A program made the translations under genes and the position numbers. Shown piece by piece: positions 1 to 53,979 of a stretch of 53,979 nucleotides of DNA. The DNA comes from Nodosilinea sp. P-1105 (GTDB lineage Bacteria > Cyanobacteriota > Cyanobacteriia > Phormidesmidales > Phormidesmidaceae), in contig NZ_SMDQ01000038.1 in assembly GCF_012911975.1 (NCBI RefSeq), positions 1-53,979 of the forward strand, given 5' to 3'. The notes under the pieces were generated by a model. That model had not been told where the DNA came from and made no database searches. It saw only the letters and a program-made list of their open reading frames with translations. Position 1 is the stretch's first letter. Each line of letters begins with the position of its first letter.

Positions 1-195
1 ACCAGTTACATCGAGCGTTTGAACAACACGTTGAGGCAGCGGGTGGCGCGACTGGTGAGAAAGACCCTGTCGTTCTCCAAGAAGCTCGAGAACCACATCG
101 GGGCCATCTGGCTATTCATCCATGACTACAATCGCTGCATCAGAGAGAAGCTGGCCAAGCAAGGTCATCCGGTCTTTTCCTCTGGCCTGCACTAA
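1..195 (+). CDS. IS1-family transposase, C-terminal fragment (cut by window edge)
   Basis: The first 64 codons read in frame from base 1 to a TAA at 193-195. They include an SYIERLNNTLRQR segment, then LVRKTLSFSKK and HIGAIWLFIHDYN. This resembles the C-terminal end of IS1-family (InsB-type) DDE transposases, where the Glu of the ERxN motif is the third catalytic acid. The upstream part lies outside the window, so I cannot tell whether the element is intact. No terminal inverted repeat was identified downstream. Transfer of an IS element next to the grpE-dnaK cluster is the simplest reading. Confidence 0.75.
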   Translation, partial: TSYIERLNNTLRQRVARLVRKTLSFSKKLENHIGAIWLFIHDYNRCIREKLAKQGHPVFSSGLH

Positions 196-948
196 AATGC
201 ACTACCTGAATTAGCTTGTTGCCAAAGGGCGAAAAGCTACGCTGTAATACTAGGGCTCGCCGGGGGGAGGAGGAATTAGTCATAGTACTGACGCTAAGAA
301 TTGATAACAGAACAGGCCCAAAATCAAAAGCTGGCTTTTATGCAATATGCCCTAACCCAACGGGTCGCAATCGCCGGTTACCTGATCCTCAGATAAATTT
401 TTACAGCTCTCTGTTCCTGCCATTGGATGCTCAGACTCGAAATATTGTGCATTAATTGCAGCCCCAACACTGGGTACCAGCACCGGTCTATGACACTCCA
501 CAGAGCCTCGACCGGGGCTCTAGGAAGTAAGACCCCTGAGGCTTAAATCCTGAGGGTAACTGAGGGTATGGGTGTGTAATTGGTATCGCCTGTAGGCCTG
601 AATGCTTACCCTGTCTAGTTTCGATAATACCCTTATCCTATCTATCTGCATCATGAGGCTAACAAATGCTGAACGGTAAGGGTATGGCTCACTCCCCTTG
701 TAGGGTGCTGTTAGGTGTAGCCGTAACGTGCTGCCCCATAAGACTTTGATGCGTTACCCTGACGCTAACGCAGCCTATAAATAAATAGGGCATTCTACTG
801 ACTGGGGGCAGGCGGATGGGGAAATAGGCGATAGAATTGGGGCGGTGTAGGTAGGGCAAACCGAAGACAAAACCCCTACCGCTTAGGGTAAAGTTGGGCC
901 ATTGTCCCGATTGATTTGTTGAGTTTATGGAGTTGGTTACAGATCAGC
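196..948. other. Non-coding region upstream of grpE
   Basis: About 750 bp lie between the IS1 fragment and grpE. A 79-codon open frame at 216-455 has no recognisable protein features and I do not call it. GGTAGGG (850-856) and CCCTACC (874-880) form a short inverted repeat about 70 bp before grpE. I saw no CIRCE element (TTAGCACTC-N9-GAGTGCTAA), the usual HrcA operator of heat-shock operons. The grpE promoter is presumably in the 3' part but I cannot place it. Confidence 0.4.
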
Positions 949-1671
949 ATGGTTGACGAAATGCATCAAACTGAAGACTATCAGGCACCTTCTCCACAAG
1001 ATGAGCAAGAGTTACGGGTAGAAGACGCAGATGTAGACATTGACTTTGATGGAGTCATCAATGATGTCGCGGCTGTCGCGACTGAGGAGGCTGGAGCAGA
1101 GGGTGCTGCTTCTGAGACATCAGCTGAACCAGGTGGCGAAAGTAGTGCCGCGATCGCCGACTTAGAGCGGCAGATAGCCGGGCTTAAGGCTCAACTTGAA
1201 GAACGGTCCAGCCAGTCCATGCGGATTGCGGCTGACTTTGAGAATTATCGCAAGCGCACCAGTAAAGAGAAGGAAGAGTTAGAGGGCCAGATTAAGGGCA
1301 ATACGATTACTGAGCTCTTACCCGTTGTGGATAATTTCGAGCGAGCTCGCTCGCAGATTAAGCCCCAAACTGAAGCTGAGATGACTATTCACAAAAGTTA
1401 TCAGAGCGTTTATAAGCAGCTGGTAGAAACCCTGAAGCGGCTGGGTGTATCGGCGATGCGGGCTGAAGGCCAGGAGTTTGACCCTAATCTCCATGAGGCG
1501 GTGATGCGCGAGCCGACCGCTGCTCACCCCGACGGCACCGTGATTGAGGAATTTGTGCGGGGGTACCAACTGGGAGAGCGGGTGTTGCGCCACGCCATGG
1601 TTAAGGTGGCGGCTCCTCCAGAAGATGGGGCTGAGGCCGCTGGCGCTGACCAGACGACGACGGCTGAATAA
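949..1671 (+). CDS. grpE: GrpE nucleotide exchange factor
   Basis: GrpE releases ADP from DnaK and resets the Hsp70 cycle in the cytoplasm. The 240-residue product has an acidic, disordered N-terminus (about 1-75), then a long helix rich in Leu, Glu and Gln. Family landmarks follow: [38 protein letters not shown] and the C-terminal beta-domain signature [20 protein letters not shown] chose the ATG at 949; an in-frame TTG lies at 916 and another ATG at 961, and a GGAG at 929-932 is rather far away, so the start is not certain. dnaK follows after 182 bp and dnaJ after that, the classical chaperone cluster. Identification is secure. Confidence 0.95.
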
Positions 1672-1853
1672 GGGAAAGGGCCATGGCGGCATAAGAGTAG
1701 GTGTCAAAGCATGGACATTGGTTAAGTTCAACCTAGTGCGTAACTTTACTGGGGTAAGCGGGCATCCTAACCCCATTGGCACTGCTAAGGCAGCACTATC
1801 AGCCAGTGGCTTTGACATCTACTACATGACTTTTTAGTTGAGCACCGTGGACT

Positions 1854-3791
1854 ATGGGTAAAGTAATCGGCATCGACTTAGGGACCACCAATAGCTGTGT
1901 GGCCGTGCTTGAGGGTGGACAGCCCGTCGTGATTAGCAGCACCGAGGGCGGCCGCACTGTGCCCAGTATTGTTGGCTTTGGTAAAAATGGCGATCGCTTG
2001 GTTGGCCAACTGGCTAAACGGCAAGCTGTGACCAATGCTGAAAATACGGTGTATAGCATCAAGCGATTCATTGGTCGTCGTTGGGATGACACCGAGATCG
2101 AACGTAGCCGGGTCCCCTATATGTGCACTAGCGGCCGAGACAACACGGTAGATGTCCAGATCCGCGACAAGGTTTATACTCCCCAAGAAATCTCCGCCAT
2201 GATCCTGCAGAAACTAAAGCAGGATGCGGAAGCTTACCTGGGCACCGACGTCACCCAAGCGGTGATCACCGTGCCGGCTTACTTTACAGATGCCCAACGG
2301 CAGGCAACCAAAGATGCGGGTACCATTGCTGGGCTAGATGTGTTGCGGATCATTAACGAGCCTACGGCAGCAGCTCTCTCCTATGGTCTAGACAAACAAG
2401 ACCAAGACCAAATGGTGTTGGTGTTTGACCTGGGAGGTGGCACCTTTGACGTGTCTATTCTGCAGCTGGGAGATGGCGTTTTTGAGGTAAAAGCCACCGC
2501 TGGCAACAACCACTTGGGGGGAGACGATTTTGACAACGTCATCGTGGAGTGGATGACAGCTGAATTTCGCAACCAAGAGGGCATCGATCTTTCTGCCGAT
2601 CGCATGGCCCTGCAACGGGTCCGCGAGGCCGCTGAAAAGGCCAAAATCGAGCTGTCTAATATGGCGTCAACATCTATTAACTTGCCTTTTATTACAGCCG
2701 ATGAATCCGGTCCTAAACATTTAGAGATGACCCTTTCCCGCTCTCAGTTTGAGCAGCTGGCCGCCGACCTAGTAAAAGCCACCCTAGAACCGGTCAAACA
2801 AGCCTTGAAAGATGCTGGTGTGGGGCCTGATCAAATTGATCGAATTCTCCTAGTCGGTGGTTCTACCCGGATTCCAGCTGTGCAACAGGCGATTAGCACT
2901 TACTTTAATGGCAAGGCTCCCGATCGCTCTGTGAATCCAGACGAAGCAGTTGCCTTGGGGGCCTCCATTCAGGCTGGGGTTTTGGGGGGCGAAGTCAAAG
3001 ATTTGCTGTTGCTAGACGTGACGCCTTTGTCCTTGGGGATTGAGACCCTAGGGGAAGTCTTTACTAAGGTGATAGAGCGCAATACGACGATTCCCACCAG
3101 CAAATCCCAGGTCTTTTCCACTGCCACCGACGGCCAAACCTCCGTGGAGATCCATGTACTCCAGGGGGAACGGGCCATGGCGAAGGATAATAAAAGCCTT
3201 GGTAAGTTTGAATTGACGGGTATTCCCCCTGCCCCCCGAGGGATTCCCCAAATTGAAGTGTCGTTCGAGATCGATGCCGACGGCATTCTCAAGGTTTCAG
3301 CGTTGGATAAAGGTACTGGACGGGCTCAGAGTATTTGTATTACCAGCACAGGTGGGCTCAGCGCCAGTGAAGTGGAGCGGATGCGCCAAGAAGCTGAGGT
3401 CTTTGCCGATGAAGATAACCGTCGCCGAGCCCTGGCTGAACTGGTGAATCGAGCTGATAACCTGTTCTATAGCTATGAGGCTACCCTGAGGGATCATGGG
3501 GCGTCCTTGGACGAAGCCGCTAAGGCTAGTTTGGAAGAGAAAGCCAGCCAATTGCGGGCCGCAACCCATGACCCTGATATCCAGCCCCAAGACTTTCAAG
3601 CCTGCATTGATGCCTTACAGTCGGCGTTGTTTGCCGTTGGCTCTGACCTGTATCGAGAGGCGGAAGCAGACGATGACCTGGATATGCAAATTCCGGCTTC
3701 AGCCTATGAAGACGATACAACCGCTGGCTATGAGGATGATGACTTAGGGCTTGATGCCACTGTTACAGCGGACTACGAGGCGATCGATTAA
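1854..3791 (+). CDS. dnaK: Molecular chaperone DnaK (Hsp70)
   Basis: This ATP-dependent chaperone works with DnaJ and GrpE on unfolded proteins. The 645-residue product begins [20 protein letters not shown] (phosphate loop 1) and has the second phosphate loop [11 protein letters not shown] at about 191-201. The conserved linker motif [17 protein letters not shown] precedes the substrate-binding domain, and a helical lid follows. The C-terminus is a strongly acidic tail ending TADYEAID, not the EEVD-like end of eukaryotic Hsp70. Cyanobacteria usually carry several dnaK paralogs; the one linked to grpE is normally the DnaK1 type, so I infer that class, but paralog number cannot be proven here. 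The ATG start at 1854 matches the family start exactly. Confidence 0.97.
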
Positions 3792-3905
3792 TTTTGTAAG
3801 GCTGGATGTTTGGGATGGACGGGTATCCCACCTGGTCAGGGGGGGATGTTGTCTTTAATATGGTTGAGAGTTTGACTGTTGCTGGAGTTGTCTAGGTAGC
3901 CCCCT

Positions 3906-5030
3906 ATGGCCCGTGATTACTATGACCTTCTTGGTATTTCGCGCAATGCTGACCAGGATGAGATTAAGCGTGCATACCGCCGCCTAGCCCGTAAATATCA
4001 TCCTGATGTCAATAAGGAACCGGGTGCCGAGGATACATTTAAAGAAATTAACCGGGCCTATGAAGTGCTTTCAGAGCCGGAAATCCGAGCTCGTTACGAT
4101 CGATTCGGGGAAGCGGGGGTTGGTGGTGCGGCTGCGGCTGGCTATCAAGACTTTGGAGATATGGGAGGCTTTGCTGATATCTTCGAAAGCTTCTTCAGTG
4201 GATTTTCTGGCGGTATGGGTCAAGGGGGACGGCGACGGGGTCCTACCCGTGGAGATGACCTCCGGCTTGACCTAAAGCTGGACTTTAAAGATGCGATTTT
4301 TGGTGGTGAAAAGGAAATCAAAATCAGCCACTTAGAAACCTGTGGTACTTGTAGTGGCAGTGGGGCTAAGCCTGGTACCCGCCCCACCACTTGCGGTACC
4401 TGTGGAGGGACGGGGCAGGTACGGCGAGCCACCCGTACGCCCTTTGGCAGTTTCACCCAGGTATCGGCTTGTCCCACCTGTGGCGGCACGGGCGAGGTGA
4501 TTGAGGACCGCTGCGATGTCTGTGGCGGTAGTGGCCAAACCCAGGAAACCAAGAAGCTTAAGATTACGGTGCCGGCTGGGGTTGACAATGGCACTCGGTT
4601 GCGGGTGTCTGGGGAAGGGGATGCTGGCCAGCGGGGTGGGCCAGCGGGCGATTTGTACGTGTATTTATTTGTCAGCGAAGATGCCACCTTTAAGCGAGAT
4701 GGCATCAACATCTTGTCGGAGCTCAAGATTAGCTATTTACAAGCGATTTTGGGTTGTAAGCTAACTATCAATACAGTCGATGGCCCGGTAGAGATGGATG
4801 TGCCTGCCGGTACCCAGCCTGGCACCGTGCTCACCCTAGACAATCGCGGTGTACCTAAGCTGGGTAACCCGGTCAGTCGGGGAGATCATTTAATCACAGT
4901 GCGGGTAGAGATTCCCACACGGATGAAGCCAGAGGAGCGGGAGCTGGTGGAAAAGCTAGCGGAAGTTCGAGGGGAGCAAGTGAACCGAGGGGGCATTGAA
5001 GGATTTTTAGGGGGGCTGTTTCGCGGATGA
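3906..5030 (+). CDS. dnaJ: Co-chaperone DnaJ (Hsp40, type I)
   Basis: DnaJ stimulates DnaK ATP hydrolysis and delivers substrate. The 374-residue product shows all type I domains in order. The J domain occupies 1-70 with the essential HPD at 32-34. A Gly/Phe-rich linker of about 60 residues follows. Four zinc-finger repeats of the CxxCxGxG type follow ([32 protein letters not shown]). The C-terminal substrate-binding barrels contain [20 protein letters not shown]. It lies 114 bp after dnaK and its TGA overlaps the ATG of the next gene by 4 bp, which suggests translational coupling with the TusA-like gene. Confidence 0.97.
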
Positions 5031-5284
5031 ACCATGTAGACTCGACTGCAACCCTGAAACCGGATGCATCGTTGGATTTGCGGGGTACCCCCTGCCCGAT
5101 TAATTTTGTGCGCACCAAGCTACAGCTAGAAAAAATGCCCGTAGGGGCTGTGTTAGAGGTGTGGCTGGACGGGGGCGAGCCGGTGGAGCAAGTACCTGAC
5201 AGCTTGCGGATGGAAGGTCATGTGATTGAAAGCTTGCGAGATTGTGCTGGCTATTTTGCGCTGCAAGTGCGGCGGGCTAGCTAG
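5027..5284 (+). CDS. TusA/SirA-family sulfurtransferase-like protein
   Basis: The 85-residue product has the TusA-fold pattern: a beta strand ([19 protein letters not shown]) followed by a helix, then [26 protein letters not shown]. TusA proteins carry persulfide sulfur on the Cys of a CPxP motif. Here the Cys and first Pro are present but the second Pro is Asn (CPIN), so substrate range may differ. The start ATG overlaps the dnaJ stop codon, and rsgA begins 3 bp after its stop, so it sits inside a tightly packed operon. Its role beside the chaperones is unknown; sulfur transfer or redox repair would be inference only. Confidence 0.8.
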
Positions 5285-5287
5285 TCT

Positions 5288-6475
5288 ATGAAGACTTTTC
5301 TGCCCCACGGCTCACCAATGCCCCAACTTGGAGACGGGGTCTGGGGAGTAGTGGTGGCTGTGCAGGCGAATTTCTATCAGGTGCAGATTGAACCCCAGGT
5401 TAGCTCTGGTCAGCGATCGGGCTCGACTGAGGATGCCGGGGTAACTGGGCTGGAGGTATCTCGGCAATTGCTCTGCACCCGGCGATCGCGCCTTAAGAAA
5501 ATTGGCCAACAGGTGATGGTGGGGGATCGGGTGCGGGTCGACGATCCGGATTGGGCGGGCGGACGCGGGGCGATCGCAGCGGTTTACCCCCGCCAGACGA
5601 TGCTGGATCGACCACCGATGGCCAATGCGGACCAACTGTTGCTGATGTTTGCATTAGCGGAGCCAGAGCTGGATCCTCAGCAATTGAGTCGATTTTTGGT
5701 CAAAGCTGAGGCCACAGGGCTAGCAGTGAGATTGTGCCTGAATAAGCAAGATTTGGTCTCTCTAGCGGAGCGGCAGCGGTGGCAAGCGCGATTGGCCCAG
5801 TGGGGCTACGAAGTCATGGTGATGAGTGTGCAGGCAGGGGATGTCCTAGAGGTGTTAAAGCCTCAACTGCAAGGGCGAATTACGGTGGTCTCTGGTCCGT
5901 CGGGGGTAGGAAAATCTAGCCTGATTAATCAGCTGATTCCCGAAGCTACTCTGCGGACGGGGGCGGTATCAGGTAAGCTTGGGCGAGGTCGCCACACCAC
6001 CCGCCATGTGGAACTGTTTGAGCTGCCAGGGGGAGGCTTTTTGGCGGACACCCCAGGCTTTAACCAGCCTGATTTAGCGTTGACCCCGGCGGAACTGGGG
6101 GCCTGTTTCCCTGAAATTCGTCAGCGATTGGCCCAAGCCCCCTGTCAATTTAATGACTGTCTGCATCGGGATGAACCCGGCTGTGCTGTGGGGGCTGATT
6201 GGGATCGCCACGATATCTATTTGACCCTGTTGGATGAGGTCTTGGCCGCGGAGCCAGAGGCTTACCATCGTCAAGAGAGGGATGCGACCTTGAAGGTGAA
6301 GATGGGGGATATGGGGCAGGTCCACCATGAACCTCGGCTGCCAGCTAAGACCTATCGGCGCGTGTCCCGCCGTCGTCAAAACCAGACCCTCGATGAGTTG
6401 TGCTATGACCTTTCCCAGTCGGTGGCGGGGTTGGATGACTGGGACGATTTAGCGGTCGATGACGATTTGGGGTAA
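5288..6475 (+). CDS. rsgA: Ribosome small-subunit-dependent GTPase RsgA
   Basis: RsgA is a circularly permuted GTPase that acts in late maturation of the 30S subunit. The 395-residue protein has an N-terminal OB-like region (about 15-110). The G motifs come in permuted order: LNKQD (G4) near 151, the Walker A GPSGVGKSS near 203, and DTPGF (G3) near 254. A zinc knuckle C-x4-C-x-H-x5-C lies at about 285-298 (CQFNDCLHRDEPGC). A basic/acidic tail follows. The N-terminus is somewhat long; an internal ATG at 5321 is an alternative start. It is the last gene of the dnaJ-tusA-rsgA run, with 3 bp from the previous stop. Confidence 0.93.
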   Translation: MKTFLPHGSPMPQLGDGVWGVVVAVQANFYQVQIEPQVSSGQRSGSTEDAGVTGLEVSRQLLCTRRSRLKKIGQQVMVGDRVRVDDPDWAGGRGAIAAVYPRQTMLDRPPMANADQLLLMFALAEPELDPQQLSRFLVKAEATGLAVRLCLNKQDLVSLAERQRWQARLAQWGYEVMVMSVQAGDVLEVLKPQLQGRITVVSGPSGVGKSSLINQLIPEATLRTGAVSGKLGRGRHTTRHVELFELPGGGFLADTPGFNQPDLALTPAELGACFPEIRQRLAQAPCQFNDCLHRDEPGCAVGADWDRHDIYLTLLDEVLAAEPEAYHRQERDATLKVKMGDMGQVHHEPRLPAKTYRRVSRRRQNQTLDELCYDLSQSVAGLDDWDDLAVDDDLG

Positions 6476-6537
6476 GGGGGCGGCCCAGGAAGCGGTATGA
6501 ATGGTGTACGCTCTACTGGGGAACTGTGAGGAACGCC

Positions 6538-7551
6538 ATGGCCATGGAGATAGCCCTATGGGGGTTGGTGGGGAGCTTGGCGGCGGTGGCGATCGCAGAA
6601 CTGGTTTTGCGGTTTATCTATGGGGTAGGGAACCCGCCGCTCTATGTGGCCGATACCCGGTCTGGGTATCGCCTGGCTCCAAATCAGGCGCTACGGCGTC
6701 GGGGAAACTACATGGCGGTTAACCAATATTCCATGCGGGGACCGGCTATTGCCCCCCAGCCAGACAGCCACACCCTGAGAGTACTGATGTTAGGGGATTC
6801 TGTTGTCAATGGTGGCTGGTGGACCGATCAGTCGCAGCTGCTATCAGTGAGGGTGCAAGCGGCTTTGTCAGAGCAGCTATCGACCCAGGGACAGGAGGTT
6901 GAGGTGTTGAATGCCTCCGCTAACTCTTGGGGGCCGCGCCATGAACTGGGTTATGTGCGGAAGTTTGGCACCTTTGGGGCCCAGATTGTGCTGATGGTGC
7001 TGAATACCGATGATCTATTTGCGATCGCGCCTAATGCCTATGATCTAGGGCGTCATCCGGCCTATCCTACCCGGCGCCCGCCCTTGGCCCTGGGGGAGCT
7101 AGTGGCTAAGATCAAGCCCTACCGTCCCAGCCCCAGGCTGCAAGCCCTCTATGACCAACCCGGCGATCGGGTGGGGGTTAACCTGGAGGCGATTCGCCAG
7201 CTGCAACAAACGGTTAAGGCGGTCCAAGGCCGGTTAGTATTAGCCATGACCCCCCTAAAACGAGAATTAGGCCAGGCGGGTCCGCAAGACTATGAAAAAG
7301 CTGCCCGACAGCGCTTAAAGAACCTGACCCAAGCCCAAGCCATCCCCTATTTAGATTTTTTGCCTCAGTTGCAGTCCCTAGAGGCGGATTCCTTGTATCG
7401 AGACCATATTCACCTCAGTCCCGCTGGTTATCACTGGGTGGGGCAGCAGTTGGCCCAGTTTATTGCCACTGCGGGCAGCCCTTCTACCCCAGAGCCCTCG
7501 ATCAGAACAGAGCCAGCGGCAATGGAGGATGTGCTCGGAGATCTCTGGTGA
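6538..7551 (+). CDS. SGNH/GDSL-type hydrolase with N-terminal membrane segment
   Basis: This is a predicted esterase or acyl-hydrolase attached to the membrane. I place the start at ATG 6538 because a GAGGA (6528-6532) lies 5 bp upstream; a GTG at 6526 is less likely. Residues 5-25 form a hydrophobic anchor. Block I GDSVVNGG lies near 86 and the catalytic Asp-His pair DHIHLSPAGYHW near 289-300, as in the SGNH superfamily, often active on acetylated polysaccharide. The gene precedes an O-antigen-ligase-like gene on the same strand, so a role in exopolysaccharide or lipopolysaccharide modification is plausible. The specific substrate is unknown. Confidence 0.8.
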   Translation: MAMEIALWGLVGSLAAVAIAELVLRFIYGVGNPPLYVADTRSGYRLAPNQALRRRGNYMAVNQYSMRGPAIAPQPDSHTLRVLMLGDSVVNGGWWTDQSQLLSVRVQAALSEQLSTQGQEVEVLNASANSWGPRHELGYVRKFGTFGAQIVLMVLNTDDLFAIAPNAYDLGRHPAYPTRRPPLALGELVAKIKPYRPSPRLQALYDQPGDRVGVNLEAIRQLQQTVKAVQGRLVLAMTPLKRELGQAGPQDYEKAARQRLKNLTQAQAIPYLDFLPQLQSLEADSLYRDHIHLSPAGYHWVGQQLAQFIATAGSPSTPEPSIRTEPAAMEDVLGDLW

Positions 7552-7694
7552 TGTTGAACTGGTGATGTTGAGCTGGTGACATGGATGTTCAGACCCCGAG
7601 GGTCTAAAGTGGGCCAGGGGGCTAGCGCATCGGTAAAGTCCGTCAAGATCCCAGGGGGCTTGGACTCATTGACCATGAGTTTCGGGGCATCCCA

Positions 7695-7721
7695 GGGCAG
7701 ACCCCTGGGATCTGTACCGGC
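7695..7721. repeat. 27-bp dispersed repeat, copy 1
   Basis: These 27 bp occur again in perfect inverted form at 14879-14905, about 7.2 kb away. The unit runs into an inverted repeat, CCCAGGG (7691-7697) paired with CCCTGGG (7703-7709), so it can form a hairpin. It lies in the gap between the SGNH and O-antigen-ligase-like genes. Direct 14-bp repeats built on TGGTGATGTTGA sit just after the SGNH stop codon (about 7546-7585). Confidence 0.8.
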
Positions 7722-7772
7722 GTTCTAGGGTCTCGGCTACAGTGGGGAGAGTGGTTAACTGACGACACCAGA

Positions 7773-9317
7773 ATGGCGAGGGCAACCCAGAAATCTAGAG
7801 GGTTAGGGGTCAGTGCTGGGCCCCAGGCCCCAGCACTCCAGAGACAGTCGGCCCAGCCAGCCACCGGGGTGCATTGGGGGAGGGTGCTGGTAGTCGCCAT
7901 CTTGGTGGGTCTTGCCATGGTGCTGGTGGGTCAGCCGCCGTTGGCCCTAGGGGCTACCGTAGCCGTGGCGGCGATGGGCGGGGCCTTTAAATATCCCCGT
8001 CAGGGGATTGTGGCACTACTGATTTATCTACCGTTTAGCGGCACGGTTACCTATGCCCTGGGAGGTAGCCAACTGTTGCAACTGGCTAAAGATCTGATCT
8101 ATCTTCCAGCGATAGTAGGGGTCTGGTGCTTTTGTCGGCGGACTCGGCAACCCCTAATTCTACCGCCCCTGCTCAAGCTGCCGTTGCTGGGGCTGGTGGC
8201 CCTTTGCCTATTGATATTGGTGGTGGTGAATGGCGGTCAACAACTGGTCTCTGTTGAGGGAGAGTCGCCGCTGTTAGTGGGGGTGGTGGGGCTCAAGGTG
8301 CTATTGGGCTATGTGCTGATTATTCCTTGGATATATTATGGGCTGCGCGATCGCGATCAGCTGTACCGTCTATTCCGGTTGCAGGTGGGGTTGATTTTAG
8401 TGTGCTGCGGCCTAGGGCTCATTCAGTTTTGGTTGCTCAGGACTGGGGTTTGCCAGGGGACGGTGGGGGAAGGAGAGGCCTTGTTTAGGGCATCCCTGGA
8501 GGCCCGTTGTTTTGTAGGGGGGGCCCTACTGTATGCCCCTGAGCAGGGGCAAATTCGACTACCAGGTACCTTTAATGCCCCCTGGCAGTGGGGCTGGTTT
8601 TTGATTTCTGGCAGTTTTTTTGCCTTTGCCACGGCGTTTTGCGATCGCAGTCCCCTGTGGCGCTGGATAGGGCTATTGACCCTGGGCACAGTGGGCATCA
8701 TGGCGGTGGTGTCGGGTCAGCGCATCGCTATGGCCCTGGTGCCGTTGACCGTGATTGGGCTACTGCTGGTGACCGGGCAAGTGGTTAACCTGAAGCGGGT
8801 GATTCCGGTAGGGATAGGATTGGCTTTGGTAATCGGTACCTTTGTGGCCCAAAACCCGGCGATGGTCAGCGATCGCTGGGAGAGTTTCCAGGACCGCTGG
8901 GTGGCTGCTCCCCCTCAGACCTTTATGGCGCAACAGTGGCAATGGGCTTGGGCCGAGCAACGGGGCTTGCTGGGCCGTGGGGTCGGGCGGGCCACCAATG
9001 CAGCCCGCCTGTTTGGGGAGACTGAACTGGTGGAAACCTATCATCCCAAACTGCTGTATGAGCTAGGCCCCCTAGGGTTACTGGCGGTGGTAGTCCTTTA
9101 TCTCACCCTGGCGATCGCGGTATGGCAGGCCTATGGTTCTCTGAATGATCCGAGTTTGTCTGGCTATGGGGCGGTGATGGCCATGTTTGTGCTGTTTATT
9201 AGCCTGTTTCCCTATTACTATCCCCTAGATGTGGATCCGGTTAACATCTATTACTGGTTGGCAGCTGGCATTGTGCTGAAGCTGCCGGTGATTGAACGGC
9301 GGGAACAGGGCGCTTGA
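7773..9317 (+). CDS. O-antigen ligase/polymerase (Wzy/WaaL)-like membrane protein
   Basis: The 514-residue product has roughly 10-12 hydrophobic segments spread over its length and a short cytoplasmic N-terminus with Arg, Gln and Pro. Near the C-terminus a periplasmic loop reads GLLGRGVGRATNA, then a His-containing segment ETYHPKLLYELGPLGLLAVV. That GxG...H...ELG pattern is typical of the Wzy_C (O-antigen ligase) family, which polymerises or transfers polysaccharide units on the outer face of the inner membrane. The ATG at 7773 is used. The gene follows the SGNH hydrolase, consistent with surface polysaccharide work. The substrate cannot be read from the sequence. Confidence 0.75.
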   Translation: MARATQKSRGLGVSAGPQAPALQRQSAQPATGVHWGRVLVVAILVGLAMVLVGQPPLALGATVAVAAMGGAFKYPRQGIVALLIYLPFSGTVTYALGGSQLLQLAKDLIYLPAIVGVWCFCRRTRQPLILPPLLKLPLLGLVALCLLILVVVNGGQQLVSVEGESPLLVGVVGLKVLLGYVLIIPWIYYGLRDRDQLYRLFRLQVGLILVCCGLGLIQFWLLRTGVCQGTVGEGEALFRASLEARCFVGGALLYAPEQGQIRLPGTFNAPWQWGWFLISGSFFAFATAFCDRSPLWRWIGLLTLGTVGIMAVVSGQRIAMALVPLTVIGLLLVTGQVVNLKRVIPVGIGLALVIGTFVAQNPAMVSDRWESFQDRWVAAPPQTFMAQQWQWAWAEQRGLLGRGVGRATNAARLFGETELVETYHPKLLYELGPLGLLAVVVLYLTLAIAVWQAYGSLNDPSLSGYGAVMAMFVLFISLFPYYYPLDVDPVNIYYWLAAGIVLKLPVIERREQGA

Positions 9318-9380
9318 GGCGACTGGAGAGTTGCTCGACCAGGCAAAAGAGAAATTACCAGCGGTACGGCGGTTAACGTC

Positions 9381-9886
9381 ATGGTTATGCAGCCTGATTT
9401 GTTTCAAGCTATGGCCACGCATCGAAGGACACCCGACCATAACGACATCGCTGGAAATTTGCCGGTCACCTTGAAAGCAGCCCTACGGGGCAAACCCTAT
9501 CGCACGTTTATAGTAGACCAACGGTTATGGATTCCGGCTCGTAATACCTACACCTTCCAGATATTATGGTGGTGCCTCAGCCGCTTCAGTTGCAAATGGG
9601 GCGCACCGATACGGTGACCAATCCTGGCTTTATCGCTGAAGTGCTGTCGAACTCGACCAAGAGCTACGATCGGGGGGACAAGTTTCTGACTTACCGCACA
9701 ATTCCAACATTTCAGGAATATTTGTTGATAGACCAGTACAGGGTTCATGTAGAACATCATGTTAAAACGTCGCCGCATCAGTGGCTGCTCTCTGAGTATG
9801 CTTCACCAGATGTGAAACTCACGTTCAACACGTTTGAATGCAACGTAACCATTGCAGACCTCTACGAAAATATTGAGTTTGACTAG
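9381..9886 (+). pseudogene. Uma2-family (DUF820) endonuclease-fold gene, frameshifted and 5'-truncated
   Basis: Two frames together give one Uma2-type protein. The first (9381 to about 9559) contains RTPDHNDIAGNL and GKPYRTFIVDQRLWIPARNTYTF. The second (from about 9560) contains NPGFIAEVLSNSTKSYDRGDKF and YRTIPTFQEYLLIDQ, then the ADLYENIEFD end. Joining them needs one extra base near 9557-9559, where CC stands in place of an expected CCC (F-P-D-I-M-V-V). The usual N-terminal 30-40 residues are not visible. Uma2 genes are abundant in cyanobacteria with a PD-(D/E)XK-like fold; their role is unclear. A sequencing error in the short C run is possible. Confidence 0.8.
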
Positions 9887-10125
9887 CTGTTGAAATAGTC
9901 AGCATATTACGTTTAGCTTTAGGCCACATTGAAGGGTTGCGCGGGGAATGAAAACGGCTGATTGAGGGTGCCGCTGTATAAGCGATCGGGCCGCTTGCCG
10001 CATAATTGAGTTTTCAGGAGGCCAATAAAGCCGTTACAGTTTCATCAGACATAAACTGACGAAAATCCAAAATTTCGACTGATGGGGTAAAGAACCCAGG
10101 GATCTCGACCTACTGTCCCGATGCT

Positions 10126-11688
10126 CTAGGGGCAAAACAGCTCGCCCTCAGCCAGCCCGGTATCGGCCCCTGAACCCTCCGCTAATAGCGAGGGCCAGGG
10201 CCACACCCGTACCAGGGTGGAGCCACTGACACTGCCGACTTGAGTACCATCAGCATTAAACCTGACCCGTTGCACCGGAGCCAGATGGGAAATGCAGCCC
10301 ACTTCTTGGCCCACCATGTCCCAGATGCGTAGGGTCTGGTCGTCGCTACCGGTGAGGATGTGTTGCCCATCAGGGCTAAAGGTGAGGCTGCCAATGGGTC
10401 GGTTGTGCCGAATTTGGGGAGGTTGCCGCATTGGGGATTCCAGAATTTCGGCCAGATTCCACAAGCGCACAGTGCCATCTTCACTGGCTGTACCCAGCCA
10501 GCGGCCATCGGGGCTAAAGGCGGTATCGGTTAGCCCAGCGGTGTGCCCGGTCAGAGCCGCTACTTTGGTATAGTCATCGCCGTCGATGGCCCAGATATGC
10601 AAGACACTATCGCGGGTGGCCACGGTCAGCAGGGTTTCGTCGGGGCTAAAGCCCACATCGGCCACATCGGCCACAGTCCCCCAGGCTAAGGCTGTGCCCC
10701 GACTGGGAATATGCCATACTCGCAGGTCAAAGGTTTCGGTGATCGCTGCCACAAACTGCCGGGAGGGGCTAAAGGTAATTTGCCGTGGGTTTTCTTGCCC
10801 CAGCAGGCGAGCTAAGTCTGGGGGCAGGCTGGCTAAACCAAAGGCCAGACTGGTTTCGGTGGTGCCCATGCGAGCTTGTTGTTGACTCAGCAATTGGCTT
10901 TGGGTCAGGGTTTGGCCTTCGACCGCTAGCTGGTGGGCAAAAGCCAGTTTGCTCTGTTGCTCGGCCAGATTACTCTGCTGGATCGCCCGCTGCCGCTGTT
11001 GCCAGGCGATCGCAGCAGCCGCCAAGGCTAGGGCTGCTAGGATGGAAACACTGATGCCGAAACGCCGCAGCCGACGCCGTTGCTGCTGCTGTCGCCGGGT
11101 TTCTGCCTGACGACTGTGGTACACAAAGGACCGCTGCAGGGGGGTGGGGCTGGGGGATTTTTCACTTGCCTCGGCTAGCCAGGTTTCGGTGGTTTCTAGG
11201 TCTTGGCCCCGCAGCAGATAATCTTCGGTCTGATCGTGGGTTTGCCACTCCCGCGATCGCACCAATAGCCGAGTATGAAACTTGACGTAGTCTAGGTCAG
11301 TGTCTAACCCTTCCACGAGGGCCTTGAAGGCGGTATCAAAGTCATCGGTGTGACGAAAATAAAGCCAGTTGTGCCGCCGCAAAACCGCAGGCACCTGTTC
11401 CTGGGCAAATCCATCCCGGTGCACAATCGGCATCAGCCGCTTATGGTGGATCGCGGCGTAGTCCACCTCTTGCAAGCACACTTTTGAAACCAGCGAATCT
11501 GGGCTAATCACAAAAATAAACATGTGTGCGGCTTCGATGCCCGTCTGAATCTCTTGCCACCAATCGGCGGTGAGCGGGATATTGTCCCAATCCACCCAGG
11601 CGTCGTACTGGCTGGCCATCAACGCCTGATGTAGCACTTTCACAAAGTCTTGATCGGTGCGGGAGTAGGAGATGAAGACATCTGACAT
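10126..11688 (-). CDS. TIR domain - transmembrane - WD40 repeat protein
   Basis: The 520-residue protein starts with a TIR domain (about 1-130): DVFISYSRTDQDFV, then a BB-loop-like stretch IPLTADWW and the region VSKVCLQEVDYA, where E74 is the candidate catalytic Glu of NAD-cleaving TIRs. A Gln/Arg-rich stretch leads to a membrane segment (FGISVSILAALALAAAAIAW, about 210-230). A WD40 propeller part follows, with blades such as FSPDGRWLGTASEDGTVRLW and FSPDGQHILTGSDDQTLRIW. Only about five blades are visible, so the propeller may be incomplete. TIR-WD40 proteins are frequent in filamentous cyanobacteria and are thought to sense and signal in defence or cell death; function here is inferred. 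Confidence 0.85.
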   Translation of the reverse strand: MSDVFISYSRTDQDFVKVLHQALMASQYDAWVDWDNIPLTADWWQEIQTGIEAAHMFIFVISPDSLVSKVCLQEVDYAAIHHKRLMPIVHRDGFAQEQVPAVLRRHNWLYFRHTDDFDTAFKALVEGLDTDLDYVKFHTRLLVRSREWQTHDQTEDYLLRGQDLETTETWLAEASEKSPSPTPLQRSFVYHSRQAETRRQQQQRRRLRRFGISVSILAALALAAAAIAWQQRQRAIQQSNLAEQQSKLAFAHQLAVEGQTLTQSQLLSQQQARMGTTETSLAFGLASLPPDLARLLGQENPRQITFSPSRQFVAAITETFDLRVWHIPSRGTALAWGTVADVADVGFSPDETLLTVATRDSVLHIWAIDGDDYTKVAALTGHTAGLTDTAFSPDGRWLGTASEDGTVRLWNLAEILESPMRQPPQIRHNRPIGSLTFSPDGQHILTGSDDQTLRIWDMVGQEVGCISHLAPVQRVRFNADGTQVGSVSGSTLVRVWPWPSLLAEGSGADTGLAEGELFCP

Positions 11689-11952
11689 GGGACAGGTGTC
11701 CTAGGAAGGGGGGTTTTAAGGATAGATCGGGATGGGGAGGGTGGGGAGTGGGGGAGTGATGGAGTGGGGAGGTGTAGACGCGGAGCGGCTTCCTGCAGGG
11801 TAGGGTGGATGGGGAAGTGGAGGATATCGGATATCAGAACCCCCTTCTGGGAATGGTAGGGGTGGGTTATTCGGGTTGGCGATTTGTGGCTTTTCCGTAC
11901 AACGTTCACCTTGCACCTCTCCTCTTCGTTCTTCCCTCTTCGTTCTTCCCTC

Positions 11953-13962
11953 TTACCCTTTACGCAGGGTGCCTTGAAATATGCGCTGATTGATGGGAGC
12001 GGTGGTGGTGGGTTCTAGCCGTAGGGGGCCTGAGTCGGCGGGGTTGGGGGTGAGGGGTTCGTAGGCAATGGTGACGGGAAAGTCGCGCTGCTCGAAGATG
12101 GCTAGGAGTTCTTGGCGGGGGCGATCGCTGGGGTCAATAAAGGCGGGGTCGTAATCAAAGAAGGCCTGGGTTTGGCCCTCTACTTGTATGTTTCTGACCC
12201 GCATTTGTTCGTCATAGGTCAGGGTGTAGTTGATCCAGTCGGGTTGTTGTTCCCCTAGCTGGATGTGGTCTTTGATCACGATGCGGTTGGTGACGCTAAG
12301 GGTGTAACGGCTATCGGCGGGGTTGTCGTCGGCAAAGTAGAGGCGTTTGCGATCGCCTTTGGCGGATAGGGCAACTCGCTGACCGGCGGGTAGGGTTAAC
12401 CCGCTCAGGTCAAATCCTGAGCTTTTCGACACCTGCCGCTCTGTGCGCGAAAATCCAGTTTCTGGGGTAGACGAATCAAACTGATAGACCCGAGTGTCAT
12501 CGCTCAGGTGAATGGACATCTGGGGAATGGCGGTGGTCCGATTCGCCACAAAGGTCAGCTCTGGGCCGGTGGTGGTGGGCACGACGTAGAGGCTGAGGGA
12601 CTGATCAGCGGGCAGCCTGAGTCCAGCGAAACTGGCCGTATAACCGGGGCCTGTCAGGTGTAGGGTGGTGGGCTGCGGTTGAACGGTGGGAATGCCAGTC
12701 AGGGTGACTTGCAGGGGTTGGTTGAGGCTCTCGGCGGGCAGGTGGTAGCTGGCGGGCACATCTCGGTTGAGCCCGCCTTTAAAGGGCACCAGGTCAACCG
12801 GTGCTTTGACCGCCGGGTCTAGGCTGAGGTCATAGGGCATAACCGAGAGTTGCCCTTCACCGATTAAGGTGATGTCGATGGTTGGGGCTGGGGCTGTCTC
12901 GGGTTCAGGGTCGAGACCACAAAAGGGGCAGCTAAAGGCACCTTGCACAGTTGGGGCCGTATCCGTCTCTGCCGGTAGCTGCCGCCAGGAGAGTTGGGTT
13001 AAATCTAAGTTTTTGCTCTGGGTGTCCCCCTGGAAGGTGGGGCCATTGGCCGTGGGCTGGTAGGTCCAGGTGTCGGTGGTGGTGTCAAACTCGATGTGTA
13101 GGTCGGTGGGGCTAGTGGGTCGCCCCAGGGGATAGTTGCTGTCGTACACATAAACCCAGTATTTACCGTTCTCCCGCTCCTCTACCTGATAGGGGGTGAG
13201 AGCATGGCCTTCGGTCAACGCTCCCTGGATGGTACGATAAACCCCCATGGTGAAGGGATCGAGGGAGCCGGTGAGAAAGACGTTGAGGATGGATAGCAAA
13301 ATCTGAGTGGGGGTGAAGGTATCGCGGATCACCTGGGTGGGTTGAAACACCTCGGTCACCCCCTGCATCAGAAACAGGTTGGCAATGAAAGCTTGCAGGT
13401 CAAATAGGGTACGGGCCAGGCCAAACACCGTACGCCCCAGCAAAAAATTAATCAGTTGCTGCCACCAGGGGAGTCGCGGTTGCGATCGCGGTTGCCATAG
13501 ATCTAACACTGCGGCGGCCATGCCCTCAGATATGCCCTGATCCAGTCGGCCCAATTGGGTGTTCAGCCAGTCGTGGGCGGCGGCAGTCAGCAAACAGTTG
13601 CGCCCGTCCTGGGCAATACAGACTTGGGTGCCAAACAATCGCTGCATTTGGCCCGTCAGCACCTCTTCCCAGTCCTGGGCATGGCGATCCAGGTCGATGG
13701 CATCGATCAGCTCTTGGTTGGAAAACTGGAAGGTGTTAACCGTAGGGTAAAACTCAGCTAGGGACACGGTGCCCCCTGGGTGCTGGTGCAACTGAGCCAG
13801 CAGATCTATGGTCGGGATGACCACCTCGGCGCCAGGCCTGTTGCTTGAGGGGGTAGCTGCCCCCAGGGCTGCATAGGGCGACAGTTGGCCCAACACAAAG
13901 ACCGCCAATAGTCCTAGGGCCAGCCAGCGTACTCGACGAAGAATTCGGTTCTGCCGCATCAT
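11953..13962 (-). CDS. Large exported protein of unknown function
   Basis: I do not recognise the family. The start is taken at ATG 13962 (an upstream in-frame GTG lies at 13974). The product has about 669 residues. It begins with a basic stretch and a hydrophobic signal segment (WLALGLLAVFVLGQLSPYAALGA), so it is likely exported. The middle includes helices such as LLGRTVFGLARTLFDLQAFIANLFLMQGV. One CxxC pair occurs in SCPFCGLDPEPE near residue 345. The C-terminal half looks beta-rich with many Thr, Pro and Asp. It stands alone, divergent from the macro-domain gene. A role at the cell surface is inference only. Confidence 0.7.
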   Translation of the reverse strand: MMRQNRILRRVRWLALGLLAVFVLGQLSPYAALGAATPSSNRPGAEVVIPTIDLLAQLHQHPGGTVSLAEFYPTVNTFQFSNQELIDAIDLDRHAQDWEEVLTGQMQRLFGTQVCIAQDGRNCLLTAAAHDWLNTQLGRLDQGISEGMAAAVLDLWQPRSQPRLPWWQQLINFLLGRTVFGLARTLFDLQAFIANLFLMQGVTEVFQPTQVIRDTFTPTQILLSILNVFLTGSLDPFTMGVYRTIQGALTEGHALTPYQVEERENGKYWVYVYDSNYPLGRPTSPTDLHIEFDTTTDTWTYQPTANGPTFQGDTQSKNLDLTQLSWRQLPAETDTAPTVQGAFSCPFCGLDPEPETAPAPTIDITLIGEGQLSVMPYDLSLDPAVKAPVDLVPFKGGLNRDVPASYHLPAESLNQPLQVTLTGIPTVQPQPTTLHLTGPGYTASFAGLRLPADQSLSLYVVPTTTGPELTFVANRTTAIPQMSIHLSDDTRVYQFDSSTPETGFSRTERQVSKSSGFDLSGLTLPAGQRVALSAKGDRKRLYFADDNPADSRYTLSVTNRIVIKDHIQLGEQQPDWINYTLTYDEQMRVRNIQVEGQTQAFFDYDPAFIDPSDRPRQELLAIFEQRDFPVTIAYEPLTPNPADSGPLRLEPTTTAPINQRIFQGTLRKG

Positions 13963-14301
13963 CAGCTTTGCCACCGTTGTGTTTGGTGTTTGGTCCCGAG
14001 TGAGACGCTTATTGTCCTGGGTTTGCTCCCAGATATCACAGCGGTCTGGGACAGTTGGTACAGTGGGCTGTAAATCTGCATAGTTCGAGCGATCGCATCC
14101 TCAAGACCCGTGACTTTTGCCAATGATATTGCATTGTTACCGAGGTTGTTGATTGCCCTGGCGAGTGTCAGTCGACAATCCTTCAACTTATCTATCACTA
14201 AATCTTGATAACTAAACCGCCCCTGGTACTCTGTGCAGCAGGGGTTATTTAATGGGCAATAGGAACCAATGTTGTTGCTCAGGAAGTTGGAGGTCGCCGT
14301 C
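13963..14301. other. Divergent intergenic region
   Basis: This region lies between the exported-protein gene (minus) and the macro-domain gene (plus), so both promoters should be here. A 155-codon minus-strand frame crosses it but runs into the macro-domain gene and has no protein-like features. A GGAGG at 14289-14293, 8 bp before ATG 14302, sets the macro-domain start. I see no clear operator. Confidence 0.4.
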
Positions 14302-14853
14302 ATGCCCACCCCCGATCCGTTGAACCGCCTAGTGGTCGTGCAGGGTGACATTACCCGTGAAACCGTTGATGCCATTGTCAATGCGGCCAATGAGTCACTC
14401 CTGGGGGGTGGCGGGGTAGATGGTGCCATTCATCGCGCCGCCGGGCCGGAACTTTTGGCGGAATGTCGCCAACTGGGGGGATGTCCTACCGGACAGGCAA
14501 AAATTACCCGGGGTTATGACCTACCCGCCCCATGGGTGATTCATACCGTGGGGCCGGTGTGGCAAGGGGGGCAACACCATGAGGATGAGTTGCTAAGCTG
14601 CTGTTATCGCAATAGTTTGACCCTTGCTGTGGAGCATGGCATTCGCACCCTGGCCTTTCCAGCCATTAGCGCAGGAGTTTACGGGTTCCCGCTGGAGCGA
14701 GCCGCTGAGATTGCGATCGCCACTGTAGCCGCCACCCTAGACCAGACCGCTGAAGACGATACCGCCCAGATTACCCAAGTGCGATTTGTCTGCTTTAGCG
14801 ATCGGGCTTCCCAAATCTACCAGACGGCACTGGCGGAGGTACTGGACCCATAG
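14302..14853 (+). CDS. Macro-domain protein (O-acetyl-ADP-ribose deacetylase-like)
   Basis: Macro domains of this type remove ADP-ribose from proteins or deacetylate O-acetyl-ADP-ribose. The 183-residue product consists of one MacroD-like domain. Seen motifs are [19 protein letters not shown], the glycine loop [16 protein letters not shown], and the phosphate-binding segment [20 protein letters not shown]. The Asn of NAAN and Asp of GGVDGA match the usual catalytic or binding residues. The start at 14302 is supported by a GGAGG 8 bp upstream; a longer start at 14269 is possible. In a region with TIR proteins, which consume NAD and release ADP-ribose species, handling of such products is an attractive but unproven idea. 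Confidence 0.88.
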
Positions 14854-14878
14854 GCAATGCCTGGGGCCAAGTTAGCGT

Positions 14879-14905
14879 GCCGGTACAGATCCCAGGGGTC
14901 TGCCC
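14879..14905. repeat. 27-bp dispersed repeat, copy 2 (inverted)
   Basis: This is the exact reverse complement of 7695-7721. It follows the macro-domain gene by about 25 bp. Downstream, two hairpin-forming runs occur: CCCCTC/GAGGGG around 14976-14991 and CCCTCC-GTA-GGAGGG at 15055-15069. They flank a stretch of CGGAACGCTT-like repeats and lie just beyond the recA 3' end, so the second may also act as a weak terminator, although no T run follows. Confidence 0.75.
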
Positions 14906-15086
14906 CAGCGCAGGGTCAAGTTTGAGATTTAGGATTGACAGATGTAGAGATTTTGCAGGGTCAAGGTACCGAAATCCCCTCCCAGGAGGGGAACACCCTG
15001 CCCTTTCCTGCGGAACGCTTTTCCTCGGAACGCTTCGCGAACGCGAACGGGCAGCCCTCCGTAGGAGGGAAAGAAATCAGAAATCC

Positions 15087-16166
15087 TTACTCTTCTTCTG
15101 CCAAAGCTGCGGTTGTTTCGTCCTCTGGCTCGATGTCCATAGCCACATCTCCTAAGCCACCAATCTCCAACTTGGCTTTCACCTGGGCTTCTACTTTCTG
15201 GGCAAACTCAGCATCCTCTAGCAACCGCTGAATCGTATTTTCGCGGCCCTGGCCGATGTTGTCTCCTTCATAGCTGTACCAAGCTCCCCTGCGGGTAATC
15301 ACCCCATGTTGCTCGGCCAAGTCTACCAGACAGCCCATGGTGGAAATCCCCTGGCCGAACAAAATGTCGAATTCCCCAATCCGAAAAGGTGGAGCCACTT
15401 TATTCTTGGCCACTTTAACCTTGGCGCGAATGCCATATTCTTCGGTGCCCTTTTTGAGGGTCTGAATGCGCCGAATATCCAGACGCACAGAGGCATAAAA
15501 CTTGAGGGCATTCCCCCCCGTGGTCACCTCTGGATTGCCATAGGAAATCCCGATCTTTTGCCGCAACTGGTTCAAGAAGATAACGGTGCACTGGGACTTG
15601 CCGATGCTGCCCGTAATTTTGCGTAAAGCCTGGCTCATCAGGCGAGCCTGTAACCCCACATGGGCATCCCCCATTTCCCCTTCAATTTCGGCCCGGGGCA
15701 CCAGGGCGGCTACTGAATCCACGACCACTAAATCTACAGCGGAAGATCGCACCAGTTGGTCAACCACCTCTAGCCCCATTTCCCCGGTGTCCGGCTGAGA
15801 CACCAATAGTTCTTCAATATTGACCCCCAGGGCTGAGGCATAGATTGGATCGAGGGCATGTTCAGCATCAACAAAGGCAGCCACGCCGCCCAGCCGCTGC
15901 ACTTCCGCCAAGGCATGGAGGGCAACGGTAGTTTTACCAGAGCTTTCAGGACCATAGATTTCAATCACACGACCTTTGGGCAAACCACCCCCCAAGGCCA
16001 GATCCAAGGTCAACGCGCCAGTGGGGATAGTTTCCACCTTCATTCGGGCGGCATCCCCCAGGCGCATAATCGAGCCTTTGCCAAAGTTGCGCTCAATTTG
16101 ATTGAGCACCATGGACAGGGCTTTTTCCTTTTCGCTTTGCTCTTTATTGCCTTTTCGTGCTGCCAT
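15087..16166 (-). CDS. recA: Recombinase RecA
   Basis: RecA forms filaments on single-stranded DNA, carries out strand exchange and triggers LexA cleavage. The 359-residue product has Walker [10 protein letters not shown] at 72-80, [15 protein letters not shown], loop 2 [22 protein letters not shown] and the acidic C-terminal tail. I use the ATG at 16166 because a GAGG lies 6 bp upstream and family proteins begin there; the frame extends 8 codons further to 16190. A promoter with an embedded LexA-like box lies 60-90 bp upstream. The gene stands alone on the minus strand, as is common in cyanobacteria. Confidence 0.98.
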
Positions 16167-16226
16167 AGTTGCCTCAGTGCTACGGGGCATCGGTTCTCAC
16201 CCTCTGGGAAATATTGCCAGGCTTTC

Positions 16227-16254
16227 AGTATAGTACGCCTGCACTAAATTGCAA
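16227..16254 (-). promoter_or_regulatory. recA promoter
   Basis: On the minus strand TTGCAA (16254-16249) and TATACT (16232-16227) are separated by 16 bp, a good sigma-70-type match. They lie about 61 bp upstream of the recA ATG at 16166. No transcript data are available, so this is a sequence-only call. Confidence 0.55.
16232..16245 (+). promoter_or_regulatory. LexA-like box inside the recA promoter
   Basis: AGTACGCCTGCACT matches the cyanobacterial LexA consensus RGTAC-N3-DGTWC-B with a single mismatch (C for T in the second half). It lies between and touching the -10 element of the recA promoter, where a repressor would block polymerase. LexA control of recA varies between cyanobacteria, so binding is an inference. 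Confidence 0.4.
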
Positions 16255-16316
16255 GCCCCATTTTGAGCCCTGCTACAGCCATTACGTCATTTGGCGGAGT
16301 GATGGCGAGTGGTTGG

Positions 16317-16445
16317 TTAGTCTTGGTCTTTAGTTTTGGCGTTAGACCTGGGCCAGCGAGCCCCCATTTCAGTGGTGGCGGACCACACCAGGTAGAGCAC
16401 CAGTAGGGCAACACCGCCTAAAAATGGAATCAGATCATCGGGCAT
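16317..16445 (-). CDS. Small single-pass membrane protein (42 aa)
   Basis: This short gene starts at ATG 16445, with GAGG 8 bp upstream, 11 bp after the M41-like gene ends. The product begins MPDDLIPFLGGVALLVLYLV, which is one membrane helix, and ends in a basic, polar tail. Size and layout resemble small photosynthetic-complex subunits, but I cannot match it to a known one. Co-transcription with the protease gene is likely from the spacing. Confidence 0.6.
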   Translation of the reverse strand: MPDDLIPFLGGVALLVLYLVWSATTEMGARWPRSNAKTKDQD

Positions 16446-16456
16446 GGCTGCAAACC

Positions 16457-17158
16457 TCAGGAAAGCGTAGCGTCCACCAAGGGGCGATGGTGCTCGATGA
16501 TTTGACGGCAGGTGGCAACTGGAGAGCGGTCTGCCATCGCTAACACCAGGGCGTCAAAGGCTTCGCGATGCTTCTCAATCAACGTTTTGGCTTGTAGGGT
16601 AGCCCAGCGGCGCTTAATCACGCCTTCTGCCGCAGGACGATTGAGGGTATTCCACAGCATGATCAGCGCTCGGGTGTCATCGTCACCCCCGATGGCGTTG
16701 CCGTAGACGAGCTGCTCGGCAGCGGTGCCAGCCATCCACACCTGACAATAGCGATCGATCCACTGGGGGGTGATTTGGCTGGGTTCCCCCTGGGAATCGA
16801 GGTGGTTGAGCCCAAAAATTACCCCTCCCTGCCCTGGCAGCCCCTGTTTCCAGGCTTCCCAGGTGGTGAGCGTGTAGGCCTCGACCGGGATGTCTAACAG
16901 GACAGCGGTTAAGAAGTGCCCAGCTTCGTGGTGCAGGACCCGCTGACGATGGTCTGGGGACATCCAGGCCAAAGCATCCATTAAAATGTTGCCGATTCGC
17001 CCTTGCAGGCCCAACTGATCCAGGGTGATCATACCGAGGCCCCCAGCGGCGACAGTGGCGACCACCAGTGGTGATAGGTTGACCAATGGCCCCAGCAGGC
17101 TGGCCATGGTCATGACGAAAATGATCACAGCAATGGTGTTGAGGGTGGTGTCGCGCAT
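16457..17158 (-). CDS. M41-like membrane peptidase without an AAA+ domain
   Basis: The 233-residue product has two N-terminal membrane segments (about 8-25 and 29-46) and then a zinc-protease-like core with HHEAGHFLTAVLL; HEAGH lies at 77-81. A downstream acidic run GGDDDTRALIM near 160-170 could supply the third metal ligand, as in FtsH-type M41 peptidases. The AAA+ ATPase module of FtsH is absent. Similar stand-alone proteins occur in cyanobacteria and plant plastids, often annotated as Zn-protease-like. I chose ATG 17158; an upstream TTG at 17170 is also in frame. Substrates are unknown. Confidence 0.75.
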   Translation of the reverse strand: MRDTTLNTIAVIIFVMTMASLLGPLVNLSPLVVATVAAGGLGMITLDQLGLQGRIGNILMDALAWMSPDHRQRVLHHEAGHFLTAVLLDIPVEAYTLTTWEAWKQGLPGQGGVIFGLNHLDSQGEPSQITPQWIDRYCQVWMAGTAAEQLVYGNAIGGDDDTRALIMLWNTLNRPAAEGVIKRRWATLQAKTLIEKHREAFDALVLAMADRSPVATCRQIIEHHRPLVDATLS

Positions 17159-17484
17159 GCAATCAGTCAAGGTGAACAGTTACTTGGGTTGAGCCGTAGC
17201 CGATACTTGGCGCTGTGGTACTTAGCGCTGCATTATGCTCAATCATGGAGGCGCTTTAGCAGCATGTCCCTGCCTAGTCGCCCTATAAACAACGTTGTCT
17301 TATGGTAGCAGTATGCCAGCTGAGGGGCATGAACCCCAGGGTTTGGCCGGGGGGCAGGCTCAACTGTGGCCCCAGGGCCATGTCCCAGGGGGTGGGTAAA
17401 ACCCTAATGGAATCATGACGAATCGCAGAGGATTTGGCTGAATATACTTCACTCGCTTGGTTTTATGCCAATCTAGGTAGCTGC
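17159..17484. other. Divergent intergenic region
   Basis: About 325 bp lie between the minus-strand peptidase gene and the plus-strand BrkB-like gene. The region contains a Gly-rich, GGGG-heavy stretch (17330-17400) and an in-frame TTG at 17434 that could extend the BrkB-like protein. Promoters for both genes should be here; I cannot place them. Confidence 0.3.
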
Positions 17485-18540
17485 ATGGAGCACTTTCAGC
17501 GGTCGAATTGGGTCGGTACAATGGTGAAAAGACGGTTAGCGCAGTTGAATCATTGGCGTCGCGCTTGGGCGGTCGCCCACCACTGGATTAATAGTTCTGT
17601 CATGCTCGATTTCATCAAATACCGGGTGGGTCAATCTGCTTGGGCCAAGCTAATGGGCCGCACCTTTCTGAAATGGCAGCAGGATGACTGCCTAGAAATG
17701 GGGGCTGCCCTAGCTTACTATGCGATGTTTTCGTTGTTTCCGCTGATGTTGGTATCGTTGAGTATTGTTGGTCTGCTAATTGGGCCTAACACGGTGGCTT
17801 TCAATGCCATTTTGACCTTTGCCCACGAGGCACTGCCCCCCGATGCCTTCTCGATTGTAGAAACAACCTTGGTTCAGTTCCATACCCGCAGTTACCAGGC
17901 CAGCATTATTGGCTTTAGTATTTTGCTGTTTGCCTCCACTGGGTTCTTTGGAGCATTGAGTCGTTCCTTTGACAAAATTTGGCATGTACAACCCCGCCAT
18001 CAGCATCTAAATCCTCTGGGGGCGCTGGCTCTGACGTTTCTGTGGCGACGCTTTTTAGCGTTTTTACTGGTGATTAGTTGCAGTGGTTTAGTGTTTGTCT
18101 CGCTGGTGTCTAACATTGCCATAGATACCTTTTTGCGATTGCTAGAGGAGTTCAACCGCTTTTTCACGGTGGTCACGATTGACCAAGTCCAGCTACTGCC
18201 TTGGCTGCGGTTGGGGGTATCGTTTGTGACCTTAACCTTAGTGGTCATGGTGCTCTACAAGGTTTTACCAGGAACCAAGGTGGCGTGGCGAGATCTCTGG
18301 CTGGGGGCGCTTTTTACGGCTTTGTTGTGGGTGATGTTGCAGCAGCTGATTAGTAATAGTGTGATTAGCTTAGGGAGTCGCTTCCGATCCTATGGGGTTG
18401 TAAGCGGCTTCATGGTGTTGATGTTATGGATTTACCTGACCAGTCAAATTTTCTTTTTGGGGGGCGAGCTCACCTACGTCTATGCCCATTTGTTTGGTAG
18501 CCGCCGAGGATCGAAGCGGTTAACCTCGAAGCATTCATGA
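17485..18540 (+). CDS. YihY/BrkB-family inner-membrane protein
   Basis: The family is made of six-helix membrane proteins of uncertain role; an old RNase BN label is not supported for it. The sequence shows the family core: FLKWQQDDCLEMGAALAYYAM followed by SLFPLMLVSLSIVGLLIG, then further hydrophobic segments and near the end FRSYGVVSGFMVLMLWIYLTSQIFFLGGELTYVY. The GAxLTY-like end is typical. Starts are ambiguous: ATG 17485, ATG 17521 or TTG 17434. cysC follows 84 bp downstream on the same strand. Confidence 0.82.
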   Translation: MEHFQRSNWVGTMVKRRLAQLNHWRRAWAVAHHWINSSVMLDFIKYRVGQSAWAKLMGRTFLKWQQDDCLEMGAALAYYAMFSLFPLMLVSLSIVGLLIGPNTVAFNAILTFAHEALPPDAFSIVETTLVQFHTRSYQASIIGFSILLFASTGFFGALSRSFDKIWHVQPRHQHLNPLGALALTFLWRRFLAFLLVISCSGLVFVSLVSNIAIDTFLRLLEEFNRFFTVVTIDQVQLLPWLRLGVSFVTLTLVVMVLYKVLPGTKVAWRDLWLGALFTALLWVMLQQLISNSVISLGSRFRSYGVVSGFMVLMLWIYLTSQIFFLGGELTYVYAHLFGSRRGSKRLTSKHS

Positions 18541-18554
18541 AGACTGGCGGCAGA

Positions 18555-18590
18555 GTTGACCGGGGTATTCGCCATTTCATACAGTATAAA
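18555..18590 (+). promoter_or_regulatory. Possible cysC promoter
   Basis: TTGACC at 18556-18561 could be a -35 box. CATACA (16 bp later) or TATAAA at 18585-18590 could be the -10 box; the second gives too long a spacer. The elements lie 35-70 bp before the cysC ATG. This is a weak call. Confidence 0.3.
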
Positions 18591-18624
18591 ATCGACGCAA
18601 ACTGTTAGGAGTAACGAAGTCCCC

Positions 18625-19173
18625 ATGAAACAACGCGGTGTCACCATTTGGTTTACAGGGTTGAGCGGATCTGGAAAGTCAACCATTGCTCGGGCGGTGG
18701 AGGCTGAACTGCGCCAGCGGAGTTGCCAAATCGAGGTGCTGGATGGGGATATTGTGCGCACTAACCTGACCAAGGGGTTGGGGTTTAGCAAGGAAGACCG
18801 AGACGAAAATATTCGCCGCATTGGCTTTGTCTCTCACCTGTTGAGCCGCAATGGGGTGTTGGTACTGGTATCGGCAATTTCCCCTTACCGGGATATTCGG
18901 GATGAGGTGCGCGATCGCATCGGTGATTTTGTCGAAGTCTATGTGGATGCCCCGTTGGGTGTGTGCGAAGATCGGGATGTGAAGGGGCTGTATAAACGGG
19001 CCAGGGCTGGGGAAATCAAGCAGTTCACTGGTATCGATGACCCCTATGAAGCGCCCCTGAACCCGGAGGTGCACTGTCATACGGACCAGGAAACCATTGA
19101 AGAAAGTGCCGCCAAGGTGCTGGGCAAGCTAGAGGCTATGGGCTACCTGGAGGCTCCGGCAGCGGTGAACTAG
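18625..19173 (+). CDS. cysC: Adenylylsulfate kinase
   Basis: CysC phosphorylates adenosine 5'-phosphosulfate to PAPS in sulfate assimilation. The 182-residue product has Walker [10 protein letters not shown] at 12-20, the substrate motif [17 protein letters not shown], the Arg-rich [13 protein letters not shown], and the lid region [19 protein letters not shown]. The start at 18625 fits the family length (the frame opens earlier). A GGAG lies 13 bp upstream. It stands without other cys genes in the window. Confidence 0.96.
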
Positions 19174-19388
19174 GACCACCTGGCAGAAATACGGCCACCT
19201 TTACAGAGGGTGCCAGTACAGAGGGTGTCAGGTTCTAGGTGCCAGGTATCGGGAATAGTGGGCCGACTGATGCCACAGAGGATGAGGGCTCGATGGCGTC
19301 AGCCTGGCCTCTGGTAATTCGGCGGGTAGAGTTCTACCGGGATGGGGGTGAGGTACCGTAAACATAACGGTTGCCTCACCCTTGCCCT

Positions 19389-22274
<2,886 letters not shown>

Positions 22275-22683
22275 GGGTGGGCAAAGGGGACAGGGGATAG
22301 GGGAGAGGTGTTAGGGGACAGGTGATAGGTGTTAGGTAAAACTGCAAACCGTGAACCCGAAACCCAAAACCCGAAACCCAAAATTCCCCGTCTTCCCATT
22401 CCCTCTCAGGGCGGACACACAGGTCCGCCCCTACGCCAGCTTCCCCACCCCATCCAATTTCCCTTCAATCCAAAATCCAAAATTCTCGCAAACCCACCCC
22501 TAGCCCCTCCCAAGAGGGGAACCGGACATCCCTACCCTCCGGGAAGCCGCTTAAGTGCGCTGCACACGCTTCGCGTTCCATGTCGCTTGCGAAACGCGTC
22601 TACCACCCATCCACCCATCACCCCATCACCCATCACCCACACATTCCCCATCTCCCCACCCATCTACCCATCCACCCTCCACC
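22275..22683. repeat. Repeat-rich intergenic region
   Basis: No gene is seen in these 409 bp. The region holds GTTAGG-type repeats (22305-22345), GAACCCGAAACCCAAAA-type repeats (22350-22385), a CCCCTCCC/GAGGGG hairpin (about 22505-22520), and a 60-bp GC-rich insertion-like piece (22541-22603, GCTTCGCGTTCC and GCTTGCGAAACGC). From about 22603 to 22683 there is a heptanucleotide-like tandem repeat built on CCCATCAC and CCCATCCAC. These are typical cyanobacterial short tandem and dispersed repeats. Confidence 0.8.
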
Positions 22684-23631
22684 CTAAACCGATTCCAGGG
22701 TAAAAAAGTCAGCAAAAATCTTCTCACTCACCTGATTCAGGCGAACTTGCAGGCGATCCAGAAACTCGTGCAGCCCCTGCTGGGTAATTTCATCGATGGT
22801 TAGAAAGTCCAGTTCAGAGCGCAGGCGACCGAGGGCGCGATCGCTTTCGGTGCGCCAGGTACCGGCTGGGGTGCCAGAAATTTGATGCAAGGATTGTTCG
22901 GCTTCCAGCAAACAAAACTGAATGGATCGGGGGAATTCTCGGTTCAGAGTTAAAAACTCGGTCACCCCTTTGGGGGTAATGCGGTATTGGCGCTTGCGAT
23001 ACATTTCGTAGGCACTGGCTGACTTCAGTAGGGCAATCCACTGTAGATCGTCCAGGGGGGATCCCACATCGGTAACCGACGGCAGCAGAATGTAATACTT
23101 CACGTCCAAAATTCGAGCAGTTTTGTCGGCCCGCTCTAGCAAGCGTCCCAGGCGACCAAAGTGCCAGCCTTCGTTATGGGACATGGTGGCATCCATCACC
23201 CCGGCAAACAGGTGGCTGGCCATTTTGACTTCAGGGAAGAAATTGTGCAACTCAGACAATAGCCCCACGTCTGCAGCTTCGTTCACCGTTAGATAAAAGG
23301 TGTTAACCTGTTCCCACATTTCCGAGGAGATCACCTCCCGCACTGAGCGAGCATTTTCTCGGGCTGACCGCAGGCAAGAAATGATCGAGTTAGGATACTC
23401 GCGATCGAAAGTGAGAAACCGCAAAATATTCTCGGCGGTGGCCTCTCCATAGCGCTGTTTGAACATATCTTGATCCCCCGTGGTGATTACCAGGGGTTTC
23501 CACTGTTGCTCCATGCCGGGGGGGGCATCAAGCAGCAAATTCAGGTTGACATCGACAAAGCGGGCAACATTTTCGGCCCGCTCGACGTAGCGGTTGAGCC
23601 AGTAAATGGAGTCAGCGACGCGACTTAGCAT
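22684..23631 (-). CDS. Alpha-E domain protein (DUF403)
   Basis: The 315-residue product is one all-helical alpha-E domain. It begins MLSRVADSIYWLNRYVERAE, the family start, followed by NVARFVDVNLNLLLD. Other landmarks are LTFDREYPNSI, SARENARSVREVISSEMW and FGRLGRLLERADKTARILD. Alpha-E proteins occur beside circularly permuted ATP-grasp enzymes and are thought to take part in forming amide or peptide products of unknown identity. The ATP-grasp gene lies immediately upstream on the same strand, as expected. I set the start at ATG 23631; the longer frame would only add 32 residues encoded by a Pro/Ser-rich tandem repeat. Confidence 0.88.
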   Translation of the reverse strand: MLSRVADSIYWLNRYVERAENVARFVDVNLNLLLDAPPGMEQQWKPLVITTGDQDMFKQRYGEATAENILRFLTFDREYPNSIISCLRSARENARSVREVISSEMWEQVNTFYLTVNEAADVGLLSELHNFFPEVKMASHLFAGVMDATMSHNEGWHFGRLGRLLERADKTARILDVKYYILLPSVTDVGSPLDDLQWIALLKSASAYEMYRKRQYRITPKGVTEFLTLNREFPRSIQFCLLEAEQSLHQISGTPAGTWRTESDRALGRLRSELDFLTIDEITQQGLHEFLDRLQVRLNQVSEKIFADFFTLESV

Positions 23632-23705
23632 AGGGGTGGATGGGGAGATGGGTGGATGGGTGGATGGGGGGATGGGGAGATGGGGAAGGTGGGGGGATGG
23701 GTTCA
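23632..23705. repeat. Short tandem repeat directly upstream of the alpha-E start codon
   Basis: Units built on GGATGGGGAGATGGGT and GGTGGAT run up to the start codon of the alpha-E gene. Similar units occur at 22603-22683 and 36815-36927. They lie where the ribosome would bind, and I see no conventional Shine-Dalgarno other than the G-rich repeat itself. Confidence 0.75.
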
Positions 23706-23770
23706 CGGAGCACGATTTGCCTGACACCTGATACCCTCAGCAAAGGTAGCCATATTCCTGCCAGGCGTTA

Positions 23771-25231
23771 CTAAGATTGCACCATGGCATCAGGATTGAT
23801 GGATTTCACGACCCAGGTGTCTTTGCTGCCGCCCCCCTGGGAGGAATTCACCACTAACGACCCCCGTTTCAGGGCAACCCGGGTGAGGCCACCGGGATTA
23901 ACGTAAATATCCTGGCCGTAAAGAATGTAGGGCCTGAGATCCACGTGGCAACCTTCAAACCCATCGCCAATTAGGGTGGGTACCCGGGAGAGGCAGAGGG
24001 TGGGCTGGGCAATGTAGCCTCGGGGGTTGGTGCGGATGCGATCGCAGAAGTCCTGGCGTTCCTCATTGCTGGCATGGGGGCCGACCAGCATGCCGTAGCC
24101 CCCCGAGGCATTAGTGGCCTTCACCACCAGCTGATCGATGTTGTCTAGCACATGGGCCTGTTGGCTGGGGTCTTCACACAAATAGGTGGGCACATTGGGG
24201 ATAATTTGGTCTTCATCCAGGTAGTAGCGCACCATCGCAGGCACGTAGGCATAAACCAGCTTGTCATCAGCGACGCCAGTACCCAGGGCATTGGCGATCG
24301 CCACCCGCCCCTCTCGGTACACCTCCATCAGTCCTGGCACCCCCAGCAGCGAGTCAGGCCGAAACGCCTGGGGGTCAATAAAGTCGTCGTCAATGCGGCG
24401 ATAGACCACATCCACCCGCTCTAGGCCTTTGGTGGTGCGCATTTTCAGGTAGCCATCAGACACTACCAGGTCGCGCCCTTCCACCAGTTCGGCCCCAATT
24501 TGTTGGGCTAAAAAGGAGTGTTCGAAGTAGGCTGAGTTATACATTCCCGGGGTCAGCACCGCCACTCGGGGATCAATCAGCGGTTCAGGCACGAGGCTCA
24601 GCAGTGTTTCTAGCAGCTGGCTGGCATAGTCATCTACGGCGGCAATCTCCATGGCCGAAAACAGGTGGGGAAAGGTATTTTTCATCACCCGCCGGTTTTC
24701 TAGCACGTAGGACACCCCAGAAGGACAGCGCATGTTGTCTTCTAGCACATACCACTTACCGTCTTTGTCGCGTACCAGGTCAGTACCGGTAATGTGGCAC
24801 CAAATGCCGTTGGGTGGGTTGAGGCCCATGCAAGGTTTCAAGAACCCTGGGGCCGATTCCACGACATGGCGGGGAATCACCCCATCTTTGAGAATTTTTT
24901 GATCGTTATAAACGTCATGGATAAAGCAGTTAAGGGCTTGAATTCGCTGCTTCAACCCCTTTTCCAGCCACTCCCACTCATGCCCTGGCACCACCCGGGG
25001 AATCACATCAAAGGGAAAAATTCGTTCGGTGCCTTCGTTATCGCTATAGACGTTAAACGTCACCCCTAGCTTAAACAACGTATTTTGTACCGCCCGCTGC
25101 CGCTGCTGTAGCTCTACCAGCGACATGGCGTTGACCCGCTTGATCAGCAACTCGGCTTCGGGCCTGGGCTGTCCAGGGCCAAGAAACAACTCGTCAAAGA
25201 AGTCGCCGGGGTCATAGGCATCGAATAGCAC
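23771..25231 (-). CDS. Circularly permuted ATP-grasp type 2 protein (DUF404/DUF407)
   Basis: The 486-residue product carries a permuted ATP-grasp fold that likely joins a carboxylate to an amine using ATP. Family features are YDPGDFFDELFL at the start, IFPFDVIPRVVPGHEWEWLEKGL, NPPNGIWCHITGTDLVRDKDGKWYVLEDNMRCPSG (described in pieces: the WYVLEDN part is the metal/ATP site) and VKATNASGGYGMLVGPHAS. I use a GTG start at 25231 because GGAGA lies 9 bp upstream and homologs begin with (V/M)xFDxYDPGDF; the open frame extends to 25303 through a duplicated AAGATAACGACCTGA (about 25252-25285). The alpha-E gene follows after 139 bp. The product is unknown. Confidence 0.87.
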   Translation of the reverse strand: MLFDAYDPGDFFDELFLGPGQPRPEAELLIKRVNAMSLVELQQRQRAVQNTLFKLGVTFNVYSDNEGTERIFPFDVIPRVVPGHEWEWLEKGLKQRIQALNCFIHDVYNDQKILKDGVIPRHVVESAPGFLKPCMGLNPPNGIWCHITGTDLVRDKDGKWYVLEDNMRCPSGVSYVLENRRVMKNTFPHLFSAMEIAAVDDYASQLLETLLSLVPEPLIDPRVAVLTPGMYNSAYFEHSFLAQQIGAELVEGRDLVVSDGYLKMRTTKGLERVDVVYRRIDDDFIDPQAFRPDSLLGVPGLMEVYREGRVAIANALGTGVADDKLVYAYVPAMVRYYLDEDQIIPNVPTYLCEDPSQQAHVLDNIDQLVVKATNASGGYGMLVGPHASNEERQDFCDRIRTNPRGYIAQPTLCLSRVPTLIGDGFEGCHVDLRPYILYGQDIYVNPGGLTRVALKRGSLVVNSSQGGGSKDTWVVKSINPDAMVQS

Positions 25232-25510
25232 AGTAAGGGTTCTCCCAAAGAAAAGATAACGACCTGAAGCAAGATAACGACCTGAGCTAACGCCCCGCAT
25301 CATAGGGCAACCGTATTAATCAATACTTGGGCGAGTAGGGGTAAAGCTGTAGTTTACGATACGAATTGCCTGGGTCCCAAGCGGCTTAAAGCAGAGAAAA
25401 AATGCTTATTTTCGTTACTGTTGTCATCGTTTTTTATCTTTTTGCAAGGGATTGTAGCGTCTGGAGCGATGATAAAACCAGACGTCATCCTCAACGGAGA
25501 GGAAATGACT

Positions 25511-27058
25511 ATGGAACTTTTTGACTATGTGATTTTAGGAGCCGGACTGGGAGGACTGTCTGCGGCCGCCTGCCTGACTCGCCAGGGCCATCGGGTCGCG
25601 GTGTTAGAACAACACTACCTGCCGGGGGGCTGTTGCCACACCTTTGACTATGGGGACTACCGGTTTTGCGCCGATGTTCACTACATTTCTCAATGTGGCC
25701 CAGGGCAGACCATTGACCAATTTCTCAACTACATTGGTCGCGAGGTCTCTTTCAACTCCCTTGACCCGAACTGCATCGATCGGGTGATTACCCCCGAGGT
25801 AGACTTTGCCATCCCCTTGGGGTGGGATCGGTTTCGCGATCGCCTCTTGGCCACCTTCCCCGACGAAGCCGGACCGATTAACCGCTACTGCGACGCCATC
25901 CAACACCTGCATAACGACATGCGTCAGCTAAGCCAGGAGGTGCACTGGTACGACCAGAAGTGGACGGACTGGCTAAAGCTGCCTAAATACCTGAATCTGT
26001 TTCAAAAGCGCACCTGGACCCTGCAAGATCTCTACGATCAGGTAGGGCTTTCACCCAAGCTGCAAGCGCTTTTGGCCGGGCAAAGCGGCGACTATGCCCT
26101 ACCCCCCAACGACATTGCCCTAATTACCCATACCGCCCTGGTGTGGGACTATGCTGAAGGGGCCTACTATCCTAAGCACCACTTTAAGGGGTTTGTGGAC
26201 ACCATTGTCGATGCGATCGTGGCCGGGGGCGGCACCGTTCGCTATATGACCCCGGTGGAACACATTGAGGTGCGGGACGGCACGGTACAGTGGGTGACCG
26301 CTGGCGGCACCGACTATGTGGCCCGGGAAACCTACATTAGCGATCTTGACCCCAAGCTGACGGTGGACCTGATGCATGGGGCCGCCCTCAGTGCTGGAGA
26401 GCGGCAGCGCCTGACTGGCTATGACTATTCTGCCAGTGCCTTTAACCTGTACCTGGGCCTCGACAGTCGCTTTAACCCCGCCGACTATGGCATCGGCAAC
26501 TGGAATATCTGGTACTACCCTACCGGGGATTTGAATGCCGAATATGCCAAGCAATTGGCGGGGGATTTGGAGCACCCATGGATTTTTCTGTCCTGCCCCA
26601 CCCTGAAGTCTACTGCTCCGGGGATGGCCCCCGAGGGGCACCACGTGCTGGAAATTGCCACGGTTTGCCCCTATGAACCCTTCAAGCAACTGCGGGAAAC
26701 AGACCCCAAAGCCTATAAGGCGAAAAAGCGCGAGGTCTACCAGTCGATTATGACCAGTGTGCAAGACTTGATTCCAGATGTGAATCACTATGCTCGCATG
26801 AAGGTCTATGGCACCCCCACTACCAGCGAACATTACCTGGGCCAACCCCAGGGGAATATCTATGGGGCGAAGTTGGTGCCTCAGCAGGTGGGGCTGAATC
26901 GTTTGGGCTACCAAACCGAATTGCCTAACTTGTTTTTGGTGGGGGCTAGTGCAGGGTATCCCAGCGTGCCGGGGGTGATCAACAACGGCATGGATGTGGT
27001 GGAGTTGATCACGGAGCGATCGGTACGGCGATCGCCTGCCCTAGCTACGGCCACCTAA
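25511..27058 (+). CDS. FAD-dependent oxidoreductase, RetSat/carotenoid isomerase-like
   Basis: The 515-residue product starts with a dinucleotide-binding motif, YVILGAGLGGLSAAACL, then GHRVAVLEQHYLPGGCCHTF. It continues through a phytoene-desaturase-type fold and ends with LFLVGASAGYPSVPGVINNGMD, the second FAD contact. The pattern fits retinol saturase/carotene isomerase-like enzymes (CrtH relatives) acting on polyene lipids. Two ATGs compete: 25505 and 25511. A GAGG at 25499-25502 is 8 bp from 25511, so I prefer the latter. The frame also continues upstream from 25421, but that part is not family-like. The exact substrate is unknown. It stands alone. Confidence 0.85.
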   Translation: MELFDYVILGAGLGGLSAAACLTRQGHRVAVLEQHYLPGGCCHTFDYGDYRFCADVHYISQCGPGQTIDQFLNYIGREVSFNSLDPNCIDRVITPEVDFAIPLGWDRFRDRLLATFPDEAGPINRYCDAIQHLHNDMRQLSQEVHWYDQKWTDWLKLPKYLNLFQKRTWTLQDLYDQVGLSPKLQALLAGQSGDYALPPNDIALITHTALVWDYAEGAYYPKHHFKGFVDTIVDAIVAGGGTVRYMTPVEHIEVRDGTVQWVTAGGTDYVARETYISDLDPKLTVDLMHGAALSAGERQRLTGYDYSASAFNLYLGLDSRFNPADYGIGNWNIWYYPTGDLNAEYAKQLAGDLEHPWIFLSCPTLKSTAPGMAPEGHHVLEIATVCPYEPFKQLRETDPKAYKAKKREVYQSIMTSVQDLIPDVNHYARMKVYGTPTTSEHYLGQPQGNIYGAKLVPQQVGLNRLGYQTELPNLFLVGASAGYPSVPGVINNGMDVVELITERSVRRSPALATAT

Positions 27059-27116
27059 CTGGCTGCTTGCCTCGCAGCAATGTTTCCGCTAACACCAGGT
27101 TTGTGGTGAGGAATCG

Positions 27117-27181
27117 AGATCTCCGGGTTCTAGCCCGGGTCTCAGCTCAGCTAGCTGGGTGTATGCAGAACCCGGAGATCT
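27117..27181. repeat. Long perfect inverted repeat
   Basis: AGATCTCCGGGTTCT (27117-27131) and its exact complement (27167-27181) bracket 35 bp. The stem is 15 bp, about 60 bp after the oxidoreductase stop codon. No T-run follows, so it is not a standard terminator. A related but imperfect pair (CACAGGGTTCT...AGAACCCTGGGATCT) occurs at about 30256-30329, which suggests a small family of such elements. Confidence 0.85.
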
Positions 27182-27236
27182 GGTGGTGCTTCAGACGACT
27201 CCATTAGCGGGGTTTTGGTGAAGATCACCATCCACA

Positions 27237-27332
27237 CCTCGACTGCGCTCGGTGGAACCCCCTCGACTGCGCTCGGTGGAACCCCCTCGACTGCGCTCGG
27301 TGGAACCCCCTCGACTGCGCTCGGTGGAACCC
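27237..27332. repeat. Four perfect tandem copies of a 24-bp unit
   Basis: The unit CCTCGACTGCGCTCGGTGGA (+ACCC) is repeated four times without change: 27237-27260, 27261-27284, 27285-27308 and 27309-27332. There are no spacers, so this is not CRISPR. The length is a multiple of three, so an open frame runs through it, but I see no protein signature. Confidence 0.92.
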
Positions 27333-27640
27333 CCTCGGTGGGGTTGGCAGTGGGGGGAGGCTTTTGATGGTGCGATCTAGGGCCGGGAGGCTGCCGTAGA
27401 GTAGATGGCGCACCCGCTCAGGTCGAGGCGGTTGTGGACTGTTGGCAGACAGCGGCAAGTTGGACGCTGCGCCAGCGCCCAGTTCCAGGTATTGCAACAT
27501 CGGTTCTGTGTTCCTCTGTGTTTGCAGTGGACAAGCCCTGCCTACAAGCCCCCAACCAAAAGGGGGTAGGGGTGTTAGGGGTGGGTCCAGGCCAAAAGCT
27601 GCTTGCTTGTGGTCAGCAATGTGCTTTGTCGTGGGCGAAA

Positions 27641-27915
27641 TTGCTCTACAGGCGAACTCACCCACCCCGCCCTTCGGGCACCCCTCCTCGGAGGGGACGG
27701 GACCTCAGAATCCCCTCTTGGGAGGCCTGTGCTGAGCCTGTCGAAGTAGGCAGGGGTGGGTCTGCAAGGCCCTCGGTAATGGGTGGGTTGCTCTACAGGC
27801 GAGATTTACCCACCCCGCCCTGCGGGCACCCCTCCGAGGAGGGGACGACGCATCAGAATCCCCGCTTGGGAGGCCTGTGCTGAGCCTGTCGAAGTAGGCA
27901 GGGGTGGGTCTGCAA
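27641..27915. repeat. Two tandem copies of a 147-bp dispersed repeat
   Basis: Copies start at 27641 and 27788 (TTGCTCTACAGGCGA). Each has CACCCACCCCGCCC, a CCCCTCC/GGAGGGG hairpin, CTTGGGAGGCCTGTGCTGAG and TGTCGAAGTAGGCAGGGGTG. The same unit occurs twice more at 30475-30790, on the far side of the DGR target gene. The four copies therefore flank the DGR locus. No coding function is evident. Confidence 0.85.
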
Positions 27916-27947
27916 AGATTAGCGGGGCCGGTTGAATCTTCGGCGAA

Positions 27948-28021
27948 CCTACCAAAGCAACCGACCCCTGGTTATTTTCGGAGGCTGTCGCCAGCCTCAC
28001 TGAAACAGGTCTGGACTCCCC
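27948..28021 (-). other. Conserved 74-bp element with hairpin, copy 1 (DGR side)
   Basis: This stretch aligns without gaps to 42079-42152 (53 of 74 identical by my count). Its core is a 7-bp stem GAGGCTG/CAGCCTC (27981-27987 and 27992-27998) with a 4-base loop that reads GCGA on the minus strand, a GNRA-type loop. In the other copy the third pair is A-T instead of G-C, a compensatory change. It starts 51 bp downstream of the template repeat. It could be part of a structured RNA or a remnant of coding sequence (minus frame VRLATASENN...LVG). Function unknown. Confidence 0.6.
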
Positions 28022-28070
28022 AACACACGCTCGATGAAATCCCTTTCACCGATTCTGGCCCTAGGGGAGT
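28015..28070. repeat. Inverted repeat beside the template repeat
   Basis: ACTCCCC (28015-28021) and GGGGAGT (28064-28070) bracket 42 bp and end directly at the 3' side of the template repeat (coding sense). On the other side, TCTCA-CCCGT-TGAGA (minus strand, within 28212-28238) forms a small hairpin. Both may fold the template transcript; this is inference. Confidence 0.5.
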
Positions 28071-28071
28071 G

Positions 28072-28192
28072 CTACGCGGGAACCCACACCACCCGAAACC
28101 CAACATTGTCGTCGATGACGTCGCGCGAGAGGCGGTTCCGATTCGCCGAACGGCAGTTATCATGATTGTTGATCCACGAACCGCCGCGCAGC
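28072..28192 (-). other. DGR template repeat (TR)
   Basis: This 121-bp segment is a second copy of the last 121 bp of the TIR-FGE gene (offset 294 bp). Its outer 35 bp at the 3' side are identical to that gene. Thirteen positions differ: 28107, 28109, 28119, 28121, 28131, 28137, 28142, 28143, 28157, 28163, 28166, 28169 and 28173. Eleven of the 13 are A on the coding (minus) strand of this copy; only 28119 (G) and 28131 (C) are not. The copy has 20 coding-strand A, so 11 of 20 A but 2 of 101 other bases differ. It reads GGSWINNHDNCRSANRN in the frame of the gene, with the Asn codons expected of a template, and carries the same stop. It has no start and no complete gene. Confidence 0.92.
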
Positions 28193-28284
28193 TAGGCTGC
28201 CTGCCTCAACGCCAGGTCTCAACGGGTGAGAAGTCTGGCGCACTGCCACTCTACAGCACCCCCGGCAGCAGGGCCAAAATTGCC

Positions 28285-28309
28285 AAAAAAATTTTACGCG
28301 CTTCGCGCG
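28285..28309 (-). terminator. Terminator-like hairpin after the DGR target gene
   Basis: On the minus strand CGCGC-GAA-GCGCG (28309-28297) is followed by TAAAA and seven T (28291-28285). The hairpin is 57 bp beyond the stop codon of the TIR-FGE gene. DGR target sites often have a hairpin downstream of the variable repeat that aids homing, usually closer than this, so it may be a terminator, a homing signal or both. Confidence 0.55.
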
Positions 28310-28365
28310 GAGGGAAAAGATTAAGAAGTGTAAAGAGCAAGAGGGAAAAAGGGTAAAGGGCAACC

Positions 28366-28486
28366 CTACGCGGGAACCCACACCACCCGAAACCCAACAT
28401 GGCCGTCGATGAAGACGCGCGAGAAGCGGTACCGACCCGCCGAACGGCAGATATCAGGAATGCTGAACCACGAACCGCCGCGCAGC
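28366..28486 (-). other. DGR variable repeat (VR)
   Basis: This is the recipient copy, codons 564-603 plus stop of the TIR-FGE gene. Against the template the changes at A positions are Ile to Phe, Asn to Ser, Asn to Ile, His to Pro, Asn to Ile, Asn to Gly (two A), Asn to Tyr, Asp to Val, Asp to Gly and Asn to His; two non-A changes give Leu to Phe and Val to Phe. Invariant residues are the scaffold GGSW, CRSA and GFRVVWVPA, as expected for the ligand-binding face of a C-type-lectin-like fold. The 3' end (35 bp shared with the template) is GC-rich, where the initiation-of-homing signal usually lies. Confidence 0.92.
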
Positions 28487-30177
28487 AGCCTTGGTCCACT
28501 CTCGTCAGAGGATAACCGTGCGCTGCCATCGGTGGGGGCACCCTGATAATTATCGTGCCAGTGGTCTTGGCACCACTCCCACACGTTGCCATGCATGTCG
28601 TGTAGACCAAAGGCATTGGGAGGAAAGCTGCCCACATCCGTAGTTTCTTCTCGAAAAACACCTTTTGGACCTTTTCCGTAGTTCCCTGGATAAGTAATTC
28701 CCGCAATTTCCCGATCGGTACCTCTGTAATTCGCCAAATCTGTTGTGATGGTTGGCCCAAAGTGAAAGGGCGTTGTGGTGCCGGCTCGACAGGCGTATTC
28801 CCACTCGGCTTCGCTGGGCAGGCGATAGGTGCGCCCGGTCTGCTGCGACAGCTTGTCACAAAAAGCCACGGCATCATCCCAAGATACCTGCTCAACCGGG
28901 CGATTCGCCCCCTGAAAGTACGATGGATTGTTGCCTACAACCGCCTCATACTGCGCCTGGGTGACTTGAAGCCGCCCCATAAAAAAACTGGGCACCGTGA
29001 CCGTACGCTGTGGCCCTTCGTTGTCGAATCGCCCCTCTTCTTCCGGTGGTGATCCCATAACAAACTCTCCAGCGGGGATGGCAACCATATCCAGGCCAAT
29101 GCCATTACCCAAGTCTTCGAGAAAGGCACTCACCTGGACCTGATTGCGTTCGGTGATGTTACCTGTGTCATTAACCTTGACAGGTTGAATGACTACGGTA
29201 CTCAAGTCATCCGGGCTGCTTCCTGAAACTGGAGGAAGTTCAGGAGCCGGAGGATCGTTATCGGGTCGTTCTGTAATCAGCGCATGAGTCGCCATCGCCA
29301 AAATCAAGCCTCCTCCCCCCAGGCCTGCAACTTGCAAGACTCGCCGTCGGCCCAGGCCAGTTTGCTCTGGCTGTCTGCTGGCAGCAGTGGCCTCACGCTG
29401 GCGTTGGCGTTCTTCAGCCAACTGCCTCTGGCGTTCTCGTTCTCGGTGTTCCGCTTCGGCCTGCTGCTGTCTCTGTTGCTCAGCGGCTTCTCGGGCTTGA
29501 CGTTCTTGCTCTTGGCGCTCCGCTTCAGCCTGCTGCCGCAGGAGTTCAGCTTCGTAGTCCTGCCTTAACCGTTCCGCTGCTTCCTGTTGCCGCTGCTCTG
29601 CCGCTTTTCGCTGCCGTTCCTGGCTTTCAGCAGCTGCTTGTTGTTGCCTACGTTGTTCGGCGGCTTGCTGCCGTTGGCGCTCGGCCTCTGCCTGGGCTCG
29701 TTCGGTGGCTTGTTGCCGCTCCGCATTCAGGGCATTCACCACCCGGCGAATGCCTTCTTCCACATCAAAAAAAGCTTCAGCCCGTCTATCCCAACTTTCT
29801 ATGGGTTTACCATCCTTGGGCAACACCTGCAGGTGTTTGAAATTGCTATATTTCCAGCTACAGGCTTCCAAAATAATCGGCACCACCCGGGCAGTGCCTT
29901 CGTGGTGCCGCTCTACGGCCCGCTGCATTTCGGTTTCGTAGCAATAGTCTGAGGCCAAAAAGTGGCGGGTAATCAGCAAAAGAACAATGTCGGCCTTTTC
30001 CAGGTTGGCCTTGATCTCCGTGGCCCACTCCGCCCCGGCTTCGATCTGGCGATCTTGCCAGGTGTTAATTTTGCCCTCCCGTTGCAGCAGCTTCAGATGG
30101 TAATTGACCAGCTCATCCTTGAGCCCTTCGTCGCGGTGGGAGTAGGAAATAAATACGTCTAGCGCCTCGCCTGCCAT
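28366..30177 (-). CDS. DGR-diversified TIR - coiled coil - FGE/C-type lectin protein
   Basis: The 603-residue product has four parts. A TIR domain covers about 5-135: DVFISYSHRDEGL, INTWQDRQIEAGAEWA, and SDYCYETEM with E83 as candidate catalytic Glu. A long Gln/Glu/Arg-rich coiled coil covers about 150-270. A hydrophobic segment (RRRVLQVAGLGGGGLILAMA, about 275-295) is preceded by arginines. A formylglycine-generating-enzyme-type domain runs from about 355: MVAIPAGEFVMGSPPEEEG, RPVEQVSWDDAVAFCDKLS, YRLPSEAEWEYACRAGT and GLHDMHGNVWEWCQD. The last 40 codons are the variable repeat. In DGRs this fold serves as a binding scaffold, not as an enzyme. I infer a sensor (variable lectin) coupled to an NAD-consuming effector (TIR). 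Regulation was not seen. Confidence 0.92.
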   Translation of the reverse strand: MAGEALDVFISYSHRDEGLKDELVNYHLKLLQREGKINTWQDRQIEAGAEWATEIKANLEKADIVLLLITRHFLASDYCYETEMQRAVERHHEGTARVVPIILEACSWKYSNFKHLQVLPKDGKPIESWDRRAEAFFDVEEGIRRVVNALNAERQQATERAQAEAERQRQQAAEQRRQQQAAAESQERQRKAAEQRQQEAAERLRQDYEAELLRQQAEAERQEQERQAREAAEQQRQQQAEAEHRERERQRQLAEERQRQREATAASRQPEQTGLGRRRVLQVAGLGGGGLILAMATHALITERPDNDPPAPELPPVSGSSPDDLSTVVIQPVKVNDTGNITERNQVQVSAFLEDLGNGIGLDMVAIPAGEFVMGSPPEEEGRFDNEGPQRTVTVPSFFMGRLQVTQAQYEAVVGNNPSYFQGANRPVEQVSWDDAVAFCDKLSQQTGRTYRLPSEAEWEYACRAGTTTPFHFGPTITTDLANYRGTDREIAGITYPGNYGKGPKGVFREETTDVGSFPPNAFGLHDMHGNVWEWCQDHWHDNYQGAPTDGSARLSSDESGPRLLRGGSWFSIPDICRSAGRYRFSRVFIDGHVGFRVVWVPA

Positions 30178-30808
30178 GCCCGGTGCTGCCCTTGTGGTTG
30201 CCCCATTGTAACGGGTGCAGCGCCATCCTCGCTGTTAGGAAGTGCTATGGCTTCAGATCACAGGGTTCTGGCTATAGCTGCTTTCAAACCAGAGGATCTG
30301 GAACTAGAACCCTGGGATCTCACTTGCTGGGATCTGGCTTATACCAAACCCGGTTCACAAAACCCCGAAACAAGTTAGGGCTTGCTCCCTTTGGGAGCCA
30401 CTTCGTGAACGACAGGCTCAGCCTGAGCGGTACAGGGTTTGATTCGGGGGTATACAACTAGGATTTGTTATGAATTGCTCCATAGGCGAACTCACCCACC
30501 CCGCCCTTCGGGCACCCCTCCGAGGAGGGGACGGTACGTCAAATCCCCTCTTGGGAGGCCTGTGCTGAGCTTGTCGAAGTAGGCAGGGGTGGGTCTGCAA
30601 GGTTCTTGGTAATGGGTGAATTGCTCCATAGGCGAGATTACCCACCCCGCCCTTCGGGCACCCCTCCGAGGAGGGGACGGTACGCCAAATCCCCTCTTGG
30701 GAGGCCTGTGCTGTATAGCCTGCGGCATGGCTTCGCTAGCGCGCAGCGACCCCAGGGGGGTAACTTGTCGAAGTAGGCAGGGGTGGGTCTCTTTGCCCTG
30801 GCGACCCC
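30178..30808. repeat. Repeat-rich intergenic region
   Basis: This region holds no gene that I can support. It contains an imperfect hairpin region (30245-30330), a further imperfect inverted repeat around 30330-30450 (ATACCAAACCCGG...), and two copies of the 147-bp repeat (30475-30620 and 30621-30790). The second copy is interrupted after GTGCTG (about 30713) by about 50 bp (TATAGCCTGCGGCATGGC... to GGGGTAA), a nested small insertion-like element. Confidence 0.8.
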
Positions 30809-31672
30809 TTACCCCAACTGGATAGACTGCAACAGCCAGAACCCGGCGAACGACTCGCTGTTGGCGCTGGATTGCACCCCAATGAAATGCACCTGGTTAG
30901 CTTTAGCCTTGGCGGCTTCAAACGCTTGGGCCTCAGCCAGCAGGGCGGGGGTGGTCAGGCCCGCCAAGATCCAGCTGTCGGCGGCACCGGTTTCGAGGAT
31001 CAGCTGGGGAGTTTTGCCAGCGTCCACCCGCCAGTAGGCCATCTCCAGCCCCGACATCCAGGCGGCCAGGGCGGTGGCTCGGGACGAGAAAATCAACAGC
31101 CCTGGAATTGGCGTATTGGGCTCTACTCCAGCCATATCCAGGGGAAAGGCTTCGCCAAAGTCGATATCCCACTCGGGTAGGTCGGCAAAGGCGGCGGCTT
31201 CCAGGGTGACAAAGGCCCACCGTTGGCCAATCAGGGCATCGGGTAGAGGCTGGGGAGAGGGGGGCGGGGCGGCGACGGAGGGGGAGGGGGCGTTGGTGTA
31301 GCCCGGTTGTTGGGGGTAGTAGTTATCCTGGCGATCGCGCAGCCACTGCTGCAAGGCCAGGGTACGACGGCTGGGCTTGGCCGGGATCTCAGCGTCGTCG
31401 CAGGCCCGCTGGATCATATTTTGCATTTGGTAGCGGAAGTAGCGAATGCGACTGGGGGGAGCAGGGGCTTGATCGATGGCTTCGGCGATCGCGGCTTTGA
31501 GATTAATCGAATTTACATCTGTATTGGACAAAAACTTGCTATAGCGAAACAGCTGATCGGGGTCCGTCTGGGTATCCGTCAGCCCCTCGCAGATCAGCAC
31601 TTCCCACAGCTTTTTGTCATTCTCGTCCAGCACGGGCCGGGAGTAAAAGTCCAGTTCCCAAACGCTGCCCAT
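30809..31672 (-). CDS. Tab2/Atab2-type RNA-binding protein (DUF1092)
   Basis: Plant and algal Tab2/Atab2 proteins are needed for translation of the photosystem I mRNA psaB; the cyanobacterial form is a shorter relative. The 287-residue product begins MGSVWELDFYSRPVLDEND, the family start, contains RYQMQNMIQRACDDAEIPAKPSRRT and ends with the WLLQSIQLG tail. A Pro-rich linker lies at about 120-145. The start ATG 31672 lies 3 bp beyond the rps1 stop codon and its GAGG (8 bp upstream) is inside the rps1 end, so the two genes are co-translated. Function in this strain is inferred from the family. Confidence 0.85.
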   Translation of the reverse strand: MGSVWELDFYSRPVLDENDKKLWEVLICEGLTDTQTDPDQLFRYSKFLSNTDVNSINLKAAIAEAIDQAPAPPSRIRYFRYQMQNMIQRACDDAEIPAKPSRRTLALQQWLRDRQDNYYPQQPGYTNAPSPSVAAPPPSPQPLPDALIGQRWAFVTLEAAAFADLPEWDIDFGEAFPLDMAGVEPNTPIPGLLIFSSRATALAAWMSGLEMAYWRVDAGKTPQLILETGAADSWILAGLTTPALLAEAQAFEAAKAKANQVHFIGVQSSANSESFAGFWLLQSIQLG

Positions 31673-31675
31673 AGG

Positions 31676-32554
31676 TTATGCCTCGCTTTCGGCCAGAATG
31701 CGGCTGATGTCGCCCAGACGATTTTCGGCATCGGCAAACACCGCCTCGGCCTCCTTCAGCATTTCACCGGGGTACTTCTCTAGCACCTTGGTGGAAAGGG
31801 AAATCCGGTTGCGTTCGGGGTCGAGGCCCACCACCACTGCTTTAATCGGCTGCCCCACCTTCAGCACCGTGGGCAGCGACTCCACATAGTTTTTGCTGAT
31901 CTGCTTAATGTGCAGCAGGCCAGTGATGCCTTCAAAGTCCACAAAGGCGCCAAAGGGTTTGAGGCTAGCCACGGTCCCTTCGATCAGCTGGCCCAGTTCC
32001 AGGCGGCCCATCACCTGGCTGCGGGCGGCCATCCGGGCCGACATCACCAGTTTGTTATTGCCAGGGTTGACCTCCAAAAAGCCCACGGTCAGCCGCTGGC
32101 CCACGGCCTCTTCTAAATTTTCGTAGCTGCGGCCCAGATGCGATCGCGGCACAAACCCCCGCAATCCTTCCACATCCACAGTCACCCCGCCTTTATTAAA
32201 GCCAGTGACCTTCACCTCCAGCACTGTCCCCTCGGCGGCCATGGTTTGCAATTTCTCCCACAGTTGCTTCAGCAACAGCCGTCGAATCGACAGCAACACC
32301 TGTCCGTCAGCATCCTGGTCGCGGATCACCTGAAACGTGTATTCCACCCCCGGTTCCAGCACCCCTTCTAGAGAGCCAATCGCTTTCACCGCCGCTTCCC
32401 GGATCGGCAGAAAGGCCGCCGATTTGCCGCCAATGTCGATCGTGGCCCCATCGTGGTCGCAGGAAATCACGGTGCCGCGCACGGTACTGCCCACCTGAAA
32501 GTCATAGTCGTGGGCTTCAAGGGCTTTGGCAAAATCTTCGGCGGAAAAAGTCAA
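31676..32554 (-). CDS. 30S ribosomal protein S1 homolog (three S1 domains)
   Basis: S1 binds mRNA and helps initiation. Cyanobacteria have a short type with three S1 domains. The 292-residue product begins MTFSAEDFAKALEAHDYDF, then domain 1 with GSTVRGTVISCDHDGATIDIGGK, domain 2 with LEVKVTGFNKGGVTVDVEG, and domain 3 with GTVASLKPFGAFVDFEGITG. I use a TTG start at 32554 supported by GGAG 8 bp upstream. The C-terminus is acidic. tab2 follows 3 bp after. Because cyanobacteria may hold more than one S1 homolog, this may be the rps1b type. Confidence 0.92.
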   Translation of the reverse strand: MTFSAEDFAKALEAHDYDFQVGSTVRGTVISCDHDGATIDIGGKSAAFLPIREAAVKAIGSLEGVLEPGVEYTFQVIRDQDADGQVLLSIRRLLLKQLWEKLQTMAAEGTVLEVKVTGFNKGGVTVDVEGLRGFVPRSHLGRSYENLEEAVGQRLTVGFLEVNPGNNKLVMSARMAARSQVMGRLELGQLIEGTVASLKPFGAFVDFEGITGLLHIKQISKNYVESLPTVLKVGQPIKAVVVGLDPERNRISLSTKVLEKYPGEMLKEAEAVFADAENRLGDISRILAESEA

Positions 32555-32688
32555 GCGAGGTTCTCCCGGACAAACATAGTTGACTTTCTACTATACAACG
32601 TCTCTTAGGGGGTTCCACATCAGCCGCAGGGCATCCCCAGACCCTTTACAATAATTGCCCAGAGCAATGTCCTAACCCTGACACATCC

Positions 32689-33387
32689 ATGGCAGACGAT
32701 CAATTTAGCCTGTTTGATGCCGCCGCAGGGGCGATCGCCGCCCCCAGCAGCACCGACTTTGATGCTATTCCCACCAGCAAATCCATCCCCATCCCGCCGG
32801 GCACCTACGACTCCCTAGACACCCTGGCCACCCATTGCCGCAGCTGTCAACGGTGCGAGTTGGCCCCCAGCCGCACCAACGTGGTGGTCAGCCGGGGTAG
32901 CACCACCGCCCCAATTTTCATCATTGGCGAAGGCCCCGGCCAACAGGAAGACGAGCAGGGCAAACCCTTTGTGGGCAAATCGGGCCAGCTACTGGAGAAG
33001 ATTTTGGCCTCAGTCCGCCTGGATACCGAGAAAGACGTTTACATCGCCAACATTGTCAAATGTCGCCCCCCCGGCAACCGAGTGCCCACCGCCGATGAAA
33101 TGGCCGCCTGTAAGGGCTATTTGCTGGAACAAATTCGTCTAGTGGACCCCAAAATCATCTTGCTGACTGGGGCCACAGCGGTGAAGGGGATCACGGGCGA
33201 AAAGACCGGCATCACCAAAATCCGCGGTCAGTGGCGGGAATGGGAAGGCCGCCTGTGTATGCCCATCTTCCACCCTGCCTACTTGCTGCGTAACCCCTCC
33301 CGCGACAAAGGCAGCCCCAAGTGGCTGATGTGGCAAGACATTCAGACAGTGCGCACGAAGCTGGATGAATTGTTGGCAGCGGACTAA
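32689..33387 (+). CDS. Type 4 uracil-DNA glycosylase
   Basis: This enzyme excises uracil from DNA. The 232-residue product has the iron-sulfur ligands expected of family 4: Cys50 and Cys53 (with an extra Cys56), then Cys125 and Cys141. Motif 1 GEGPGQQEDEQGKPFVG binds the base and motif 2 is IFHPAYLLRNPS with the catalytic-loop His. The N-terminal 40 residues are Pro- and Ala-rich and divergent. The gene is divergent from rps1; about 134 bp separate the two starts. Confident at the family level. Confidence 0.92.
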   Translation: MADDQFSLFDAAAGAIAAPSSTDFDAIPTSKSIPIPPGTYDSLDTLATHCRSCQRCELAPSRTNVVVSRGSTTAPIFIIGEGPGQQEDEQGKPFVGKSGQLLEKILASVRLDTEKDVYIANIVKCRPPGNRVPTADEMAACKGYLLEQIRLVDPKIILLTGATAVKGITGEKTGITKIRGQWREWEGRLCMPIFHPAYLLRNPSRDKGSPKWLMWQDIQTVRTKLDELLAAD

Positions 33388-33478
33388 CGAGCACTGCCTG
33401 GCAGAAATATGACCACTGTTGCTGAGAGTATCAGGTGTCGGGTATCAGGTGTCAGGTATCGGCATCCCCTCCTGGGAG

Positions 33479-33682
33479 GGCTACTGTGTACACATAAGTC
33501 CTGAAAGCCTTGGCTGCAGGACTTTTCCCTCATCCCCCAACCCCTTCTCCCAGAACGGGAGAAGGGGAGCCGGAAAGCCTTGTCTGGCCTCCCCCTCGCC
33601 CATTTTTGGGAGAGGGGGACCGTTGGCGAAGCCTGCCCAGAGGGCTTGGGGGAGAGGGCCAAGATGTGTATACACGGTAGCC
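33479..33682. repeat. MITE-like element, about 204 bp, with terminal inverted repeats
   Basis: GGCTACTGTGTACACAT (33479-33495) pairs with the complement of ATGTGTATACACGGTAGCC (33664-33682), about 17-19 bp with small differences. The inside has AGTCCTGAAAGCC.../GGACTT and CCCTTCTCCC/GGGAGAAGGG hairpins, a motif seen in many cyanobacterial intergenic repeats. It encodes no protein I recognise. The flanks, GTGTCAGGTATCGG on the left and GGGTAGGGGTGGGTG on the right, are also repeat-like. The rest of 33388-33901 holds no gene; a 29-bp repeat lies at 33758-33786, with a near copy at 42009-42037. Confidence 0.75.
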
Positions 33683-33901
33683 TGGGAGGGGTAGGGGTGG
33701 GTGACAGTGCGCGGCGCAGGGTTTACGGTAAACGGGATGGGGGGCAAGGTGTGGAAAACTCCAGATCCCGAGCTGGACTGGGTATAGAATTCAAGAACCA
33801 GGAATCAGAACACAAGACTATCCTGAGTTCTGACTCCTGGATTCTGACTCCTGGCCTAATCAAACTTTCCCGGCTTACATGTCACGCTGCCAATCCCCAA
33901 A

Positions 33902-34351
33902 CTACTCGTAGATCCACCCCTGGGTAGCGGGGGTCCAGCTGGTGAGCTCGGCATCGCTGAACCACAGGGCGATTTCAGCCTGGGCAGTTTCGGGGGCGTC
34001 GGAACCGTGGATAATGTTGCGGCCTACGGTCACACCCAGGTCGCCGCGAATGGTGCCGGGTTCAGCTTCCAGGGGTTTGGTGGCCCCAATCATCTTGCGA
34101 GCCGAGGCAATCACCCCTTCCCCTTCCCACACCATGGCCACCACTGGGCCAGAGGTGATGAAGTCCACCAGGCCAGCAAAAAAGGGCCGTTCTTTATGGA
34201 CCGCATAGTGCTTTTCGGCCAGGTCCCGAGACACTGACATCAGCTTCATGCCCACCAGGGTAAAGCCTTTGGTTTCAAACCGGCCAATAATTTCGCTAAC
34301 CAACCCCCGCTGCACCCCGTCGGGTTTAATCATCAAAAACGTCCGTTCCAT
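33902..34351 (-). CDS. ndk: Nucleoside-diphosphate kinase
   Basis: Ndk moves phosphate between nucleoside tri- and diphosphates through a phospho-His intermediate. The 149-residue product begins [18 protein letters not shown], the family N-terminus, and has NIIHGSD with the catalytic His at 115. The usual kinase core is complete, with normal length. Start ATG 34351 is chosen over 34360, because the family starts there. It stands alone on the minus strand. Confidence 0.97.
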
Positions 34352-34530
34352 AGATACCAATTCCTAACGCGAGTACAAGACCTCTACTATGCTGAGAAAC
34401 CGAGGTCACTTTGTAAAGCATTTTGGCCAAGATTTTGCCAAAGCTTGCCCCAACCCCACCTGACCGCGCCCTCTGGAATTCGGTAGACTAGAGGTTGTTC
34501 TAGTGTTTGGACTCTCTTCCAGGACCTCCT

Positions 34531-34848
34531 ATGATCTCGGTTTTGCCTCAAGCGGTTTCCTCAGCGCCTACCATAGCTCCTGAAAAAACACGCCAGACGA
34601 CTCGCAAGCCGTACCCCAAGTACAAAATTATTGTTCTAAATGACGACTTCAATACCTTTCAGCATGTGGCGGAGTGTTTGGTGAAGTATATTCCCGGCAT
34701 GGTGAGCGATCGCGCCTGGGACTTGACCAATCAAATTCACCACGAAGGGCAAGCCGTGGTGTGGGTCGGCCCCCTGGAACAGGCGGAACTGTACCACAGC
34801 CAACTGAACCGGGCCGGGTTGACCATGGCACCTTTGGAACAAGCCTAG
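34531..34848 (+). CDS. clpS: ATP-dependent Clp protease adaptor ClpS
   Basis: ClpS delivers N-end-rule substrates to ClpAP/ClpCP. The 105-residue product has a flexible Thr/Pro-rich N-terminus, KYKIIVLNDDFNTFQHV and the binding pocket IHHEGQAVVWVGPLEQAELY. It fits the ClpS family in length and sequence. The start at 34531 follows AGGA (about 34521). DUF2103 comes 190 bp downstream. Confidence 0.95.
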   Translation: MISVLPQAVSSAPTIAPEKTRQTTRKPYPKYKIIVLNDDFNTFQHVAECLVKYIPGMVSDRAWDLTNQIHHEGQAVVWVGPLEQAELYHSQLNRAGLTMAPLEQA

Positions 34849-34860
34849 TCGGCTATCAAA

Positions 34861-34985
34861 CCAGACGTGACAGGTCAACAGGGTCTACGGTTCACGGTCT
34901 ACGGTTCACGGTCTACGGCTCGCCTTAAGCCGCTTACCATGAACCGTGAACCCTAAGTCACATTTCCTGCCATTATTTTTTTGAC
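34861..34985. repeat. 125-bp dispersed element, copy 1
   Basis: Starting CCAGACGTGAC and ending TTTTTTTGAC, this 125-bp piece occurs in inverted orientation at 39507-39631 with the same length. The inner part includes repeats of GGTCTACGGTTCAC. The pair lies 4.5 kb apart and brackets DUF2103, trm1, menE and a methyltransferase gene. No coding capacity was found. Confidence 0.85.
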
Positions 34986-35038
34986 TGGACACTTGCGTTT
35001 ATTGATCGAATTTTTGACAGCCCTAACTACCCCTACCT

Positions 35039-35338
35039 ATGGCACAAGCTTCGGATGGTCGTCTCGTTTGGAACCACTCCACTCATTTACCCGGGCTGAT
35101 TCCTATCCTTGAAAAACTCCTCGATCAGCAACCCAGCATTGGTACTGTTACCCCTGGGGTGATTGCCCAGGTGCGAGCCCATGCCCCAGCCCTACGGATC
35201 AAGGTTTCGGTGCCGATTCGGGGCGGGTTTAAGCTGATTGCCCGCAAGGGTAAAACCGTGCAGGAAGTGTTTGTGCTGACAGACTTGGAGAAGTCGGATC
35301 TGGAGGCGGCTATTGCCCAGGCGATTGAGGCGGCGTGA
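35039..35338 (+). CDS. DUF2103 protein (predicted metal-binding)
   Basis: The 99-residue product starts MAQASDGRLVWNHSTHLPGL, family-like, and contains RIKVSVPIRGGFKLIARKGKTVQEVFVLT. It resembles the DUF2103 family of cyanobacteria, often found next to clpS. The function is unknown. His-rich parts near the start (NHSTHLPG) could bind a metal, but this is not shown. Confidence 0.8.
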   Translation: MAQASDGRLVWNHSTHLPGLIPILEKLLDQQPSIGTVTPGVIAQVRAHAPALRIKVSVPIRGGFKLIARKGKTVQEVFVLTDLEKSDLEAAIAQAIEAA

Positions 35339-35340
35339 GG

Positions 35341-35456
35341 GGGAAGGCAGAAGGTAGAAGGCAGAAGGCAGAAGGGGAATCTTCTGTTGGGTGTTGGGTG
35401 TTGGGTGTTGGGTGTGGGGTGTCGGGTGTGGGGTGTGGGGGATGGTTGGTTGATGT
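35341..35456. repeat. Short tandem repeats upstream of trm1
   Basis: AGGCAGAAGG-type units (about 35341-35376) and GTTGGGTGTTGGGTG-type units (35385-35445) fill the gap between DUF2103 and trm1. The same AAGGCAG heptamer is repeated more strongly at 39345-39395. These are typical short tandem repeats; the trm1 start lies directly after them. Confidence 0.8.
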
Positions 35457-36593
35457 ATGTCGCGGAGTAGTCGCCTGATTCAGGAGGGGCAGGCTAGTTT
35501 TAGGGTGGATGGGGCGTTTTATCGGGCGAAGAGCGCGATCGCTCGAGATCTGGCCATTCTGGCGGCTGCGGTTTATCGTCAGCGGCGGGGTCAACTGCGG
35601 GTGCTAGACGCCATGACCGGCTGTGGGGTACGCCCCCTGCGCTATGTGCTGGAAGCGGGGGCCGATTGGGTCTGGGCCAATGAGGGCAACCCCGACCAAG
35701 CTGAGCTGCTGGCCCAGAATCTGGCGGTGCTACCCCCCGACACCTATCGCATCACCCACCAGGATGCCCACCAGGTGTTCTTTAGCTGTTACCAGGATCG
35801 GGACTTCTACGACCTGGTGGATATCGACAACTTTGGCGGCCCAGCCCCCTTCGCCAGCACGGGCCTCTGGGCCACCCGCCTTGGCGGCCTGCTGTACTTA
35901 ACCAATACCGATGGCCGCTCCACCAGTGGCCATGACCTGGGCCGAAGTTTACAGGTGTATGGGGCTGGGGTGCGATCGCATCCTGCGGTTCACGAACAAG
36001 GGCTGCGGCTATTGTTGGGCCATGGGGCGCAGATCGCCGCCGCCCGCCGCCTGGGCCTTGAACCCGTCTTCTCGCTATTTACCGGCCAGGTCCACCGGGT
36101 GATGGTGCGCCTGGTGCGCAAGCCCACCCTAACCCCCAAAAACTATGGCTTTCTGGCCTACTGCCACAGCTGCGGCCATTTCCAAACCGTAGGTTGGGGC
36201 AAACTCAGCCGGGTCACTTGCCCTTGCCAAACCCAGTCCCAGGCCGCTCCCACTGTGGTCTTGAGTGGCCCCCTGTGGCTGGGACCACTGCACGACCCAG
36301 AGACCCTCAAGGCCATGGCCTCCCTGGCTGATACCTGGGACTGGCCGTCCCAGGCCAACTTACTCAGGGTGATGCAACAGGAAGCCACCCTTCCCCCCTA
36401 CTACTATCCCTTAGGAGACATTGGCCGCCGAGGCCAGATGGATATTCCCAACCGCGATCGCCTGATGGCCGCCCTCCAGGCCCACGGCCACCAGGCAGCC
36501 CCCACCCACTGCGACCGGCAGGCGATTAAAACCGACGCCCCCTGGGCGGACTGCTTAGCGGTTGCTAAAGCCCTAGGGAAGGGGAGGGGATGA
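35457..36593 (+). CDS. tRNA (guanine26-N2)-dimethyltransferase-like protein
   Basis: The 378-residue product resembles Trm1: SAM-binding motif LDAMTGCGVRPLRYVLEAGA, the acidic DLVDIDNFGGPAPF loop and the zinc-like cluster CHSCG...CPCQ at about 236-260. Trm1 methylates G26 (or G10/G26/27) of tRNA and is found in archaea, eukaryotes and some bacteria, including cyanobacteria. Start ATG 35457. No neighbour points to its regulation. Confidence 0.88.
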   Translation: MSRSSRLIQEGQASFRVDGAFYRAKSAIARDLAILAAAVYRQRRGQLRVLDAMTGCGVRPLRYVLEAGADWVWANEGNPDQAELLAQNLAVLPPDTYRITHQDAHQVFFSCYQDRDFYDLVDIDNFGGPAPFASTGLWATRLGGLLYLTNTDGRSTSGHDLGRSLQVYGAGVRSHPAVHEQGLRLLLGHGAQIAAARRLGLEPVFSLFTGQVHRVMVRLVRKPTLTPKNYGFLAYCHSCGHFQTVGWGKLSRVTCPCQTQSQAAPTVVLSGPLWLGPLHDPETLKAMASLADTWDWPSQANLLRVMQQEATLPPYYYPLGDIGRRGQMDIPNRDRLMAALQAHGHQAAPTHCDRQAIKTDAPWADCLAVAKALGKGRG

Positions 36594-36927
36594 GGAAGGG
36601 GAGAAGGCAGAAGGCAGCTTCCCACTAACCCCGCTGGGGTGAGCAGAAGGTGGAAGAAACAAAACTGTTTCCAGTTTGGCGACAATCAGGGTGTTTTGAC
36701 ATCGATTAGCCTTTGTTTCTTAGGAGAAGGCGGAGCAATTCAAAGTTCAAAGTTCAAAATCCAAAATCCAAAATCCAAAATTTAGAACCGCAAACCCGAA
36801 ACCCAAAACCCCCTTCCCACCCATCCACCCCCATCTCCCCCATCTCCCCCATCTCCCCCACCCATCCCCCCATCCACCCATCCCCCCATCCCCCCATCCA
36901 CCCATCCCCCCATCCACCCATCCACCC
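36594..36927. repeat. Repeat-rich intergenic region
   Basis: AAAGTTCAAA/ATCCAAA-type repeats (36736-36782) and a CCATC/CCCCATC/TCCACCC tandem repeat (36800-36927) fill the region up to the 3' end of menE. A 343-codon open frame crosses from here into menE but is out of frame and composed of the repeat; it is not a gene. Confidence 0.8.
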
Positions 36928-38355
36928 CTACCAAACCCGCCGCGCCAACCCCAAAGCCTGAGGCCGCACCAACTTGCCCTGGGGAGTTCTCGGCAGGGCC
37001 GCGATCGCGATCCAGCGTTTGGGCTGCTTGAAGGGGGCCAGTTGTCCTTGTAATAAGCGGGGTAGGGTAGCCAGGGGCAAGGTGGGGGAAATCACCACCA
37101 GGGCACACAGTTGCTGTCCCCAGCGATCGCAGGGCAACCCCACCACACAGGCATCTTGCACCTGGCCGGTGGCCAGCAGGGCGGCCTCGATTTCTTCGGG
37201 GAACACATTTTCGCCGCCGGTGATCAGCTTGTTGCTGCGGCGGCCCACCAGGTGCAGATAGCCTGATGCATCTAAATGGCCTAAATCGTCGGTGCAGAGT
37301 TCGCCCTGGGGGCTGTGGGGCTGTGAGGCTGTGGTGTCGGTGGGGGTCAGGCTGGTGATCGGGCAGGGCTCCCCCTTCCCAGGCTTGAGTACCACATATC
37401 CCGCTGCCAGGGAGGTGGCGGCAATGGTGACGGTCCCCACTGTTTCTGGGGGCAGGGGCTGCCCCTGGGCATCGAGAATGCGCAGACTGGCGTGGGGCAA
37501 AGCTCGACCGCTGCCCCCCTGGCCCGCCAAAAACTCCTGGGGTAGCAGGGTGGCCACCTGGGAGGCGGTCTCGGTCATGCCGTAGGTGGGGGCCAGGGGA
37601 ATGTACCGGGTTCTGGCCCGCTGCAACAACCGAGGCCAGGGGGGAGCGCCCCCCAGCAAAACCGCTCGAAAGCTGCGGAGCCAGGACTCTACCTCTGGGC
37701 CCTGATCCAGCAGCCACTGCAATTGGGTGGGGACCAGGGATAGAAATCCAGGCTGGGGCAGTGGTAGTCGCTTCCCCTGCTTCAGATTGCCATAGGGCTG
37801 CACCGCCAGGCATCCCCCAGAGGCCAGCACCCGTAGCCCCTGCATTAGCCCACTGACGTGGTACAGCGGCAACACGCAGTAGGCATTCACTACAGTGACG
37901 TCAAAGTGCTGGCGAAAGCCCTGCACCGCTGCCATCAAACTCTGCCGGGTGTGGATCACACATTTCAGTTGGCCCGAGGTTCCCCCGGTGGGAATGAGGA
38001 TTTTGTCAGCCGGGGTCGCCAGGGGCCAGGCACAGGGGTAGCTGCTGATTCCTGCTTGAATTGGGTTAGCCCAATCGGGCTGAAAGTGTTGATTGACGGG
38101 GTGCCATTCGCGATCGCCCCAGCCAGGATTCGCCAGCACGATGCCACAGCCTGCCCCCCAGGCGGCCAAAAATGCCAGCCAAAATCGCTGGGGATCGACC
38201 TCGGCAATCAGCACCGCTGGGCTCTGCCGTCGGCTTAAGGCCTGCTCCAACAACTCCCGTTGCGGCCAGAACGCCTGAGGGGCTACACCGATTAGCCAGT
38301 CATCGTGCCAGCGGCTCGTGCCGCTGGGGAAAAAGGGAAGATCCACAAATGCCAT
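36928..38355 (-). CDS. menE: O-succinylbenzoate-CoA ligase
   Basis: MenE activates o-succinylbenzoate with CoA in phylloquinone (vitamin K1) synthesis, needed for photosystem I. The 475-residue product is an acyl-adenylate-forming enzyme: ILIPTGGTSGQLKCVIHT is the AMP-binding signature, LPLYHVSGLMQGLRVLASGG follows, then PLAPTYGMTETASQV and LHLVGRRSNKLITGGENVFP; the last signature PRTPQGKLVRP near the C-terminus carries the catalytic Lys. Other men genes are not in the window. Family assignment rests on the ligase pattern and the short MenE-type length; a different acyl-CoA synthetase is less likely. Confidence 0.85.
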   Translation of the reverse strand: MAFVDLPFFPSGTSRWHDDWLIGVAPQAFWPQRELLEQALSRRQSPAVLIAEVDPQRFWLAFLAAWGAGCGIVLANPGWGDREWHPVNQHFQPDWANPIQAGISSYPCAWPLATPADKILIPTGGTSGQLKCVIHTRQSLMAAVQGFRQHFDVTVVNAYCVLPLYHVSGLMQGLRVLASGGCLAVQPYGNLKQGKRLPLPQPGFLSLVPTQLQWLLDQGPEVESWLRSFRAVLLGGAPPWPRLLQRARTRYIPLAPTYGMTETASQVATLLPQEFLAGQGGSGRALPHASLRILDAQGQPLPPETVGTVTIAATSLAAGYVVLKPGKGEPCPITSLTPTDTTASQPHSPQGELCTDDLGHLDASGYLHLVGRRSNKLITGGENVFPEEIEAALLATGQVQDACVVGLPCDRWGQQLCALVVISPTLPLATLPRLLQGQLAPFKQPKRWIAIAALPRTPQGKLVRPQALGLARRVW

Positions 38356-38467
38356 GGCCCAATGCTATAGCAAAAGGGATGGGGCACAAGGCCGTGGTTC
38401 CCCTGGCTGAGACGAACCCAAGTTGCTACCCTGAAAGGCAGCTGCCCTGACCCTACAGTATGACGCC

Positions 38468-39337
38468 ATGACTACCCCAGCCAAGACCCTGTTCGAGCAG
38501 TACCTGGCCCCGATCTTCTCTCGCCTGATTGATCGAGAAGCCATTCTGCGCCTGCGAGATAGCATCGACTGGGAACAGGCGATCGCCAGTTTCACCAATC
38601 CCCAGGTGGTTTACCCCGAGTACTACAAAACCAGTAACTTCCATGGGGTTAAACAGGGTTACCTGAATGTGGATGCCGCCCTCACCTACGACCCCATCAC
38701 TCAATATGTGCTGCCCCCCCACGAAACCTGGGTGCGGGAAAGCCTGATCAAGGCTATCCACGGGGCACCCCGGCGGATTTTAGACCTGGGCTGTGGCACC
38801 GGCAGCACCACCCTGATGCTGAAGCGGCGGTTTCCCGAAGTGGAGGTGGTGGGCCTAGACCTCTCTCCCCAAATGTTGGTGATGGCAGATCGCAAAGCCC
38901 GAGACGCTCACCTGGATATTACCTTTCGCCACGGCAATGCCATGGTGACGGGCCTACCCGACGGCGCCTTTGATGTGGTCTGTGCCACCTTGCTGTTTCA
39001 TGAAACGCCCCCTGCCGTCGCCAAAACCATTCTGCGGGAAAGCTTTCGGCTGTTAACCCCAGGGGGGCAGGTATTGATTTTAGATGGCAATCAACGCACC
39101 CTGCGGGCCACCGACTGGCTCAGCAACATTTTTGAAGAACCCTTTATTCGTGACTATAGCCAGGGCAATGTCGATGCCTGGCTGGGCTTTGCTGGGTTCG
39201 AGGCCGTCCGCACCGAGGATGTATTTTGGCTCAACCAACTGAGCTCTGCCCGGAAACCGCTACCCGTCCGCGATCGCGCCCCCACCACTACCGCTACAGA
39301 CCTCACTGGGGGGATGGCCTACCCGCAGCCCGCCTAG
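38468..39337 (+). CDS. Class I SAM-dependent methyltransferase
   Basis: The 289-residue product has the glycine-rich SAM site RILDLGCGTGSTTLML at about 98-113, the acidic tip VVGLDLSPQMLVMA and the post-motif GNAMVTGLPDGAFDVVCATLLFHE. The N-terminal 95 residues (LFEQYLAPIFSRLIDREAI) are of a cyanobacterial type. It is divergent from menE with about 110 bp between starts, so a role in quinone methylation is possible, but the substrate cannot be read. Confidence 0.8.
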   Translation: MTTPAKTLFEQYLAPIFSRLIDREAILRLRDSIDWEQAIASFTNPQVVYPEYYKTSNFHGVKQGYLNVDAALTYDPITQYVLPPHETWVRESLIKAIHGAPRRILDLGCGTGSTTLMLKRRFPEVEVVGLDLSPQMLVMADRKARDAHLDITFRHGNAMVTGLPDGAFDVVCATLLFHETPPAVAKTILRESFRLLTPGGQVLILDGNQRTLRATDWLSNIFEEPFIRDYSQGNVDAWLGFAGFEAVRTEDVFWLNQLSSARKPLPVRDRAPTTTATDLTGGMAYPQPA

Positions 39338-39750
39338 GGCGGAAAGGCAGAAGGTAGAAGGCAGAAGGCAGAAGGCAGAAGGCAGAAGGCAGAAGGGAGA
39401 AGGGCGTAGCCTGTGCATAGCAGGTAGAAAGGGAATCCTGCTCTAAGCAAAGGTTTGAGCTTGCGGCGGTGGGTGAGTCATGGCTGCCTCAGAGCACTCG
39501 TGTTGAGTCAAAAAAATAATGACGGGAGATGTGACTTAGGGTTCACGGCTCATGGTGAGCGGTTGAAGGCAAGCCGTGAACCGTAGACCGTGTACCGTTT
39601 ACCGTAGACCTCGTTGCCCCGTCACGTCTGGCTTGCCTGAACACTAGTACACCAAGGCAGAAAACAACCTACTGCTCAGGACGCTTAAAATCCTTGCGCA
39701 GCAGCAATTTTTCACCTTGAACTTTGCATTTTGAATTCCGCGCAGCGGTA
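39338..39750. repeat. Repeat-rich intergenic region
   Basis: Units of AAGGCAG run from about 39342 to 39393 (seven to eight copies). A 125-bp dispersed element lies at 39507-39631 (inverted copy of 34861-34985). I see no gene in this stretch. Confidence 0.85.
39507..39631. repeat. 125-bp dispersed element, copy 2 (inverted)
   Basis: Inverted relative to 34861-34985, with the same end sequences (GTCAAAAAAATAATGAC and GTCACGTCTGG). The middle differs at scattered positions and the overall length is equal. The elements look like copies of one non-autonomous sequence, not IS ends, since they are not adjacent to a transposase. Confidence 0.85.
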
Positions 39751-39912
39751 CTAGTTAGGAGTTATTGTGCTCGTTGCTACTAGAGACAGCCCAGGCCGCC
39801 GAGACTCAATGGTTTCGATGGGGCGGTTTTGTAACCAGGCGAAAAACGCCGCTGCCCCCCCCAGCACCAGGGTGGTTAAAACGACTAGCTGCAACATAAT
39901 GCTGTAACGCAT
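39751..39912 (-). CDS. Small membrane protein (53 aa)
   Basis: This short frame starts at ATG 39912 with AAGGA 9 bp upstream. It encodes MRYSIMLQLVVLTTLVLGGA, one membrane helix, then AAFFAWLQNRPIETIESRRP and a short polar tail. It lies 32 bp downstream of the MFS gene on the same strand. Size and helix suggest a small photosynthesis-related or membrane-regulatory protein, but I do not recognise it. Codon reading passes through a run of eight C (plus strand) without frameshift. Confidence 0.55.
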   Translation of the reverse strand: MRYSIMLQLVVLTTLVLGGAAAFFAWLQNRPIETIESRRPGLSLVATSTITPN

Positions 39913-39944
39913 AGCGTCATTGTCCTTAACGAGTTGACATCACC

Positions 39945-41183
39945 TTACAAGCCCCGTCGCCTTAGTTGTCGATTTAGCCCGTACAACATGCCCCAGAGGG
40001 GCAGTACCGTCAAGGCCAATCCCAACCAAAAGCCATGGGCCACAGCCGTTCCCTGGTCCAGGGCCCACCCCCCCAACGGGGGAGCCACCAGATAGCCAAA
40101 GGCCCAAGCCAAAGAGTTAACCGACAAATAAACCCCCCGCTGGTCATCGGCAGCCATCGCCACCACCAAAGCCGAGGCAATGGGCGTATAGGCCACCATC
40201 GCCAGTGCCATCACCCCCAAAGCCAATCCGGCCCACAGGTAACTGCCGGTTTGGGTACCGGCCAGCCACACCAGGCAAAACCCCATCCCCCACAACAGGG
40301 CCGACCCGGCCAGCCCCTGGGTCGGGGGATACTGCTTTAGCCAGCGGGCCATGGGTAGTTGGGCCACGACCGCCAGCACCACATGGCCGGTGAATAACAG
40401 GCTTAAGGTGCCTTCCGAAAAGCCGGGGGTGGCCACCTGGTTGAGGTACACCGGCAGGGTACTCTGCACCTGAGCCAGATAGCTGGTGAGCAGAATATTC
40501 ACCAGGGTAAAGACCAGCAGTGGCCTATCTTTCAGAGCCTGTCCCCACCCCTGCCAGAAGGCTTTGGGCGGGTTGCCCGGCGGTCGGGTCTCGGCGATGG
40601 CCCCATAGATGATGCCGAAAAACAGCAAAAATGTAATGCCATCCACCACAAACAAGGCCCGATAGGCCCCAGTCAGGGAAATCAGTGCCCCACCCAGTAC
40701 CACCCCCAGGCCCAGGCCCACATTATCCGCCAGGCGCACCAGGGCGTAAGCTTCGTTGCGCTGTTGCGCTGTAGTGAGATCAGCTGCGACTGTCTCAGTG
40801 GCGGGCCAATAGAGCCCCACCCCAAACCCCATCAACAGGTTACCCAGCAAAAACAACGGAAACCCCTGGGTCAACACCAGTACTCCATCGGCGGCCGCTG
40901 AGACCAGGGCTGAAACCAGCAACGTGGGTCTGCGGCCCCAGGTGGGAGAATCGACCCAAGACCCGGCCAAAATCCGCCCGAACAGGCCAGTGACAGAGCC
41001 GAGGCCAATGCCGATGCCTACCTGGGTGGCCGATAGCCCCACCTGGCTGACAAAGAATATGGGCGCATAAAACAAGGTAAAGCCAATGCCCACCTGGGAG
41101 AGCAACCGCCCCCCCGCCAAAATCCAAATGCGGGTATCCAGGTCAGGCAGCCACTGGCGCAGACGAGTTAGCACAACGTTCAT
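39945..41183 (-). CDS. Major facilitator superfamily transporter
   Basis: The 412-residue product shows twelve hydrophobic segments in two halves. A signature loop of MFS proteins, GRILAGSWVDSPTWGRRPTLL, lies between helices 2 and 3. The second half has LARWLKQY-like and GVYLSVNSLAWAFGYLVAPPLGG segments. It is probably a drug or metabolite exporter. Its start overlaps the end of the gene at 41180-41395 by 4 bp, so both are translationally coupled. Confidence 0.88.
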   Translation of the reverse strand: MNVVLTRLRQWLPDLDTRIWILAGGRLLSQVGIGFTLFYAPIFFVSQVGLSATQVGIGIGLGSVTGLFGRILAGSWVDSPTWGRRPTLLVSALVSAAADGVLVLTQGFPLFLLGNLLMGFGVGLYWPATETVAADLTTAQQRNEAYALVRLADNVGLGLGVVLGGALISLTGAYRALFVVDGITFLLFFGIIYGAIAETRPPGNPPKAFWQGWGQALKDRPLLVFTLVNILLTSYLAQVQSTLPVYLNQVATPGFSEGTLSLLFTGHVVLAVVAQLPMARWLKQYPPTQGLAGSALLWGMGFCLVWLAGTQTGSYLWAGLALGVMALAMVAYTPIASALVVAMAADDQRGVYLSVNSLAWAFGYLVAPPLGGWALDQGTAVAHGFWLGLALTVLPLWGMLYGLNRQLRRRGL

Positions 41184-41395
41184 GACGGCGGTGGTAAGGG
41201 GCGCCGGGGACGCCGCAGCGCATCAATCAGGGCCACAGTGCCCCCCAGGGCGCCCCACAAAATCCAAAGGCCCAGGTCATAGCCTTTGCGCTGGGCTACC
41301 AGAGCGGCTCCCAGGCCAATGGCACAATGGGCTAGCATAAGCAGGGTGGTGGGCGCGATCGCGCTATTGGTTGTCAAGATTGGCTCAAACAGCAT
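41180..41395 (-). CDS. Small membrane protein upstream of the MFS gene
   Basis: The 71-residue product has two hydrophobic segments (SAIAPTTLLMLAHCAIGLGAA and LGLWILWGALGGTVALIDAL) and a basic, Pro-rich end. ATGA overlap with the MFS start suggests co-translation. The family was not recognised. Function unknown. Confidence 0.65.
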   Translation of the reverse strand: MLFEPILTTNSAIAPTTLLMLAHCAIGLGAALVAQRKGYDLGLWILWGALGGTVALIDALRRPRRPLPPPS

Positions 41396-41528
41396 CAGGT
41401 CTAAGGTATGGTAACCCTTGAAAAAGGCTTAACCTGTGCCTTTATCCGCGACTGGACACATTAGGCCCAGAGGCTGACTCAAGTTGGATAATCAGCACCA
41501 TAATAGCCATTAATTCCACACTTTCCCT

Positions 41529-41948
41529 ATGCGTAACCCCCTCTGGAGGCTGAAATCACTGCCCTGGATTACCCTGTTGCAGGCGGCGGGGTTGGCGGTG
41601 GCGATCGCTACGGTGGGCGATATTTTGTTGGTGCAGGTCTTGAACTGGTTACTCAGCGGGGTCACGGGCGGCCTGATGCCGATTGTGCAATTGGTGTTGT
41701 TAGTGTTGCCAGTGGCTGTGGGGTATGCGATCGGGGCGCTGACTCTGGCGGTGATGGAGCGGCTATTCCGCCAGGTCTACCTGGACACGGCTGTCCTGTG
41801 GGCCTTGATCCCCTGTGTGGCCCTGGTGCTGTTTTTAAAGGGTACCCTGCCCCTACCGGGCTTTTTTGTGGCCATGGGCTACCCCCAATTGGTAGGGGTG
41901 CTGTTGGGCGTCTTTGTCACCGGCAAACGCCACTGGCGCCGCTGGTAG
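41529..41948 (+). CDS. Small integral membrane protein (139 aa)
   Basis: The product has four hydrophobic segments: about 13-40, 46-72 (LMPIVQLVLLVLPVAVGYAIG), 86-105 and 112-132. It ends in a basic tail TGKRHWRRW. I do not recognise a family. It is divergent from the MFS pair. The DGR reverse-transcriptase fragment lies 226 bp downstream. Confidence 0.65.
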   Translation: MRNPLWRLKSLPWITLLQAAGLAVAIATVGDILLVQVLNWLLSGVTGGLMPIVQLVLLVLPVAVGYAIGALTLAVMERLFRQVYLDTAVLWALIPCVALVLFLKGTLPLPGFFVAMGYPQLVGVLLGVFVTGKRHWRRW

Positions 41949-41967
41949 GTTGCTCTGGTGGATATAA

Positions 41968-42037
41968 ACCAAATCCAAGTCCAGACCTGGAGTTATGCCC
42001 GGGGGAACACTCCAGATCCCAAGCTGGACTTGGTATA
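41968..42037. repeat. Nested inverted repeat with a 29-bp dispersed copy
   Basis: CCAAGTCCAG (41976-41985) pairs with CTGGACTTGG (42024-42033); CTGGAGT and ACTCCAG pair inside. The right part, 42009-42037, is nearly identical (27 of 29) to 33758-33786. It is a hairpin element of unknown origin. Confidence 0.75.
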
Positions 42038-42052
42038 AAACGGGATCAGAAG

Positions 42053-42099
42053 AGAGTCAGCCGGGTCTTTGAGTTGCCCCTACCAACCTGGCTGACTCT
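42053..42099. repeat. Inverted repeat at the edge of the RT fragment
   Basis: AGAGTCAGCCGGG (42053-42065) pairs with CCTGGCTGACTCT (42087-42099) with one mismatch, a 13-bp stem and 21-bp loop. It overlaps the 74-bp element shared with the DGR locus. Confidence 0.75.
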
Positions 42100-42152
42100 G
42101 GGTGATTTTTGGAAGCCGTCACCAGCTTCACAGGAGCAGGGCTGGACTCTTC
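42079..42152 (-). other. Conserved 74-bp element with hairpin, copy 2 (RT side)
   Basis: Aligns without gaps to 27948-28021. The stem reads GAAGCCG (42112-42118) with CAGCTTC (42123-42129), loop TCAC (GTGA on the minus strand, again GNRA-type). The minus-strand stem has a compensatory A-T and one G-T wobble pair. The copy directly follows the truncated RT fragment. This shared element ties the two loci together. Confidence 0.6.
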
Positions 42153-42173
42153 TTTATACGCCTTAGCTATTCT

Positions 42174-42374
42174 CAAGTACTTTTGAATGTCGCACTGAAG
42201 CACGTAACGACTGGAGCGAGCAAAGTCCGTAAACCGCTCTAAGGCTTTGTGGCTGCCTTTACCCACCCGGTTAGCGTAAGAATCGTTGATAAAGCTACGC
42301 TCTATCAGCGGAGCAATCACATTGCATAGGGCATGATGTACCACTCGATCGCGGTAGGGAGCTGCCGAGATCAT
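42174..42374 (-). pseudogene. DGR-type reverse transcriptase, internal fragment
   Basis: The minus frame from 42374 encodes [19 protein letters not shown], then [21 protein letters not shown] and [20 protein letters not shown], ending at CDIQKYL. This matches the N-terminal half of DGR reverse transcriptases ([15 protein letters not shown]...FIxDSYAxRxGKGxHxA...YVLxxDI); the last residues are the start of motif A with its first Asp. Group II intron and retron RTs differ at these motifs (they have RPLGIP/DRVVQ and RPIxxP types). The N-terminus is cut by the IS256-family element whose end lies 6 bp away (42380). Everything after motif A, including YxDD, is gone; downstream sequence is the conserved element instead. 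The gene is dead. Confidence 0.85.
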
Positions 42375-42379
42375 CCGGC

Positions 42380-43322
42380 GAGACTGTTCAGAATTTTGTG
42401 TAAGCGGTCTACAATCCCGATACCTGAGGAGACCGCATTATGCCAAGACGAAAGCAAGAACCCAATCGCGTCGATGACCTGCTCGACGACCTGTTGAGTG
42501 ATTGACCAGAGTCCCGAAGACATTCTCGGCGAGTCTGGCTTGCTGAAACAGCTCACGCAGCGCCTAGTGGAGCGTGCCCTGGCAGGAGAACTCAATCACC
42601 ACCTTAAGACCGAAGCCCTCGCCTCTGCCGATGAGACGGAGGACAAACCACGAAACAGCCGAAATGGGTATTCCGCTAAAACCGTGCAGTCTAAACACGG
42701 GTCGCTAGACTTGTCGATTCCGCGAGATCGTCAGAGCACCTTTGAACCGGTGTTGGTGCCTAAACATCAACGCCGGCTCAGGGGTCTGGATGAGAAGATT
42801 GTGACACTCTATGCCCGGGGTCTCAGCACCCGTGATATCGCCCTGCAACTGGAAGAGTTGTATGGGGCACAGGTATCGGCGTCGCTCATCAGCGAGGTCA
42901 CCGATACCGTCAGTGAAGACGTCAAAGCCTGGCAGAATCGACCCCTCGACGAGCTGTATCCGATTGTTTATCTCGACGCCCTCTACGTCAACATCAAGGT
43001 CGCAGGGCGGGTCAGTAAACGCGCGGTCTACGTCGTGTTGGGGATCAACCGCGAGGGTAGCAAAGATGTCCTTGGGCTCTGGATTGGAGAAGCCGAAGCG
43101 GAAGGGGCCAAATTTTGGCTCAAGGTGATTAAGATCAAAGCCGTCTTCCCTGACGAAGAGTCCGTCTTCAAGTTGATGTATCTGGCCTTGGACAATATTT
43201 CAAAACGATGGACTCGACCCATCAGAAATTGGAAGGCCGCTACCTCACATTTTGCTATCCTGTTCCCAGAACGCTTCAAGCTTTGAACCAAAACCCGCTT
43301 ACACAAAAATTAGATCACTCTC
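42380..43322 (+). mobile_element. IS256-family insertion sequence, defective
   Basis: Terminal inverted repeats of 28 bp are visible: left 42380-42407 begins GAGACTGTTCAG, right 43295-43322 is its complement with about five mismatches, both ending in TTTTGTGTAAGCGG (inner part). Between them is one transposase pseudogene. No 8-9 bp target duplication flanks the ends (CATCCGGC versus ACATTTTC), so one flank was deleted or the insert is rearranged. It interrupts or abuts the RT gene. Confidence 0.88.
42441..43286 (+). pseudogene. IS256-family transposase, frameshifted and internally deleted
   Basis: Reading begins at ATG 42441 (MPRRKQEPNRVDDLLDDLLS), where a TGA stops it at 42503-42505. Removal of one extra A near 42505 restores the family frame (DCQSPEDILGESGLLKQL), so a +1 frameshift is present. 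The second part (RLVERALAGELNHHLKTEA, PRDRQSTFEPVLVPKHQ, IVYLDALYVNIK with the first Asp) continues to EGAKFWLKV, then jumps to IKIKAVFPDEESVFKL, which in intact proteins follows some 110 residues later. The second Asp and the Glu of the DDE triad fall in the deleted part. The element cannot move by itself. Confidence 0.88.
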
Positions 43323-43454
43323 ACATTTTCCTGGCCCACGGCTTTAATTTGGGGTCAGTCGTCGAATTTGATTGAATGTCCAAGCGCCAATTCCGTGATC
43401 TGGCAAGGACAACGCCGATTTTCGCCCTGGTCAGCCAGGCTCTGCAAACGGTAG

Positions 43455-44699
43455 TTACCCCTCCGCGTCATCCATCGGTCTAAAAAACGACCCCAACCCC
43501 TCCACTGCCAAGACAACCACCTCCTCGATCGCCTCAGGGTTCAGCTCATCCCCGATCGCAGCAGCACCGGCTTCAGTCTCAAACTCGCAGATTCTTCCTC
43601 CCACGCCATAGCCCGCCTCCGCTTCCAGCACGCTGATGTGGGTGATCGGAACCAGCTGATCGACCTCGCCCGGCTCAGCAATATTCAGCGCCAGGTGGCA
43701 GCCTTCGCGAAAGGTCGTTTTCCCCAGCAAGTCTTGCACTCGTTTCGGCGCACCCAAACGCCATACCTCTGGTTCGCTGTCCTCGGCTGGATGCGCCCCC
43801 AGCAAATGCCCTTGCCCCAGAGCCTCCACAATTCTGTGGACGATAACCGGGGTCTGTAAGTGGGGCGTAACCCAATAGGTCTCCAGCTCTCGCCTGAGAT
43901 CCGGCCAGGGCTTGAGCTGTCGTTGGCTCAGCCCCATGTCAAAGTAGGCTGGGGCAATGCCGATGGTTTCTTGAATGTCCTGATTTTTGAACTGCAACTC
44001 CAGCACCGCCGCATCCGGCAATTCAGGATGGGAAGAAGGCAAACTGATCAGCCAGTCGTGATCTTGAAACAGGCGATCGTCCATCAGGTAACTTTCAATC
44101 AGGTCTTCCCATTGCTCGATGTCCGTTTCTTGGGGTGACTTCGGGATCCAGGGCAGAAAGTCTAGATAGGTTTTCTGGTCAATCGCCTCTTGCGCCCGAG
44201 CGCTGCACGATTGAATTAGGGCTTCAGACAGTTCACCCGGCTCACCGGCCTCTTCATAGAGAATGCTCTCAACCATGTCTACCAACGACAAGCCATGGAG
44301 AGCGTAGAAAAATAGGAGCACCTGTCGACGCCAGAAGTCGCCCCATTTTGAGAGGCCAGGCTCCATAGACTCAAGCTCCTGGGTCGTTTCAATCTCCATA
44401 ACAATGAGGCCTTTCATGCACTCAAATGGAATCGCCCCTGCTTCAGCAAGCATGGCATTTTGCCCCCCAAGGGGAGATAACGGATCCATAATTGCTATGG
44501 CCGATTCACAGACCGCCGCTAGCTTTGCGTCGCTGGGTAGGGCATCAAACTGCTCCGTGACATCAATACACTCAAACGGATCGTCAACATTGAGGTCGCG
44601 CAGCTCGTCGAATTTCTCAAAGAATGCTGCCACAAAGTTGGCGTACATCCACCGTTCGATTTCATTAGCATAGGGTTGCCCGTGTTTGACTGGCCACAT
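43455..44699 (-). CDS. Acidic protein of unknown function, last gene of the conflict operon
   Basis: I do not recognise the family. The start is ATG 44699 (GGAA 7 bp upstream; it leaves the preceding gene's end at 44744 intact). The 414-residue product is strongly acidic, with no membrane segment. It contains EIERWMYANFVAAFFEKFDEL, MDPLSPLGGQNAMLAEAG and several Trp/Leu-rich helices. As the last gene of the TIR-MoxR-vWA run, it may be an effector, immunity or adaptor (VMAP-like) component; that is inference from position only. Confidence 0.65.
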   Translation of the reverse strand: MWPVKHGQPYANEIERWMYANFVAAFFEKFDELRDLNVDDPFECIDVTEQFDALPSDAKLAAVCESAIAIMDPLSPLGGQNAMLAEAGAIPFECMKGLIVMEIETTQELESMEPGLSKWGDFWRRQVLLFFYALHGLSLVDMVESILYEEAGEPGELSEALIQSCSARAQEAIDQKTYLDFLPWIPKSPQETDIEQWEDLIESYLMDDRLFQDHDWLISLPSSHPELPDAAVLELQFKNQDIQETIGIAPAYFDMGLSQRQLKPWPDLRRELETYWVTPHLQTPVIVHRIVEALGQGHLLGAHPAEDSEPEVWRLGAPKRVQDLLGKTTFREGCHLALNIAEPGEVDQLVPITHISVLEAEAGYGVGGRICEFETEAGAAAIGDELNPEAIEEVVVLAVEGLGSFFRPMDDAEG

Positions 44700-44743
44700 G
44701 TCGCATTTCCTATTCTCTGTCAACTTGCGGAATGTCGGTTGGG

Positions 44744-46705
44744 TTAATAGGGTAACCACACGGCCTGAACGCCTGCATGGGGAAGCCTTTGCGGCTCAAC
44801 CTTGGTCGGAATACTCGTGAGTTGTTCTTCTGGGGTGGAGAACAGAGGCAGAAGCAAAATACCATCTAGTTGTGGTGTTCCATCCGAAGCATTTACTGGT
44901 GTTAAGTCTAATAAAGCAACTAGCCCATCCAGGGCGATATCAAAGTGAATTCTTGAATCTGAGGGCAAATTAAGAAGCCGACTCACCTCCTGCGTTTCTA
45001 AATTAATGGCTGCTAGAAACGGCTCTTCCAAGTACAAGTCAGTATCGGGAACTTCGACTAACTCTGTGGCCAAAATATAGAGAATCTGCCCGGTGGGGGC
45101 AAACTGTGCGTCGAGGAAGTAGCTAGAGATATTCAGCAGTGGAATATCTTCCCCTCTGGCTAAACTCACTAGGGCAAGGGTTTCTGTAAACCGCCGCTCA
45201 GGATCATTTTGATTAAAATTCACCATGGCTGCTGTTAGTCCATCCTTGCTGATATCGAGCACTCGCCCATAGTCAGGTAAAAAATCGATGACCTCGGAGC
45301 GGCCTACAAACGGTTCAAACTGAAGAATGGCAGTGCCCTCCCCCTGCAAAAGCAGCAGAGTTTGACTGTCGGGGCCGATCGTAAAGTCACCCCCTGGCTC
45401 TGTAGGTATGGGCCTGGCTCTGCCCCTATGCAATACCCAAGGGCCAAAATCGCTTGGATCTTGTTGGTTTACCCGCTGCACTACAATGGTTTGTCCGTCT
45501 GGAGACAGGTCAAACTTTAAGTTCTGATAGTCTTTGTCGTCTAGCAGTAGCTCTAATTCTCCCGGAGTAGCTGGGGCTGATAGCCAAAGCCACAGTCTTC
45601 GCCACAGGGACAAACTACTGCTAGGGGGCTGAATGCCGGTAGTGACGGTGTAGAGTTTGAAGTCAAGCAAACTAGCTTGGGCAGAGGTGTCAGCGGCCAT
45701 AAACAGAACCTTATCTCCAAGTGGATAGGGTTCGAAGTCAATTATCGCTAAGTTGTCGGGGGTGAGGATGGTGCGCTCTTGGCGGCCTAGCTCGGCCAAC
45801 ACCAGGCGATTGGCTTCGTCGCCTGCCGCGCCAATGTACAAAAACCGGCGGTGCTGAACCTGAGTAGTGCTGCGATCAAGCCCAGCAGGATACTTGCCAG
45901 GAGCGAAGGCCTGGCTTATCCAAATCATTCCGACTATCCCTACAGCTATCAATGCTGCCAGTTGCAGCCAGCGGCGACGGGCTGCTTTTGGGCGATTATT
46001 GAATGGCCGCATCTCTTCTGGCACTTCTAGAGACACTCCGGCCACCTTAACTGAATGCCGCCCGCCACCTGGTAATTGCCTAAATTGATCCATGGCCGAT
46101 TCCGACTCTCCTTGGGTCAGCTGCGCCATGCCCCGAGCATAATGTCGTAGGGTTTGGCCTGCCCCATCAGCCAGAGGCAGTTGCTCTAGCAGAGTTGCCA
46201 TACGCCCCCATTCGACTCCATCTTTTCCGGGTACACCCACTAGACTGCGGGCTAAATCGTGCATCAACCTAGGAGATTGAATCTGGGCCAGGGCTGTCCA
46301 GCGCTGAGCTTGAGCCAGGTCTCGCAAGTCTAGGTCTGCACTTTGAAGCTGGGAGGCCTGATGGTAGGTCAATAAAAAAGTGGCCAGTTCATTGAGTCGT
46401 TTAGCGCCAAAACGAGGATCTGCTTTCAGCTGTTCAAGCAGGGAAGCACGAATATCGGCATCGATTTCATAGAGGTTGAACCCTACCTCCTGACAAAAGG
46501 GAGCTAAGAGAATGTCTGCTACTGCCACCCAGGGAATATTGAGAGAGTGGCCATAGCTATCAGAACGAAAATGAGCCCAGAGCCGGTAGAGCAAATCGGG
46601 GGTTAGGGCTATGGGGAATGCAGCGTGGTAGGCCAAATCGAGGTGGGCCTGGCCAAATTTATGGAGAAAGTGGGTTAGTTGCTGATCAGTCTGTCTTGCT
46701 GTCAT
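44744..46705 (-). CDS. Membrane-anchored protein with N-terminal helical domain and propeller-like C-terminus
   Basis: The 653-residue product has an N-terminal all-helical domain of about 220 residues (FGQAHLDLAYHAAFPIALTP, IPWVAVADILLAPFCQEVG, RFGAKRLNELATFLLTYHQ). A membrane segment follows at about 248-268 (LQLAALIAVGIVGMIWISQAF). The rest looks like a beta propeller with TolB-like phrases: KFDLSPDGQTIVVQRV, LDISKDGLTAAMV and AQFAPTGQILYILA. The start overlaps the vWA gene's stop (ATGA). The N-terminal domain resembles those found in cyanobacterial MoxR-vWA-linked conflict proteins. Function inferred, not shown. Confidence 0.75.
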   Translation of the reverse strand: MTARQTDQQLTHFLHKFGQAHLDLAYHAAFPIALTPDLLYRLWAHFRSDSYGHSLNIPWVAVADILLAPFCQEVGFNLYEIDADIRASLLEQLKADPRFGAKRLNELATFLLTYHQASQLQSADLDLRDLAQAQRWTALAQIQSPRLMHDLARSLVGVPGKDGVEWGRMATLLEQLPLADGAGQTLRHYARGMAQLTQGESESAMDQFRQLPGGGRHSVKVAGVSLEVPEEMRPFNNRPKAARRRWLQLAALIAVGIVGMIWISQAFAPGKYPAGLDRSTTQVQHRRFLYIGAAGDEANRLVLAELGRQERTILTPDNLAIIDFEPYPLGDKVLFMAADTSAQASLLDFKLYTVTTGIQPPSSSLSLWRRLWLWLSAPATPGELELLLDDKDYQNLKFDLSPDGQTIVVQRVNQQDPSDFGPWVLHRGRARPIPTEPGGDFTIGPDSQTLLLLQGEGTAILQFEPFVGRSEVIDFLPDYGRVLDISKDGLTAAMVNFNQNDPERRFTETLALVSLARGEDIPLLNISSYFLDAQFAPTGQILYILATELVEVPDTDLYLEEPFLAAINLETQEVSRLLNLPSDSRIHFDIALDGLVALLDLTPVNASDGTPQLDGILLLPLFSTPEEQLTSIPTKVEPQRLPHAGVQAVWLPY

Positions 46706-48102
46706 GGGTAGCCCCCTCCCTGGCCTTTTAACACGGCAATAGCTTGATCTAAACCAGCCCGATTAAACTCAAACATCGGCACCCGATTTGCAATCGCCTC
46801 GGCGGTGGTGCCCGACCAGCGATCTTGGGGCATTGGGTTGAGCCAGGCCAGATAGCGCACTCGGTAAGACATCTGCTGTAAAAACCGTTCTGTAAGTGCT
46901 AACCGGCCTGGGTTCCAGCGTCCGTAGGCCGCTCCTGCATCGCTGACGATAAACAATCCAGCATAGTCTGAGTTAATCGATTGAATCACCTGGTCAACGG
47001 CATCAGCCGACTGACAGTAAGGGTCATGAAACAGTACTTGAGCTGGACTGTTGTGAAAGTAATAGATCCTGGCCTGGGTTGATTGGCCTCCCTGTAGGGC
47101 TGTCTCCACCAGCCGCTGAGACAACCCATGAAACGGTGCCATAGAACCATCTTGGTCAATCAGCAGTAATACCTCAGCCCGATTCACCCGGCGGGGACGA
47201 AACACCGGGGTTAGCAACATGCCCTGCCGACCGATATCGTCTATGGTTGCTTCTATATCTAGCTCGATGGGCGGGCCTGATCGCACCATACGTCTTAGGT
47301 AGCGCCAGCTTTGCTTCATCTGCCGTTGCGTGACGGGTAGGTAGTCTCCAGTAGGCAAGGGCTGATTTAGTCGGGCAATTTGAACCTCATCACGTATTTG
47401 CTGAGTCAGGGCCAAAGTAAGTCCAGAAGGTGCCTTTGAGCGTTGGCGCTGATTCTGAGATGACTTAAACTGCGACCACCCCCAGATCGCCCCTGACAAC
47501 AGCCAAAGGACAATCCATATCGCCAAACCATGCTGCTGCCACCACGGAATCGGTTCTGGCTGCACCACCATAAGAGCAGGAATATTCGATAAATTAGGCA
47601 AGGATCCGACTGGCAACTGAGTCTCTAAGTTATTATCGGGGCTATCCGTTTGGTTGTCTGTAACTAGCTGATTAGCTGCTTTGTAGAGCACATCAGACTG
47701 AGTATTTATTTGCAGTGGCATTCGCCCCAAACCAGTTCTAATGTCCTGGCGTAATGTCATCAAGGCAGCGGCAATAGCTAGAGTGCTGATTCCTAATGTT
47801 GCCAGTGAAGCGGCTTTAAAGTTGAACCATTTGCGGCGCGATGAAGCTTGTGGAGCTACTGCGGCAATCTGCTCAGGCAACTGCTGAATCAGACGATTAA
47901 ACTGCACTTCGAAAACTTGCGCATCTTCTGGCGACTTGACCCATACCGTGCGGCAAAGCCGCTCTAAAGCAGCACGATTTTTAGTGCCATATCCCGCCTG
48001 CCAGGCCTTCAGCACCAGCTGATATTCGCCGATGCCCAGAGGCAGCCCGCACTCGCGCAGTTGGGTAAACAAGTCCAGTAAGGGCAGTTCTTCTGGGGGC
48101 AT
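46702..48102 (-). CDS. vWA-like membrane protein, partner of MoxR
   Basis: The start is set at ATG 48102, 4 bp after the MoxR stop; longer frames start at 48141 and 48186. The 466-residue product has an N-terminal helical domain (PPEELPLLDLFTQLRECGLPLGI as family-like), membrane segments near 98-115 and 190-208, and a vWA-type domain from about 308. The metal-site motif is IDQDGSM at 315-321, a variant of DxSxS with Asp in the third position. It continues with HNSPAQVLFH and LFIVSDAGAAYGRW, the second and third MIDAS-like loops. vWA-MoxR pairs act as chaperone or switch modules. The variant MIDAS may weaken metal binding. Confidence 0.78.
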   Translation of the reverse strand: MPPEELPLLDLFTQLRECGLPLGIGEYQLVLKAWQAGYGTKNRAALERLCRTVWVKSPEDAQVFEVQFNRLIQQLPEQIAAVAPQASSRRKWFNFKAASLATLGISTLAIAAALMTLRQDIRTGLGRMPLQINTQSDVLYKAANQLVTDNQTDSPDNNLETQLPVGSLPNLSNIPALMVVQPEPIPWWQQHGLAIWIVLWLLSGAIWGWSQFKSSQNQRQRSKAPSGLTLALTQQIRDEVQIARLNQPLPTGDYLPVTQRQMKQSWRYLRRMVRSGPPIELDIEATIDDIGRQGMLLTPVFRPRRVNRAEVLLLIDQDGSMAPFHGLSQRLVETALQGGQSTQARIYYFHNSPAQVLFHDPYCQSADAVDQVIQSINSDYAGLFIVSDAGAAYGRWNPGRLALTERFLQQMSYRVRYLAWLNPMPQDRWSGTTAEAIANRVPMFEFNRAGLDQAIAVLKGQGGGYP

Positions 48103-48106
48103 GGCA

Positions 48107-49048
48107 TCAAGCGGTTTGAGCTTTATAGCGCTGGTAGGCATCCTGGCTTTTGAGCAGTATCCCAGGATAGGGTAAAGGGCCGTCAAGCTGCTGCAAAATC
48201 GCCGACTCTGGCTGTCGCAGTAGCACCTTCATCCAGTCCACCAGCTCGCTAGTGCTAACCTGTTTTCCCATAAAAGCCCGCTCAGTTTGTTGTTTTTCCC
48301 GCAGGTCTAGAAAGCGACTGACGGAGGTGTTGACTACCTGGGGTGTTGCTGCGGAGTATTTTGGGGTTGGGAACAGAGCCTGAATAATCTCCACCAGCCG
48401 TTGCCGACTGGGAAACGCCACATAGTGGAACAGGCAGCGCCGCAGGAAGGCATCGGGTAGGTCTTTTTCATCATTGCTGGTGATGAACACAATCGGGGCT
48501 GTCTGGGCCTGGATCTGCGCTCCCACCTCATCAATGGTGAATCGGCGTTCGTCGAGCTCTAGCAGCAGGTCGTTGGGGAAGTCAATGTCGGCTTTGTCAA
48601 TTTCGTCGATTAGCACCACGGTGCGCTGTGGGTTACGAAAGGCGCGCCCCAAGGGGCCAAATTTGATGTACTCAGTTGGCTTGTGGATGCGGGATCGATC
48701 GGCTTCGGCAAGCATGGCGTTGGCGGCCAGTTGGGCATCTCGCAAACGCCCTACGGCATCGTAGGTATACAGCCCATCCCTGGCGCAGCTGGTGGATTTG
48801 ACGTACCAAGTCTCGAAGGGGAGGGCTAGTTCGTAGGCGACGGCATGGGCCAGGCGGGTTTTACCGCAGCCGGGTTCCCCTTTGAGTAATAAAGGACGCT
48901 CTAGAAAAATGGCCAGGTTTACTGCCTCTACCAGTTCGTCGCTGGGCAAATAGGGGGTAAGTAACTGCCCGGTAACTGCATCGCGCTCCCCCGGACGTGG
49001 CTGCACGTTACCGCTGTACTCGGGTATATCAGTCAATATTTCAGCCAC
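48107..49048 (-). CDS. MoxR-type AAA+ ATPase
   Basis: The 313-residue product carries one AAA+ module: Walker A GEPGCGKT at 57-64, Walker B VVLIDEID at 144-151, sensor 1 IVFITSNDEKDLPD and the Arg-finger region DAFLRRCLFHYVAFP. The lid follows. MoxR ATPases work with vWA partners, and the partner is the next gene. Its start overlaps the end of the TIR gene by 16 bp, so translation is coupled. The N-terminus MAEILTDIPEYSGN is typical of conflict-system MoxR rather than cofactor-insertion MoxR, though this is a judgement from sequence feel. Confidence 0.88.
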   Translation of the reverse strand: MAEILTDIPEYSGNVQPRPGERDAVTGQLLTPYLPSDELVEAVNLAIFLERPLLLKGEPGCGKTRLAHAVAYELALPFETWYVKSTSCARDGLYTYDAVGRLRDAQLAANAMLAEADRSRIHKPTEYIKFGPLGRAFRNPQRTVVLIDEIDKADIDFPNDLLLELDERRFTIDEVGAQIQAQTAPIVFITSNDEKDLPDAFLRRCLFHYVAFPSRQRLVEIIQALFPTPKYSAATPQVVNTSVSRFLDLREKQQTERAFMGKQVSTSELVDWMKVLLRQPESAILQQLDGPLPYPGILLKSQDAYQRYKAQTA

Positions 49049-50271
49049 TTATCCAGTTCCTCAAACCAATCAAATCCACACTGCTTACAAATTTCCTGCA
49101 AGACCAATTCTGGAATGCCCTGGTCACTCTCCGCCAGAATCTTATCCACGGTCTGATCAATGCCCTGGGTTAGCACCGGGGGCAGGTCACGGTACTGGGC
49201 CACTATCCAGTTCATCAACTCCTGATTGGTAAATTCCTGAAGTTGAGGAGGTTTTATTGGTTTACGGGGATCCCAGTTGGCGTCTAGCTTTTCAACCCAG
49301 GGCAGTTGCCACTGGGCAGCCTTACCAGCGTAGTCGATCAGAAACATCAGCAGTTTGCGATCGCTCTCTCCCAGGCTGGCCATTTGTATGCGCTGAATCA
49401 GGGGTAGCCAAAACTGCTCAATCAGATTTCGCAGGGCAGCCTCTGGCATGGTGTTGACATCGTGCAACACAAAAATCACATCCTGATTCAGCCACCAGCG
49501 ATAGACACCATCGGCCACGGTTGTGGCGGTGATTTCTTGGCTCTTTAGATTTAAGCGTTTACCCATTTCTCGCCAGCAGGCTTCCACATCTCGGCGGCGA
49601 CCGGTGCGACTCAAATCAATGGTTACAACTTTGCTGACCGTTTGCAAGGGCACATATTCCACCACCAGGCGATTCAACAGCCAACGCTGGCCATATTCTG
49701 GCAGGCCATGGATCAAAAAAGCGGCTACCGATTCTGTTGCGATCGCCCGTAAAAACAACTCTGCCTGCTGCTGATATCCCAGCTTCAGCAGAGCCTTGTA
49801 GAGATTGCCCTTAAATACCTGCCGGGCTTCAGTGAGCTCATGAAGGGTGCGCTTGATACCTTGGGCCACATCCAGTAGGGCTTCGTCTCGGTCGAGCCAT
49901 GTGGTAATGGGTTTGGCGTTTTTGGGTAAGGCCTGCAATTTGCTAAAAGGGGCATCTTGCCAATCCACCGGGCGCACAATCACTGGAATCACCCGGGCAT
50001 CCCCGGCCTCATGGCGCTCCATGGCCCGCTGCATTTCTACGTCATAGCAGTAGTCGGAAGCTACAAAGTCAGCACTGACCAACAGCAAAATGATGTCGGC
50101 TTGGTTGAGCCGTTGGTCAATGTCGGCGGCCCATTCGGTTCCGGCTTCGATTTGGCGATCGTACCAAGTATCGATGACACCTCGGCGCTGCAAAATACTG
50201 AGATGCTTGGCCAGGTCATCCCGTAAGTCTTCGTCTTGGTGGGAATAGGAGAAGAAGACTTCAACACCCAT
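49033..50271 (-). CDS. TIR - degenerate P-loop (iSTAND-like) protein
   Basis: The 412-residue product starts with a TIR domain (about 1-145): VEVFFSYSHQDEDLRDDL, DTWYDRQIEAGTEWA and SDYCYDVEM with E79 as candidate catalytic Glu. A second domain (about 150-330) resembles a STAND NTPase without its P-loop: AFLIHGLPEYGQRWLLNRL stands where GxxGxGK(S/T) would be, and DVIFVLHDVN stands for Walker B. This fits an inactive STAND-like module of ternary conflict systems. The C-terminus (PELVLQEICKQCGFDWFEEL) is helical. ATG 50271 follows a GGGAAAC. First gene of the operon. TIR similarity to the DGR target (both have TWxDRQIEAGxEWA and SDYCYxxEMQRAxERH) suggests they are close relatives. Confidence 0.87.
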   Translation of the reverse strand: MGVEVFFSYSHQDEDLRDDLAKHLSILQRRGVIDTWYDRQIEAGTEWAADIDQRLNQADIILLLVSADFVASDYCYDVEMQRAMERHEAGDARVIPVIVRPVDWQDAPFSKLQALPKNAKPITTWLDRDEALLDVAQGIKRTLHELTEARQVFKGNLYKALLKLGYQQQAELFLRAIATESVAAFLIHGLPEYGQRWLLNRLVVEYVPLQTVSKVVTIDLSRTGRRRDVEACWREMGKRLNLKSQEITATTVADGVYRWWLNQDVIFVLHDVNTMPEAALRNLIEQFWLPLIQRIQMASLGESDRKLLMFLIDYAGKAAQWQLPWVEKLDANWDPRKPIKPPQLQEFTNQELMNWIVAQYRDLPPVLTQGIDQTVDKILAESDQGIPELVLQEICKQCGFDWFEELDKWLKY

Positions 50272-50443
50272 AGTTTCCCTTTGCCAGGTTGCTCCATGTC
50301 CGAAGTATAGCTGAAACGGCCTCAGTGATAGTCGCTGGAGCTAAGTCGCCGCTGTTGGGCCACCCAGTATCCTGACCGGCTGCGGAGGGTTGCCGTGACA
50401 GGGTAAGATCTGTGCTTGGTTGAGCAACTGAGAGGATAGACCC

Positions 50444-51802
50444 CTGAAAACCCGTGTCATCATTGTCCGCCATGGGCAAAGCACCTATAACCAACTAAAA
50501 CGCATCCAGGGCCACTGCGACGAGTCAGACCTGACCCCAGAGGGGGAGGCCCAGGCGCTACAGGTGGCCCAGGCCCTCTATGGCATTCCCTTTGATGGGG
50601 TCTGGGCAAGTCCGCTGAAGCGGGCGCGCAAGACCGCAGAACTGATTACCCAGACCCTGCAAAAGACGCTTCCCAGTCTGACGGCCCCCAGCTTTACCGA
50701 CGACCTCAAAGAAATTAGACTGCCCCTGTGGGAAGGCATGGCCTTTACCGACGCCGAAGCCAACTTTCCCGAGGAGTTTCACCGCTGGCGCACGGACCCG
50801 GCCAACTTCTCAATGGCCATTCCCCAGGGGGGCAGCACCATTGATGTTTACCCGGTGCGGGATCTCTACCAGCAGGCCGCCCGGTTCTGGCAAACACTCC
50901 TGGCTCAGGATCAGGGCAAAACCCTGCTGGTCATTGCCCACAGCGCCATCAATCGAGCCCTAATCAGCACCGCCAGCGGCCTGGGGCCAGAACATTTCAA
51001 CCAGCTGCAACAGGCCAACTGCAACATCAGCGTGCTCAACTTTGCCAGCGGCTGGGGTAGCCCAGTGCAGATCGAGGCCATGAACCTGACCAGCCATCTG
51101 GGGGCGCCGCTACCCAACATGCGACGGGGGCATCGGGGACCGCGCCTATTGTTAGTGCGCCACGGAGAGACAGAATGGAATCGCCAGGGTCGCTTTCAGG
51201 GGCAAATTGATGTACCTCTGAATGAGAATGGCCGGGCCCAGGGGGAAAAAGCCGCTGACTTTTTGAAGACAGTGACCATCGATGCCGCTTACACCAGCTC
51301 CATGGCTCGCCCCCAGGAAACCGCTGAACTGATCCTCGAGCACCACCCTGGGGTTGCCCTCACCGCTGTGGACGAGCTGCGAGAGATTAGCCACGGGGAG
51401 TGGGAAGGGCTTTACGAAGCGGACATCGAAGGGGGCTATCCGGGGATGCTGCACCAGTGGCAAACCGCCCCGGAAACGGTGCAAATGCCCGCCGGAGAAA
51501 ACTTACAGCAGGTGTGGCAGCGTTCGGTGCTGGCCTGGAAGCAGATTGTGGCCGCCCACAGCGGCGGTGAGCAGGTGCAAACGGTGCTGGTGGTGGCCCA
51601 CGATGCCGTCAATAAGGCCCTGCTGTGCCATGTGGCGGGGCTGGGGCCAGAGGCCTTTTGGCGGTTTAAGCAGGGAAATGGGGCGGTCAGTGTGGTTGAC
51701 TATCCCAATGGCATTGATAGCGCCCCGGTGTTGACTACCGCCAACATTACCACCCACCTGTCTGGCAGTGTGCTAGATAAGACGGCGGCGGGGGCGCTGT
51801 GA
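50444..51802 (+). CDS. Double-domain histidine phosphatase (phosphoglycerate mutase-like)
   Basis: The product has two histidine-phosphatase domains. Domain 1 begins TRVIIVRHGQSTYNQLKRI and domain 2 begins PRLLLVRHGETEWNRQGRF (about residue 231). Each has its second His (VIAHSAINRAL and VVAHDAVNKALL) and the Glu in ELREI-like phrases. The family includes phosphoserine and sugar phosphatases of cyanobacteria. The frame is closed upstream by a TGA at 50428-50430, and no ATG, GTG or TTG lies between it and the RHG motif. The only likely start is CTG at 50444, with AGAGGA (50431-50436) 7 bp upstream. Substrate unknown. The next gene overlaps by 4 bp (GTGA). Confidence 0.82.
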   Translation: MKTRVIIVRHGQSTYNQLKRIQGHCDESDLTPEGEAQALQVAQALYGIPFDGVWASPLKRARKTAELITQTLQKTLPSLTAPSFTDDLKEIRLPLWEGMAFTDAEANFPEEFHRWRTDPANFSMAIPQGGSTIDVYPVRDLYQQAARFWQTLLAQDQGKTLLVIAHSAINRALISTASGLGPEHFNQLQQANCNISVLNFASGWGSPVQIEAMNLTSHLGAPLPNMRRGHRGPRLLLVRHGETEWNRQGRFQGQIDVPLNENGRAQGEKAADFLKTVTIDAAYTSSMARPQETAELILEHHPGVALTAVDELREISHGEWEGLYEADIEGGYPGMLHQWQTAPETVQMPAGENLQQVWQRSVLAWKQIVAAHSGGEQVQTVLVVAHDAVNKALLCHVAGLGPEAFWRFKQGNGAVSVVDYPNGIDSAPVLTTANITTHLSGSVLDKTAAGAL

Positions 51803-53100
51803 CCACGGGTTCTCGAGGGCAGCATCAACTGATTCAGCAGGTGCGGGTGGTGGATGCACTCACCGGCACTGACCAGATCATGGATGTGCAGGTACGAGGC
51901 GGGATTATCCAGGCGATCGCCCCCACCCTAGAAACTATCGATGGCACCGAAGTGATTGATGGTCAGGGGAAGATCCTGCTGCCGGGCCTGGTGGATTTGT
52001 ACAGCCAGTCAGGGGAACCGGGACACGAACCCCTGGAAACCCTGGAGTCGCTGCTGCAAGGGGGGCAGGCGGGGGGCTTTACCCGACTGGGACTTTTGCC
52101 CACCACCAGTCCAGCCATCGATCACCTGGCTCTAGTAGACCAGTTGTTGCAGCGACGGCAGGCGATCGCCCAATCCCGGCCATCTAACTCGCTACCGCAC
52201 CTGTACCCCTGGGCGGCCCTGACCCGGGGCACCCAGGGGCAGCAGATGACCGAACTGGCGGAACTGGCCACTGGGGCGATCGCTGGCTTTGCGGACGGCC
52301 GCCCCCTGCAAAACCCACTGCTAGTGCAGCGGCTGCTAGAGTATGGGGCACCGCTGGCCAAGCCCATCGCCCTGTGGCCCTGCGATCGGGCTCTGCAAGC
52401 CACTGGCGTCATCCGGGAAGGTGCTTTTTCTCGGGTCTATGGCTTACCGGGGGACCCAGCCAGTTCTGAAACGGCGGCCCTGGCCGCCTTGCTGGAAACG
52501 GTGGCCCAGGTGGGTACCCCGGTACATATTATGCGGGTGTCCACGGCCCGCGGGGTAGAGCTGATCCAAGCGGCCAAAGACCGAGGTCTGCCAGTGACCG
52601 CATCCACCCCCTGGATGCATCTGCTGTTTAACAGCCAAGATTTACACAGCTACGACCCCAATCTGCGGTTGAATCCCCCCCTGGGCAACCCACCGGATCA
52701 GGCCGCCCTGCTGGCCGGGGTGCAAGCAGGAATACTAGATGCGATCGCCATTGACCATACCCCCCATAGCTACGAAGACAAAACCGTAGGCTTTCCCTCA
52801 GCCCCGCCAGGGGTGATTGGCCTGGAGCTGGCCTGGTCCATTCTCTGGGAGCGCCTGGTTGTCCAGAGGGACTGGTCACCCCTGACCCTGGTACAGGCCT
52901 TGAGTACAGGCCCCGCCACCATTTGGGGACAATCGCCCCCCAGCTTGCAGGCCCATCAGCCCACCGAGATGGCCCTGTTTGATCCCAACGCCCGGTGGGC
53001 TGTGACCCCCAAAACCCTGAAATCCCTATCAGCCAATACCCCCTGGTTGGGCCAGTCCCTGGCTGGGCGCGTGGTGCAAACCTGGGTTCCAGCTTCGTAG
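51799..53100 (+). CDS. Dihydroorotase-like protein, probably without full metal site
   Basis: The 433-residue product has the amidohydrolase fold of dihydroorotases: GKILLPGLVDLYSQSGEPGHE, FTRLGLLPTTSPAIDH, PVHIMRVSTARGVELI and AIAIDHTPHSYEDK. The first metal motif of the family is DxHxHxREPG; here it is DLYSQSGEPG, without both His. Later His and Asp residues remain. Such dihydroorotase-like proteins occur next to active PyrC or in pyrimidine gene clusters of other bacteria and may be structural. The GTG start overlaps the previous stop codon by 4 bp. Catalysis is doubtful. Confidence 0.82.
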   Translation: MTTGSRGQHQLIQQVRVVDALTGTDQIMDVQVRGGIIQAIAPTLETIDGTEVIDGQGKILLPGLVDLYSQSGEPGHEPLETLESLLQGGQAGGFTRLGLLPTTSPAIDHLALVDQLLQRRQAIAQSRPSNSLPHLYPWAALTRGTQGQQMTELAELATGAIAGFADGRPLQNPLLVQRLLEYGAPLAKPIALWPCDRALQATGVIREGAFSRVYGLPGDPASSETAALAALLETVAQVGTPVHIMRVSTARGVELIQAAKDRGLPVTASTPWMHLLFNSQDLHSYDPNLRLNPPLGNPPDQAALLAGVQAGILDAIAIDHTPHSYEDKTVGFPSAPPGVIGLELAWSILWERLVVQRDWSPLTLVQALSTGPATIWGQSPPSLQAHQPTEMALFDPNARWAVTPKTLKSLSANTPWLGQSLAGRVVQTWVPAS

Positions 53101-53124
53101 GAGCATAACCATAGGAGCATGATG

Positions 53125-53658
53125 ATGACGGCCGCCAGTGCTGAAAATCAGTGGGTCAGTGACCCTGACAGCCCTCAGCCCCAGCTCTTGGCCAAGGCGG
53201 AGGCAATGCTGCAACACACCCCCTACTGTACTCTGGCCACCTGTTCCGCCGATGGGGTGCCCTGGGCCTCGCCTGTGTTCTTTGTCTACGACCCCGACTG
53301 GACCCTGTACTGGTCATCGGCGATCGCCTCGGTCCATTCACAGCATATCTACCACAACCAGGGCCGCATGGCGGTGACCGTCTATGGCACCCATAGCCCA
53401 GTGTTCAAGGGCCAGGGGCTGTACTTCAGGGGCACCGCCTCGGAATTGCAGCCCGAACGGGTAGCCGCCATTATGGAGCGACTATTTGACCGGGCCGGGG
53501 GCGATCGCCCCCACCGCGCCGCCGCCGATTATCTGGGCGACTCCCCCCGGCGATTTTACCAATTTCGGCCCCAGGCGGCATGGATCACCGGCGATCGCAT
53601 GGCCGTCGGCAATCAACTGGTCGACACTCGGGTTAGCCTTTCAATCCGGCATGTTTAG
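53125..53658 (+). CDS. Pyridoxamine 5'-phosphate oxidase-fold protein
   Basis: The 177-residue product has the split-barrel flavin-binding fold: YCTLATCSADGVPWASPVFFVY, WTLYWSSAIASVHSQHI, RMAVTVYGTHSPVFKGQGLYF and the C-terminal RRFYQFRPQAAWITGDRM. Family members bind FMN, F420 or haem. I chose ATG 53125 because GGAG (53114-53117) is 7 bp upstream; ATGs at 53119 and 53122 are also in frame. It lies 24 bp after the dihydroorotase-like gene. Substrate unknown. Confidence 0.8.
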   Translation: MTAASAENQWVSDPDSPQPQLLAKAEAMLQHTPYCTLATCSADGVPWASPVFFVYDPDWTLYWSSAIASVHSQHIYHNQGRMAVTVYGTHSPVFKGQGLYFRGTASELQPERVAAIMERLFDRAGGDRPHRAAADYLGDSPRRFYQFRPQAAWITGDRMAVGNQLVDTRVSLSIRHV

Positions 53659-53979
53659 GGAGTTAGCACGGGCTGACTCAAAACTCCGTTTCTTGAATGA
53701 CTATTTTCTAGATTTGGGCAACTGCAAAGTAGAAACCAGGTTTCATGCCAAAGCTAACTTTTACTTACTGTCACTCCAAGCGATGTTAACCAACTCCCCA
53801 CTGATCGGTTCTAAGGGTCCTTATCGGGGGCTGTCTACGCCGTAGTACGCCTGACCTAGTCCAAATCGGCCTTGCTAGTAAGTACGCAAAGCCAGTCTCA
53901 GGGGAGCACTCCACAAGGCGGGACGTTAAGGGGTTAATTGTCGTGTATCAATAGATACTTGTAAAGAAAAGCTCTGCGG
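53659..53979. other. Terminal non-coding region
   Basis: No gene, terminator or repeat that I can support is seen from the PNPOx stop codon to the window end. An open frame that overlaps 53486-53845 is a shadow of the PNPOx gene. Confidence 0.5.

What the first reader, a model, noticed from the sequence alone, without database searches (positions are those of the whole stretch)
42174..42374. A dead DGR-type reverse transcriptase fragment 14 kb from the template repeat
[18 protein letters not shown] and [17 protein letters not shown] are DGR-RT motifs, not group II or retron motifs. The fragment is cut at both ends: by the IS256-family element at 42380 and after motif A. There is no intact RT next to the template. 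So either an RT elsewhere in the genome serves this target in trans, or the system lost its RT and the current variable repeat is frozen.
Basis: partly seen in the sequence, partly recalled or inferred. Interest (0 to 1): 0.88.

Follow-up and report, generated by a model that had tools for sequence, protein, structure and literature searches.

The report
Hypermutation cassette lacking its own enzyme
A cyanobacterium carries a gene-diversifying cassette (a template and its target) with no copying enzyme beside it; the scrap of enzyme 14 kb away is dead, an intact enzyme sits elsewhere in the genome, and similar enzyme-less cassettes turn up in other cyanobacteria.

Summary
The fragment is real: window 42174-42377(-) encodes residues 74-141 of a DGR reverse transcriptase (72-75% identical to this genome's intact DGR RT, up to 86% to others). 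It ends after motif A and runs into a remnant of the RNA tail that follows DGR templates; the rest of the RT and its template repeat (TR) are deleted.

An intact DGR (Avd, RT, TR, two targets, a third on another contig) lies on contig C124. Its TR fits those three targets (no non-A mismatches) but not the window target (10). The window target fits the window TR (11 A, 2 non-A).

The window TR groups with five other template tails that have no RT beside them. Of 150 tails listed from cyanobacterial genomes, 68 have no RT hit within 5 kb; 45 of these have full flanks. In nine of ten unlinked pairs from RT-containing genomes, the target matches the RT-less TR, not the RT-linked one.

Best reading: an RT-less DGR diversified in trans, at least until recently. 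Against: the window TR is adenine-poor, and clean RT-less pairs also occur in genomes without a detected DGR RT. Whether fragment and TR were once one cassette is unresolved.

The parts
42174..42377 (-). Dead DGR reverse transcriptase fragment (residues 74-141 of 361; looser match to 42386 = residue 71); lacks everything after motif A
42040..42180 (-). Remnant of the structured RNA tail that follows DGR templates, joined directly to the RT fragment; TR and rest of RT deleted
   Evidence: covariance-model match 79.4 bits; 85% identity over 47 nt to the C124 tail
42380..43322 (.). IS256-family deletion derivative: 28-nt inverted repeats 42380-42407 / 43295-43322 (82%), truncated transposase ORF 42498-43286; the only copy found in the genome
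28072..28192 (-). Template repeat (TR), 121 nt, 20 adenines
27911..28072 (-). Structured RNA tail of the window TR (97.5% of the consensus pairs kept)
28366..28486 (-). Variable repeat (VR) at the 3' end of the target gene; 13 mismatches to the TR, 11 at TR adenines
28366..30177 (-). Target gene, 603 aa: TIR domain, Q/E/R-rich linker, C-terminal FGE-sulfatase domain

Best explanation
Two things lie in the window. (1) At 42.0-42.4 kb is the relic of a formerly complete DGR: an RT piece up to motif A joined to the tail of its template RNA, truncated upstream at an IS256-type element. It makes no functional enzyme. (2) At 27.9-30.2 kb is an RT-less (non-autonomous) DGR cassette: a TIR-FGE target with a VR, followed 173 nt downstream by its own TR and an intact structured RNA tail. 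The likely route: the tail lets the TR RNA be captured by an RT-Avd complex encoded elsewhere (in this assembly only the one on C124), which makes A-mutated cDNA that homes into the VR. Shown: the anatomy, the adenine-biased TR-VR pair, a single intact DGR RT in the assembly, the conserved tail, and that the VR fits the window TR and not the C124 TR. Inferred: that C124 RT-Avd is the enzyme, and that homing still occurs.
For: Adenine bias of the window pair: 11 of 13 mismatches at the 20 A's of 121 nt (binomial 1.4e-7). Three RT hits over the Pfam cut-off in the genome, one of DGR type. The C124 TR fits its own three VRs (17/0, 18/0, and 17/0 with a 3-nt gap; A/non-A) but the window VR only with 10 non-A mismatches over 101 nt; the window TR fits none of those three (12-17 non-A). 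Tail fold: 29 of 40 pairs with two-sided changes, 0 of 500 shuffles as high; window tail 97.5% paired. The window tail sits in a six-member group (100/92) with no RT found beside any member. TR regions differ between these genomes (window vs MAG.87 77%), yet within CS-180 VR and TR differ at 13 A's and no other site, and within MAG.87 at 7 A's, no other base and one 1-nt gap, which suggests homing after the split. All ten unlinked tails with a repeat partner in genomes with an intact RT were compared with the RT-linked TRs at hand (nine genomes): nine VRs have 0-2 non-A mismatches to the RT-less TR, against 9-18 to RT-linked TRs wherever 67 nt or more aligned; two linked TRs aligned over only 39 and 11 nt; the tenth (G174) has 12 to its own TR. 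In the one-contig genome G145 such a pair (8/0) lies 1.4 Mb from the only DGR RT hit. Trans diversification of incomplete DGR loci is reported in Thiohalocapsa (PMC10907252, passages).
Against: The window pair has 2 non-A mismatches, whereas 73 of 89 RT-linked pairs in genomes with an intact RT have none (2 of 91 repeats with an A share under half dropped). The window TR is adenine-poor (0.396 at codon positions 1-2; 74 RT-linked templates mean 0.545, sd 0.060). Clean RT-less pairs are not significantly commoner in genomes with an intact RT: 9 of 27 versus 9 of 44 tails, Fisher p 0.27; five clean pairs with full flanks lie in genomes without one. Four of the six group members (MAG.87, SIO4C5, CS-180, MO_188) end within about 1.3 kb of the tail on one side, so an adjacent RT there is excluded only by genome-wide searches of draft assemblies. 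The MO_188 tail is fused to its VR, without a separate TR. No match to the target's TIR part appeared in the other 62 family genomes at E 1e-100, so no strain comparison was possible.
Confidence: 0.55

Rival explanations
1. Frozen relic: the window TR-VR pair once had its own adjacent RT (perhaps the one whose fragment is at 42 kb), lost it, and the present VR is fixed and slowly decaying.
For: 2 non-A mismatches and a low-adenine TR. Decayed or collapsed cassettes where no intact DGR RT was found: Halomicronema 3 A/4 non-A, SIO4C5 5/7, VR fused to tail in Calothrix NIES-4101, Komarekiella and MO_188. AU tests do not exclude a clade of fragment and window TR (p 0.70 in the quick tree, where the held tree even scored 31.7 log units better; 0.27 in the careful tree) or of the six plus fragment (p 0.49, 2.2 log units lower). 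Clean pairs in genomes with no RT of any class found (G137, G326) show that a pair can look fresh without an RT in the assembly.
Against: No RT was found beside any of the six members of the window's group, which would need repeated losses, with the contig-end caveat. The fragment's tail has the GAAGAGTCC form common in RT-linked tails, not the GGGAGTCC of the window group, though some RT-linked tails (L023, L047) also have GGGGAGTCC. An intact candidate RT is present in the genome.
Confidence: 0.37
2. The intact C124 TR diversifies the window target directly (ordinary remote target), and the window TR is irrelevant.
For: C124 does appear to serve a remote target on contig C68 (17 A, 0 non-A, plus a 3-nt gap).
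Against: The window VR has 10 non-A mismatches to the C124 TR over 101 nt but 2 over 121 nt to the window TR.
Confidence: 0.02
3. The conserved tail beside RT-less targets has acquired another role (for example a 3'-UTR or regulatory RNA) unrelated to reverse transcription.
For: Tails keep 94% of pairs even in genomes without an intact RT, and in 23 of the 70 unlinked tails classified (window not counted) a target-type ORF runs up to or into the tail.
Against: Separate TRs with adenine-only differences exist in both kinds of genome. The tail search itself favours well-folded hits, so retention is overestimated; pairing is slightly lower than in RT-linked tails (96%; p 0.01).
Confidence: 0.05

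Closest known systems
Degenerate DGR loci of Thiohalocapsa PB-PSB1 (PMC10907252, passages seen)
   Same: Loci with a missing or broken RT, IS/MITE-type damage, diversification best explained by components acting in trans
   Different: There the trans-served VRs of DGR 4 and 5 match the TR of the complete DGR 2; here the RT-less locus has its own, different TR and RNA tail, and similar loci occur in several cyanobacterial families
Remote variable proteins of cyanobacterial DGRs (PMC7517822, passages seen)
   Same: Targets far from the RT, C-type-lectin C-terminus, TIR and caspase-like N-terminal domains, transposases nearby
   Different: Those remote targets were assigned by similarity to the TR of their genome's DGR; here the TR itself is remote. 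The passages I read do not describe RT-less TRs
Partial DGRs listed by MetaCSST (PMC6642488, passages seen)
   Same: TR-VR pairs reported outside intact three-part DGRs
   Different: A detection category; the passages do not present an RT-less lineage with its own conserved RNA

Membership tests
DGR reverse transcriptase (fragment 42174-42377) | Sequence closest to RTs encoded next to DGR template tails | tested here: met
   72-86% aa identity to such RTs; the two other RTs of the genome match the C124 DGR RT at 25-28%. For the fragment, Pfam gives no hit at E 0.1 and NCBIfam only a weak group II hit, 36.9 bits against a cut-off of 300; no DGR-RT model appeared even for the intact RT
DGR reverse transcriptase (fragment 42174-42377) | Full RT domain with the YxDD active-site region | tested here: not met
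   Homology stops at residue 141 of 361; dead
Diversity-generating retroelement (window TR-VR cassette) | TR-VR near-repeat with adenine-specific differences | tested here: met
   11 of 13 mismatches at A, p 1.4e-7
Diversity-generating retroelement (window TR-VR cassette) | VR at the 3' end of a C-type-lectin/FGE-type target | tested here: met
   PF03781 E 2.1e-56, VR covers the last codons
Diversity-generating retroelement (window TR-VR cassette) | RT and Avd encoded in the same cassette | tested here: not met
   In the window only the dead fragment 14 kb away and no Avd match; intact pair on C124
Diversity-generating retroelement (window TR-VR cassette) | Structured template-RNA flank shared with RT-linked DGRs | tested here: met
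   154.1 bits to a model from 28 tails, 16 RT-linked and 12 not, the window's own among them, so it matches partly by construction; a plain DNA search also finds the C124 TR plus tail at 74% over 215 nt
Diversity-generating retroelement (window TR-VR cassette) | Mutagenic homing observed | not testable with these tools
   No reads, RNA data or sister strain with this locus

The most novel reading that the evidence does not exclude
Cyanobacteria carry long-lived non-autonomous DGRs: target plus TR plus a structured 160-nt RNA tail, with no RT, diversified in trans by autonomous DGR enzymes, much as SINEs depend on LINEs. The window cassette is one of them, and DGR surveys anchored on the RT gene would overlook a third to nearly half of the template tails of this class.
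Probability: 0.37. Interest if true: 0.85.

Novelty: new variant of a known kind. Interest (0 to 1): 0.6.

Why it matters
DGR discovery is usually anchored on the RT gene (recalled). If template RNAs without an adjacent RT are as common as seen here (68 of 150 listed tails; 45 with full flanks), many hypervariable receptors and TIR-type proteins in cyanobacteria may have been overlooked, and one enzyme may diversify several independently evolving template-target pairs. A covariance model of the tail gives a way to find them and a direct test of what RT-Avd recognises.

Tried and rejected
Self-templating idea for targets that run straight into the tail: repeated self-copying should deplete adenines in such VRs; it does not (mean 0.265 in 18 versus 0.264 in 112 ordinary VRs, p 0.83; three TR-like N-rich ones were left out of the 21).

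Proof by tree that fragment and window TR come from different lineages: the free trees separate them, but AU tests do not reject a joint clade (p 0.70 with the quick tree, whose free search had missed a tree 31.7 log units better; 0.27 with the careful tree; 0.49 for six plus fragment). Unresolved.

Proof of trans service by co-occurrence with an RT: not significant (p 0.27).

Rfam: no match up to E 1 in 27800-28600. IS boundaries from other copies: only one copy in the genome; I see no matching flanking duplication beside the inverted repeats.

Pattern scan of genome contigs: 12 hits; 4 non-cyanobacterial ones (L078, L082, L084, L086) had no blast support and were set aside as chance.

Left out of counts: 5 of 65 remaining RT-linked loci not fetched. 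The tail listing was cut at 150 tails in 99 of the 104 genomes with a match, and that search used stricter filters. Two long-branch rows were dropped from the careful tree. Repeats with an A share under half were dropped from pair counts: 2 of 91 (RT-linked, intact RT), 5 of 17 (unlinked, no intact RT). 'Intact RT' means an RT hit longer than 950 nt, so genomes with split or broken RT hits count as without.

Corrected on checking: one search printed 8 A for MAG.87, one of which is a 1-nt gap; (7 A, 1 gap) is used.

Full report
Observation. The minus-strand peptide at 42174-42374 is present. It aligns with residues 74-141 of an intact 361-aa DGR RT elsewhere in the genome (75% over 68 aa; 72%, E 4.5e-30) and is up to 86% identical to DGR RTs of other cyanobacteria. 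Upstream it is cut where a 28-nt inverted repeat begins (42380; partner 43295-43322), around a truncated IS256-family transposase, the only copy found in the genome. Downstream it is cut after QCDIQKY; the name motif A is recalled, not from a call. What follows is not random: a covariance model of the DGR template tail matches 42040-42180 at 79.4 bits. A deletion joined the RT to the tail and removed the RT's second half, the TR and the start of the tail. I infer a dead relic.

The genome's DGRs. PF00078 gives three RTs over the cut-off: an RT-Cas1 fusion on C114, an RT on C148 that I did not classify further, and the DGR RT on C124 at 16389-17471. The C124 locus has an Avd (NF033474, E 9.3e-40), a TR and two FGE-type targets. 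Their VRs differ from the TR at 17 and 18 positions, all adenines. A third target on C68 differs at 17 adenines and by a 3-nt gap.

The window cassette. The TR (28072-28192) and VR (28366-28486) differ at 13 positions, 11 of them TR adenines; chance 1.4e-7. The target is a 603-aa TIR-FGE protein. The window VR fits the window TR (11 A, 2 non-A) and not the C124 TR (18 A, 10 non-A). The C124 and C68 VRs fit the C124 TR and not the window TR. There are two separate templates and one intact DGR enzyme in the assembly.

A conserved template tail. Directly after the TR comes a structured RNA of about 160 nt. In 28 sequences (16 RT-linked, 12 not) it has 40 pairs, 29 with changes on both sides; 95.5% of cells pair, against 27-47% when partners are slid, and 0 of 500 shuffles are as high. 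Rfam gave no match up to E 1 in the window stretch searched. The model found tails in 104 of 388 Cyanobacteriia genomes, and the DGR RT query matched 72 of 388 at E 1e-20. Of the 150 tails listed, 82 lie within 5 kb of an RT hit (one being the window fragment itself) and 68 do not, in 61 genomes; 27 of the 68 are in 24 genomes with a long RT hit, 41 in 37 genomes without. 45 of the 68 have at least 5 kb of contig on both sides.

RT-less templates. In the careful tree of 146 tails the window TR falls in a group of six (window, MAG.87, MO_188.B28, SIO4C5, Halomicronema CCY15110, Oscillatoria CS-180; support 100/92), with no RT found beside any. Only the window and Halomicronema have several kb on both sides; the other four are close to a contig end on one side. 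The RT-less label needs 32 changes against 48.4 in shuffles (0 of 500 as low), so it is clustered but changed many times. Of ten genomes with such tails searched whole, a full-length DGR RT was found in three (G000, G051, Oculatellaceae Prado106); SIO4C5 has only a fragment.

Active or frozen? For trans service: of the ten unlinked tails with a repeat partner in genomes with an intact RT, nine have 0-2 non-A mismatches to their RT-less TR and 9-18 to the RT-linked TRs wherever 67 nt or more aligned; the exception is G174, with 12. Unlinked templates in such genomes keep more adenines than those in genomes without (0.523 in 12 versus 0.460 in 16, window not counted, p 0.023). Against: the window TR itself is low (0.396) and has 2 non-A mismatches, and clean pairs occur also in genomes without an intact DGR RT (9 of 44 tails versus 9 of 27, p 0.27). 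Seven of 20 such genomes examined have no RT of any class at E 0.001. Either RTs come and go quickly, or some are missing from assemblies. Decayed and collapsed cassettes are also seen, and the MAG.87 VR has a 1-nt gap to its TR.

Fragment and window TR. The fragment tail has the GAAGAGTCC form; the window group has GGGAGTCC paired with CACTCCC. The first form is common but not universal among RT-linked tails. The fragment's nearest rows in the trees are RT-linked tails, yet the AU tests do not exclude a common clade. That the fragment is the lost RT of this template is neither shown nor excluded.

Literature. Passages of PMC10907252 report degenerate DGR loci and trans activity in Thiohalocapsa; passages of PMC7517822 report remote targets in cyanobacteria; passages of PMC6642488 list partial DGRs; passages of PMC12691664 report a highly expressed template RNA in Nostoc punctiforme. 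PMC8144416, PMC12875486 and PMC8867640 were searched for passages only. The Nature 2025 paper on DGR RNA and the Trichodesmium transcriptome paper are not held. In the listings (one search listed none) I saw no title or abstract start that describes an RT-less template lineage; these cover only the held library.

Odds. On checking the calls I lowered the best explanation from 0.60 to 0.55 and the novel reading from 0.40 to 0.37, because four of the six group members lie near contig ends and the MAG.87 pair has a gap.

Noticed in passing
L139, L080, L087, L088, L173, L176, L190 and others: In 23 of 70 unlinked tails classified a target-type ORF runs up to or into the template tail with no separate TR found, perhaps from recombination between the VR and TR direct repeats. 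Adenines in these VRs are not depleted.
   Followed up: partly
L154 (G174), L171 (G230): Asparagine-rich, TR-like sequence sits in frame at the C-terminus of a long FGE-motif ORF, so the template itself seems to be coding there.
   Followed up: no
L001 1315-3282 (contig C114): RT-Cas1 fusion protein in the same genome.
   Followed up: no
L002 (contig C148): An RT split over two ORFs, with one internal TGA in the Pfam match; class not tested.
   Followed up: no
window 49819-50265 and 11350-11682 (-): Two further stretches 54% and 30% identical to the TIR part of the diversified target.
   Followed up: no
L011 / contig C68:91318-91427: Remote target of the C124 DGR; the ORF part upstream of the FGE domain looks caspase-like (impression from the translation, not tested); VR has a 3-nt gap to the TR near the conserved end.
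   Followed up: partly
window 27240-27340: Short tandem repeat of a 24-bp unit downstream of the template region, seen in the sequence.
   Followed up: no
L070 (G031): The VR of the RT-less cassette in this genome has a 1-nt gap to its TR, so its target is frameshifted there or the assembly has an error.
   Followed up: no
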